Source of the DNA: Candidatus Iainarchaeum sp.
Lineage (GTDB): Archaea > Iainarchaeota > Iainarchaeia > Iainarchaeales > VGJJ01
NCBI GenBank assembly: GCA_016867455.1
Contig: VGJJ01000003.1
Coordinates: 1-49,109, forward strand
Direction: 5' to 3'
DNA length: 49,109 nucleotides
A program made the position numbers and the translations under genes. Under the pieces are notes generated by a model that made no database searches, was not told the DNA's origin, and saw nothing but the letters and a program-made list of their open reading frames with translations. Positions 1 through 49,109 of this stretch are shown here, one piece after another (position 1 is the first letter of the stretch; the number at the start of each line of letters is the position of its first letter).

Positions 1-1
1 A

Positions 2-835
2 TATGTGACGAGAGAAACATCCACTGACGGACAATATCCCGCATTTCGATTAACATTCAAAGCACTCGTGCACCCAGGAAGAGTACGCGACTTCAACTTT
101 TGGGTAAAAGGACAAGGAACATTTGCCGAGAATCCGGCAGTATGCGCAGCAGGAAGCACCTCTCCAGGATACGATTTGAACGCGTATGTATGGAATTACC
201 GAACGGGGGTGTATGACTATCTCGACGGAAACAACATGGGAGGATATAATACCGAGCCCGACGGGCAAGTGATTAGTGCACTCGCTTCGCAAAAAATACG
301 AAACGGAATCTTCTCCGACTATGTATCAACGAGCGATGGAAACATCACCATATTAGTAGTGGGAAACAGAGTTCCCGATGGAAGGAGTTGTTTAACCGTT
401 GACGTTGCTAGCTTAGGAGTAACCCATATTCCCGATGCAACCGACTATTGTCAAAGCGAAACACTCGCACCCATCACCATTACCAATGTAGGAAACGCCG
501 ACATTAATGTGGATGGAAACTTTTCAAGCGCATTTTCGGGAGCCGACACTAACATTGTATTAAAAGTCTGGCAAGGAACCGGATCCGGATGCGGAACCGA
601 TGGAAACGGAATGGGCGGATGGCAAAAAAATTGTGGAGTCACCATCGATACCAACGCACCAAACGTAAACACTTGCCGTAATTTCAATGAATTCACTGCG
701 ACCGCGGGAGCACGACTCATTACTCGATTACCAACCGGAGACACAAATCAACTTTGTTTTTCAGGAGAATTTGACGCGTTTGTTAACGCAGGAGACCACA
801 ACAAAGTATTCCAAACAGGAAGTGACTTTTCGTGA
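2..835 (+). CDS. Surface/exported protein, 5'-truncated by window edge; C-terminal ~115 aa domain shared with the 32559..33197 protein
   Basis: Reading frame open to the window edge; C-terminus (GNFSSAFSGADTNIVLKVWQGTGSGCGT...CRNFN...QLCFSG...GAGDHN-like...GSDFS) closely matches the protein at 32559. Confidence 0.8.
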   Translation, partial: YVTRETSTDGQYPAFRLTFKALVHPGRVRDFNFWVKGQGTFAENPAVCAAGSTSPGYDLNAYVWNYRTGVYDYLDGNNMGGYNTEPDGQVISALASQKIRNGIFSDYVSTSDGNITILVVGNRVPDGRSCLTVDVASLGVTHIPDATDYCQSETLAPITITNVGNADINVDGNFSSAFSGADTNIVLKVWQGTGSGCGTDGNGMGGWQKNCGVTIDTNAPNVNTCRNFNEFTATAGARLITRLPTGDTNQLCFSGEFDAFVNAGDHNKVFQTGSDFS

Positions 836-1650
836 AAAAGTTAATCGAAAAAGGAATTATTGGAATAATATTCCTTGGAATAGTACTAGCCGGGTGCATC
901 CAGCCGACGCAAGAAAGGACAGCGGAGTACAGCGCGGAAAAAGAACCATTCGGAATATTTGCCGCATTTGCACAAAAACACGGATTAACCATCGCACAAA
1001 CACGCGAATTTTTTAAAAAAAACATGGGAATTACCCAAGAAAGCAAAATAATCGAACAATTGCCCTCGCCGAGCGAAACATTTGAGAAAGACAAACTAAA
1101 ATTACTCGGAAGCACCGCCGAAGAATTAGATGCAATACCAAAGGAAAACTATTCACAACCAACCTTCTTCGGAGATTTTGAAACAAGCGGAAGAGACCAA
1201 TGGATTAACGCCGAGGCCACCACCCCCATGTCCCACGGAATTATCTCCACGCCCGCCGACCAATATGCAACACTAGCACCCGAAAGCAAGGAAATGAGAG
1301 CAACACTATTTGTACGAGCCGCGTGGGGAAGCACCTACTATCAAGGAATCAAATTATACGCAACCATTTCCCCCGAAGCAGCCATCCAGTTTCACGTGAA
1401 CCCGGAACAATTTTTACTCGAACCAACGTTCCCCACCATCCACCAAAACTGGGTCGAAAAAATAAGCATCCGTGGAGAATTAACAGGCAACGTGGAGCCA
1501 GGAACATATGTTATTACCATCAAGATGAGCGATCCAGATATAGAGAATGTGACAAAGTGGATAGAGACAAGAGAACCCTACACGAATGGCAACGGGTCAT
1601 TCACCGACCCAAGAGGAGTAGCCACCCTCACGTTAAACGTGCCCGAATAA
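832..1650 (+). CDS. Predicted lipoprotein, partner of the upstream surface protein; paralog of 33267..34292
   Basis: N-terminal TM plus lipobox-like LGIVLAGC; overlaps upstream stop by 4 bp; C-terminal half aligns to the 33267 protein. Confidence 0.85.
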   Translation: MKKLIEKGIIGIIFLGIVLAGCIQPTQERTAEYSAEKEPFGIFAAFAQKHGLTIAQTREFFKKNMGITQESKIIEQLPSPSETFEKDKLKLLGSTAEELDAIPKENYSQPTFFGDFETSGRDQWINAEATTPMSHGIISTPADQYATLAPESKEMRATLFVRAAWGSTYYQGIKLYATISPEAAIQFHVNPEQFLLEPTFPTIHQNWVEKISIRGELTGNVEPGTYVITIKMSDPDIENVTKWIETREPYTNGNGSFTDPRGVATLTLNVPE

Positions 1651-1700
1651 TCAGAAAAAAACGAAAAAGAAGCCAGCTTAAAAACAAGGGCAATGAAAGA

Positions 1701-2255
1701 ATGAGAATGAAACAAGAAATACGCGTGATACGACTTAGTGAAAGAGGGTATCGAGACCTCCGAATAACCACGCACTGCTGCCTCGTAACACGAGCATTCG
1801 GAGGAAAAGAAATATTTCTAAGCGAAGACACCGACCACGGAATCCAAAAAACAATCGAACGAATATCACACGAATTTGGGGGAGACTTTAAAGTAACATT
1901 CATCCCAAACACCATTCGAGAAATTAACAAACAGAGAAAAGAAGGAAATGTGGTTGTACACCTAACCATGTATGGAGAAAAACCCGACAACACCACCCTT
2001 GCAAAAATACGAAAAGCGAAAAAAGTGACGATTGTTATTGGGTCCGAAAAAGTACCCATGGAAGTATACCACCGAGCAGACTACAACATAAGCATCACGC
2101 GGCAACCCCATAGCGAGGTAGCCGCGCTAGCGGTGATGATGCACCGATTGAACGAAGGAAAGGAAGAAGAATTAATTTTCCCCCACGCACGAAAGAGGGT
2201 AATCCCCGAAAAAAAAGGAAAACGAGTGGAAAAAGTAGGTAATGACGAGTCATGA
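1701..2255 (+). CDS. tRNA (cytidine(56)-2'-O)-methyltransferase, aTrm56 family
   Basis: RVIRLSERGYRDLRITTHCCLVTRAFG and VVHLTMYGEK motifs typical of archaeal Trm56 (SPOUT); ATG at 1701 preferred over the upstream start in the ORF track. Confidence 0.85.
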   Translation: MRMKQEIRVIRLSERGYRDLRITTHCCLVTRAFGGKEIFLSEDTDHGIQKTIERISHEFGGDFKVTFIPNTIREINKQRKEGNVVVHLTMYGEKPDNTTLAKIRKAKKVTIVIGSEKVPMEVYHRADYNISITRQPHSEVAALAVMMHRLNEGKEEELIFPHARKRVIPEKKGKRVEKVGNDES

Positions 2256-2280
2256 TGAGCGTGAATGGTTTAAATGAGTA

Positions 2281-2838
2281 ATGACCCGTAATGATGACAT
2301 GGCCGCGCAACCCAGCATCCTCGATTTCAACGTTACTAAAGAATTCCTCCAAAACGCAGGAGGAGAAGAAGCCAGCGAAGTCGTTCGAATATGCTTGAAG
2401 AATAATGGAAAATGTCTGGATCAAGACATTGAAGAAGAAATGAAAACAAAAAAAATTACGGAAATACGAAGCATTCTCAATCGATTACACTATCGCGGAA
2501 TTGCGTGTTATAACAAAACCAAAAATAAGAATTCCGGATGGTACACGTACACGTGGGAAATCAAACAACGAAGAATTGTCGAATTAATTTTAGAGCAGCA
2601 AGCCGAAATGCTCCAAAAGTTGGAACAAAAAGCGCGCTTCGATGGAAGCCACGAAATTTTTATTTGTAAAAAAGCATGCGCCGACACTGCGTTTGAAATT
2701 GCCGCACAATATGAATTCCGATGCCCGGAGTGCGGAGAAATGATGAACCCCGTGGATGGCAAGAAACGGCAGAAGGAAATTCAAAATCAAATTAAAGAAA
2801 TTACGGAGGAATTAAGCCAATTACAAAAGATAGTATAA
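2281..2838 (+). CDS. tfe: Transcription factor E alpha subunit (TFE/TFIIE-alpha)
   Basis: Winged helix followed by YTYTWEI and a C-terminal zinc-ribbon (CKKAC...FRCPECGEMM). Confidence 0.9.
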   Translation: MTRNDDMAAQPSILDFNVTKEFLQNAGGEEASEVVRICLKNNGKCLDQDIEEEMKTKKITEIRSILNRLHYRGIACYNKTKNKNSGWYTYTWEIKQRRIVELILEQQAEMLQKLEQKARFDGSHEIFICKKACADTAFEIAAQYEFRCPECGEMMNPVDGKKRQKEIQNQIKEITEELSQLQKIV

Positions 2839-2948
2839 CGCACAAACTTGGACAAGCGCCGGCTATTAAAAGGTGTTTGCCCAAAAGAATAAAATACAAT
2901 AAAATGGCAAACAAACGACAAATATTCATTCATTAAATAACGTGAAAT

Positions 2949-3023
2949 AGCGGGGCGGGGCAGCCTGGAGTGCCCGTCGGGCTCATAACCCGAAGATCGA
3001 AGGTTCAAATCCTTCCCCCGCTA
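2949..3023 (+). tRNA. tRNA-Met (CAT), likely initiator
   Basis: Full cloverleaf: acceptor AGCGGGG/CCCCGCT, D-arm GGGC...GCCC, anticodon arm TCGGG-CTCATAA-CCCGA, T-arm GAAGG-TTCAAAT-CCTTC. A1-U72 and the GGG/CCC anticodon stem favour initiator. Confidence 0.92.
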
Positions 3024-3043
3024 CTCATTATTTTACTCTTTTT

Positions 3044-3157
3044 TTAGGATGAATAAAAGCCTGGAAATACCCCTCTTTTTTGTGCCTCAGTATTCAACTT
3101 TTCGAGCTTTTCATTGATTTTTTGGAAATTTTGTGTCTCAGTAAACGCTTTTTTCAT
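3044..3157 (-). other. Small ORF or gene remnant (37 aa, coiled-coil-like)
   Basis: MKKAFTETQNFQKINEKLEKLNTEAQKRGVFPGFYSS*; frame is open further upstream (..EQLKIQTIRHFNEFVKKRGVG) without a clear start. Confidence 0.25.
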
Positions 3158-3268
3158 CCCAACACCTCGTTTTTTAACAAATTCATTGAAATGGCGAATT
3201 GTTTGAATTTTTAGTTGCTCTCACTCGCTATTTTTGACCAAGCAATTGTCAAATTATTAACATTTTAC

Positions 3269-3348
3269 GTAATTACTGCATTGGTTTAGTGTATTTACTT
3301 TTATTTTGGTAATTACTAGTAATTACCATAAGGTTTTTAAGTAATTAC
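3269..3348. promoter_or_regulatory. Palindromic operator array (4 x GTAATTAC, two inside a 20-bp perfect palindrome)
   Basis: GTAATTAC at 3269-3276, 3309-3316, 3319-3326 and 3341-3348; GGTAATTACTAGTAATTACC at 3308-3327 is a perfect palindrome. Confidence 0.7.
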
Positions 3349-3367
3349 TATCATTACAATCATTACT

Positions 3368-3850
3368 ATGATAAAACTCCTCTTACGAACGGTGTTTAGA
3401 AGCCTTAGAAGCATTCAAGACTGGGCGGATGAGGGTGCTGAAAATGAGAGGACTTACCAAAATAGTCAAATTAACATTAATCAGCAAAATAACAAAAACA
3501 TTAATCAAATTAGTAAAATGAGTGTGCCACAATACCGTGTCATCAATGTGTGGAACTATTTAACGTTCAAAGAGGGTAGTCAGGCACACCACATCACGAA
3601 GATATTAGATTTTGAAGAGTGGATACCCATGGAAGAAATACTTCGTCGCGTGAATGAGTTATTCGGCATCCAGTATCAAAATGAGCGCAGCCTTTACCCT
3701 TATTTGAAAACATTAGTTGATGCAGGATTATTAGAGGCCAGCATGTTAGGCGGCAAAATGAGATGGCGCAAGAAGAACTTAATGCAGACCATTAATTTGA
3801 TGGAAGAAATAGAAAATGAAGTGGTTGTGCACTCACAACCCCTTCAATGA
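3368..3850 (+). CDS. Hypothetical winged-helix-like DNA-binding protein
   Basis: VINVWNYLTFKEG...ILRRVNELFGIQ...SLYPYLKTLVDAGLLEA..GGKMRW resembles a wHTH; preceded by the operator array. Confidence 0.6.
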   Translation: MIKLLLRTVFRSLRSIQDWADEGAENERTYQNSQININQQNNKNINQISKMSVPQYRVINVWNYLTFKEGSQAHHITKILDFEEWIPMEEILRRVNELFGIQYQNERSLYPYLKTLVDAGLLEASMLGGKMRWRKKNLMQTINLMEEIENEVVVHSQPLQ

Positions 3851-4426
3851 CTTAACTTTTTCATTAAAATCAGTTAATTTTTGTGATTTGGGGTGGTGAA
3901 GTTTAAACCACTCGCTCGAAATGATAGAATTCACTTCGTTCAAAATCTTCGTTTTACGCGTTTCCTCGGGCTTTTCCCCGAGTTTATGCTTGTCCAAGAT
4001 TGTGCTCAACTCGTCATGAATTTTAGTGGGAAAGCGCTCCGTATTCTCAATATAGGTGCGATCCACCCAATCCTCAAGAGCGGAAACAAGCTTGGCATCA
4101 TCAATTTCTTTCTCATCCATATAGTAAACAGCTTTCCAATCCCCCTTGGATCGCCAATTATGAGAAGGATTTTGGCCCGTCGCAAAAAATTGTTTAATCT
4201 TAGGAAAAGCAGAAGGATGAATAATAACGGCATTTTTCCCAGGACGAACATATGGTGTATCGGAAAGAACTCCCTTGCGGTGGTAATGATAGACTTTACC
4301 ATTAGATTTGGTGACATTTTGAGTATACCCATATATGGCACGAAAAAGTTTCTGATACGTATATGTGGAATGTTTAATGTTTTCAGGTAGAATAAACTTG
4401 TATTGTATGTAGTACGCGTTGGCCAT
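3833..4426 (-). CDS. Hypothetical protein (197 aa)
   Basis: Long ORF with an AAGGGGGG SD-like motif upstream of the ATG; convergent with 3368..3850, ends overlap by 18 bp. Confidence 0.7.
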   Translation of the reverse strand: MANAYYIQYKFILPENIKHSTYTYQKLFRAIYGYTQNVTKSNGKVYHYHRKGVLSDTPYVRPGKNAVIIHPSAFPKIKQFFATGQNPSHNWRSKGDWKAVYYMDEKEIDDAKLVSALEDWVDRTYIENTERFPTKIHDELSTILDKHKLGEKPEETRKTKILNEVNSIISSEWFKLHHPKSQKLTDFNEKVKSLKGL

Positions 4427-4555
4427 GAAGACACCCCCCTTAGTTCCAGTATTGTTGGTTGTAAATGATAGTAAATTGAAATTTGTTTATGTTGCTTTAG
4501 AGGACATAAATACTATTTATTTGTTTGGATTGACGGTCGCCGAAAAAAATATTGG

Positions 4556-4591
4556 CCTCTTATCGGCGTCGAGTATAGGGCTGATAAGAGG
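4556..4591 (-). terminator. Hairpin at the PRC-barrel gene stop codon followed by a T-rich tract
   Basis: CCTCTTATC (4556-4564) / GATAAGAGG (4583-4591) perfect 9-bp inverted repeat; minus strand continues CCAATATTTTTTT. Confidence 0.5.
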
Positions 4592-4883
4592 GGCGGCGCA
4601 AAGCAGTTGTAGGCTCTTCTTCAGGCTCTTCAACCAGCGTAGGGCGAGCGCGTGTTCCAACTAACAAAATGTCTTTTGCGGAAAGCACGTTCTGATAGGG
4701 GATGCTTTTTTCTGAAATGATCTTGCGGGCTTCTTGTTTTGTGCGAACTTTCAATGGTTCGGTGGTCATGGTTTCAATTTTTCCTTTTTCTAAGTTGATA
4801 ACCAAGTCAAAAATCTTGCCTTTGTACTCAGCGTTGTCTGTATAAATGTCCATTCCAAATAGTTTTGATAGGCGTACCGTCAT
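4560..4883 (-). CDS. PRC-barrel domain protein
   Basis: MTVRLSKLFGMDIYTDNAEYKGKIFDLVINLEKGKIETM... PRC-barrel pattern; GGGGGAAC upstream of ATG at 4883. Confidence 0.75.
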   Translation of the reverse strand: MTVRLSKLFGMDIYTDNAEYKGKIFDLVINLEKGKIETMTTEPLKVRTKQEARKIISEKSIPYQNVLSAKDILLVGTRARPTLVEEPEEEPTTALRRPSYQPYTRRR

Positions 4884-4934
4884 ATTATGTTCCCCCTTGA
4901 ATTTCGATGAAATCAAGTGCATCATAGAACCCGA

Positions 4935-4970
4935 ATTTTGTATATAAATCTTGTGCAAAATTTTGCACAA
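4935..4970 (-). promoter_or_regulatory. TATA box (GATTTATATACAAAA on minus strand) abutting a 20-bp perfect palindrome
   Basis: TTGTGCAAAATTTTGCACAA at 4951-4970 is self-complementary; TATA-like element at 4936-4950 precedes the PRC-barrel gene. Confidence 0.6.
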
Positions 4971-5081
4971 ATTATGATTTACTAACTAAAATTCGATTTT
5001 TTACTCAACCACAATTATTAGTGGAAGTGAGGGGGGTCTGGTATTGTTAATGGTTTTTGGGCGTTATTCAAACAAACTACT

Positions 5082-5108
5082 AATTATGTATTTTCTTAAT
5101 ACATAATT
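5082..5108. repeat. 11-bp perfect inverted repeat with 5-nt spacer just downstream of xerA
   Basis: AATTATGTATT-TTCTT-AATACATAATT. Confidence 0.7.
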
Positions 5109-5156
5109 GTATTTTTTGATTATTATTACTATTTCAAAACTTTTTTTCATATTTAT

Positions 5157-6149
5157 TTACATGTTATCCAATGGACTTTGTACTTTTTTCAACTCTTCTT
5201 TACTCACGTGCGTGTATATCGATGTCGTACTCAAATTAGCATGCCCTAACAACACTTGTATTTTTCGAATATTTTCTCCACTTTCCAACAAATGGGTGGC
5301 AAAACTATGTCTCAACACGTGAGGGGTTACTCGTTTTGTGATTTTAGCTTCTTTTGCTGCATGCCTTATAATTCGTTCAACTGTATCCGTTGACAATGGT
5401 TTTCCATTTTTTTTACTAAAAACAAATTCACTAACTACTCGTTTTCTTCCCAAATATTTTTTGATAAACGTAATCCATTTTTGAGAGAGCACAACAACTC
5501 TATCCTTATTTCCTTTTCCACTCTTCACTGTAGCCGTGGCATTATCTAGATCCATATCATTCACCCGCATTTTCACGGCTTCACTCACACGTACTCCTGT
5601 TGAATATATGAATTGCAATAACAATCTATTGCGTCCCGCCTTCGTATTTTTAAAAATTTCTTTTAACTCACTAATTGTTAGTACGCTGGGCAATTTCTTT
5701 GCTTTTTTGGGAATTTTAATATCATCAATAATTTTTTTTCCAATATGCTGCTGAAAAAAAAATTTTAACGCAGAATGCATCAATGATAATGTCGCGTTCG
5801 AAACATTTTTTTCCCGAGCACGCGCCAAAAAACCCACAATATCTTGTTTATCCATTTCACTGGGACGCTTTGGAGTTTCTTCCAATAATTTTTGCACATA
5901 AATCAAATACATTTTGATGGTGCGCGATGAGTAACCTGTGACTAATAATTCTTGTTTAAATTGAGTCAGAATTTTTTGATGTTCCGCGTGAAGTGGATTA
6001 ATTTGAACCGTTGAATTATTTTCAGCTAACTTTTCATCCATTAATTCTGTTTGAAAATTAGGCAATGGTGCTTTTTCCGCGTTAGTAGAAGAATTTACTG
6101 GATTTTTTTCAGAATCAACTGGAAGCGGGAAATCTTTTTCATTATCCAT
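5157..6149 (-). CDS. xerA: Tyrosine recombinase/integrase, XerA-like
   Basis: SAM-like N-terminal domain and catalytic motifs GVRVSEAVKM, HVLRHSFATHLL, LLGHANLSTTSIYTHVS. Confidence 0.92.
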   Translation of the reverse strand: MDNEKDFPLPVDSEKNPVNSSTNAEKAPLPNFQTELMDEKLAENNSTVQINPLHAEHQKILTQFKQELLVTGYSSRTIKMYLIYVQKLLEETPKRPSEMDKQDIVGFLARAREKNVSNATLSLMHSALKFFFQQHIGKKIIDDIKIPKKAKKLPSVLTISELKEIFKNTKAGRNRLLLQFIYSTGVRVSEAVKMRVNDMDLDNATATVKSGKGNKDRVVVLSQKWITFIKKYLGRKRVVSEFVFSKKNGKPLSTDTVERIIRHAAKEAKITKRVTPHVLRHSFATHLLESGENIRKIQVLLGHANLSTTSIYTHVSKEELKKVQSPLDNM

Positions 6150-6185
6150 TAATCCAAAAGCGTTTTGCAGGATAAAATACTGTCT

Positions 6186-6446
6186 TTATTCTTCTTTAGG
6201 CGTTTCTTCCTTATTTTCCGTGCCCACTTCGGCTTCTAATTCCTCTAAAACCTTGCTTTTCTTGCCCTTTTTGACTTCTTCAAAGTCTTCGACCAAAATC
6301 TCTGCCTCATCGTCATCTAGTCCTAACAAATGGAGCTTTTCGAGGTGATCATCTTTACTCAAATGATCAAATTGTTCTTTCCAAATCTTATCTTCGGGCT
6401 TGACAATCTTCCCCTCGGGGCGTTTGCGGTTTCTCAATGTTTGCAT
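6186..6446 (-). CDS. Hypothetical acidic small protein (86 aa)
   Basis: ORF with strong GAGGGGGGTATACAT-ATG leader; highly charged. Confidence 0.6.
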   Translation of the reverse strand: MQTLRNRKRPEGKIVKPEDKIWKEQFDHLSKDDHLEKLHLLGLDDDEAEILVEDFEEVKKGKKSKVLEELEAEVGTENKEETPKEE

Positions 6447-6546
6447 ATGTATACCCCCCTCTTTTGCCTTTTAAAGATTGACGAATAATCAGGAAATAGA
6501 CAAATTCTTCAATTCTTCACTATAGTATAAAGCCGAATTAGTAATG

Positions 6547-6554
6547 TTTATATA
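6547..6554 (+). promoter_or_regulatory. TATA box
   Basis: TTTATATA about 100 bp upstream of the 6656 small ORF. Confidence 0.5.
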
Positions 6555-6655
6555 CAACCTTCACCCCATTAGGTATTCCCTAGCATTTTTTCCATTCATC
6601 GCGAAATGAGCCTCGCGGGTATGGTAGTAACACAACCAAGGAAGGGGGTTAACCC

Positions 6656-6805
6656 ATGAGAGTCGAAGTCACCGAGGAATTGCGTCTCAAATTGTTGGAA
6701 GAAGAATTCAAACTCCGTTCCAAACAACCGACCGCCTGGACGAAAACGAAGTTTCGCCCCTACGCTAATTTCCGTCGACCCAAAACTGAACAAGTCGTGC
6801 AGTAA
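6656..6805 (+). CDS. Small basic protein (49 aa), absent from supplied ORF track
   Basis: MRVEVTEELRLKLLEEEFKLRSKQPTAWTKTKFRPYANFRRPKTEQVVQ*; preceded by AAGGGGGTTAACCC-ATG and a TATA box. Confidence 0.6.
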   Translation: MRVEVTEELRLKLLEEEFKLRSKQPTAWTKTKFRPYANFRRPKTEQVVQ

Positions 6806-6904
6806 CGCCTTGTTCAACTAATTTCTTTTTCTCTTATTTTTCTTTTTTCAACTTGTAGCACTTTTGTTCACTACTCTTAAATATACGGCATTCGTTTTCA
6901 ACCT

Positions 6905-7357
6905 ATGGAAATCAATCGCATCACAATTGGAATTGCATTGCTCATACTAGTCGGTCTTGCATTCGTATACGTATCTTTGCCTGATGTTTCTCCCACTGCG
7001 CTTGTCTCAGGCACGCTTCCCACGTACAATCCATTCATTGGCAAAGTTACTCACGCGGTGGAGAAAATTTTTGCAAACAATCCGCAAGCAGTCATCGAAC
7101 AATCGAATCGTGTTGGAATTGTTTTGCCGGGCGGAAACTCGGTACAATTCGCAAATGATGCTGCTTCAACCAAACAAGATGTTGTTATCATTCTCAACGC
7201 GTCCACGAATACATTGACACAATTCAACACGTATCCGACGTTTGTTGATAATCAATTCACTTACATTCCCGTTGAACAGCTTTCGAGTGAGGGGCCCTAC
7301 GTCAAAGCTCTTTATCCAAACGGATTATACTTAATGCCCATTGATGTGGGGTCATAA
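6905..7357 (+). CDS. Hypothetical membrane-anchored protein (single N-terminal TM)
   Basis: ITIGIALLILVGLAFVYVSLP TM; TATA-like TTAAATATA ~25 bp upstream. Confidence 0.7.
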   Translation: MEINRITIGIALLILVGLAFVYVSLPDVSPTALVSGTLPTYNPFIGKVTHAVEKIFANNPQAVIEQSNRVGIVLPGGNSVQFANDAASTKQDVVIILNASTNTLTQFNTYPTFVDNQFTYIPVEQLSSEGPYVKALYPNGLYLMPIDVGS

Positions 7358-7359
7358 TC

Positions 7360-7740
7360 ATGCGCACCAACGAATGGTATTTTTCCATTATCATTATTTC
7401 AATTACCTACTTTTCTTTCGCATTCTTGTCTGCGTTTCGTCTTCCTATTTTGCTTGTTTTTTCATTCATCTTCTCTGTTATGATTGCGCGTGACGAAACG
7501 CGTTTGGGACGAGTCGTACTACAAACGATTGTCCCTATCCTCATTAGTATTGTGCTACTTTTTTCTCTCAGTATTATTTATTCCTCCCTTTCGGGAGAAC
7601 TTGTTCTTCAGTCTTCTCAAATGTCTCACGTCGCATTGGGTTTTTTGTCCATGCTTTTGTTTGGGCTGATTTTGGGAGCACCTCTTGCGTGGTTGGGGGC
7701 GCGCTCACGCTTGGCTGATTATTTAATTCAGCGGGATTAA
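7360..7740 (+). CDS. Hypothetical integral membrane protein
   Basis: About 4 predicted TM segments; starts 2 bp after the upstream stop. Confidence 0.7.
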   Translation: MRTNEWYFSIIIISITYFSFAFLSAFRLPILLVFSFIFSVMIARDETRLGRVVLQTIVPILISIVLLFSLSIIYSSLSGELVLQSSQMSHVALGFLSMLLFGLILGAPLAWLGARSRLADYLIQRD

Positions 7741-10700
7741 TTATGCGTGGAATTTTTTTCCATTCTATTTCAACGATTTTTTTCTTTTTCCACTCGTTAA
7801 AACCAATCCACCCACCTACAAGTATAATGACCCCCATCAGAGGCCACACTTCGTTTGGAAGGGCAGAGAATCCTGTTATCTTATTGCTATTCAAATAGTT
7901 CAATACATTTTGAGAAATGTAAATGCTTTTTCCATATTCTCCATTCTTGAGTGCTTGTTGTGCTTTCTCATTCGCTTCTACCACTTCGTCTTTGCCTGAT
8001 CGTTCGGCTTCAATAGTCAATATGTTTATTCGTTCCGTGGAATCGTTTCTCATTTCTCGCAATGCTTTGATTAATTCTATTGATATTTTCTCTGTTATTG
8101 CTTGTTTTTCTATCCAGTCACTTTCAACAAGTGTCCATTCCTCTGAAAGTTTTTCCGTGCTTAATTTTTCTTTTTTGCTGACCATTTTTTCAACTATTTT
8201 TTCATACGATGCAATATCTTTTTTGAACTGACTAATTATTTCATTGGTTAGTGGACAAACAAAATTGACTTGAATAAGTTTTTCGCAACCAATTTTTGTG
8301 CTTTTTTCGTATTCCTCAACTAATTTTCTCACTTCTGATAATGCCTTCGTTGCGTTTGTTAGCTTTTCATCATCTTTAATAGTGGTTTTAACTTTTTCTG
8401 GAGTCGTTTGTCGTTGCTGTGTGTTTGCGATAATGCTTCGCAGTTTCTGTTCATCCATTTTTTGTACCGCCTCCTCCCCCGCTAACAATAATTCATCACT
8501 CAATCCTTGTTCCGCGCTCTTTGTTTTGATTTTTTCCCATTCATTTACTAAGTAACTCCATTCTTCGTCTTTTTCGTGCGCCTGCATAATCAATTGGCTC
8601 ACGTCATTCTGTATTTTTATCAGTTGCATCTCTTTTGTTAGTACATTTTTTTCGTTTTGAGTGCGAATAAGATTGTTCATTATTTTTTGGGCAGCCGTCA
8701 CTATTACACTGTGATTATTTTTCAGTAATTGTTCTAATTCGCCGGTTAATCGCAATATATTCGCACTAAACTCTCCGTCGTTTTCTTCTTTTTCAATTCT
8801 TATGAAATAGCTGCGCGTTTGCTTTGCTAGCAAAACTTGCTCGCGCAGTATAATATTGCCACTTGCATCAAGGGTAACGCTCACCGCGTCTCCATTTTCG
8901 TTGATAACGGCTACATTTTCGACAGCGTGGGGGTCTCCATTTACTCCGCTATACGCGGTTGCCACGATTTTTTGTGTTAACTGGTTTTTGACGTGAACAA
9001 GATAATTTTGGATTATTTTTCTATCCAATTTTTCCGTTGATGAAACTGCCGTTTCTATTAAAATGGCAGAAGGAACTTCAATTACTGCGCGTGTAGAGGA
9101 TTGTTTTTCATTTAGGGAGAGAATAATTTTGTTTTTTTCAGGAAAAATAATTTGTGCATCATTTTCGACAAACTGAACGATTCCTCCATCATATTCTTTA
9201 CTCGGTTCCCATTCAGCTTGAATTGGGTAAAAATTAGTTTCTATTATGGCTGTTTTTTCTAACCGTGCACTGTGCCCAAATACTTCTGCATATGTATTTT
9301 CTTTCGTTGCGCGTGCCCCCCAAACGCTTCCTTCGCCTCGTAATTGAACTCCCCCTGCCGGGATGCTTTCTCCCTCAATAATAATGTTTTCTCCGTCGAT
9401 GATTGTGCGATTGTTGCCAATGGTTATCACGTTAGTTAATCCCGGGTTTGGAATGCTGACGACAAATACAAAATCGATTTTTTCGCGCGTGTGCGCAAAA
9501 AGTATTCCTTCAACGCTTGCATTAATTTTTTTTCCAATGATTACCTCTTCCGTGTTTGTCAGTTTCCATGCTGCGTGTTCTGAAAGTTTCTGCAAGTATC
9601 TCGTTGCTTCTTTTTTGACTTCATTTTCTACTATATTCCATTCATTTTTTTTCTTACTCCATTCTTCTCTCGTCAATGGATTTGACAATTCAGTCACTTG
9701 CACTATTTTTTGAATATTTTTGTGAATACTTTCTTCTTCATTTGGAAAATCGGTGGCGGCTAACTGCAAAATTTTTCTGATTTCGTTCAGGCGTTTTTTT
9801 TGTTCACTCATTTCTTTGGCGTGCTCACTATTTTCATACGACCATTTTGCATTTGTATTCGCGTTTTCACAGCTTGCCTCGCTTTCAATTCCTGAATAGT
9901 ACTCAAACCACTCTCTCGGAGTTGCCTCTACACCGAGTGCGCGCTCCCATTGATTTAGCTTCTTGACACATTCTTGCATTTGGATTTCTTTCGATCGATT
10001 TTTTTCATCCAGCAGCAGAGTATTTTGTGATAGGACGTTAGCAAATGCTTCCAGACACGGGGTGTTTGCCGTAATTTGTTCTTGTGCGCTTATTTTATTC
10101 ATTATTTCTAAACACACTTCATCCCGGTTTTCGTTTTGCTTCTCCCTATTTTCTATTTTTTGCTCGAGTTGTGTTATTTTTCGTTCAAGATTTCTCCATT
10201 TCTTAATGCGCATTCCAATCGGGGTCGTATTTTCATTCCCGGCAGTAATTAATTCATTTGTTTCACTTTCAATCGCGATTATTTCATTTTCAGAAATAGT
10301 TTCGGTGGGTAAAACAATTTTTCCTGTTGATTTCAACCACGCGTTCATCTCTTTTTCAATTACTTTCCACTCGCTATCGTTTTCGGACACTTTTTCCCAT
10401 TTTTCGCGCAAAACAGCTGCCTGCGCGGTCATTGTGATTTGTCTTTTTTTTTCATCCTCTTTTAGTGTGCGCAGTTCATCTTCTAATCGGCGAATACTTG
10501 ACCAGATACTAGAAATAATTCCATTTTCGGGGCCCACTACCTGTTCGATGTGTGTTAACGTTTCATTCGCTCGTATCTTTCCTATTAATTGTAGTGCTTT
10601 AGACGATTCCTTTTTTCCATTAATAGAAACGAGTGCCCCTTGCCACAGCGGAGAAAGTGCGATAATCCCTCTAGCGTCATTCTTAGCTTGGATTTGTACG

Positions 10701-11362
10701 CCTGTTTTGTAAACGTCAAAGAGCGTGTTCCATGTAATTTGATACGGATTTTTTTTCGCTCCTAAAATAGTTGTGACAATATTTTCAAAATAGTTGATTG
10801 TATTTTCTTGTTGGGCCCCCCATTCGCTTACGGAATTGCCCGTTGTAATTTCTTGGTATTTTTTGGCTAAATCAGCATATGATTCGTACGCTTTCGTATC
10901 TTTAATCTCAACTAATTGTTGTTTTTCAGCTTCCCGGATGGCTTTCTCTAGTGCTTGGTAGGTTTGGCGCTGTGCTTCCTCGCTGGCCTTTAATGCCCAT
11001 TGAATTTCAGACGCAGCCTGCATTGCTCTTGGTAATATTGATTCCACTTTCATCGTGCTGCATGACTCATGTACTTGATCAATGGCTTTGCTTGCCTTCG
11101 TGATGGCTTTCCACGCTGTGTTTATTTTTTTTCGCGCAACTATATCTTCTGCTCCAACACTTAAATGGGTAAATATTTTTCGCGGAGAGAAATCGTTTAG
11201 TTTCGATTCACATTCTAATTCGGTTTCACACGCAGGTATGAATGATTGTTGTGTGCTGGTTGAGAGTAAACACTCATTGGTTTCTATTGGTGTTAGTTTT
11301 CCTTCAATACAACCCGTAACTCCTATGAGTAAAATGAATATGATTTGCGCAATGCCTTTCAT
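7574..11362 (-). CDS. Giant coiled-coil-rich predicted lipoprotein (1262 aa) with C-terminal TM
   Basis: Lipobox-like LLIGVTGC at the N-terminus; long helical charged segments; TM VWPLMGVIILVGGWIGF then basic cytoplasmic tail. Confidence 0.85.
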   Translation of the reverse strand: MKGIAQIIFILLIGVTGCIEGKLTPIETNECLLSTSTQQSFIPACETELECESKLNDFSPRKIFTHLSVGAEDIVARKKINTAWKAITKASKAIDQVHESCSTMKVESILPRAMQAASEIQWALKASEEAQRQTYQALEKAIREAEKQQLVEIKDTKAYESYADLAKKYQEITTGNSVSEWGAQQENTINYFENIVTTILGAKKNPYQITWNTLFDVYKTGVQIQAKNDARGIIALSPLWQGALVSINGKKESSKALQLIGKIRANETLTHIEQVVGPENGIISSIWSSIRRLEDELRTLKEDEKKRQITMTAQAAVLREKWEKVSENDSEWKVIEKEMNAWLKSTGKIVLPTETISENEIIAIESETNELITAGNENTTPIGMRIKKWRNLERKITQLEQKIENREKQNENRDEVCLEIMNKISAQEQITANTPCLEAFANVLSQNTLLLDEKNRSKEIQMQECVKKLNQWERALGVEATPREWFEYYSGIESEASCENANTNAKWSYENSEHAKEMSEQKKRLNEIRKILQLAATDFPNEEESIHKNIQKIVQVTELSNPLTREEWSKKKNEWNIVENEVKKEATRYLQKLSEHAAWKLTNTEEVIIGKKINASVEGILFAHTREKIDFVFVVSIPNPGLTNVITIGNNRTIIDGENIIIEGESIPAGGVQLRGEGSVWGARATKENTYAEVFGHSARLEKTAIIETNFYPIQAEWEPSKEYDGGIVQFVENDAQIIFPEKNKIILSLNEKQSSTRAVIEVPSAILIETAVSSTEKLDRKIIQNYLVHVKNQLTQKIVATAYSGVNGDPHAVENVAVINENGDAVSVTLDASGNIILREQVLLAKQTRSYFIRIEKEENDGEFSANILRLTGELEQLLKNNHSVIVTAAQKIMNNLIRTQNEKNVLTKEMQLIKIQNDVSQLIMQAHEKDEEWSYLVNEWEKIKTKSAEQGLSDELLLAGEEAVQKMDEQKLRSIIANTQQRQTTPEKVKTTIKDDEKLTNATKALSEVRKLVEEYEKSTKIGCEKLIQVNFVCPLTNEIISQFKKDIASYEKIVEKMVSKKEKLSTEKLSEEWTLVESDWIEKQAITEKISIELIKALREMRNDSTERINILTIEAERSGKDEVVEANEKAQQALKNGEYGKSIYISQNVLNYLNSNKITGFSALPNEVWPLMGVIILVGGWIGFNEWKKKKIVEIEWKKIPRIINPAELNNQPSVSAPPTTQEVLPKSAQTKAWTKNPMRRETFEKTEEQVLPKGRNK

Positions 11363-11438
11363 GACTCTCTTGGTTGCGCGGTCGGATTATAAAACTAGGG
11401 AAAATTTTTGAATTTTATTTAGCCGATTCACTTTTTTT

Positions 11439-11696
11439 TCAAGTGCACTCGTCTATTGCTGCCTTTCCGTGATTTTCTTGAATTCCGCTTACCAGGCAGT
11501 CTACCTGTTCTTTGAGTAGTTTGTTCTGCTGCTGGATGGTTTCCGTGTTAGAAACCAAAAGTGCTTTTTCAGGGGCTATCCAGGGAGATAATGCGTCCGC
11601 GGCATACGCTCCGATGATTATTCCTATTACGATAAGTCCAATTCCCACCATCATTTTGCCTGAAATGCCTTTCCTTTCGTGATTTTCATTACTCAT
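11439..11696 (-). CDS. Hypothetical small membrane protein (85 aa)
   Basis: TM MMVGIGLIVIGIIIGAYAADAL followed by a short coiled coil. Confidence 0.6.
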   Translation of the reverse strand: MSNENHERKGISGKMMVGIGLIVIGIIIGAYAADALSPWIAPEKALLVSNTETIQQQNKLLKEQVDCLVSGIQENHGKAAIDECT

Positions 11697-11756
11697 ACGT
11701 GTTCACTCACTCCAAATGGATGGGCGATTAATAATCCCTTTGGTTTTGCCTCTTGT

Positions 11757-12146
11757 ATGCGTGAACGCTGGTTCGCTTTTCTGCTGACGCACCCCATGGG
11801 CGCCACGCTTTACTTAAGAGATCATTTTCCGCGCGTTCGTTTTCATATTGAAAAACGTCTCATTCGCGGTAACACGATGCATCGTTGGATTCGCTTCGAT
11901 TTGGACGGGAAAACTATCCTCCGCGCTCGCTCTGCCGTTAATTTACAACTTTCTAATCCTCGCGTGGCAGAACTCCTGCGCACAACCGATGAGCCCATCG
12001 GTGCGATTGTAAAAAAATTCCGTGTTAAACGCACGCGGCTCAAATCCACGACACGCAGCCGATCATTTCACTTCATAGGCGATTTGCACGCGCGCGTGCA
12101 TGAACGATTTTATCACCTGCCTAAATCGGCTATTGAAAATGAGTAA
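11757..12146 (+). CDS. Chorismate-lyase-like (UbiC/DUF98 fold) protein, copy 1
   Basis: RWIRFDLDGKTILRARSAVNL..NPRVAELLRTTDEPIGAIVKKFRVKRTRLKSTTRSRSFHF; start ATG 11757 by alignment with copy 2. Confidence 0.6.
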   Translation: MRERWFAFLLTHPMGATLYLRDHFPRVRFHIEKRLIRGNTMHRWIRFDLDGKTILRARSAVNLQLSNPRVAELLRTTDEPIGAIVKKFRVKRTRLKSTTRSRSFHFIGDLHARVHERFYHLPKSAIENE

Positions 12147-12218
12147 TTTTGATTAATATTTTCATTTTTATTTCAATTTCTCCATTTCCTTTATTACTTC
12201 TTTCCTCACTCTATCATC

Positions 12219-12614
12219 ATGCGCCCTCCTGAAAAAAGATGGTATGCTCCCTTATTGAAAAACCCGCAGGGAACGTCTGTTTTCATTCACTCGCTTCTTC
12301 CGACGGCAAAATATGTTTTTGAAAAAATAGAAAAGCGTCCTGGAAAAATTATTCGATATATCCGTTTTGATGTGGATGGCCACACTATCCTGCGTGGACG
12401 TTCTGAAATTGATTTGACGAAAACAAATCCAAAACTCGGCGAATTGTTATCAACCACTCACCAGCCTCTTGCTCCATTGCTTGAAAAGTACCGTGTTCAC
12501 CGCACGCGCGTTCGTTCAACCACGAGAACGAGAGAGTTTCATTTTGTAGGAGAACTGCACGCTAAATTATTTGAACGATTTTATTCTCTTCCGCCTAAAC
12601 AGAAGAAGCGATAG
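12219..12614 (+). CDS. Chorismate-lyase-like protein, copy 2 (tandem paralog)
   Basis: RYIRFDVDGHTILRGRSEIDLTKTNPKLGELLSTTHQPLAPLLEKYRVHRTRVRSTTRTREFHFVGELHAKLFERFYSLP, clear paralog of copy 1. Confidence 0.6.
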   Translation: MRPPEKRWYAPLLKNPQGTSVFIHSLLPTAKYVFEKIEKRPGKIIRYIRFDVDGHTILRGRSEIDLTKTNPKLGELLSTTHQPLAPLLEKYRVHRTRVRSTTRTREFHFVGELHAKLFERFYSLPPKQKKR

Positions 12615-12649
12615 CCTTTTTGTATATTTTACTTTTTAAGTTTTTTTTT

Positions 12650-13786
12650 TTATTGTATTACGCCAAAGTCGTGCTCGCTTTCTTTGACGTTTTGCATTCC
12701 TACTGAGTATTTTTCCGCATCGAGATTCTCGGGAGGGTGTGTCACGTTCATTAATTCGAAAAATTTCTCAAAATCAATCCATGTTTTTCCATGAAATTTT
12801 TTCTTCGCGAGCAGTATTACATCGCTTGGCTTGTGCTCGCTGGCTAATTCATATTCATCTTTCAAAAATTCTAATAATTTTAACCCAAATTCTTTCACGT
12901 AATCAAAATCCGGCATCCGTTCACGTGAGAGTCTTTTCTGACTTTCCCCCACGTGCATGTATCCTTTCACTTCTACAAAATCAAAATCTCCTTTTCGTAT
13001 AAGTTTGGCATAATTATCCGGTTCCACATCATTGATTCCTTTAACTACTGTCAATCGCGCCGTTTTACGATATTTTTTTTGCGAAACATTCTCAATGCTT
13101 TGAATATATCTCTCCCAATAGTCCGAAAATAATGGAATGTCTAATTCTTTGAGAATTTTTTGATTGGGTGCATCCAGACTCAAGTATAGTTGTGTAATCG
13201 TCTTCAGTTTTTGGATGGCTTCCGGGTATTGTGCATTCGTCACGATGAACGTGGAAATACGTTGCCGGTGAAATTGTTCGCATAACTCATTAATTTTTGG
13301 ATACGCAATGGGTTCTCCTGTCAAACTCAATGCCACGTGCCCCACGTGCTTGCTTTGTTCAAATGCTTGCTTGGAAACTTTTTCATTACCGCCAAATCCG
13401 GCTAATAACGTATGATGCGCCTGCAAACTTTCGCGCACGATTAATTCAGGGTCGTCCATTTTCCATTCCCATTCTTGCGAAACGGGAGCTTTGCTTCCCC
13501 TCCAACAAAATGAGCAGCGATTTGCGCAACTTAGATTAGGGGACATTTGCATGCATTGGTGGGAGCGAATCCCGTAGAACTTGAACTTGTAACATCCCCC
13601 TTCTCCTCGGAGCATGTTTTTGGTCCACCCGCACACTTTGACGGCGGAGTGGCTTCCCACAAAACGATACTGTTGGTGTTCCAATTCCTTTCGATACGTC
13701 TCCGTGACCTGTGTTTTTTTCCCGGAAATGGGCAATTCTCCCTCTAAAAGGGGTTTTTGGCTCAGAGAATGGGTCATTTTCACCAT
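12650..13786 (-). CDS. taw1: tRNA 4-demethylwyosine synthase, radical SAM (TYW1/Taw1)
   Basis: PNLSCANRCSFCWRG radical SAM cluster motif and TYW1-type flanks (LTGEPIAYPKI..FIVTNAQYPEAI, TQLYLSLDAP). Confidence 0.92.
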   Translation of the reverse strand: MVKMTHSLSQKPLLEGELPISGKKTQVTETYRKELEHQQYRFVGSHSAVKVCGWTKNMLRGEGGCYKFKFYGIRSHQCMQMSPNLSCANRCSFCWRGSKAPVSQEWEWKMDDPELIVRESLQAHHTLLAGFGGNEKVSKQAFEQSKHVGHVALSLTGEPIAYPKINELCEQFHRQRISTFIVTNAQYPEAIQKLKTITQLYLSLDAPNQKILKELDIPLFSDYWERYIQSIENVSQKKYRKTARLTVVKGINDVEPDNYAKLIRKGDFDFVEVKGYMHVGESQKRLSRERMPDFDYVKEFGLKLLEFLKDEYELASEHKPSDVILLAKKKFHGKTWIDFEKFFELMNVTHPPENLDAEKYSVGMQNVKESEHDFGVIQ

Positions 13787-13855
13787 AATAGTGCCTCCAC
13801 AGGGTTAAAAACGAGTTTCCGGAACCTTGAAAAAGTCCAAAAAAACAAGGTGGGT

Positions 13856-14005
13856 ATGGACGAAACCCACTCCACCCCGCGACGCCGGATACGCGCTGCT
13901 TCCCCCGCTTCCTTCCGGAGACAAATGGAACGTGAAGCCCTGCGCGATATGCGTCCCGATTCCACTCCCTCCTGGCAGAAAAAGCGACGCGGACACCATC
14001 ATTAG
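13856..14005 (+). CDS. Possible small Arg-rich protein (49 aa)
   Basis: MDETHSTPRRRIRAASPASFRRQMEREALRDMRPDSTPSWQKKRRGHHH*; CAAGGTGGGT before ATG and a T9 tract just after the stop. Confidence 0.4.
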   Translation: MDETHSTPRRRIRAASPASFRRQMEREALRDMRPDSTPSWQKKRRGHHH

Positions 14006-14136
14006 CCCTTTTTTTTTCTAGCGCGTACATAATTTAGAGTGCTCGACCTGGTTTTTCTATCCTTTTGGTTGGTTGTTTGGAAAACGTTTTTATATCCGCT
14101 TTGCGTTCTTCCCGCACATAGGGGGTTTGTTTAACT

Positions 14137-14406
14137 ATGTACAAGTACGCTATTGCCCGCCAGTTGGCGACCAAACGAGTGATTACGAACCGTGGAGATG
14201 AAGTGGGACGATTGTCTGACTTGCTCGTGGACGAGAATTCGGGGAACATTGAAGCATTAATTGTTGAAGTGGATGCCGAATCCAAGGTCATTAAACGCAT
14301 GAATATGCAAGACCGCGTGATTCAGATTCCTTACGCAGCCGTTACCGCTGTTTCGGATGTTTTCATTGTGGACGAGCGCGAAATCACCTCGTTCGAAGAA
14401 AAGTAA
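14137..14406 (+). CDS. PRC-barrel domain protein (second copy type)
   Basis: RVITNRGDEVGRLSDLLVDENSGNIEALIVEVD...IPYAAVTAVSDVFIVDE; AGGGGGT SD-like, TTTTTATAT upstream. Confidence 0.85.
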   Translation: MYKYAIARQLATKRVITNRGDEVGRLSDLLVDENSGNIEALIVEVDAESKVIKRMNMQDRVIQIPYAAVTAVSDVFIVDEREITSFEEK

Positions 14407-14408
14407 CC

Positions 14409-14430
14409 GGGTTTGTTTCATCACAAACCC
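14409..14430. terminator. Bidirectional terminator-like hairpin between convergent genes
   Basis: GGGTTTGT-TTCATC-ACAAACCC followed by CCCCTATTTTT. Confidence 0.6.
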
Positions 14431-14432
14431 CC

Positions 14433-15368
14433 CTATTTTTCATTCATTTCCCATTCAACAAGACCTTTTTCAATGTCAATATTTTTAACGCGGGAAATCT
14501 TTTTTTGCAATTCTTCTAATATCTTTTTTTCAGGAACTTTTTGACTTATCGCACGAATGATGGCATCATTCACGCGTTGAATTTCCGTGTAATGTTCATA
14601 CACCCATTCACCCTTGCGCTGACTTTCAAATAGTTCATCTTCCCATTTTTTCATTTGTTCTTTTTGTCGCATGAAATTAATTTCGAGCGCACGTTTTTGT
14701 GCATCTGTCTTCGTGTCTATTTCTGGTTGGTTCCATTTTTCCAATACTTGGTTTTCTAATTTGGAAAAAAGTTCTTCCGCGCTCAACAAATTAATTTTTT
14801 TTTTGTTGGTTGGAAAAATACTTGTTTTCTTTTTGTCCTCGCGCAACTCAAACAAGGTGTTTTTTTTCCACTCTGTTGCGTTGTCGCTGACTTTTGTTAC
14901 GAGTGTGTTCTGTGGCGGCACATACTTTTGTTTCATTTTGAGAGTGCGTCCTTTCCATTCTTTGGCAATGTGAACGAACACAATCTTGTCCTCGTTGTCC
15001 GTCACGATAATATTTCCTCCGCCAAATAATTCGATGATAATGTTTGCTTTTTCCCCTCGCAACTCGAGAATTCGGTCTCCCTGCAATTGTTTCACTTCAA
15101 CAATTCGTTCATTATCCACTATTTTTTTGGTCGCATTTACGATGGGTTGCTGATCGTCTTCATTTTCCCATTTGTGAGTGCTCTCTATCATCGTGTGGGG
15201 GAGTGCGATGAGTGCATGGACGTTTTTTTCTTTCGTTCGAATTTTGAGAATGAAAATGTTTTCGTTCACGCTGCGTAATTGTTGGATGTATGCTCCTTTC
15301 CATTCGTCATTCCATTTTTGTGCCAGCGTATATACTGCAGCAGCGGATAATTCCAACGTCATATGCAT
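14433..15368 (-). CDS. NFACT-N domain protein (RqcH/NEMF-like), lacking the C-terminal NFACT-R domain
   Basis: GDRILELRGEKANIIIELFGGGNIIVTDNEDKIV and YVPP motifs of NFACT-N; ends after the linker/start of coiled coil. ATG at 15368 (MHMTLELSA) preferred. Confidence 0.8.
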   Translation of the reverse strand: MHMTLELSAAAVYTLAQKWNDEWKGAYIQQLRSVNENIFILKIRTKEKNVHALIALPHTMIESTHKWENEDDQQPIVNATKKIVDNERIVEVKQLQGDRILELRGEKANIIIELFGGGNIIVTDNEDKIVFVHIAKEWKGRTLKMKQKYVPPQNTLVTKVSDNATEWKKNTLFELREDKKKTSIFPTNKKKINLLSAEELFSKLENQVLEKWNQPEIDTKTDAQKRALEINFMRQKEQMKKWEDELFESQRKGEWVYEHYTEIQRVNDAIIRAISQKVPEKKILEELQKKISRVKNIDIEKGLVEWEMNEK

Positions 15369-15462
15369 TCTTTTCCATTTATCCTTTTTAGATGCGTGTG
15401 TTTTCATGCATTTTTTTGAGGGTGTTTTTTTTTGGTTGACGCAGACGTTTATTTTTTTCTGC

Positions 15463-16044
15463 CTATATGAATTGTTCATACGTTGACGCGTTGAACCGGT
15501 AGAGTGCGCGTTTCAATTTTTTTCCTTCAAAACGATATTTTTTGAAAACAAATGATTTGTCTCCGTAATATTTGAAGAAACCGTGGTTTACACTTGGATC
15601 GAGCAAGAGTGTTTTTCCATTAATCTCCGTAATCACTACTGCGTGCGTGCGCAAGTCTTCCATTTCCATTACGTAGACGAGTGCTTTATCATCGCCTAAC
15701 GCGCATAGCGCGGTGCATGTGAGCACGGCCAAATCCTCATCATCGGATACTTTATTCGCTAAAATGTCGGTGGGGGAGAGCCAGAAGTTGATGTTGAGTT
15801 CGTTGGGCGTGTAGTGTATTTCCTGCGTGATAAACTCAAACACTTGTTGGGCGGTATACAAATAGTCTTTTTCTTTGTGGTATGCGTCGGGCTTGAATTT
15901 GGCTACGAGGCTTTGCACGCTCAGGTCATCCACATTAATGAGCGTCTTGATTTCCCCCACGGTGCGTTGTTCCTTTTGGTTGATGATGTCGGCATACTTG
16001 TCGAGGAGCATCTTGTAGAACACGAGTTTGTTGTCCGAACGCAT
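15463..16044 (-). CDS. Transglutaminase-like fold protein
   Basis: SDDEDLAVLTCTALCALG...THAVVITEINGKTLLLDPS matches the transglutaminase-like core spacing, with Cys position changed. Confidence 0.55.
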   Translation of the reverse strand: MRSDNKLVFYKMLLDKYADIINQKEQRTVGEIKTLINVDDLSVQSLVAKFKPDAYHKEKDYLYTAQQVFEFITQEIHYTPNELNINFWLSPTDILANKVSDDEDLAVLTCTALCALGDDKALVYVMEMEDLRTHAVVITEINGKTLLLDPSVNHGFFKYYGDKSFVFKKYRFEGKKLKRALYRFNASTYEQFI

Positions 16045-16128
16045 ATCAACCTATACATAAGTTGTTGGGACTTTTAACCCCTCCTTCGTGTTGCGGGGGT
16101 TTTTATTGCCGATTTAAATGGTTTTACC

Positions 16129-16533
16129 ATGCGGGCACGCGGACAAGTGGGGTTGGAGTATCTTGTTTTCACCGCATTTTTGCTTCTGATGACGACGCTG
16201 CTTTTTGCGTACGCGTACGCGAATTATTCTAACACTATTCAAGTCGTTCAAACACAGGCTGCTATTGATTCACTGGCGTCTTCGATTGATTTTGTTTACG
16301 CTAAAGGTCCCGGGAACGCGGTGATCATTGATATTAAGCTACCCGTGGGGTTGACCGAGTTTAGAGTCGACCAGAATGTGGTTCGCGCCACGCTGACGCA
16401 GTATGGTTCTCACACGGTACTATTCGCATTAACAAAAGCACCCATTAACCCGCAGTACTTGTATTTTCAAGAGGGCTTGTACTCGTTGCGCGTAGCCATG
16501 GAAGATGTGAATGCGAGCGTGACTAATACATGA
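16129..16533 (+). CDS. Type IV pilin-like protein with class III signal peptide
   Basis: MRARGQVGLEYLVFTAFLLLMTTLLFAYAYA. Confidence 0.8.
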   Translation: MRARGQVGLEYLVFTAFLLLMTTLLFAYAYANYSNTIQVVQTQAAIDSLASSIDFVYAKGPGNAVIIDIKLPVGLTEFRVDQNVVRATLTQYGSHTVLFALTKAPINPQYLYFQEGLYSLRVAMEDVNASVTNT

Positions 16534-18134
16534 GTGCCGTTCCCCCGCGCAAAAATTTTTTTCAAGGCCAAGTATCCACTGAGATGCTTGTGGCAGTGAT
16601 TATGGTTCTTTTTCTTTTTTTGATTGTGCAGTTATTCATCGAACAAACCAATATTGATGCTCGTCGGAATCAACAAAATGTTCAAGAAGATGAAGTTTGC
16701 ACTAAACTCTCGACGATTATCACGTACATGAGTTCCAATCCCCCCTACACGGAAACGCGATTTGAATTATTATTGGATACGAATGTCATTAATGGCCGTA
16801 TTTTTGTGGGAGACGCTTTTTGCGGTTTCCTCGGCCGCGCCCAGAACGTTCAACTTTATCCGGGCGTGGTCAAAGCATTCGATGTGAATGGTATAGTGGT
16901 TTTCACGAATGATTTGAATTATTCGCCATTGCAAACACCTTCCGGTGCGCCCGGTTCTGGTTCAAACCAGAGCGGGGGAATTTTACTCCTGATTGATGAC
17001 CAAAACAATACGTGGAGCATGGAAGTGCAATCGGATGATGCGCTCTATGCTAGTTCGCACGATGACAGTAGTGTAGACCCTGATTGGGTGGAATTTCGTT
17101 TCACTAATTTAGGATTATCTCCCGCTAACATTATCACGGAAGTCCTGTTTCTCGCTAAACACTTCGAATCGAGTCACTTGGGATTAAATGGGAGTAAAAA
17201 TCGCGTGCAATGCTGGGACGGCGCGACGTGGGTGGATGTGAATGCGTATACTCCTGTTTTCACGGAAACCTATTTTCAATCCGGCAACCTTGTTTCGTGT
17301 ATTTCGGATTGGAATGCGGCCAATAACGCTCGTTTCAGAATGACCTACGAACCCAATGGGGTGGGTGACACTATTTCGATTGATTATGGTCGCGTGGACG
17401 TGAACTATACTCAAGTTGGTTCGCTTATTGACTTGTGGGAGTTGCAAACGGATTTGCCTCAACCGGTTGATTTTCGCACCGACATCAATTCAACGAGTAA
17501 CACGTTTGGACCATTACTCGGAAATGATGGGTGGGATTGGAACGCGAACGTTTACGGCGGAACTCTTTCGAGTGCCGTCTATTTCAACTCCGATCCGGAT
17601 GCGGACGGAAGCAACGCTGATAGTGTGGTTGGCGTACCTAAGCGTTTGGAAATTAAACTCGGTGGCGGAGTGAGTGGTTCTCCCTCCGATCCGGATGATA
17701 ATGCTACTATTGGCATGGCCGCGAGCGGTTCATACGGTGTACAATTTGACATTACTCCCAGTCAATGGGCACTCATTCAATCGGGATCACAACTCTTGTT
17801 CACGTTTACCTACATGGTTGACGCGGATGCGGGATGGGGTAATTCGTTGGATGCGGGAGAAGAAGCCTGGGTCAAAGTTCGTTTTGGAAATGATTCACTC
17901 ATGAATTATTTAGGCAGTGATTTAGACAGTGGCGCAGACGAAGATGCCACAAATGAAATCTGGTGGAGTTACCAACCCTCGGATGATAGCGGGTTTTACT
18001 ACGAAGATGTGTCTTCCTATGTCTCAGGAGCGGGAACATACTATCTGGACATGGGTGGCGGTCTCTCCGATTGGGATAATACGAAAGAAGGATTAGGCAT
18101 CTATATAGACAACATCAACCTGGTCGTGATCTGA
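16530..18134 (+). CDS. Large pilin-like surface protein (534 aa) with class III signal peptide
   Basis: GQVSTEMLVAVIMVLFLFLIVQLFI N-terminus; ATGA overlap with upstream gene. Confidence 0.8.
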   Translation: MSAVPPRKNFFQGQVSTEMLVAVIMVLFLFLIVQLFIEQTNIDARRNQQNVQEDEVCTKLSTIITYMSSNPPYTETRFELLLDTNVINGRIFVGDAFCGFLGRAQNVQLYPGVVKAFDVNGIVVFTNDLNYSPLQTPSGAPGSGSNQSGGILLLIDDQNNTWSMEVQSDDALYASSHDDSSVDPDWVEFRFTNLGLSPANIITEVLFLAKHFESSHLGLNGSKNRVQCWDGATWVDVNAYTPVFTETYFQSGNLVSCISDWNAANNARFRMTYEPNGVGDTISIDYGRVDVNYTQVGSLIDLWELQTDLPQPVDFRTDINSTSNTFGPLLGNDGWDWNANVYGGTLSSAVYFNSDPDADGSNADSVVGVPKRLEIKLGGGVSGSPSDPDDNATIGMAASGSYGVQFDITPSQWALIQSGSQLLFTFTYMVDADAGWGNSLDAGEEAWVKVRFGNDSLMNYLGSDLDSGADEDATNEIWWSYQPSDDSGFYYEDVSSYVSGAGTYYLDMGGGLSDWDNTKEGLGIYIDNINLVVI

Positions 18135-19291
18135 TGAACGAAGAAAAGCGCGAGATTATTCCCACTCGTTTCGAACTCAAATGGTTACTCGGACCATTAG
18201 CCATTATCCTAGTGGCGGGACTCATTGCCCTCTACCTCCCGACTGTTCCGACTTCCTCATCCAATGAAAATTTTACTCCTGAACAACCTATTATTGTGGA
18301 AGAACCCGTCAACGTGGAAGCCGCTAAAATTGCGGCCGCGGCACAGTGCTCCATGACATTTGATTGTTCCACTCTCGACTGTTTAGAAAAAGTCCTCACG
18401 CATATTGATTCATCCACGCAACGTATTGATGCTGTACTCCGAACTCCCGCCCCTAAAGTCTTGCGTGATCACTTGCGCATGGCCATCAAACGCGGCGTTA
18501 TAGTACAACTGGTACTCGATCCAACCCTCAATCCTAAATTTTATTTACAAGGAGCGAATGTACGCATCAAAAGTGTGAATCGTTTTGTGGCATCCAATTT
18601 CATGATTATTGATTCATCCGTCGTTGTTCACGGAACGGATTTTTCTGTCTATGCCGCGTCACCCGATATTATTCACGTTGCGTGTGAACAATTAGAACGT
18701 GATCCCTATCTTGATTTGTTTTCCCGCGTGTGGCAAGACGAATCAACTCCATTCGTTTCCGAAACAATGGAAGAAGAAGTCATCCCCGATACTGAATTAA
18801 GTGTTCCATCCAGCGACTCGTGCGATTCCTCGGAATGCGGTCCCGACACATTCACGTGTGTGGGCACCACGAAAGTGTACACGGATTATTTTTGCTCCGA
18901 CTCGTCCTGCGTGTATCAGATTGTTCCCCTCTACTATAATTCGGATTGCGGATACACGAACCCGGGTTTCGCTCCGGATGGGTCGCCTCTGATTATTATT
19001 ACTGAAACGGAAGTTGATGAAGGGCAGGTTGCCAATGAGTTCATCGAATTCACTGCCCTTGAACCGGTAGAGTTAACCGGTTTCACTCTCCTGCGCAATG
19101 GCCAATCCGTCATCACGTTCAACGAGCCTTACATTCTAAACGGAGCGGCACGCACCTATACGGGTGTGGGAACGACCACGACTACGGTGGTGTACCTCAA
19201 CCAATTCTCTCCCCAATGGAATGTTCCCGGAACGGTTGCCACGTTATTGAATCCTAATGGAAATAGTGTCGCGGAGCGGACGTTTGACTGA
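18134..19291 (+). CDS. Membrane-anchored protein with degenerate phospholipase-D-like domain and C-terminal lamin-tail-like domain
   Basis: CLEKVLTHIDSSTQRIDAVLRTPAPKVLRDHLRMAIKRGVIVQLVLD...FVASNFMIIDSSVVVHGTDFS (PLD-like); NEFIEFTALEPVELTGFTLLRNGQ...VVYLNQFSPQWNVPGTVATLLNPNGNSVAERTF (LTD-like). Confidence 0.7.
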   Translation: MNEEKREIIPTRFELKWLLGPLAIILVAGLIALYLPTVPTSSSNENFTPEQPIIVEEPVNVEAAKIAAAAQCSMTFDCSTLDCLEKVLTHIDSSTQRIDAVLRTPAPKVLRDHLRMAIKRGVIVQLVLDPTLNPKFYLQGANVRIKSVNRFVASNFMIIDSSVVVHGTDFSVYAASPDIIHVACEQLERDPYLDLFSRVWQDESTPFVSETMEEEVIPDTELSVPSSDSCDSSECGPDTFTCVGTTKVYTDYFCSDSSCVYQIVPLYYNSDCGYTNPGFAPDGSPLIIITETEVDEGQVANEFIEFTALEPVELTGFTLLRNGQSVITFNEPYILNGAARTYTGVGTTTTTVVYLNQFSPQWNVPGTVATLLNPNGNSVAERTFD

Positions 19292-19301
19292 GTGGATTGT
19301 T

Positions 19302-19826
19302 ATGCCCATTCATTTGTTGATAAAAAAAATCGGTCTTTCGTCGCGCGGCCAAGCGACTTTTCCTGATATACTTATGGCGACGTTTCTTTTTTTGCTCATT
19401 CTAGTGGGGTTGTTTACTTATTCCCAAAACACTCAGACGGCTGCGCAAGAAACAATTAATCGACGCTCGCTCGACAATGTTACATCCAACATTGCCGAAT
19501 TTATTATCAAAAATCCCGGCATTCCTGCCAATTGGGAGTTGTTGGGAGATATTAATTCCGTTACTCAATTTGGTCTCGCCCAAAAAGACCGCGTGTTAGA
19601 CGACCAAAAAGTGGTCGCATTTGTGAACTATGCTAACACGGATTATACCACCATCAAGTCGCGATTAAATATTCCCGCGTATGAATTCTACGTGACGCTG
19701 GAAGGAGGAGCATCCCTCTCTGCTGGGCAGCCAGCCCCGCTTACTCGACCCGTGAGTGTGGTACAGAGGCTCGTTACTATTAATGGAGTAGAAACTATTT
19801 TCACGTTGACCATTTATGAATCATAA
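19302..19826 (+). CDS. Pilin-like protein
   Basis: SSRGQATFPDILMATFLFLLILVGLFTY hydrophobic N-terminal helix after RGQ. Confidence 0.7.
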   Translation: MPIHLLIKKIGLSSRGQATFPDILMATFLFLLILVGLFTYSQNTQTAAQETINRRSLDNVTSNIAEFIIKNPGIPANWELLGDINSVTQFGLAQKDRVLDDQKVVAFVNYANTDYTTIKSRLNIPAYEFYVTLEGGASLSAGQPAPLTRPVSVVQRLVTINGVETIFTLTIYES

Positions 19827-22800
19827 ACTCATGAAAGGAAAATCCCGTGCATTTGCCTTCAGCGCGGATGTCGTATTAGCCCTCATTCTCGTAACGAGCT
19901 TGTTTGTTTTTCTTTCTCTTCCTACTCAACCTGCACCACAACTCGAAGAGCGCAGAGTCACGGATCAATTCGTGGATGATTTGTTCGTCGCACTAGATCA
20001 TTCGGGATACATTGCGAACGAGTTGGACGTGAATGGATATTCCACGCAGACCCTGCAAAATGTGTACGCGCGTGCGTTATCATTGTTGCCAAACGCTTAC
20101 GATGTATCCCTGCGTTTGACGCAGTATCCGGTGGACATTAATTCCTGCCGCAATGGACAAGATTTTTCATCGTGTTTTCCGGATGCCAATGTTTCCTATG
20201 TAACCTATGGAAGCACCCTCCCCGCGGGAGCAGCCTATGTTCACGGTCGACGAATATTTTTACAGCAACAACCCGCTTCTCAATGCACGGCTTCCCCGCT
20301 TCCTTCTGAAAATGGGAATCCTTTCGCGCTTTATCCGCATGAAGAACCCCGCCCTGCACGTTTTGCCACGGATGTTAATCTCACGTTCGACGTGAATGTC
20401 TCCCCTGCTGGAACGCTGACGTGCGACCAAAATATCACGATTACTCTTTCCGTTACCGGCAACACGGGGGCGCGCAAACCATTAGACATGATGCTCGTCT
20501 TCGACCGCTCGGGAAGTATGAGCTGGGACGGGCAAGAAGACACGACCGATGCATTTGGTCTTGAATTGTCCGGCAGCACCGCATTCGTGGCCGATAGCAC
20601 CAGCGGTTTACGTGATGTGAATATTCAAAATTATGACCTCCCCAACTTGATTGGAACGTACAACTCTCCCGGCACGGCGCGTGATGTGGATATCAATGGA
20701 AACTACGCGTATTTGGCCGACGGAACATCGGGATTGCGCGTCGTGAATATGACTACTCTATCTTCTCCTTCCTCTGTGGCGCAGCTTGACGTAGGCGGGG
20801 ATGCATACGCCGTGTTGTCGCGCGACTCATTAACGTATGTAGCGACCTACGGTACAACTACTATTGATCAAGCAAATACTCCCAATTCAAACCGTGATTT
20901 AGTAATCGGACAAAACTCTTCCAACACGTACGTGGGACAATCTTTCATTCCATCATTGGATTTCATCACCGGCGCCACCGTGTATGTGCGCAAAGTAGGA
21001 AGTCCATCCGTTAATTTGCAGGTTAATCTGCGCAGTTCTCTGACTGGTGCCAACTTGGCCAGTGCAACCATAACTCCTGCTTCTCTTACTACATCTTACC
21101 AGAGTATTGATGTAAATTTTTCTTCACTTTATCCATTAACGAGTGGAAGCACGTATTACTTAGTGCTCACCACGTCATCCAATAATGCCACGAATTATTA
21201 TCAATGGGGTGCGCGCAACACGAATGGTTACGCTAGTGGAACAGCCTACCAAAATAGCACCAATCAAAACTTCGATACATGGTTTCAAACACGATACGTG
21301 ACTGGACTGATTGGTGTCAACACTGCCGCTAAAAATTCTCCGCAAGTCGCGAGTGCTCTCTCACTCACGGACCCGTGGCGAATGTTCGTGCAGGGAAATT
21401 ATTTGTATGTCGCGGATGGTTCATCCGGCCTGCGAATCATTGATATTTCATCCACCCCCACGCAAGTGGGTGTGTACAACACGCCCGGCACGGCGTATGA
21501 TGTTTATGTGGACGGATCCTACGCCTATGTTTCGGATGGAACATCCGGTTTGCGTATCGTGAACGTGTCCATTCCCTCTTCTCCAACATCCGTGGGAACG
21601 TATAACACGCCTGGAACCGCCTACGCGACGCGGGTGAACGGTACAACTGCCTATGTTGCCGATGGAACTTCCCTTCAGGTGATTAATGTGTCAACGATTA
21701 ACTCGCCCGTCTTTGTGAAATCGTACGTGACACCATATAATTACCGCGACCTCGAAATATTGAATGGGTGGGGCTTCATTGCAGTGGACGCAAGTATTGA
21801 AGGAATCATGACGTTTGATTTGGCACTAGGACCCAAAATTGATCAAGCCAAAGTCGCTGCCCAATCATTTATGGATTTTAACGGATGGGACTCCACGAGT
21901 GATCAAATTGGACTCGTGAGTTATTCCTCCTCCTCTACCCTGGATCAAACACTCACCATTAATTATGTGCTCGTCGAATCGGACATTAATGCATTGGTTT
22001 CAGGAGGGGGAACCGCCACGGGAGATGGAATTAATACTGCCACTTCAGAGTTAACGAGCATACGTCACAATGCCTCAGCGCTTCGATTCCAACTACTCAT
22101 GTCGGATGGACTAACCAATGCAGGGGCGAACAGCTCTACTGCTGCCATCAATGCTGCGAACAATGGAATAATCATTTACACCATTGGTTTCGGAGCGGAA
22201 GCCGACGTGACCGAACTCACCAATATCGCCAACATCACGGGCGGAAAATACTATTCGGCGCTAGACCAAAATGCACTCATTGATGTGTATACTTTAATCG
22301 CCCAAGAAATTCAACTCATTGCCACGGATGCCAATTTGGTGGCATCTATTCCAACGGATGTCAATGTTGTGATTGATGGAAACGGTTTCTTCACCGGAAC
22401 AAGCCTCGTGTTTGATATTAATACCCAGCAACCCCAGCCGTGGATTGCACAGTACACCATCCTCATTCCATGCACTTCGCAATTGGCTTGCTCTTCAACA
22501 CTTATTTCAATGCCTAGCCCCGGAACCAAATTCCAATATATTGATGCGAATGGCAATACGATCGCACTCGATTGGAATGTATTCGACACGCAATCATTCA
22601 CGTTCAGGGACTTAAAAATCGACATTCTTTCCGGAAATATTATCGGACCCGACAACATTGATTTAGTTGTCAACGTCTCAAGTGCAGGTAATGCCGACAC
22701 CAACTCTTCGACTGTCTCATTTTACGAATCGGATCCATCATTGGGGAATTTGATTACCACTACATCTATTCCTCCACTCTGCGGTTCACTTACTCCTGGG

Positions 22801-22983
22801 TGCATGTCCTCTGACTACACTTTCACCCATAATGTGGGAGCAGAAGGAGAATTGTGGGCGGTTGTTAACCCCGACCAGACTATTCCAGAATGTACGCACA
22901 ACGATCAAGACGTCATATTTTGTTACCAAAATCCATCCACACAATTCTTCACGCTGGATTATTGGGTGTGGCTCCATGTGTGA
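19816..22983 (+). CDS. Surface protein: pilin-like N-terminus, vWA domain with inserted LVIVD-type beta-propeller and nested jelly-roll-like domain, CARDB-like C-terminal region
   Basis: MIDAS parts [26 protein letters not shown]; repeated [34 protein letters not shown] units between the first and second. Confidence 0.85.
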   Translation: [1055 protein letters not shown]

Positions 22984-23017
22984 TGCATGCTCATTATCGC
23001 ACAACAGCATTTCGTCC

Positions 23018-24007
23018 ATGAATCAGCGCGGGGTCTTGTTTACTTTTCTAACATTTCTTTTCATTGGAGTGGTGATTGGTCTCATTGTCTTCAATACCAA
23101 CCTCTCGAATCGCACATCCACTTTTACGGTTGAAATATCCGCGCTCAATGCTATCAATTCCAAATACGATGATATTACGGATGATATCATTACGCTCGAT
23201 CATCCAATCGGTGTGCCCTCCATCCACCAGCGATTGCTGCCATTCACTCATTCGGTGGACAAAAATACCATCTCCTTCATACAAACCCTTCCTATTTCAA
23301 GTGGAAAACTCGCGCTCTATTTTGATTTGATTAATGCATATTCCATATTTGTCACCGATCAAAACACGCAGCGAACATATGATGGAGTGACTGTGACGCT
23401 GGACACTCCAAAACCTTCTGCGTGGGGAGGAAATAATCAATCCGCGCGGTTCAATATTTTGCCGCAGTGCGTACAATACTATATCCAAGACGAGAACACG
23501 GTTGGTTTGTCCAGCGACAGCACCATTGGATGCGAAACCGATTTCTCCATGCTGGCCCACGTGTCGCGGATTGACATTAACGTATACTTGCCCACGTCCG
23601 TGGATGATTATAACGCGGTAACGTGCAGCATCAATGGAAGCTCATCTTGCCCACATGAAGATTATAACGCGACAAACGGACCCTATTTTTCTATTTTATT
23701 TTTCGACACGAATTGTTCATCGTGCGCGCTCTCTACGAGTGACAAAAATATTTCAGGACACTTCGACCCAGACTTAGTGAGCACCCTCACTTATTCCTGC
23801 ACCACGCTCCCGTGCACGTCTCAACCCCTATCGTTTACTTTTGACGAGGGAGTGGCAATCACGCACAGTGATTCCCCCGTCATATTATCATCCCGCATTC
23901 ATTTCACGGATGCGATCCGCACATTCTATTATCAGGATGCCAATTACACCGTTGGAAAAACCGGTTTCGAAACGACTAAAAGTAACGTGGTGGTGTTTCC
24001 ACAATGA
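23018..24007 (+). CDS. Hypothetical pilus-locus membrane-anchored protein
   Basis: MNQRGVLFTFLTFLFIGVVIGLIVF N-terminal TM; alternative ATG at 22976 overlaps upstream gene. Confidence 0.75.
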   Translation: MNQRGVLFTFLTFLFIGVVIGLIVFNTNLSNRTSTFTVEISALNAINSKYDDITDDIITLDHPIGVPSIHQRLLPFTHSVDKNTISFIQTLPISSGKLALYFDLINAYSIFVTDQNTQRTYDGVTVTLDTPKPSAWGGNNQSARFNILPQCVQYYIQDENTVGLSSDSTIGCETDFSMLAHVSRIDINVYLPTSVDDYNAVTCSINGSSSCPHEDYNATNGPYFSILFFDTNCSSCALSTSDKNISGHFDPDLVSTLTYSCTTLPCTSQPLSFTFDEGVAITHSDSPVILSSRIHFTDAIRTFYYQDANYTVGKTGFETTKSNVVVFPQ

Positions 24008-25134
24008 GCATACAAGATGTCCTCATCGGACTCATCGCTATTCTCGTATGCGGTTCCGTGGCGTATTTCTTCATTTTACCATCCGCCGACTATGCTTCAC
24101 AAGGAGAAGCAAAACTATACATGGATGTTCTCCCCACCGCATTTGTAAAACAACCCACCATCATAACCATTACCGCAACATCCGCATCTGGAAAAATGAT
24201 TGCTGTAGCGAGCGGAGAAAAAAAAGAAACTCTTTCCTGTCAACAAGACCCGTGCTATTTTTCTCTCACGTTCACGTATGCTGCACCCGGTACGCAAACA
24301 ATTACTGCGCGCGTTGACAATATATTGCTGGAAAAAAAAATTGAAGTAACCGAAAGTGTTTCACGCTGTCTCGATGGGACGACTGATGGAAAGTGCTCGA
24401 CCCCTCCCCTGCATTGTGAAAAATCACAACTAGTATCGCGTTGCTCCCAATGCGGTTGCCCTGATCAAAAAATATGCCAAAATGATTCATGTGTTAATCC
24501 CATTCTCGCATTCTCATTCATCTCTTTCGACCCTCCGTCCACGTATTACACGGGCATCACGCGCAGTGCTTCATATACCATTCAAAACACGTCAGGGTAT
24601 GAGGCTGATGGACTTTTTTTATTACTCATTTCCTCATACGATGCAACCGACAACTTGTTACGTGAGAGTGCGCAACAAGTGCAATTAGATGCATTACAGC
24701 CATTCGAAACATATGCGGGAACATTCGATGCCGCATTTCCAGCAACAGCTAAATTTGTTCGCTTGAAATGGTACGACCAACCCGACACCTATCCCTCTTC
24801 CACTCTTTTAGGAGAATCATCGCGTTATTCTATTACCGTGACCACGGACACGACTCCACCCCTGCCCCCCAGCCAGGTAGCGATAACTTCCACGGGCGGA
24901 AATGTCACCCTTTCCTGGAATGCAAGTCCATCCAATGATGTCAAGACCTATCGCATTTACCAGCAAAACTTTGCCTCAGGAGGATTTACCACGTATTCCG
25001 TGCTTACCGAAGACAATCAATCCCCCTACACGTTTAGCGAGACCCCTGAATCATTAGCCTATGTGATTCGCGCCGTGGATTATGCCGGAAATGAGAGTGA
25101 ACCCACGCAACCCGTGTTTGGGGGCGCCTCTTAG
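24004..25134 (+). CDS. Membrane-anchored protein with C-terminal fibronectin type III domain
   Basis: PPLPPSQVAITSTGGNVTLSWNASPSNDVKTYRIYQQ...AYVIRAVDYAGNESEPTQP; N-terminal TM; ATGA overlap. Confidence 0.8.
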   Translation: MSIQDVLIGLIAILVCGSVAYFFILPSADYASQGEAKLYMDVLPTAFVKQPTIITITATSASGKMIAVASGEKKETLSCQQDPCYFSLTFTYAAPGTQTITARVDNILLEKKIEVTESVSRCLDGTTDGKCSTPPLHCEKSQLVSRCSQCGCPDQKICQNDSCVNPILAFSFISFDPPSTYYTGITRSASYTIQNTSGYEADGLFLLLISSYDATDNLLRESAQQVQLDALQPFETYAGTFDAAFPATAKFVRLKWYDQPDTYPSSTLLGESSRYSITVTTDTTPPLPPSQVAITSTGGNVTLSWNASPSNDVKTYRIYQQNFASGGFTTYSVLTEDNQSPYTFSETPESLAYVIRAVDYAGNESEPTQPVFGGAS

Positions 25135-25163
25135 ATTAAAAACTCGGACTCATTTTTTGACGC

Positions 25164-25736
25164 ATGCCCAATGCTCCTTCCGCGAGACCTGGTTTATTTG
25201 CCGGACTAGCTAAAGTTCTCCATCTTCACCAGCTCCCGCGAAACGAGGAAAAAACACTTGTTACTGCACCCAAACGAGAACCCTCCGCGGGAGAAATTCT
25301 GCCCGTTAATTCTCCTATGAATAATCGAATAACCGTTTCCACCCCCAAAAATGAATCATTTATTCCATCGCCCATCACTAAAACGACGCCTCCATCCATG
25401 CCTTCTCAACCTGTAAAAAAAAATAATTCAACCACCCCCATTCCTGTTACAACCCCTTTGACCAAATCCCCCTCCTCGCCGCGATGGCCCGTGAACACGC
25501 ACCCATCTTCTTCTACTCCCGTGTCAAAAGGAATGATTATCACGGACTATGACCGCATCCTTGAGTTGGTGAAGACAAATCATCCCGTAAAACTCGATGA
25601 GATTGCCCGCATCTTGACGATGAAAGAAGAACAAGTCGCGCAAGAACTGCAAACACTTGAAGACAATGGATTAGTCGAAGTCAAATACCCCGCATTTGGA
25701 GAACCACTCATCTACTACAAACAACCCGAGGCCTGA
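25164..25736 (+). CDS. Disordered Pro/Ser/Thr-rich protein with C-terminal winged-helix-like domain
   Basis: LELVKTNHPVKLDEIARILTMKEEQVAQELQTLEDNGLVEVKYPAFGEPLIYYKQ; directly upstream of the ATPase. Confidence 0.65.
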   Translation: MPNAPSARPGLFAGLAKVLHLHQLPRNEEKTLVTAPKREPSAGEILPVNSPMNNRITVSTPKNESFIPSPITKTTPPSMPSQPVKKNNSTTPIPVTTPLTKSPSSPRWPVNTHPSSSTPVSKGMIITDYDRILELVKTNHPVKLDEIARILTMKEEQVAQELQTLEDNGLVEVKYPAFGEPLIYYKQPEA

Positions 25737-25738
25737 TC

Positions 25739-27229
25739 ATGAGCTTTCAACGCACGGAAACATACACGGTCCAGACGGACATCCTCGTGAGTGTGGACAT
25801 TGGTAAAGCCGACACGGAATTCGTGAAGAGTTACATTCTCCACACACCCGAATTTGGACCCGGAACGCGTGCATTGTTAAACGATTTGAAATCACGCATC
25901 ATTACCGAAGTAAATATTTCTTCCGAAAAAATGCTCGATGCCAAATTCGTAAACGAACTCAAAAAAACATTCCACGAAAAAGCAGAAGCACTCCTCGGAC
26001 GTGAACTTCCCGAATTATCAGCAGACGCGCGACACCAATTAGCTGCCGTCATCCTAAATGAAATGGTGGGACTAGGGCCCATTGAATTTTTGCTCGCGGA
26101 TGGAAACCTCGAAGAAATAGTCGTCAACTCCGCCACGGAACCCGTGTGGGTGTATCACAAAAAACACGGGTGGCTGAAAACCAACATCATCATCAACCCC
26201 GAAGCTGAAATTCAAAATTATGCAAGCATTATCGCCCGACGCGTAGGAAAACAAGTCACCATCCTCAATCCATTATTAGACGCTTACCTAGTTACGGGAG
26301 ATCGTGCCAACGCGTCACTGTTTCCTATTTCCTCGCGCGGAAACACGATAACCATTCGTCGCTTTCGCCGTGATCCGTGGACGGTAACCGATTTCATTGA
26401 CTCCAAGACCGCGAGTGCAGCATCAATGGCAATGCTGTGGCTAGCCATGGAATACGAACTCAACATCATCGTTTCCGGCGGAACTGGAAGTGGAAAAACA
26501 ACCTTGTTGAATGTCATGCTTCCCTACATCCAGCCTAATCAACGCGTACTCACCATCGAAGACACGCGCGAATTACAACTCCCCGACTTCTTGCACTGGG
26601 TTCCCATGACCACGCGTGAACCCAATGCGGAAGGAAAAGGAGCCGTCACCATGCTCGACTTGCTGGTTAACTCCCTGCGTATGCGCCCAGACCGAATCAT
26701 TGTCGGTGAAATTCGTCGTCAACGCGAAGCCGAAGTCATGTTCGAAGCCATGCACACGGGACACAGTGTTTATGCGACGGTGCACGCCAATACCGCGGAA
26801 GAAACCATTACGCGATTGATTAGTCCACCCATTGAAATCCCCTCATCCCTGTTAGAAGCCGTGCACTTGAACGTGGTCATGTTCCGGAATCGTAGGTTGG
26901 GCGTGCGACGCATTTTGCAGCTAGCGGAGTTTGTTCCCCAAAAAGCAGGAAGCGAAGGAAAAATACAACTCAAACCCAATATTTTGTATCGCTGGAGAGC
27001 GGCCACGGACACGATTGAAAAATACGCGGAAAGCATCCGCTTGTTTGACGAATTAGCGTTACACACGGGTTACACCGCACAAGAACTCACTCAAAATCTC
27101 TCCGAAAAACAACGCATCCTCGAATGGATGGACAAACAAAAAGTGCGCGACATTAATGAAGTAGGAAAAGTCATGGCCCAATACTACGCGGAACCGGAAG
27201 CCATTCTCAAGAAAGCAGGAATAAAGTGA
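25739..27229 (+). CDS. Type II/IV secretion system ATPase, VirB11/TadA/PilB-like
   Basis: Walker A GGTGSGKTTLLN, TIEDTREL, MRPDRIIVGEIRRQREAEVMFEAMHTGHSVYATVHANT. Confidence 0.95.
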   Translation: MSFQRTETYTVQTDILVSVDIGKADTEFVKSYILHTPEFGPGTRALLNDLKSRIITEVNISSEKMLDAKFVNELKKTFHEKAEALLGRELPELSADARHQLAAVILNEMVGLGPIEFLLADGNLEEIVVNSATEPVWVYHKKHGWLKTNIIINPEAEIQNYASIIARRVGKQVTILNPLLDAYLVTGDRANASLFPISSRGNTITIRRFRRDPWTVTDFIDSKTASAASMAMLWLAMEYELNIIVSGGTGSGKTTLLNVMLPYIQPNQRVLTIEDTRELQLPDFLHWVPMTTREPNAEGKGAVTMLDLLVNSLRMRPDRIIVGEIRRQREAEVMFEAMHTGHSVYATVHANTAEETITRLISPPIEIPSSLLEAVHLNVVMFRNRRLGVRRILQLAEFVPQKAGSEGKIQLKPNILYRWRAATDTIEKYAESIRLFDELALHTGYTAQELTQNLSEKQRILEWMDKQKVRDINEVGKVMAQYYAEPEAILKKAGIK

Positions 27230-27233
27230 CGGA

Positions 27234-28139
27234 GTGTTGAAACGCATGATCACGCACTTTAACATGCCCCTCAATGTGCTTCCCATGCCACTCTTACGAT
27301 GGGCGAGCAAACATCTTGTAGGATTGGGAACGCGTTTTGGAAAATTCATGCCCCTCAATGATGTGGACATGAGAAAAGCCGAAATTCCCATGTCAGCTAA
27401 AGAATATGCAACCATGAGCATGGTCATTATTCTCTTCTACTTCGTCTTCTTCGGCTTCTTATTTTTTGTCATGGCATTCCGATTATTCACCAAACTCGAC
27501 ATTTTTCTTCCGCTAGTTGTCAGCATGGTCTTTTCACTCTTAGTTTTCGTACAACTCGTCACGTTTCCCATTATTCGCGTCACCAAAAAAGTCCGCGACT
27601 TAGACCGGAATCTCGTATTCGCCCTCCGCACGATTCTCGTGCAACTGCGCTCAGGCATAAGCTTATTCGAATCCATGAAAGTGGTAGCGGAAGGAAACTA
27701 TGGCGCCGTATCCAAAGAATTCAAACGAGCTGTGGACCAAATATCCACGGGAACTATACAAGAAATCGCCCTCGAACGGATTGCGGAATACAATCCCAGC
27801 ATCTTTTTCCGCAGGGCCATATGGCAAATCGTCAATGGAATGCGCGCCGGAGCAGACATTACCACCGTATTAGGAGAAAGCGTGGACTCCCTCACGGAAG
27901 CACAATCCATCCAAATACGCAATTACGAGAGCCAAATGAAAATACTCTCACTCGTGTACATGATGTTAGGCGTCATTGTTCCCGCGCTCGGAATCACTTT
28001 CCTCATTGTCCTATCATCATTTCCACAAATTCAAATAACTGAATTATATTTCTGGATTCTCCTCGCAGGAGTTGGAATCGCCCAATTCATGTACATGGGT
28101 ATTGTGAAAAGCAAACGCCCAACATTGCTGGGAGACTAA
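27234..28139 (+). CDS. Type II secretion F-domain (TadC/FlaJ-like) membrane protein, first copy
   Basis: FALRTILVQLRSGISLFESMKVVAEGNYGAVSKEFKRAVDQI; TM segments; follows the ATPase. Confidence 0.88.
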   Translation: MLKRMITHFNMPLNVLPMPLLRWASKHLVGLGTRFGKFMPLNDVDMRKAEIPMSAKEYATMSMVIILFYFVFFGFLFFVMAFRLFTKLDIFLPLVVSMVFSLLVFVQLVTFPIIRVTKKVRDLDRNLVFALRTILVQLRSGISLFESMKVVAEGNYGAVSKEFKRAVDQISTGTIQEIALERIAEYNPSIFFRRAIWQIVNGMRAGADITTVLGESVDSLTEAQSIQIRNYESQMKILSLVYMMLGVIVPALGITFLIVLSSFPQIQITELYFWILLAGVGIAQFMYMGIVKSKRPTLLGD

Positions 28140-28140
28140 C

Positions 28141-29154
28141 ATGACCGCACGAAACAACATTGCATTTTTGCGCGGCATCGTGGACGCGTTTGAGAAGCAA
28201 TTCATGTACTTGGGAATACGCATCTCTTCTCGAAAATTCGTCATCAACATGATCATGTTTTCGTTTACATTAAGTGTCGTGTCAACCATTGTAACAAGCA
28301 TCGTTTTCAAATGGCCCTACTTCCTCGTAGTAATTGGATTCTTCCTAACTTTTTTGCTGGTCATGGGAGGAATTTACTTATTTTTGGACTTACAAGCCGA
28401 AGGAAGAGGAAAACAAGTCGAAAAAGTTCTTCCGGATGCACTCCAACTCGTGGCGAGCAACATCAAATCCGGACTCACTACGGAACGCGCACTATTGGTT
28501 TCCGCCCGACCCGAATTCGGTCCATTTGAGTACGAACTCAAACGCATCTCCACACGCGTACTCTCCGGTGTTCCGATTGAAAAAGCAATATTAGAAGTTC
28601 CCAAACACATCAAATCAACTCTCGTGGAGCGTACCATGTGGCTGCTTGCGCGCGGAATTTCCTCCGGAGGAGAAATTGCCGATTTGCTGCTGCAGCTTTC
28701 ACGTAATCTGCGCACGCAACTCACGTTACAAAGCGAAGCCCGCGCATCCATATCCATTTACGTAATCCTCATATTTTTCTCCGCAGCGTTTGGCGGGCCC
28801 GCATTGTATGCAGTATCGAGCTTCATCGTGGAAGTCATGAACGCGCAAGTATCATCCCAACCCCAAATTAATGCAGGAAGCATGGCTGCTGCTGGATCAC
28901 GATTCTCCGGATTAGGTTCATTTGTGGGTGGCCGCACCGAAATGATTTCTCCTGAATTTGTCATATTCTTCGCACAAATCATGCTATTTGTCGGAGGAAT
29001 ATTTGCCGCACTCATCTTGGGAGCCATCGCCACCGGAAAAGAAAAAGACGGAGTCAAATACATTCCAGTAGTTATGCTATTTTCATTCGGATTGTATTAC
29101 ATGATACGGTTTGTTTTACACTCAGCGTTTGGAACACTCTTGCTGGGAGGATAA
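28141..29154 (+). CDS. Type II secretion F-domain (TadC/FlaJ-like) membrane protein, second copy
   Basis: LPDALQLVASNIKSGLTTERALLVSARPEFGPFEYELKRISTRVLSGVPIEKAI; multiple TM. Confidence 0.88.
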   Translation: MTARNNIAFLRGIVDAFEKQFMYLGIRISSRKFVINMIMFSFTLSVVSTIVTSIVFKWPYFLVVIGFFLTFLLVMGGIYLFLDLQAEGRGKQVEKVLPDALQLVASNIKSGLTTERALLVSARPEFGPFEYELKRISTRVLSGVPIEKAILEVPKHIKSTLVERTMWLLARGISSGGEIADLLLQLSRNLRTQLTLQSEARASISIYVILIFFSAAFGGPALYAVSSFIVEVMNAQVSSQPQINAGSMAAAGSRFSGLGSFVGGRTEMISPEFVIFFAQIMLFVGGIFAALILGAIATGKEKDGVKYIPVVMLFSFGLYYMIRFVLHSAFGTLLLGG

Positions 29155-29200
29155 AGTCATCCAGCATTTTTTTTTAATTCGTTCTTCTATTTTTTTTTAT

Positions 29201-29271
29201 GCTTCTGAAAATAATTCTTCAAACTTTTTAGAAAAGTTTGATCAAAATCACGCTTCTGAAAACAATTCTTC
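29201..29271. repeat. Palindromic element flanked by 20-nt direct repeats at the 3' end of the KaiC-like gene
   Basis: GCTTCTGAAAA(T/C)AATTCTTC at 29201-29220 and 29252-29271 (19/20) around CAAACTTTT-TAG-AAAAGTTTG-ATCAAAA. Confidence 0.75.
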
Positions 29272-29949
29272 TTTAGGAAGCACTTCAATTCCCTGCGCGG
29301 TGATTCTCACGGGGCGAAGCTTGTCGCTTATTTTGGTATCGCGCATTTTGAGAATACCAATACTTCTCACGAAGCGATTTTCCACTCTTGTGTGGTAAAG
29401 CAACACGACTCCATCTGCGACATATTCTTCCAAACCATACAATCCTTCATGCTGACCCGTCGTGCTTTCGTTCGTAATAATCGTCGTCACATTCAACTTC
29501 TTGAGCATTTTTCCCAATGACAAAATACGCTTACGTGCATCGAGTTCACGTTCAAAATACAAATGAAAAATAACGCCAGGGTCAATAATGATCCGCGAGG
29601 CCTTGTGTTTCGCGACCAAATCCTCAATACTGTCTCTCAACTTATCAAAATCATACAATTCAACCGTTTGCAGAATTATTTTTCCTTTCTTCACCATTCC
29701 TTCTACATCCCAACCAAAAATAGCAGCCGTCTCCATCAATTCTTCGGGCTTTTCTTCCAATGAAATAAACACGCCCGTCTCATTATGCTTGAATGCGCCG
29801 TGATACAAATACTGCAAACAAAAAATAGTCTTTCCCGCACCGGGATCACCTGTCAAAACAACCAAGTTTCCCTTCGGAATACCCCCTTCAATCAACTCAT
29901 CTAAGCCCATGATTTCAGTGGGAGTGCGTTCAACAATGGCGTTGCCCAT
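29248..29949 (-). CDS. KaiC-like RecA-superfamily ATPase
   Basis: GLDELIEGGIPKGNLVVLTGDPGAGKTIFCLQYLYHGA, GVFISLEEKPEEL, SRIIIDPGVIF. Confidence 0.9.
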   Translation of the reverse strand: MGNAIVERTPTEIMGLDELIEGGIPKGNLVVLTGDPGAGKTIFCLQYLYHGAFKHNETGVFISLEEKPEELMETAAIFGWDVEGMVKKGKIILQTVELYDFDKLRDSIEDLVAKHKASRIIIDPGVIFHLYFERELDARKRILSLGKMLKKLNVTTIITNESTTGQHEGLYGLEEYVADGVVLLYHTRVENRFVRSIGILKMRDTKISDKLRPVRITAQGIEVLPKEELFSEA

Positions 29950-29970
29950 ACCTCACCCCATTGACTTGGG

Positions 29971-29980
29971 AGATATATAC
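29971..29980 (-). promoter_or_regulatory. TATA box for a probably leaderless KaiC-like mRNA
   Basis: GTATATATCT on the minus strand, about 22-31 bp upstream of the start codon at 29949. Confidence 0.5.
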
Positions 29981-30033
29981 GTGATGGTGACTCCTGCAGT
30001 AAACACCCTCGAATCCCGTTTCTAACCCCACGA

Positions 30034-30043
30034 TTTATATATT
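30034..30043 (+). promoter_or_regulatory. TATA box upstream of the pilin gene
   Basis: TTTATATATT ~65 bp before the pilin ATG, followed by AAAGGAGGAGAT SD. Confidence 0.6.
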
Positions 30044-30101
30044 GCGAATTGTTTTCCTATGTCAGAATTAACCTTTCTTTGCAAAGGAGGAGATATTGCA
30101 T

Positions 30102-30563
30102 ATGCATTTTGGAAAACGAGGGCAGTCCGCACTCGAATACTTAATGACTTACGGATGGGCGTTGGTCGTTATTGTGATTGCGGTTGCAGCATTAGTAGTA
30201 TTAATTGACCCCAGTAAGATTCAAGGAAACCAATGCGATCCACGCTTTGGACAATTCACGGTGAGTCAGAGTAATTTAGTTGCCGGAACATCGCAGTTCG
30301 CTTTGGTTAACCAGACCGGACATGGTGTGACATTGACTGCTGTTAACGTAAGCGGAACCTATGCCGGTTCAACAGCCTACAATGACACCGGATCAGCCAT
30401 CACATCCGGAACGACGTTGAACCCTAACCAAACGGTCACGGTCATCGTCGATCAAGACCCTGATTTGACATCGGGATCATACAACTTGACCTACACGTTC
30501 ACTTATGACGCGGGTCAGTTGACAGGACTCACCGCTGCCGGAAGCTGCCACGGAACCATCTAA
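30102..30563 (+). CDS. Type IV pilin, class III signal peptide
   Basis: KRGQSALEYLMTYGWALVVIVIAVAALVVLIDPSKIQGNQC; ATG at 30096 or 30102 with strong SD. Confidence 0.9.
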   Translation: MHFGKRGQSALEYLMTYGWALVVIVIAVAALVVLIDPSKIQGNQCDPRFGQFTVSQSNLVAGTSQFALVNQTGHGVTLTAVNVSGTYAGSTAYNDTGSAITSGTTLNPNQTVTVIVDQDPDLTSGSYNLTYTFTYDAGQLTGLTAAGSCHGTI

Positions 30564-30641
30564 ATTCATTCGCTTAGCGGTTGTGCTCCGAAAGGAGCCA
30601 ACCTTCTTTTTTTTATTCTCACCACTCCTATCTCACGCAGT

Positions 30642-31310
30642 ATGGCTATTACTCCACGCCCCCTCAATACAATGACTCCCCCTTCTCCCGCGTCTCCGGA
30701 CGAATCCGTGCACCCTTCCCTGTCCGATGAACAATTAGCCGAACTCTTGCGGCCGGGAAAAGAATTTGAAAATAATTTACACGCGACCCTGAAACAATTA
30801 TCCGCGGGAAGCATCAACCTATTAGTCGTCCCCCTGAAAGATTATTCATCCACCGCCCACGCACTCCTAACCTATTATCACGCGCAAAAAACATCTGGAG
30901 TATATGTGAGCATCAACAAACCCACGCAGGACATTCTCAAAGGAATCAACGTTCAACTCACGCAAACACAGTTCGTGGATGCCATCACCGCATTAACCGG
31001 AAAAGGAACCGAGGACACACAGCAAATAACATTTATTGACTCTCCATTAGCACTAGTTGAATTAAATCTCGCCATTTCCGACCGAATGAAAGGACTAGTC
31101 AGCAATCAAAAATTTCTCGTCGTGGATTCCATATCCACATTATTAGTGTATAACACCCCGCAATCCGTGGAAAAATTCTGCCACACCATCATCGCCAAAA
31201 ACCGCGGAGACAATGTGATTGGCTTATTGCTCATGATTAATTCCGACGAACACCATGACGTGGTGGAAACGCTCGCCCAATTCGTGGATCATGTCATTAT
31301 TGTAAAATAA
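30642..31310 (+). CDS. RecA/KaiC-superfamily-like protein without a recognisable Walker A
   Basis: GVYVSINKPTQDI...KFLVVDSISTLLVYNTPQSVEKFCHTIIAKNRGDNVIGLLLMI...FVDHVIIV; no GxxxxGKT. Confidence 0.6.
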   Translation: MAITPRPLNTMTPPSPASPDESVHPSLSDEQLAELLRPGKEFENNLHATLKQLSAGSINLLVVPLKDYSSTAHALLTYYHAQKTSGVYVSINKPTQDILKGINVQLTQTQFVDAITALTGKGTEDTQQITFIDSPLALVELNLAISDRMKGLVSNQKFLVVDSISTLLVYNTPQSVEKFCHTIIAKNRGDNVIGLLLMINSDEHHDVVETLAQFVDHVIIVK

Positions 31311-32445
31311 TTTTATCCAATTCAAAATTAAGCTGCGTTTGACAAACGTGATTTGCCTCTTTCCAAATTACTCCAATTTCCTTTGCAATATTTTCTCTCG
31401 CGTGAATACTATTGAAAATGGCCTCTTCTGTTTTCTCTTGATTCAAAAGAATACTATTCTCGCGCTGCTGCACACCCATTAATGCCCGGTGCAAGGGATG
31501 ATTATCCCGTTCATGTTGATTAGCCACAATAGCCGCATCAAGCGCGTGAACATGTTCAATATACTGCACAAACAACGGGTCCTCGAGTGCATGCAAGATA
31601 GTGTCGCGAACATCCTCTTTATTCATTCCCACAAACACATTTTCATCCAACTCCAATGCGGAAACTGCCAAGCGCAAAATCATTACTAATCCTTGCCCGT
31701 GCGCATCTTTTTCACGCGTCAACGCGGGATTAGTCAAATACAAGTGCATCATCCGGTGCTGCGCGTTCTCCCACGACGCAGAAGCATTTTCATTTTCCGT
31801 TAAACACTTGAAAATAACACTCAATGATTGCCACGTGTTCATCCAATGTTCATTCAACGCGCGCTTTTCCAACAATAATTTATCAAATGACACATTCAAA
31901 CGCGTCAACGTGTCAAATCCTGGACGCGAACGGTATTCCTCCGACTCGTGATTCAAAAAAATACTCTCACGAGCTAAACGATTCTTCTCACCCTGAAGAA
32001 GAGCATACTCGCTTCCTAACTGTTCATATTTTTCAATATGCTCACTCAATTTCGTCAACAAATTATAGGGACGCAGAGCAGGATGTTTAGACAAATTCTG
32101 CATCACGATGCGGCGCATCTCTAACAACGTATCTTCCAGCTCACGCAACCACGAACTATTTTCATGCGCTCCAGGAGCGTGTTCAAGCAACGGCTTGTAA
32201 TGCGTCACAAACGCTTCATGCATCGTCAACGCGTACTGAATTAATGCATCCTCCGCACCCGGGGAAGGGGGATTCATCTTCGCGTGCAACCCCGCAACAC
32301 TCTCATGGGAGAATAATGGGGAGCGGTTCATCACATATTTCACTTGAGCGACGCGCAGCATGAGTAATTTGACTACTTTTTCATGGTCGTTCTTGACGAG
32401 CTCATGGGTCCGCGTCCGTGCCTCTAAAATGCTCATTTTTTTCAT
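31297..32445 (-). CDS. Hypothetical alpha-helical protein (382 aa)
   Basis: Long ORF with consistent codon usage; overlaps the convergent gene by 14 bp. Confidence 0.7.
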   Translation of the reverse strand: MKKMSILEARTRTHELVKNDHEKVVKLLMLRVAQVKYVMNRSPLFSHESVAGLHAKMNPPSPGAEDALIQYALTMHEAFVTHYKPLLEHAPGAHENSSWLRELEDTLLEMRRIVMQNLSKHPALRPYNLLTKLSEHIEKYEQLGSEYALLQGEKNRLARESIFLNHESEEYRSRPGFDTLTRLNVSFDKLLLEKRALNEHWMNTWQSLSVIFKCLTENENASASWENAQHRMMHLYLTNPALTREKDAHGQGLVMILRLAVSALELDENVFVGMNKEDVRDTILHALEDPLFVQYIEHVHALDAAIVANQHERDNHPLHRALMGVQQRENSILLNQEKTEEAIFNSIHARENIAKEIGVIWKEANHVCQTQLNFELDKIILQ

Positions 32446-32520
32446 AGGTTACTCAGGGTGCACGCAACTATATCTCTTTGCGTTCGTTGTTCAGCATAAC
32501 TTGGTACAAACATGAGCAGA

Positions 32521-32528
32521 TTTATATA
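32521..32528 (+). promoter_or_regulatory. TATA box
   Basis: TTTATATA 31-38 bp upstream of ATG 32559. Confidence 0.55.
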
Positions 32529-32558
32529 CTCAAATAATTTTCTCCATGAACGATTCCT

Positions 32559-33197
32559 ATGCGCTACACTTATTTACTGACAACTGGACTAATATTATTA
32601 GTTATTTTTGGCACATTTGCTTTAGCAAACGTGTCCACGACCACGATGACGTGGTTTGTTGCTACCGCTAAGTCGCTCACCGTTACGTACGGTTCCCCCT
32701 GCACCTCCGTGGCATTCTTCTTCCCGGAAACCAAGGCCTTTTTCGACTCCGATACCGATGGAAACTGGGCCCAAGTCGTACCTCACACCAACCGTGCGGG
32801 TGACACCAATTGTCAAACCTCCGCACAAGCGGGAATGACGGTCTCGAACACGGGAACCTCCGCGATAAACGGGGACGGTAACTTTGCTTCCCACCTTTCA
32901 GGTGCGGACGTTAATGTCGTGTTGAAAGTCTGGCTCGGAACCGGCTCCGGATGTGGAACCAATGGAATGGGCGGATGGGAAAAGGATTGTACGATCACTG
33001 AACGCGATGCGACAACCGCTCCCACCACGACGACGTGCCGTAACTTCAATGTGTTTAACGATATCAACGGCGGACGCCTCTTCTCATCCTTAGCGGTGTT
33101 TGGCGCCCAGCAATTGTGCTTCTCCGGTGATGGAAATGGATTCGTGGGGGCAGGAGATCACAATGGAAACTTCCAGATCGGAAGCGACTTTAGTTAA
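32559..33197 (+). CDS. Exported surface protein, paralog of the C-terminal part of the 2..835 protein
   Basis: N-terminal TM/signal LLTTGLILLVIFGTFALA; shared C-terminal domain ending GSDFS*. Confidence 0.85.
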   Translation: MRYTYLLTTGLILLVIFGTFALANVSTTTMTWFVATAKSLTVTYGSPCTSVAFFFPETKAFFDSDTDGNWAQVVPHTNRAGDTNCQTSAQAGMTVSNTGTSAINGDGNFASHLSGADVNVVLKVWLGTGSGCGTNGMGGWEKDCTITERDATTAPTTTTCRNFNVFNDINGGRLFSSLAVFGAQQLCFSGDGNGFVGAGDHNGNFQIGSDFS

Positions 33198-33266
33198 TGG
33201 CCGGGCTTCTAAAATCCGGCTCATTTATTAATTTCCAGTGAGTAGGGGAGTGAGGTGGGTTTTCGT

Positions 33267-34292
33267 ATGACCGTCGCAAAAGAATCAACTAAATCGTCTA
33301 GTGCACCTAATCCCGTGCTTAAATTTGTCGTGGGGGGCGTTATTGTTGTACTCGCTGCGTATCTTTTCCTCAACGCATCCACTCTTTTCCCCGCCACCAC
33401 TCCCCCATCTACGGACACCGCCCTCTCTCCTGCCGAAGCAACCCTTCCCGAAACATTTGATGATCATTCTGCTAACTTGCAAGTGTTGAAATCCACCTTG
33501 AGTAAGGAAAAGTTTTTGAAAAAACTATTTGAAGTGGATCGAAGCACGTATCACTTATACGATAAAGCGGCGCAATTCCTCGGCGTTTCCAACGAGGAAG
33601 TCACTCAATTCTTTTACAATTGCTGCGACCTCACGAAAGAATCGGACATTTTTTCCGAATTGCCCCCCATTTCCGATCATTTTTCCGCTACGGCGTACGA
33701 TGTGTCCATTGGCAAACTCAACCAGATTGGATTGCTCGATGAAGGGTTCTACAAGCAACCCGAGTTCTACACGTTTATTGATCAAGAAACGGGTGTCGTG
33801 AATCGTGAATTTTCTTTTCGACCGTGGACGCGACCGGAATTAAACCAGTGGGGAGACAATGGCATGCAAGCCTACCCCGCGGATCAATTTGATTCGGTTG
33901 AAATCACGGGAAGAGACACGTTCACCGCAGTCGTGTTCGTTACGGCGGGGTGGAACATTCAAAATTACGTGGGAGTAAATCTCGTTCCCAACCACGATGT
34001 CACTAATTATTTTGACATTGCCATTTCGGAAGAGAAGACGGGAAAATCATACTTCTTACTCGGACCCACATTCCCGCGCTTCTCACGAGAGTGGGCAACC
34101 AAAGTAGTGATTGATGGAAAAGTAAAACCAGGCACGCCCGCCGGGAGATATGTGATAGGAATAAACCCCGTTGCTCCCCCCAGTCAATTAAACCAAAAAT
34201 GGTCGGAAGAATACCCCGGATTGTATGCACCGCACGGGTTCATTCGACCCACGGACAACTACATTAGCCTTGTCATCGATGTCACGGCATAA
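33267..34292 (+). CDS. Membrane-anchored partner protein, paralog of 832..1650
   Basis: N-terminal TM; FYNCCDLTKESDIFSELPPISDHF and GPTFPRFSREWATKVVIDGKVKPGTPAGRYVIGI align with the 832 protein; GAGGTG SD. Confidence 0.85.
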   Translation: MTVAKESTKSSSAPNPVLKFVVGGVIVVLAAYLFLNASTLFPATTPPSTDTALSPAEATLPETFDDHSANLQVLKSTLSKEKFLKKLFEVDRSTYHLYDKAAQFLGVSNEEVTQFFYNCCDLTKESDIFSELPPISDHFSATAYDVSIGKLNQIGLLDEGFYKQPEFYTFIDQETGVVNREFSFRPWTRPELNQWGDNGMQAYPADQFDSVEITGRDTFTAVVFVTAGWNIQNYVGVNLVPNHDVTNYFDIAISEEKTGKSYFLLGPTFPRFSREWATKVVIDGKVKPGTPAGRYVIGINPVAPPSQLNQKWSEEYPGLYAPHGFIRPTDNYISLVIDVTA

Positions 34293-34356
34293 CCTCATTC
34301 GGATTATTTTTTTCAGCCGAGCAAACCATATTAACCGTGACTTTTTCCTTTGACGC

Positions 34357-36357
34357 ATGGGTAGACGTACGTATCGACTATGGTTTGTGCTCGCAGCCAT
34401 CACCCTATTATTGCCGGCATTCACCCACGCCGCCGCGAGTCAAACCATTACCTGGTATCCTGCTATCGAAGCAGGGTACTTGCTGAACGTTGACTATGCC
34501 CAATGCCACGCATCCACGGGTAATGTTTCGTTCAGTGCAACGGTTACCGGGACAACATTTGGAGGAACCATTACCGACGCCAACGTATTCGCTACTTTTC
34601 GCCGACCGGACGCAACCACGTTTGATGCCAATTTTACAAACGATTTGAGTGGAACATATGCACTCACCACTAACTTGACTCAAAACGGCACGTATTTTTT
34701 CCAAGCCCACGCGTACAAACCAGGATACACGCGCGGGGATTTCAATGGATACATTTACGTGCGCGATTTGAATTGGACAACTTCCTTTTTGAATAATGGA
34801 TTCGACCTCAACATTGGACAATTAGGAACTATACGAAATCTCGTGATCAACAATGATGGCAACACCGTGTATGACATCAATGCCAATACCACCATTTATT
34901 ATCCCGATGGAAACGTCGCCGATGCCAATAGCACCATGAATCAACTAGCTAATGGAGAATTCGCCAAAACATTTTTCGGACCGTCCCCCGCAGGAGCGTA
35001 CACGGTATCCACATTATTTACATGCGGAAGCCTCATGGACCATAATGCATCCGGAACATTCACGGTGCACGACACGAATACGGGAGGGAGTGGAGGAACC
35101 GGTGGCGGCGGTGGAGGATCCGGTGGCGGCGGTGGAGGCGGCGCCGGGGCCGGAGGTGGAGGAGGAAAACGCGCGCGAATCATTTCAATTGAATTCAGTC
35201 CCGCACTCGGAAAAAATGCTCCCTCGCAAATGGAAGCAACCGTGCAAAACTTGGGAGCAGGAATCATTGATTACACGCTCGCCTACACGATTACTACGCC
35301 CGCCGGTTTCGTAGCAACGGGACAAAAAGACATTTTGGCTGTAGGACCGTATGGAATAACCACTATCACACTCGACAGCGGGTTCACTCCCCTCGAAACA
35401 GGTTCGTATGTGGTGCAAGCAGACTTATACAAAAAAGACACGATTTCCAAATACGACAGTTATTCACGCACATACCCTGTATTGGGTGCTCATTCCATCA
35501 CATTCGACGCGGTTCCCGCATCCGACAAAACAGCCGTGGGACTCAGTTACCCATTCTCAATCAATCTATTGAACACAGGTGATTTTCTAGAAGATGATGT
35601 CCACATTGAATGGTATATTCTCAACTCAAATGGAGAAGAATACATTCGTTCTACTTACACGACTGAACTTTCTCCTACAGAAACGGCATCATTGCCATTC
35701 GCTCCATTTATTCCCATTAATGCTCCATTTGGATTGCATCAACTCGTTGTCAACGTGCGCGCATACAATGTGACCCAAACCCAAACCATCGTGTTCACCG
35801 TATCATCGCCCACGGATTATTACGCACAACTCATCCAGGATTTAGAACTGCGCATCGATCAACTGGATGAAAAATTATCCAGCCTCGAACAGCGTGGCTT
35901 TGACGTCAAAGAAGCGCAACTTACACTAGTGGATATCAAAACCGCGCTTGCACGAGACAAAGCATTGCTTCTATCCGGACAATTCGAAACACTCAACAAG
36001 GAAATCATTGACTTATCCGGACGCATCACTCGACTGGCTGCATTAGTGGATTTATTGGAACAACAATCCCCTCTCCTTTCGCGTGAAGGGCTCAATTTAC
36101 TCTTGTACATCGGCGCAGGACTCTTATTGGCATTGTTTGCATGGCTGTTATATTGGCTCCTTGAACGCGAAAAACACGAGCGGGGAAAACGCGGAGGGGT
36201 TGTCGTCGTCCCCGCGTCTCTCCCGTGGTTGTCCAACCTTATTGGTGTACAAAAAAGCTACCTTTTAACCACGGAACGCGAAAAAATCAAGCGTAAGCCT
36301 TTAATAGACCGGTTAATTGGATTGGTGCAAGGTGAGTCCAAGCATGATGTCGACTGA
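34357..36357 (+). CDS. Surface protein (666 aa) with Gly-rich linker, CARDB-like repeats, coiled coil and C-terminal TM
   Basis: Signal peptide, GGSGGTGGGGGGSGGGGGGGAGAGGGGG linker, C-terminal LLLYIGAGLLLALFAWLLYWLLE. Confidence 0.8.
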   Translation: MGRRTYRLWFVLAAITLLLPAFTHAAASQTITWYPAIEAGYLLNVDYAQCHASTGNVSFSATVTGTTFGGTITDANVFATFRRPDATTFDANFTNDLSGTYALTTNLTQNGTYFFQAHAYKPGYTRGDFNGYIYVRDLNWTTSFLNNGFDLNIGQLGTIRNLVINNDGNTVYDINANTTIYYPDGNVADANSTMNQLANGEFAKTFFGPSPAGAYTVSTLFTCGSLMDHNASGTFTVHDTNTGGSGGTGGGGGGSGGGGGGGAGAGGGGGKRARIISIEFSPALGKNAPSQMEATVQNLGAGIIDYTLAYTITTPAGFVATGQKDILAVGPYGITTITLDSGFTPLETGSYVVQADLYKKDTISKYDSYSRTYPVLGAHSITFDAVPASDKTAVGLSYPFSINLLNTGDFLEDDVHIEWYILNSNGEEYIRSTYTTELSPTETASLPFAPFIPINAPFGLHQLVVNVRAYNVTQTQTIVFTVSSPTDYYAQLIQDLELRIDQLDEKLSSLEQRGFDVKEAQLTLVDIKTALARDKALLLSGQFETLNKEIIDLSGRITRLAALVDLLEQQSPLLSREGLNLLLYIGAGLLLALFAWLLYWLLEREKHERGKRGGVVVVPASLPWLSNLIGVQKSYLLTTEREKIKRKPLIDRLIGLVQGESKHDVD

Positions 36358-36610
36358 ACTCCTAGTAACGGTGGCACTATTTGTCGTGCAAATGGTTATA
36401 GCCGTATATTTGATACGTTATTCCAACCAACAACTCATGAAAAGCATCTCCGGATTGAGAGACAAGAACTTGGAACTCATGAAACTAAATGCACGTTTAA
36501 CGAAAACAGTCATCATGAACGAAGACGGCTTCCGAAAAGAACTCGACGGTTTACGTAAAAGCAAATCCAGCGACAAGACCGTTGTCCAAGCGGTCACCGC
36601 CAAGGAGTGA
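36344..36610 (+). CDS. Small membrane/coiled-coil protein, copy 1
   Basis: MMSTELLVTVALFVVQMVIAVYLIRYSNQQL...; overlaps the stop of the upstream gene. Confidence 0.75.
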   Translation: MMSTELLVTVALFVVQMVIAVYLIRYSNQQLMKSISGLRDKNLELMKLNARLTKTVIMNEDGFRKELDGLRKSKSSDKTVVQAVTAKE

Positions 36611-36864
36611 GCGTGTCCACCATGCCCTTTGCCGAAATCATTGTTTCCGTGGGATTCTTCGTCATGTCCATGCTTGTGGCGGTGTACCTCATACGTTATT
36701 CCAACCAACAACTCACGCGATGCTTGACATCATTAGAAGAAAAACACAACGAATTAGTGGACTTGAATGGTAAACTAGCCAAACAAATATTCTCCTCAGA
36801 CAAAAAACTACGAGACGATTTGGAAAATATTAAACGCGCCCACAAAAAAGCAAACGCGTCATAA
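36607..36864 (+). CDS. Small membrane/coiled-coil protein, copy 2 (tandem paralog)
   Basis: IIVSVGFFVMSMLVAVYLIRYSNQQL..., GTG start overlapping the upstream TGA (ATG 36622 alternative). Confidence 0.75.
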   Translation: MSVSTMPFAEIIVSVGFFVMSMLVAVYLIRYSNQQLTRCLTSLEEKHNELVDLNGKLAKQIFSSDKKLRDDLENIKRAHKKANAS

Positions 36865-36931
36865 ATAATTACTCCAAATTCTCCTTCATTTACGTTGCGT
36901 GTTATAATTCTATTATTTTTCATTTTTTAGT

Positions 36932-37405
36932 ATGGGACAAGCCGAACGCGACCGAATTCTTGCGAAATTTAATGAATTAAACATTCCATTCGAACACCTC
37001 AGACACGAACCCGTGTACACATCGGAACAAGCCATGCGCGCACGCAAAGGAGAATTGCACAATGGAGTGAAAGCCATGGTTTGCAAAACCGAACGAGGAA
37101 CGATTCTCGCATTACTTGCCGCGGACTTGCAATTAGACATGGAAAAACTTGCCAAACTCATTTTGTTCAAAAAATTATCCTTAGGAAGCAAGGAAAGAGT
37201 TCTCACTGCCACGAATTGCGAACCCGGGAGTGTGCCACCATTTGGTTTCTCGCAACCTTTACCCACTTACATTGATGAATCCGTGTTCGACCATGAATGG
37301 GCGGAATTCAACATTGGACTTGTAACCGAGAGCGTGAAAGTCAAAACGGTAGACCTGAGGCGCATCCTTGCCCAACGCCTCCTTTCTTTTGCCCAAAAGC
37401 CATGA
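36932..37405 (+). CDS. YbaK/EbsC family (aminoacyl-tRNA deacylase-like)
   Basis: HEPVYTSEQAMRARKGELHNGVKAMV...LGSKERVLTATNCEPGSVPPFG. Confidence 0.8.
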   Translation: MGQAERDRILAKFNELNIPFEHLRHEPVYTSEQAMRARKGELHNGVKAMVCKTERGTILALLAADLQLDMEKLAKLILFKKLSLGSKERVLTATNCEPGSVPPFGFSQPLPTYIDESVFDHEWAEFNIGLVTESVKVKTVDLRRILAQRLLSFAQKP

Positions 37406-37523
37406 AAAAGGACCATTTTGACTATTTCAAATAGCCCATCAGACGCAGTCTATTTTCCCGCCCCACGGGGTTGCTTTATAATCCCTTCCCAGGGGTTTTC
37501 ACGTATACACGGCCAAAAAAGGC

Positions 37524-37559
37524 CCGATGAACCACTCTCAACAAGGGGTGGCGAGGTGA
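37524..37559 (+). promoter_or_regulatory. Candidate kink-turn overlapping the rpl7ae Shine-Dalgarno
   Basis: CC-GAT-GA-A-CCACTC-TCAACAAG-GGGTGG-C-GA-GG, with GAGGTGA (37553-37559) as SD before ATG 37567. Confidence 0.5.
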
Positions 37560-37566
37560 AAAAAAC

Positions 37567-37932
37567 ATGTCTAAAGACCATTTTGAAGTTCCTGCCGAAC
37601 TCAAAGAAAAACAAGCCGAATTCTTACAAGAATTGGTCAAAAAGAAAGGAAAATACCGCATTGGCGTGAATGAGGTCACCAAAGCCATTGAACGAGACAC
37701 CGCGAAATTAGTTTTCCTCGCGAAAGACGTTTCTCCAGCCGAATTAATCATGCACATCCCCTTGTTATGCAAGGAAAAGAAAGTCCCTTTTACCTTTGTG
37801 GATACGCGCAAAGACTTAGGAAACGCTATCGGAATCGGAGTCGGAGCGGCTGCCATCGCTGTCGTTGAAGCCGGCGATTCCCAACAAAACCTCGAACAAA
37901 TCGTCAAAAAAGTCCAGGCATTGGGGAAATAA
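37567..37932 (+). CDS. rpl7ae: Ribosomal protein L7Ae (eL8)
   Basis: KYRIGVNEVTKAIERDTAKLVFLAKDVSPAELIMHIPLLCKEKKVPF. Confidence 0.95.
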   Translation: MSKDHFEVPAELKEKQAEFLQELVKKKGKYRIGVNEVTKAIERDTAKLVFLAKDVSPAELIMHIPLLCKEKKVPFTFVDTRKDLGNAIGIGVGAAAIAVVEAGDSQQNLEQIVKKVQALGK

Positions 37933-37934
37933 TA

Positions 37935-37965
37935 CAAACTTTTTAGGAAAAAGTTTGATCAAAAA
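37935..37965. repeat. Second copy of the palindromic element
   Basis: CAAACTTTTT-AGG-AAAAAGTTTG-ATCAAAA; same core as 29220-29246. Confidence 0.75.
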
Positions 37966-37992
37966 ACGGAAAAACAAAAATGGTGAAACACT

Positions 37993-38202
37993 ATGGCTGA
38001 AATCGGAACCCCTGCTGAAGTCGTTGAAGTCGTCAAGCGAACGGGAGTACATGGAGAAATATCCCAAGTACTTTGCCGCATTTTAGACGGTCCCGAAAAA
38101 GGACGCGTAAAACGACGCAACGTCAAAGGATTATTGCGAGTCGGAGACAAACTCATCTTACTAAACACGGAGCGCGAAGCCAAAGAAATTCGCGCCCACT
38201 AA
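37993..38202 (+). CDS. rps28e: Ribosomal protein S28e
   Basis: [52 protein letters not shown]. Confidence 0.95.
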
Positions 38203-38217
38203 TAGGGGGAATGAAAA

Positions 38218-38448
38218 ATGGGTTGTTCATTTTGCGGAAAAAACATTCCTCGCGGAACAGGATTCATGTTCGTACGAAAAACAGGACAAGTATACACGTT
38301 CTGCTCTCGAAAATGCGAACACAACATGATTCACTTAGAACGACAATCACGCAAAACACGATGGACGAAAGAATTTGCTAAAACAAAAGCATCCAACTTA
38401 TCCATCCGTGAACACGCCCAAAAAGCAAAAGAAAACGTGAAAGAATAA
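38218..38448 (+). CDS. rpl24e: Ribosomal protein L24e
   Basis: CSFCGKNIPRGTGFMFVRKTGQVYTFCSRKCEHN. Confidence 0.95.
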   Translation: MGCSFCGKNIPRGTGFMFVRKTGQVYTFCSRKCEHNMIHLERQSRKTRWTKEFAKTKASNLSIREHAQKAKENVKE

Positions 38449-38461
38449 CTCAAACAGGAAG

Positions 38462-38965
38462 ATGAGCGCGATGATGGAACGAACATTGGTGTTATTGAAA
38501 CCCGATGCCGTACAGCGCGCACTCACAGGACGTATTATTCAACGATTTGAAGACGTGGGATTGAAAATCATTGGAATGAAACTCGTTCAAGCCAGTCGAG
38601 AACACGCCACAACGCATTATGCGGACGTGGGCGTGCGACGCGGAGCCAAAATTTTGGAACAAAACGTGAACTTTTTACAAGAAGGACCCGTTGTGGCCAT
38701 GGTATTAGAGGGAATCCAAGCCATTGAACTCGTACGAAAAATGGTCGGCAGTACCGAATCAAAAGCTGCACCACCCGGAACCATCCGAGGGGATTTTTCG
38801 CACCAATCGTATGCGTACGCGGACACGCACAATATGGTCATCAAGAATTTGATTCACGCTTCCTCTTCACAAGACGACGCCAAAAAAGAAATCGCATTGT
38901 GGTTCAGTGAAAAAGAATTGTACGCATACAAATCCGTTCACGAAAAACACACATTTGGAAAATAA
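38462..38965 (+). CDS. ndk: Nucleoside diphosphate kinase
   Basis: ERTLVLLKPDAVQR...PGTIRGDFS...NLIHASSSQDDAKKEIALWF. Confidence 0.95.
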   Translation: MSAMMERTLVLLKPDAVQRALTGRIIQRFEDVGLKIIGMKLVQASREHATTHYADVGVRRGAKILEQNVNFLQEGPVVAMVLEGIQAIELVRKMVGSTESKAAPPGTIRGDFSHQSYAYADTHNMVIKNLIHASSSQDDAKKEIALWFSEKELYAYKSVHEKHTFGK

Positions 38966-39026
38966 TCCCACGCTTGACAGAACACTATTCCAAATGCTTT
39001 TATTTCTCGCAACCGTCTATCATTTC

Positions 39027-39452
39027 ATGCACCTCCGCGTGAAAAAACTCACTCCCACCGCCGTATTGCCCAAATACGCTAATCCCGGTGACGCAGGTCT
39101 GGATATTTATGCCGACGAAACCGTGGTTTTGCAACCGCATGAGAAAAAAACCATCCGTACTGGAATTGCATTCGCACTCCCTCCTAATCACGTGGGATTA
39201 GTCTGGGACAAATCAGGGTTGGCGAGTAAATTTCACTTGCATACCTTCGCAGGGGTCATTGATGAAAGTTATCGCGGAGAATTACAAATCGTGATAGGGA
39301 ATTTTGGCAGTTCCCCTTACGTGGTTGAAAAGGGCAAAAAAATAGCCCAGTTGCTGGTGCAACCTATCGCATACGCGCGCGTGGAAGAAGTAATTGAATT
39401 AGACGAAACCTCGCGCGGGGGCGGGGGATTTGGTAGTACGGGGTTAAACTAA
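39027..39452 (+). CDS. dut: dUTP diphosphatase
   Basis: PGDAGLDIYA, DKSGLASK, GVIDESYRGEL, KIAQLLVQP, RGGGGFGSTG. Confidence 0.93.
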   Translation: MHLRVKKLTPTAVLPKYANPGDAGLDIYADETVVLQPHEKKTIRTGIAFALPPNHVGLVWDKSGLASKFHLHTFAGVIDESYRGELQIVIGNFGSSPYVVEKGKKIAQLLVQPIAYARVEEVIELDETSRGGGGFGSTGLN

Positions 39453-39517
39453 TGACTATTTTTCGTTGACTCATTCCGAGAGATTTTAATGCCCTTGCGC
39501 TGTAAGTGGTGTATCCT

Positions 39518-40114
39518 ATGATTCTATCCGATGGCGAAATCAAAGAGCTGATTCAGCAGGGAAACATCTACGTTCCCACGGACAATCATCCCATTGACTT
39601 AGAATTACAATTAGGACCCTCCTCCCTTGATCTGCGATTGGGGCCCGAAATCTTATTGTTTGACAATCATGCCATGCGCATCATCGACCTGAGCGAGAAA
39701 ACCCCTCCCCGCATGAGACGGGTACAAGTGGATGAAAAAGAAGGATTCGTTTTGCATCCGGGAGAATTTGTACTCGGAACCACCCTCGAAGCGGTAAAAG
39801 TGCCCGTTGAACTCGTGGCCCGACTCGAGGGACGCTCTTCTCTCGGACGATTAGGATTAGTTATTCACGCCACCGCCGGATTCATTGACCCCGGTTTTGA
39901 GGGGCAAATTACCCTCGAAATGCAAAACATTGGGAATCAACCCTTGTTATTGCGCCCCTACCAACGCATTTGCCAATTATGCCTCATGCACATGAGCAAA
40001 GTCCCCGAGATCCCCTACTTCAAGAAAAAAGACAACAAATACCACGGACAATTCGGTCCCGTTGCCTCGCGGATAGGCAAAGAACAGCGAAAAACGACTG
40101 GGAATACCCTATAA
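39518..40114 (+). CDS. dcd: dCTP deaminase (Dcd family)
   Basis: LGPSSLDLRLG, LARLEGRSSLGRLGLVIHATAGFIDPGFEGQITLEMQN-type motif. Confidence 0.93.
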   Translation: MILSDGEIKELIQQGNIYVPTDNHPIDLELQLGPSSLDLRLGPEILLFDNHAMRIIDLSEKTPPRMRRVQVDEKEGFVLHPGEFVLGTTLEAVKVPVELVARLEGRSSLGRLGLVIHATAGFIDPGFEGQITLEMQNIGNQPLLLRPYQRICQLCLMHMSKVPEIPYFKKKDNKYHGQFGPVASRIGKEQRKTTGNTL

Positions 40115-40197
40115 TGCGCATTCTTTCCTAGAAGCCTCCTTTTTAAACGATTCGCGGGCATTTCTCTATAGAAAGTCACCGCTGGACCCACGATTAT

Positions 40198-40226
40198 TTT
40201 TTGGTCGAGCTTTTTGCTCGCAAAAA
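40198..40226 (+). promoter_or_regulatory. Hairpin in the aIF5B 5' region
   Basis: TTTTTG-gt-CGAGC-TTTTT-GCTCG-CAAAAA. Confidence 0.45.
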
Positions 40227-40267
40227 GGTCGCTGGCCGTGACCTATATTCCGGGAAAGTGAAAAAAC

Positions 40268-42052
40268 ATGACCACCACGCTCCACCAGCTGCGCACGCCC
40301 ATTGTCGCCGTATTAGGACACGTGGACGCGGGCAAGACTAGTTTTCTTGACAATGTCCGCTCAACCAATGTCGCGGCCAAAGAAGCCGGTTTCATCACTC
40401 AACACATTGGGGCGACAGAAGTCCCGGTTCAAACCATCAAAGACATTGCCGGACCATTAGTTCAAAAATTCGGATTCAAACTCTCTATTCCCGGATTATT
40501 ATTCATCGACACGCCCGGACACGAGGCATTTACCAATTTGCGCGAACGCGGAAGCAGCATTGCGGATTTAGCCGTATTAATGGTGGACGCCCAAAAAGGA
40601 TTGCAAGCCCAAACCAAAGAAGCCATTACCATTTTGCGCAACTACAAAGTGCCATTCCTCGTGTGCATCAACAAAATCGATTTGATTGACGGATATGAAA
40701 CCAAACCCGGTAGTTTTTTAGCAAATGTAAACACGCAACCAACATATGTACAACAAAAACTCGACGAAAGAGTGTACACGATTTTAGGAGAACTCCACGA
40801 ATTAGGATTCCAAAGCGAACGATTCGACCGGGTTCATGATACGACAAAAGAAATTGCCCTCATCCCCGTGTGTGTGAGTACCGGAGAAGGAATCCCCGAA
40901 ACACTCGTCTTTTTGGCGGGATTGGCGCAGAAGTTTTTGGAGCAAAATCTGAAGCTGGAAGCAGATGGACCAGGAAAAGGAACCTGCTTAGAAGTCCGCG
41001 ACGAAAAAGGACTCGGCACCACACTGGATGTTATTCTGTATGATGGAAAATTGAGTGTAGGCGACGTGTTCGTGGTCGCGGGAAAAAATGGCGTCATCGA
41101 AAGCAAAATCCGCGCCCTCTTACGACCGAACATTTTGACGGACATTCGTGTTGCCGAAAAATTTGTCTCCGTGAAAGACGCGTACGCGGCCACGGGAGTC
41201 AAAATTTCGGCCCCCAATTTGAATGATGCATTAGCGGGAAGTCCCTTTTTAGTAGTGAAAAATGGAAACGAAAAAGAAATCATTGAAAAAGAAGTCAAAC
41301 GCATCAAAATTGAAAGTGACAACGTGGGAATTATCCTCAAAACAGACACCCTCGGAAGCCTCGAAGCACTCGTTAAACTTATTCACTCTCACCACATCAA
41401 AGTCAAGCGCGCCGACGTAGGAGAAATCACGCGGCGAGACGTATTAGAAGCCGCAGCCATTCGAGCCAAGGATCCTTACTTAGGAGTTATCTTCGCATTC
41501 AACACACTCATACAGGACGCGGCACGCAAAGACGCGCAACTCGCACAAATTCCCATTTTCGAAAGCAACATCGTGTACTCGATCACGGAAGAATACGTGA
41601 AATGGGTTCAACAACAAGAAGCCGAGAAAAACAAACGACTGCTTGAACAGGCCATTTTCCCCGCGAAAATACAATTCTTACCCGGTTTTGCATTTCGTAA
41701 TTCTAAACCCGCGGTCGTGGGTGTGCGCGTGGTGGAAGGGCGATTGAAGAACGGCGTCGAACTCATGAATTCAACAGGAGAACTCGTTGGACGTGTACAA
41801 GCGATACAATCCGAAAACGAATCCGTTACCATTGCCGAAAAAAATGCCGAAGTGGCCGTATCCATCAGTGATGCGGTCGTTGGACGCAATCTCTTTGAGA
41901 ATGATGTTTTGTACACTGTTCTAACACCCAACATGCTTGTCACGCTCAAAAAAATAAACGCACAACTATCGGAAGACGAAAAAGATTTGCTTGTTTTCGT
42001 CACTCAACTCAACTCACGCTCCTCAACGAATAACGTAGAGAGGGAGGAATAA
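40268..42052 (+). CDS. infB: Translation initiation factor aIF5B (IF2-like)
   Basis: VAVLGHVDAGKTSFLD, DTPGHEAFTNLRERGSSIADLAVLMVD, NKID. Confidence 0.95.
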   Translation: MTTTLHQLRTPIVAVLGHVDAGKTSFLDNVRSTNVAAKEAGFITQHIGATEVPVQTIKDIAGPLVQKFGFKLSIPGLLFIDTPGHEAFTNLRERGSSIADLAVLMVDAQKGLQAQTKEAITILRNYKVPFLVCINKIDLIDGYETKPGSFLANVNTQPTYVQQKLDERVYTILGELHELGFQSERFDRVHDTTKEIALIPVCVSTGEGIPETLVFLAGLAQKFLEQNLKLEADGPGKGTCLEVRDEKGLGTTLDVILYDGKLSVGDVFVVAGKNGVIESKIRALLRPNILTDIRVAEKFVSVKDAYAATGVKISAPNLNDALAGSPFLVVKNGNEKEIIEKEVKRIKIESDNVGIILKTDTLGSLEALVKLIHSHHIKVKRADVGEITRRDVLEAAAIRAKDPYLGVIFAFNTLIQDAARKDAQLAQIPIFESNIVYSITEEYVKWVQQQEAEKNKRLLEQAIFPAKIQFLPGFAFRNSKPAVVGVRVVEGRLKNGVELMNSTGELVGRVQAIQSENESVTIAEKNAEVAVSISDAVVGRNLFENDVLYTVLTPNMLVTLKKINAQLSEDEKDLLVFVTQLNSRSSTNNVEREE

Positions 42053-42055
42053 TAC

Positions 42056-42448
42056 ATGAACATCATTGTGTCAGACCCTAAAACAAGGAAAGCCCACGTC
42101 AAGGCCGTAGACACCATGCCCTACCAAGGGATGAAACTAGGACAAGAAGTGGACTTGAGTGAAATAGGACTAGACGGATACAAAGGAATTATTACCGGAG
42201 GAAGCGACAAAACAGGCACGCCCATGCGAGTCAATTTTCCCGGAACCGGACGAAAAAAACTACTCATCTACCCGGGAGTAGGATTTCGCGACGGTGAAAA
42301 AGGAGAACGAAAAAAGAGACCTCTCCGAGGAAACGTGATTGCAAATGATATTCACCAATTGAATATCAAAGTCACTCATGCCGGGAGTAAATCATTGGAC
42401 GAATTATTGCCCGCACAGCCTAAAGAAAAGAAAGAATCCAAGAAGTGA
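42056..42448 (+). CDS. rps6e: Ribosomal protein S6e
   Basis: MNIIVSDPKTRKAHVKAV...GLDGYKGIITGGSDKTGTPMR...KKRPLRGN. Confidence 0.95.
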   Translation: MNIIVSDPKTRKAHVKAVDTMPYQGMKLGQEVDLSEIGLDGYKGIITGGSDKTGTPMRVNFPGTGRKKLLIYPGVGFRDGEKGERKKRPLRGNVIANDIHQLNIKVTHAGSKSLDELLPAQPKEKKESKK

Positions 42449-42476
42449 GGGTAGGCTTAAAGAAGCCTTCCTCTCA
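42446..42476 (+). terminator. Hairpin at the S6e stop codon
   Basis: TGAGGGTAGGCTT-AAAG-AAGCCTTCCTCTCA then TTTT. Confidence 0.5.
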
Positions 42477-42522
42477 TTTTCCATTCGTCCTTAAGCGATG
42501 AAGACGGGGAAAACCCGATTAA

Positions 42523-43956
42523 ATGATACCTATGCCTCGAACGAAGAAAACCAGTGAACCCATTGCGGGAGAACCAATCCCCGGAACAACTCCCTCTCCT
42601 GCTTCTTCTACGGAAACCAAACCTGTGAAAACCACTAAAACAAGGGTAAAAAAAAGCGGTTTGTCGGCAGCAGGAGCCACTCTTGTCCACGTGCACGAAG
42701 GAAAAGAATCTTCCGCCAGTGAATCAGCTCCCAAAACACATGCCGCAACGGTTTCTACCCATGCGAAAGAAAAAACCATGCAAGCCGAAGTCAACATTGG
42801 ACTTACGGGACACGTGGACCATGGTAAAACCAGTTTAACCAAAGCATTAAGTGGAAAATGGACGGACACCCATTCGGAAGAACTCAAGAGAGGAATATCC
42901 ATTCGATTAGGTTACGCGGACACGACATTCTATGAATACTCGAACGTGAATGGATTGGAAAAATACGGCGTTCACGCCGAAAAAAATGGACACAAAGGAA
43001 AAGTATTGAGAAAAGTCTCATTCATTGATGCGCCGGGACATGAAACACTCATGACGACGATGCTCTCCGGCGCCGCACTCATGCACGGGGCATTGCTTGT
43101 TATTGCGGCGAATGAAACATGCCCCCAACCACGCACCGCGGAACACTTACTAGCATTGCAAATTGGAGGAATCAAAAACATTATTGTGGTGCAAAACAAA
43201 GTAGACTTAGTGGACAAAACCAAAGCCATGCAAAGTTATCACGAAATCAAAAAATTCTTGAAAGAATACGGATACGAGAACGCACCCATCATCCCCATCT
43301 CCGCCAACTTCAATGCCAACATTGATGTGTTGATTAACGCCATCCAGACCCACATTCCCACGCCACATTTTGACGCAAGCAAACCATTGAAAATGTACAT
43401 TTCACGATCATTCGACGTGAACAAACCGGGAACGCCCATTGAAAAACTCCAAGGAGGCGTGTTAGGAGGAAGTATCGTGCAAGGAACACTCTCCCCTCAC
43501 CAAAAAGTAGAAATCACTCCCGGAGTGAATGGAAAACCACTCCTAATTGAAGCATTGTCCCTCAACATATCATCTGGACACTTGAATGAAGCACGACCCG
43601 GTGGTTTGATTGCCATGGGAACGACTCTTGATCCGGGCATTACGAGCATGGACAAATTCAAAGGACAAATTGTGTGCGCACCCGGAACACTCCCTTCTCC
43701 TACTGACTTCCTGAGCATTGACTTTCATGAATTGCCCCGCTTACTCGGAGAAAAATTACCTTACCCCCACACGAAAGAACTCATGGTTTTGACGATTGGA
43801 ACCAACACCTTAGCGGGAGAAATTTCCCTCGTGAAAAAAAACCAAATCGACATGGTATTGAAAGGAAAAATGACGATTGAAAAAGGACAAAAAATAGCCA
43901 TTTCGCGAAGGGACAAAGCCGGCTGGAGATTAGCAGGATGGGGAGTCGCGCGCTGA
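42523..43956 (+). CDS. eif2g: Translation initiation factor aIF2 gamma, with N-terminal extension
   Basis: VNIGLTGHVDHGKTSLTKALSG...VSFIDAPGHETLMTTMLSGAALMHGALLVIAANETCPQPRTAEHL. Confidence 0.95.
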   Translation: MIPMPRTKKTSEPIAGEPIPGTTPSPASSTETKPVKTTKTRVKKSGLSAAGATLVHVHEGKESSASESAPKTHAATVSTHAKEKTMQAEVNIGLTGHVDHGKTSLTKALSGKWTDTHSEELKRGISIRLGYADTTFYEYSNVNGLEKYGVHAEKNGHKGKVLRKVSFIDAPGHETLMTTMLSGAALMHGALLVIAANETCPQPRTAEHLLALQIGGIKNIIVVQNKVDLVDKTKAMQSYHEIKKFLKEYGYENAPIIPISANFNANIDVLINAIQTHIPTPHFDASKPLKMYISRSFDVNKPGTPIEKLQGGVLGGSIVQGTLSPHQKVEITPGVNGKPLLIEALSLNISSGHLNEARPGGLIAMGTTLDPGITSMDKFKGQIVCAPGTLPSPTDFLSIDFHELPRLLGEKLPYPHTKELMVLTIGTNTLAGEISLVKKNQIDMVLKGKMTIEKGQKIAISRRDKAGWRLAGWGVAR

Positions 43957-43964
43957 GGCGCGAC
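43945..43964 (+). terminator. Hairpin with the aIF2-gamma stop codon in its loop
   Basis: GTCGCGC-GCTGAG-GCGCGAC, followed by ACCATTTTATTTT. Confidence 0.5.
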
Positions 43965-44002
43965 ACCATTTTATTTTAAATTCCACCGGACGCTCCATGG
44001 AC

Positions 44003-44026
44003 AACGGCCCACTTTCATAGGCCGTT
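44003..44026. terminator. Terminator-like hairpin between convergent genes
   Basis: AACGGCC-CACTTTCATA-GGCCGTT. Confidence 0.5.
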
Positions 44027-44042
44027 TTCCACTATTTTCTAT

Positions 44043-44678
44043 TTAGTTCAGCGTTGTGGTCCCAGCACCTACTGCTCCAATCAAACTAGCCAGCATGGCT
44101 CCTGCCATAAATAATCCTAAAATGAATCCCACAATCATCAAGATGACCCATACTACAATGGCTTTTCCAAGACTCAATGCGTTTGCCACTGAGACAAGTA
44201 CCACCATCAAGTACACTGTGTAAAGGAACCAAACTAGATTGATTATTCCTCCAATGTATGGAATCATGGTCACAATAAACATGATGATGTTAACCACGAT
44301 TAATGGAAGAAGTAATTTAGCAGCCAAAAAATAATTTGCATCAAATGAACCATTTCCTCCTAATAATTTGGCAATGAACGCCACGATGTGATAGAAAATG
44401 TAGCTACTAATAACGGTTAGCAGTGCCATGAGAATGGGCATAATAATAATAGCCAAAAAACCCAGGCCGGCAATCAAACCAAAAACATCACTATTTTGAG
44501 TAGCTCCTCCAGCAGCAACACCAATTATTCCTCCTAGAACGGCGAACATGAGTCCAAACAACAGGCCGATAACCGCCCCATAAATGGCAAATCGTTTGTG
44601 CGCCCAATTAACATCTACATTTCTCAGTTCCTGCTCCATCCTCTCTTTGGGATGAATAAGTATTTCAAAAAACTCCAT
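44043..44678 (-). CDS. Yip1-domain-like membrane protein
   Basis: MEFFEILIHPKERMEQELRNVDVNWAHKRFAIYGAVIGLLFGLMFAVLGG...; multi-TM. Confidence 0.75.
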   Translation of the reverse strand: MEFFEILIHPKERMEQELRNVDVNWAHKRFAIYGAVIGLLFGLMFAVLGGIIGVAAGGATQNSDVFGLIAGLGFLAIIIMPILMALLTVISSYIFYHIVAFIAKLLGGNGSFDANYFLAAKLLLPLIVVNIIMFIVTMIPYIGGIINLVWFLYTVYLMVVLVSVANALSLGKAIVVWVILMIVGFILGLFMAGAMLASLIGAVGAGTTTLN

Positions 44679-44769
44679 ATCATCATCTCCTCAATCCACT
44701 GTGTGGAAACTATATCCCGAATAACCTCGTCGTATTTAAGGAATCGTTTCAATAGCTTTTTTTTTATCG

Positions 44770-45774
44770 CTAATTAGTGCCTCGGCACGATCCACTGGCC
44801 GTTAATCCAGTCAAATTTCCCCAGTCGTAGTTAAACTTATACAACAAAGTATAGGTCCCCACTCCCAATGATGGGTGGCTGACTGTCACTGTTTTGGTTT
44901 CATTTGCATTAAATTTATCCGAAAGATTGGTATTTGCTGAAAAGGGTTTTCCCGCACTAGAAACTCCTGAAATTTCGACTGAATTAAACGTAACAGATTG
45001 CCCCGTTTGGTTAACTAACACAAATTGAGACATCTTATCACTGATATTCGATTGGGTGATAACAAATTGACCAAATTTAGAATCGCATTGATCTCCTTGA
45101 ACAGTGCTTGGATTGACGAGTATTAGCAATGCAGTCGAGGCTAATAGAGTGACAATAATAATTCCCGGGAGAAGCAACACCACGAGTGCGCGGAGACGAG
45201 AAATGTTGTTAGCCACTGAAATAACGACTGTCGTAAGATAAATATTGTAAAAATACCAAAAAAACGAAAGAAGGGAACCAATGACCAATCCGAGAATGGG
45301 AATAATATTCAAAATGAAAATAACAATGTTGATGATAATGTTCCCAGCAATGGCGGGCCACAATAATCGCGACCACAAATAATAATTATTTTGGAACGTT
45401 CCCGTTCCGCCTAACAGTTTGGCCAAAAAATGAACGATGTGCATTCCCACATGAGTGAACACGAGTGCGAAAATAGCTCCTAAAATGGGCATGATAAGAA
45501 TAGAAAGCAATCCCAACCCCGCAATGACTCCCACTACTGGGATGTTTTGTAGCATTCCTGCTGCGACTGCGCCAAAAATAATACTAAAAACGGAGAAGAT
45601 GATTCCAAACAACAAGCCAATAATTCCACCATATATTCCAATTGTGCGGTTGGCCTCTTGCATGTTGACATGCTTAACATCTTCCACCATTGTTTCCTGG
45701 GGGCGCAAAACAATATCGAAAAAACTCATACTCATCCTCACCTGTCCACGTAGACTAGGGGAGTAAAACCCCAT
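44770..45774 (-). CDS. Yip1-like membrane protein fused to a pilin-type ectodomain
   Basis: N-terminal part paralogous to 44043..44678; C-terminal LLILVNPSTVQGDQCDSKFGQFVITQSNI...FVLVNQTGQSVTFNSVEISG...NLTGLTASGSCRGTN matches the pilin at 30102; likely start is an internal ATG (MSMSFFDIV). Confidence 0.85.
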   Translation of the reverse strand: MGFYSPSLRGQVRMSMSFFDIVLRPQETMVEDVKHVNMQEANRTIGIYGGIIGLLFGIIFSVFSIIFGAVAAGMLQNIPVVGVIAGLGLLSILIMPILGAIFALVFTHVGMHIVHFLAKLLGGTGTFQNNYYLWSRLLWPAIAGNIIINIVIFILNIIPILGLVIGSLLSFFWYFYNIYLTTVVISVANNISRLRALVVLLLPGIIIVTLLASTALLILVNPSTVQGDQCDSKFGQFVITQSNISDKMSQFVLVNQTGQSVTFNSVEISGVSSAGKPFSANTNLSDKFNANETKTVTVSHPSLGVGTYTLLYKFNYDWGNLTGLTASGSCRGTN

Positions 45775-45839
45775 TCTATTTAAACCAGAGGCGCCAGAGA
45801 AGAATGATAATCAGGTGATTAACTATCGAAAAACCACTT

Positions 45840-46205
45840 GTGGCTCTGGATACCAATTTTCTATTGGATATGGTGCGATTGAAAATACGCATTGAGGAAG
45901 GAATCCAGGAACTGGTGGGTAATCACGTGTTGGTCATGCCTATCCAGGTTAAGCAGGAATTGCAAACACTCTCCACGGAGAAAGGGAAAAATGGGGTGGC
46001 AGCGCGCATTGCATTGGAATTTTTAGCCAAAAATAAGGTCAAAATCGTCTCCGCCAGTGGAGAAAGCGGTGATCAAGCATTGCGCGAATTGGCTCAAAAA
46101 GGCTATATCGTGGCAACCAATGACAAGGACCTGCGCCAAAGCCTTAAAAACACTCCCCAGCGAGTCATTGTCGTACGCCAGTCCAAATACGTGGCCTGGG
46201 CCTAA
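45840..46205 (+). CDS. PIN-domain protein (Fcf1/Nob1-like)
   Basis: ALDTNFLLDMVRLKI...GDQALRELAQKGYIVATNDKDLRQSLK; GTG start. Confidence 0.8.
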   Translation: MALDTNFLLDMVRLKIRIEEGIQELVGNHVLVMPIQVKQELQTLSTEKGKNGVAARIALEFLAKNKVKIVSASGESGDQALRELAQKGYIVATNDKDLRQSLKNTPQRVIVVRQSKYVAWA

Positions 46206-46239
46206 ATAACGCGTTAACCATTCAACAAGGGGTAAAACC

Positions 46240-46830
46240 ATGTATACACTCGCAACGATTCGAGACACTATTCGCGTGACACCCAACAAGTTCACGAGCG
46301 ATCTGAACCAATCCATCTTAACGATTGTCCGCGGAGACTTAGAAGGACTTGTGGATAGCGAATTAGGCGTTGTTGTTGCGGTAACCGACGCGAAACGAAG
46401 AGGTGAAGGAAAAATTGTTCCCGGTGATGCCGCCGCGTATTTTGATTCCGAAGTCACACTCTTGACATACAAGCCCCAAGTCAATGAAACGGTGGAAGGA
46501 TTCATTTCCGAAGCCACTGAATTTGGCGCATTTTTGAAAATAGGACCGGTTGAAGGACTCATTCACGTTTCTCAAATCGCGGATGATTTCATCACGTACG
46601 ATGCCAAAGTCCCCGGATTCGTGGGACGCGACAGCAAACGCACCCTCAAAGTGGGAGACCAAGTCATGGCACGCATCGTTTCAGTATCCATGAAGAACAC
46701 GATTCCCGATTCCAAAATAGGATTAACCATGCGACAACCCGGCTTAGGCAAAAAAGAATGGGCCAAACTCAAAAAAGTCGTTCGCACGGAAAAGAAAAAA
46801 GCACCCCCTAAGGGAGGCGACTCCGAATGA
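46240..46830 (+). CDS. rpo7: DNA-directed RNA polymerase subunit E' (Rpo7/Rpb7)
   Basis: Rpb7 N-terminal domain plus S1 domain (VEGFISEATEFGAFLKIGPVEGLIHVSQIADDF). Confidence 0.95.
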   Translation: MYTLATIRDTIRVTPNKFTSDLNQSILTIVRGDLEGLVDSELGVVVAVTDAKRRGEGKIVPGDAAAYFDSEVTLLTYKPQVNETVEGFISEATEFGAFLKIGPVEGLIHVSQIADDFITYDAKVPGFVGRDSKRTLKVGDQVMARIVSVSMKNTIPDSKIGLTMRQPGLGKKEWAKLKKVVRTEKKKAPPKGGDSE

Positions 46831-47021
46831 GTAAAGAAAAAGCCTGCCGCACATGCCACAAACTCTCCGAAGACGTGAAAGAATGCCCCGTGTGTAAAGG
46901 AACAGACTTGACCACGTTCTGGTCCGGATTCTCACTCGTTGTAAACGCCGAAAAAAGCGAAGTCGCCCAAAAAATGGGTGTCAAAACGAATGGAAAATAC
47001 GCATTAAGGCTTAGTCGATAA
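46827..47021 (+). CDS. spt4: Transcription elongation factor Spt4 (RpoE'')
   Basis: ACRTCHKLSEDVKECPVCKGTDLTTFWSG. Confidence 0.95.
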   Translation: MSKEKACRTCHKLSEDVKECPVCKGTDLTTFWSGFSLVVNAEKSEVAQKMGVKTNGKYALRLSR

Positions 47022-47049
47022 TTCATGGGAATAGTGAACAAAGGGGGAA

Positions 47050-47367
47050 ATGAACATGGAATTAGAAATCGAAGGACGACACAAGAACATGCTCTTACAC
47101 CGAGAGGAAATCAACTTCGAAATACTCAACGTGAAGAAAACCCCCTCTCGAGCCGAAGTCCGAGCCAAGATTGCCGGATCATTAGGCGTGAATGAAGAAC
47201 TCGTCATGGTGGATGAAATCGACCACGAGTTTGGAAGTACTCGCATTGTGGGATTTGCCAAAAAATATGATAGTGTGGAAGACTTGAAACGAATCGAATC
47301 CACGCACATGCGCAAACGCCACGGCGAACAAATAGAAGAAAAGAAAAAAGACGAAGAAAAGAAATAA
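47050..47367 (+). CDS. rps24e: Ribosomal protein S24e
   Basis: NPLLHREEI-like NMLLHREEINFEI..TPSRAEVRAKIAGSLGVNEELVMVDEIDHEFG. Confidence 0.93.
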   Translation: MNMELEIEGRHKNMLLHREEINFEILNVKKTPSRAEVRAKIAGSLGVNEELVMVDEIDHEFGSTRIVGFAKKYDSVEDLKRIESTHMRKRHGEQIEEKKKDEEKK

Positions 47368-47398
47368 TCACCATTAACCAAGGAAAAGGTGGGTAAAC

Positions 47399-47602
47399 AT
47401 GGCCGGAAAAGAAACTTCCAAAAAAGATGCAAACGAGAAAAAAACCAGTAAATCAACATTATACGAAAGCAAAGGCGAACAAATCAAACGCGCACGTAAA
47501 CACTGCCCCAAATGCGGACCCGGAGTGTTCCTCGCCCAACACTCCACCAGGGAAAGCTGCGGAAACTGCGGGTATAGCGAATGGAAAGCCAAATCAGCGT
47601 AA
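47399..47602 (+). CDS. rps27ae: Ribosomal protein S27ae (eS31)
   Basis: HCPKCGPGVFLAQHSTRESCGNCGYSEW. Confidence 0.93.
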   Translation: MAGKETSKKDANEKKTSKSTLYESKGEQIKRARKHCPKCGPGVFLAQHSTRESCGNCGYSEWKAKSA

Positions 47603-48114
47603 CCATTTTCTACGCTTTACCGGCCATCGGAATGCTCATCGCGAGCATTCTACTCATTCTCTTTTTCAAAAAACCATTCACAAGCATAATCGGAACATTT
47701 TCTCCCCGACAAACCATTTTGAATGGAATCATTATTTTTTGCCAATTACTACTCGTGAGCTTGTTCATCGATCTTTTTACTAAAAGTATGGGAATCAATG
47801 ACACGCAACTCGTGGAACAAACCATTTCCACGCTGCGCACGTTTAACACGGAAACTATTGCGACTATTATTGGAAATGTGGCCATCGAAGAATTATTTTT
47901 TAGAGGAATCATTTACACGTGGTTAGGGAGTGCCGTTTCCATCCTATTATTCGGATTATTCCACACGGGTTATCAATCCTGGATACAGTTGGCCGCATCA
48001 CTTGCCGCGGGATACATTCTCATCCGTTCACGTGAACAAAACCAATCCATTTTTCCAGGCATAATTGGACACGCGTTATATAATCTCGTGATTATTTTCA
48101 TCTTAAGTTCATAA
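47581..48114 (+). CDS. CPBP-family intramembrane metalloprotease
   Basis: IEELFFRGIIYTWLG, FGLFHTGYQSW, PGIIGHALYNLV; overlaps S27ae by 22 bp. Confidence 0.85.
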   Translation: MESQISVTIFYALPAIGMLIASILLILFFKKPFTSIIGTFSPRQTILNGIIIFCQLLLVSLFIDLFTKSMGINDTQLVEQTISTLRTFNTETIATIIGNVAIEELFFRGIIYTWLGSAVSILLFGLFHTGYQSWIQLAASLAAGYILIRSREQNQSIFPGIIGHALYNLVIIFILSS

Positions 48115-48132
48115 CACGCAGGATGACTAACC

Positions 48133-49107
48133 ATGTACGCACTCGGAATCGAATCCACTGCCCACACATTCGGAATAGGAATCGTGGATGAAAAAGGCAA
48201 TGTCCTCGCCAATGAAAAAATGACGTATACGAATCCCGATGCGGGAATACATCCCCGATTAGCGGCCGAGTTTCATCTCGCCAATGGAAAAAACGTCCTA
48301 ACGCGTGCTCTCAACACGGCCAATCTCTCCATCAACGACATGGATGTCATTGGCTTCGCACAGGGACCAGGACTAGGGCCCTGCCTGCGCGTGGGAGCGA
48401 TTACCGCACGCTATCTCTCCACGCTCGCCAACAAACCAATCTTAGGAGTCAATCATTGTGTAGCCCACATTTCCATCGGAAAAAACAAAACACCCTCCAC
48501 TAATCCGGTTGTCGTATATACATCAGGAGCGAATACGCAAATTATTGCCGAAGAAAATGGAAAATACCGCGTGCTGGGAGAAACACTCGACATGGGAGTG
48601 GGAAACGCCCTCGACCAATTCGGAAGAAAACTCGGACTAGGATTTCCCGCAGGACCAGTCATTGATGAGAACTATTTTCTCGGAAAAAAATACATTCCTC
48701 TACCCTATTCCGTAAAAGGAATGGACCTCGTTTTCGCGGGACTACTCACCGAGGCCACAAGCCAAATAGGAAAACATGACGTGAACGATTTGTGTTACTC
48801 CTTCATGCACACCGCATTCTGCATGGTGGCCGAAGTCACGGAACGAGCACTTGCCCACTCGGAAAAAAAAGAAGTCCTAGTAACCGGAGGCGTGGCCGCG
48901 TCCCGCGCACTCACTCACATTTTACAAAAACTCTGCGACGAACGCGGAGCAACCCTGCACGTGGTGCCGCGTGCATACGCGATGGACAATGGAGCCATGA
49001 TCGCGTGGCAAACCCTCTTAGAACACCGCGGGGGGAGAAAACAGCGCATGGAAGATACGCAAGTGGAACAACGTTATCGCACGGATCACGTAGACATTTT
49101 CTGGTGA
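48133..49107 (+). CDS. kae1: tRNA N6-adenosine threonylcarbamoyltransferase Kae1
   Basis: LGIESTAHTFGIGIVDE, GVNHCVAHI, SGANTQIIA, LVTGGVAASRAL, DNGAMIAW; stop with no Bud32 fusion. Confidence 0.95.
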   Translation: MYALGIESTAHTFGIGIVDEKGNVLANEKMTYTNPDAGIHPRLAAEFHLANGKNVLTRALNTANLSINDMDVIGFAQGPGLGPCLRVGAITARYLSTLANKPILGVNHCVAHISIGKNKTPSTNPVVVYTSGANTQIIAEENGKYRVLGETLDMGVGNALDQFGRKLGLGFPAGPVIDENYFLGKKYIPLPYSVKGMDLVFAGLLTEATSQIGKHDVNDLCYSFMHTAFCMVAEVTERALAHSEKKEVLVTGGVAASRALTHILQKLCDERGATLHVVPRAYAMDNGAMIAWQTLLEHRGGRKQRMEDTQVEQRYRTDHVDIFW

Positions 49108-49109
49108 AT

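Follow-up and report, generated by a model that had tools for sequence, protein, structure and literature searches.

The window analysed here is the whole stretch of 49,109 nucleotides at the start of contig VGJJ01000003.1 of Candidatus Iainarchaeum sp. Its pilus operon encodes an assembly ATPase, two T2SSF proteins and a pilin (Table 1), and 14 kb away from this operon, among translation genes, lies an open reading frame (ORF) in which a Yip1-family membrane base and a type IV pilin head are joined. This arrangement, first noticed in a preliminary description of the DNA, is confirmed: the 334 codons are open throughout, with zero internal stops. Translation probably starts at M16 (45729), since a ribosome-binding-like sequence precedes it, a TATA-like box lies upstream, and M-x-FF-D/E is the N terminus of nearly all close relatives.

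The draft genome comprises 62 contigs, and two genes wrongly merged by an assembly or frame error could produce such an ORF. This explanation is very improbable. In a self-search of the whole genome (0.88 Mb), the fusion matches exactly two other genes, the neighbouring Yip1-like gene and the 30.1-kb pilin, and no other copy of head or base is present for mis-joining. Moreover, GC content is continuous across the junction, the flanking gene order is continuous and agrees with that of two relatives, and an analogous fusion occurs in an unrelated assembly (G044, see below).

Table 1. Features of the fusion locus and the pilus operon in the window, and major-type pilin heads on non-pilin anchors in other genomes.
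Feature	Position	Strand	Remarks
Yip1-pilin-head fusion ORF	44770..45774	-	334 aa as listed; 319 aa from probable start M16
TATA-box-like TTTAAATAG	45776..45784	-	Upstream of start; putative, read from the sequence
Ribosome-binding-like GGTGAGG	45736..45742	-	Ahead of M14/M16; putative, read from the sequence
Yip1-like base	45136..45735	-	Residues 14-213, five predicted TM helices; PF04893; profile of 8 relatives, 198 bits
Splice zone in TM5	45118..45159	-	Residues 206-219, Yip1 and pilin homologies overlapping; profile alignment
Pilin head	44773..45120	-	Residues 219-334; beta-sandwich, two conserved Cys, five N-X-S/T sequons; homology, AF2, profile
Neighbouring Yip1-like gene without head	44043..44678	-	211 aa, tandem paralogue; PF04893 E 1.3e-8; 43% identical to base
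Pilus assembly ATPase (TadA/FlaI type)	25739..27229	+	PF00437 E 1.7e-40
Two TadC-type platform proteins	27234-28139, 28141-29154	+	PF00482 E 1.8e-14, 2e-13
Major type IV pilin	30102..30563	+	Class III signal KRGQSALEYLMTYGWA; family from which the head derives; sequence homology
Lipoprotein ending in major-type pilin head	L036:4446-5387 (G001:C2)	+	Same-genus genome
G029 protein with major-type head	L241		490 aa
G068 TM-anchored protein with major-type head	L223:1947-2390		
Two G021 proteins with major-type head	L230		

Base, head and junction

Residues 51-212 of the fusion match the Pfam family PF04893 (Yip1) with an E-value of 3.6e-8 and 33.9 bits, against a curated cut-off of 28.6, and judged by its sequence the protein belongs to the Yip1 family. 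The NCBIfam collection contains no family for the fusion, the Yip1-like neighbour or the pilin. The paralogy previously claimed between the N-terminal ~200 residues and the neighbouring protein holds, as residues 15-220 align to positions 44079-44681 with 43% identity (E 8.1e-43, own-genome search). Yip1-family proteins, whose archaeal members form COG2881, have a cytosolic N terminus, five TM helices and a luminal C terminus (PMC6682643); this precedent and the charges of the fusion suggest that its N terminus lies inside and its C terminus outside. The fusion shares with the family a conserved GGxGxF motif in the TM2-TM3 loop and, by prediction, the five-TM core and the N-in/C-out topology, whereas the examined relatives finish in a short outer tail and the fusion in a 115-residue pilin head. 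An AF2 model built from a shallow four-row alignment contains five helices and a seven-strand sandwich (mean pLDDT 71, pTM 0.49), with the helices of the base placed at low to medium confidence at residues 38-74, 78-120, 127-155, 161-189 and 193-220.

A base of this kind, with its five TM helices, short cytosolic N-terminal segment and conserved loop, might signal to the cytoplasm once the outer head engages a pilin, a filament or a surface, and eukaryotic Yip1 proteins have been discussed as possible channels or receptors (PMC6682643). We consider such a sensor improbable, given that a cytosolic signalling domain is absent and that headless paralogues share identical base motifs.

At the other end of the protein, residues 200-333 are 46% identical to the product encoded at 30141-30557 by the pilin gene (E 3.4e-32, own-genome search), and SALEYL-type pilins are the closest to the head. 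The AF2 model of the stand-alone pilin displays the same seven-strand head as the fusion. A Foldseek search with the pilin head model returned weak matches (E ~0.005-0.009), among them S. acidocaldarius FlaF (4p94) and the P. calidifontis (Pyrobaculum) pilus (8fk7). The whole-fusion model retrieved potassium channels and other beta-sandwich proteins with a TM-score of ~0.2, matches which we judged meaningless.

Of 53 positions invariant among three pilins the head keeps 40, and it also keeps both cysteines. When neutral drift to 50% identity was simulated, the frame stayed free of stops in 48 of 5000 runs (~1%), which argues that the head is probably functional. A recent, functionally neutral gene fusion with no selected role would fit the occurrence of the fusion in a single genome and its lack in the three nearest relatives. 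It is nevertheless a quite improbable explanation: divergence exceeds 50% in the base and in the head alike, yet the frame, both cysteines and 75% of the pilin-invariant sites are kept, against the small fraction of frames surviving neutral drift; the upstream region carries the TATA-like and ribosome-binding-like sequences; and independent cases of such fusions are repeated.

To locate the junction we used profiles built without the fusion itself. Yip1 homology extends from residue 13 to ~213 and pilin homology from ~206-216 to 333, the pilin profile scoring 139.5 bits. The preliminary description had assigned both the last TM helix and the C terminus to the pilin; for the last TM helix this is only half right, as the inner half of TM5 (RLRALVVLLLPGIII) is Yip1 and at most the outer half (IVTLLASTALLILVNPST) could be pilin-derived. 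No class III signal was found in the fusion: the pilin profile aligns only from its position 17, and the KRGQSALEY positions are without counterpart. By that defining test the fusion is therefore not a prepilin. An internal start giving a normal pilin is ruled out by the lack of any Met between residues 111 and 248 and of a signal motif at the junction. Compared with archaeal type IV pilins (class III signal, SALEYLMTYGWA type), the head is 46-50% identical and has the same cysteines and strand pattern, whereas the fusion lacks the class III signal, the cleavage site and the complete pilin N-terminal helix. On sequence grounds the fusion protein is not a pilin, although its head is pilin-homologous. 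Pfam, the self-search and the profile alignments agree on the architecture initially claimed, a polytopic Yip1-like base carrying a pilin ectodomain.

Relatives and origin of the fusion

The comparison set comprised 87 Diapherotrites genomes of the phylum; one genome of the same family as the window is a Candidatus Diapherotrites MAG (JACQJG010000019.1). A first scan of genome contigs with the fusion as query retrieved no relative, and viral contigs yielded nothing. Across the 87 genomes no second copy of the exact fusion was found beyond the source genome, and long Yip1 frames in G009, G013, G015, G025, G029, G030 and G050, some of them unrelated proteins, bear no pilin head.

The site between the aIF2-gamma-like and PIN/Fcf1 genes holds one headless Yip1-like gene in G001 and G002, which belong to the same genus, and two Yip1-like genes in the window. 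In the tree the base of the fusion is sister to the neighbouring Yip1 (support 93/83), and the pair is sister to the syntenic copy of G002 (85/82). The simplest history compatible with these sequences is a tandem duplication of the Yip1-like membrane gene in the lineage of the window, after which one of the copies captured the 3' end, coding for the head, from a type IV pilin gene. Close relatives (G001, G002 and G003) are indeed without the fusion, an absence that had been named beforehand as a refutation of the observation. Synteny and the tree nevertheless identify the fusion as a derived tandem duplicate, and fusions of this kind have arisen independently elsewhere, which makes an error unlikely. 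A further tandem Yip1-like pair, both members headless, is present in another family of the order (L033, G028:C130:2042-3432).

Among the 87 genomes the exact form is confined to one, and an independent Yip1-pilin fusion exists in G044, from another family of the same order. The ORF (L084:811-1914, + strand, G044:C34) encodes a Yip1-like base (Yip1 profile E 5.8e-19; PF04893 24.8 bits, below the cut-off) followed by 138 residues that match a different pilin family, one of minor pilins. Its head is 35% identical (E 9.9e-18) to a minor-type pilin of G004 that bears the class III motif, and similarity between the head families of the window and G044 fusions is undetectable. Descent of both proteins from one inherited fusion is ruled out by their unrelated heads and by bases that stand apart in the tree, many branches of which are weak. 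The G044 fusion also lies outside pilus operons, flanked by radA-like and aminotransferase-like ORFs. The RadA-like ORF beside it (L084:2-604, - strand, G044:C34) stops after GK and runs into CVSKDTKI, which resembles the start of an intein.

Pilin heads on other anchors across the phylum

A profile of the minor-pilin head of the G044 type has matches in 53 of the 87 genomes. The class III status of the 86 ORFs with such heads was assigned by reading their N termini, as the automatic class III filter undercounts true pilins. Class III pilins account for ~54 of the 86, and ~26 carry the head without a class III signal, an approximate figure as a few are truncated or have a degenerate motif. Five of these signal-less proteins have multi-pass bases (G044, G009, G031, G060 and G021), three are lipoproteins (G005, G021 and G028), seven are Sec-type proteins with extra C-terminal domains, and ~11 have plain TM anchors, including one (G000:C41) from the genome that contains the window. 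Two polytopic proteins of similar appearance, each ending in a minor-pilin head, occur in different families of the order (L169 and L171; G031:C41 and G060:C17) and possibly form one conserved fusion family. In the Sec-type proteins of L165, L170, L172-L175 and L177, an N-terminal minor-pilin head is followed by 70-180 residues of no assigned kind.

The major-type head is found on five further non-pilin anchors (Table 1); for the N-terminal domain of the G001 lipoprotein, no convincing relative was found elsewhere in the phylum. As read from the sequences, pilin heads have repeatedly come to sit on non-pilin anchors in this phylum, and this recurrence is more surprising than the single fusion gene.

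Lipoproteins and Sec-secreted proteins carry such heads as well, so the head might have nothing to do with pili and be a beta-sandwich of general extracellular use. In the main rival explanation, it is a free-standing module for extracellular adhesion or recognition, a glycosylated Ig-like beta-sandwich that pilins merely happen to share; once fixed on a membrane base, it would bind a partner cell or a surface at short range, as an adhesin or a receptor, independently of pili. The variety of carriers of both head families (lipoproteins, secreted proteins and diverse multi-pass bases), the five N-glycosylation sequons and the lack of an operon link for the window fusion are consistent with this. 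We nevertheless regard it as somewhat less likely than the pilus role proposed below, since the majority of minor heads sit on class III pilins and anchored heads adjoin true pilins in the pilus clusters of four genomes. In the latter (G002, G019, G048 and G068; L142, L145, L156 and L223), the gene for a signal-less TM-anchored head lies immediately beside that of a true class III pilin, accompanied by a TadC-type gene. Pfam confirmed T2SSF for the G068 cluster and for the upstream portion of the platform ORF of G015; the platform genes of G002 and G019 are 57% identical to a G004 homologue and without a Pfam match, and the TadC match of G048 is weak. The pilus ATPase of G003 (L038:104-3154, + strand, G003:C12) is 1016 aa long and matches the 496-aa ATPase of the window in two blocks with ~500 residues between them, which looks like an intein.

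Proposed role and comparison with known systems

We tentatively propose, with a probability of roughly two in five, that the fusion is a fixed, non-polymerising pilin derivative acting as a pilus-base or envelope anchor, a cap or an assembly-control element. The product of the duplicated gene would cross the membrane five times, its N terminus lying inside and the pilin head outside, on the outer end of TM5. Having neither a prepilin-peptidase site nor a free pilin helix, it would be neither processed nor polymerised, and would thus escape incorporation into the filament. The Yip1 base would serve as a stable membrane scaffold, and the fixed head could dock on a pilin or on the filament base through the interaction surfaces of pilin heads. 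The fusion may in this way anchor, cap or control the assembly of the pilus in the envelope, as has been proposed for ArlF/ArlG. The overwhelming homologies of both parts, the intact frame, the apparently constrained head, the origin of the base as a derived tandem duplicate, the recurrence of anchored pilin heads and the ArlF/ArlG precedent speak for such a role; the occurrence of the exact fusion in one genome only, the position of both the window and G044 fusions outside pilus operons, the Sec-secreted and lipoprotein carriers of the heads and the weakness of the structural matches speak against it. The original suggestion of a pilus anchor, nucleator or decoy is a reasonable one, to which the anchored heads inside pilus clusters of four other genomes lend indirect support.

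ArlF and ArlG are duplicated archaellins, that is, filament subunits turned anchors, and within the superfamily of the archaellar motor an ArlFG stator is described for that motor alone (PMC8667602). These stators (FlaF/FlaG) retain the beta-sandwich head of a duplicated filament subunit, have an altered filament-forming N terminus and are fixed in the envelope (PMC8667602). The fusion is likened to them by analogy: a modelled sandwich head on a membrane base, no class III signal and, by prediction, no polymerisation. ArlF/ArlG differ in having one N-terminal TM helix, a location in archaellum operons and a reported interaction with the S-layer, whereas the fusion has a five-TM Yip1 base and a pilin rather than an archaellin head. 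With neither the archaellum operon nor the archaellin paralogy that mark ArlF/G, the fusion is not a member of this group; by analogy, it may work like one.

A broader and more doubtful proposal is that Diapherotrites repeatedly made pilin heads fixed parts of the membrane, twice on Yip1 and in further cases on a plain TM helix, a lipoprotein or a polytopic base of another kind, some of them in pilus operons, and that these anchor, cap or gate type IV pili, so that the ArlF/ArlG-like principle would have evolved many times outside the archaellum. If true, recurrent membrane-fixed, signal-less pilin heads in a DPANN phylum would be an unrecognised envelope component of archaeal pili, and the poorly understood prokaryotic Yip1 proteins would be tied to cell-surface structures. 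Diapherotrites, which belong to DPANN, are believed to rely on contacts with other cells.

A search of the open-licence literature turned up no paper that describes a Yip1-pilin protein. The minor pilin CpaL of Caulobacter, which carries a vWA domain (PMC12607857), belongs to a Tad-type pilus system and likewise joins a pilin module to one of unrelated origin. CpaL is predicted to retain the pilin N terminus and a cleavage site and to add a C-terminal module (PMC12607857), whereas the fusion retains the pilin head and has another N terminus in place of that of the pilin.
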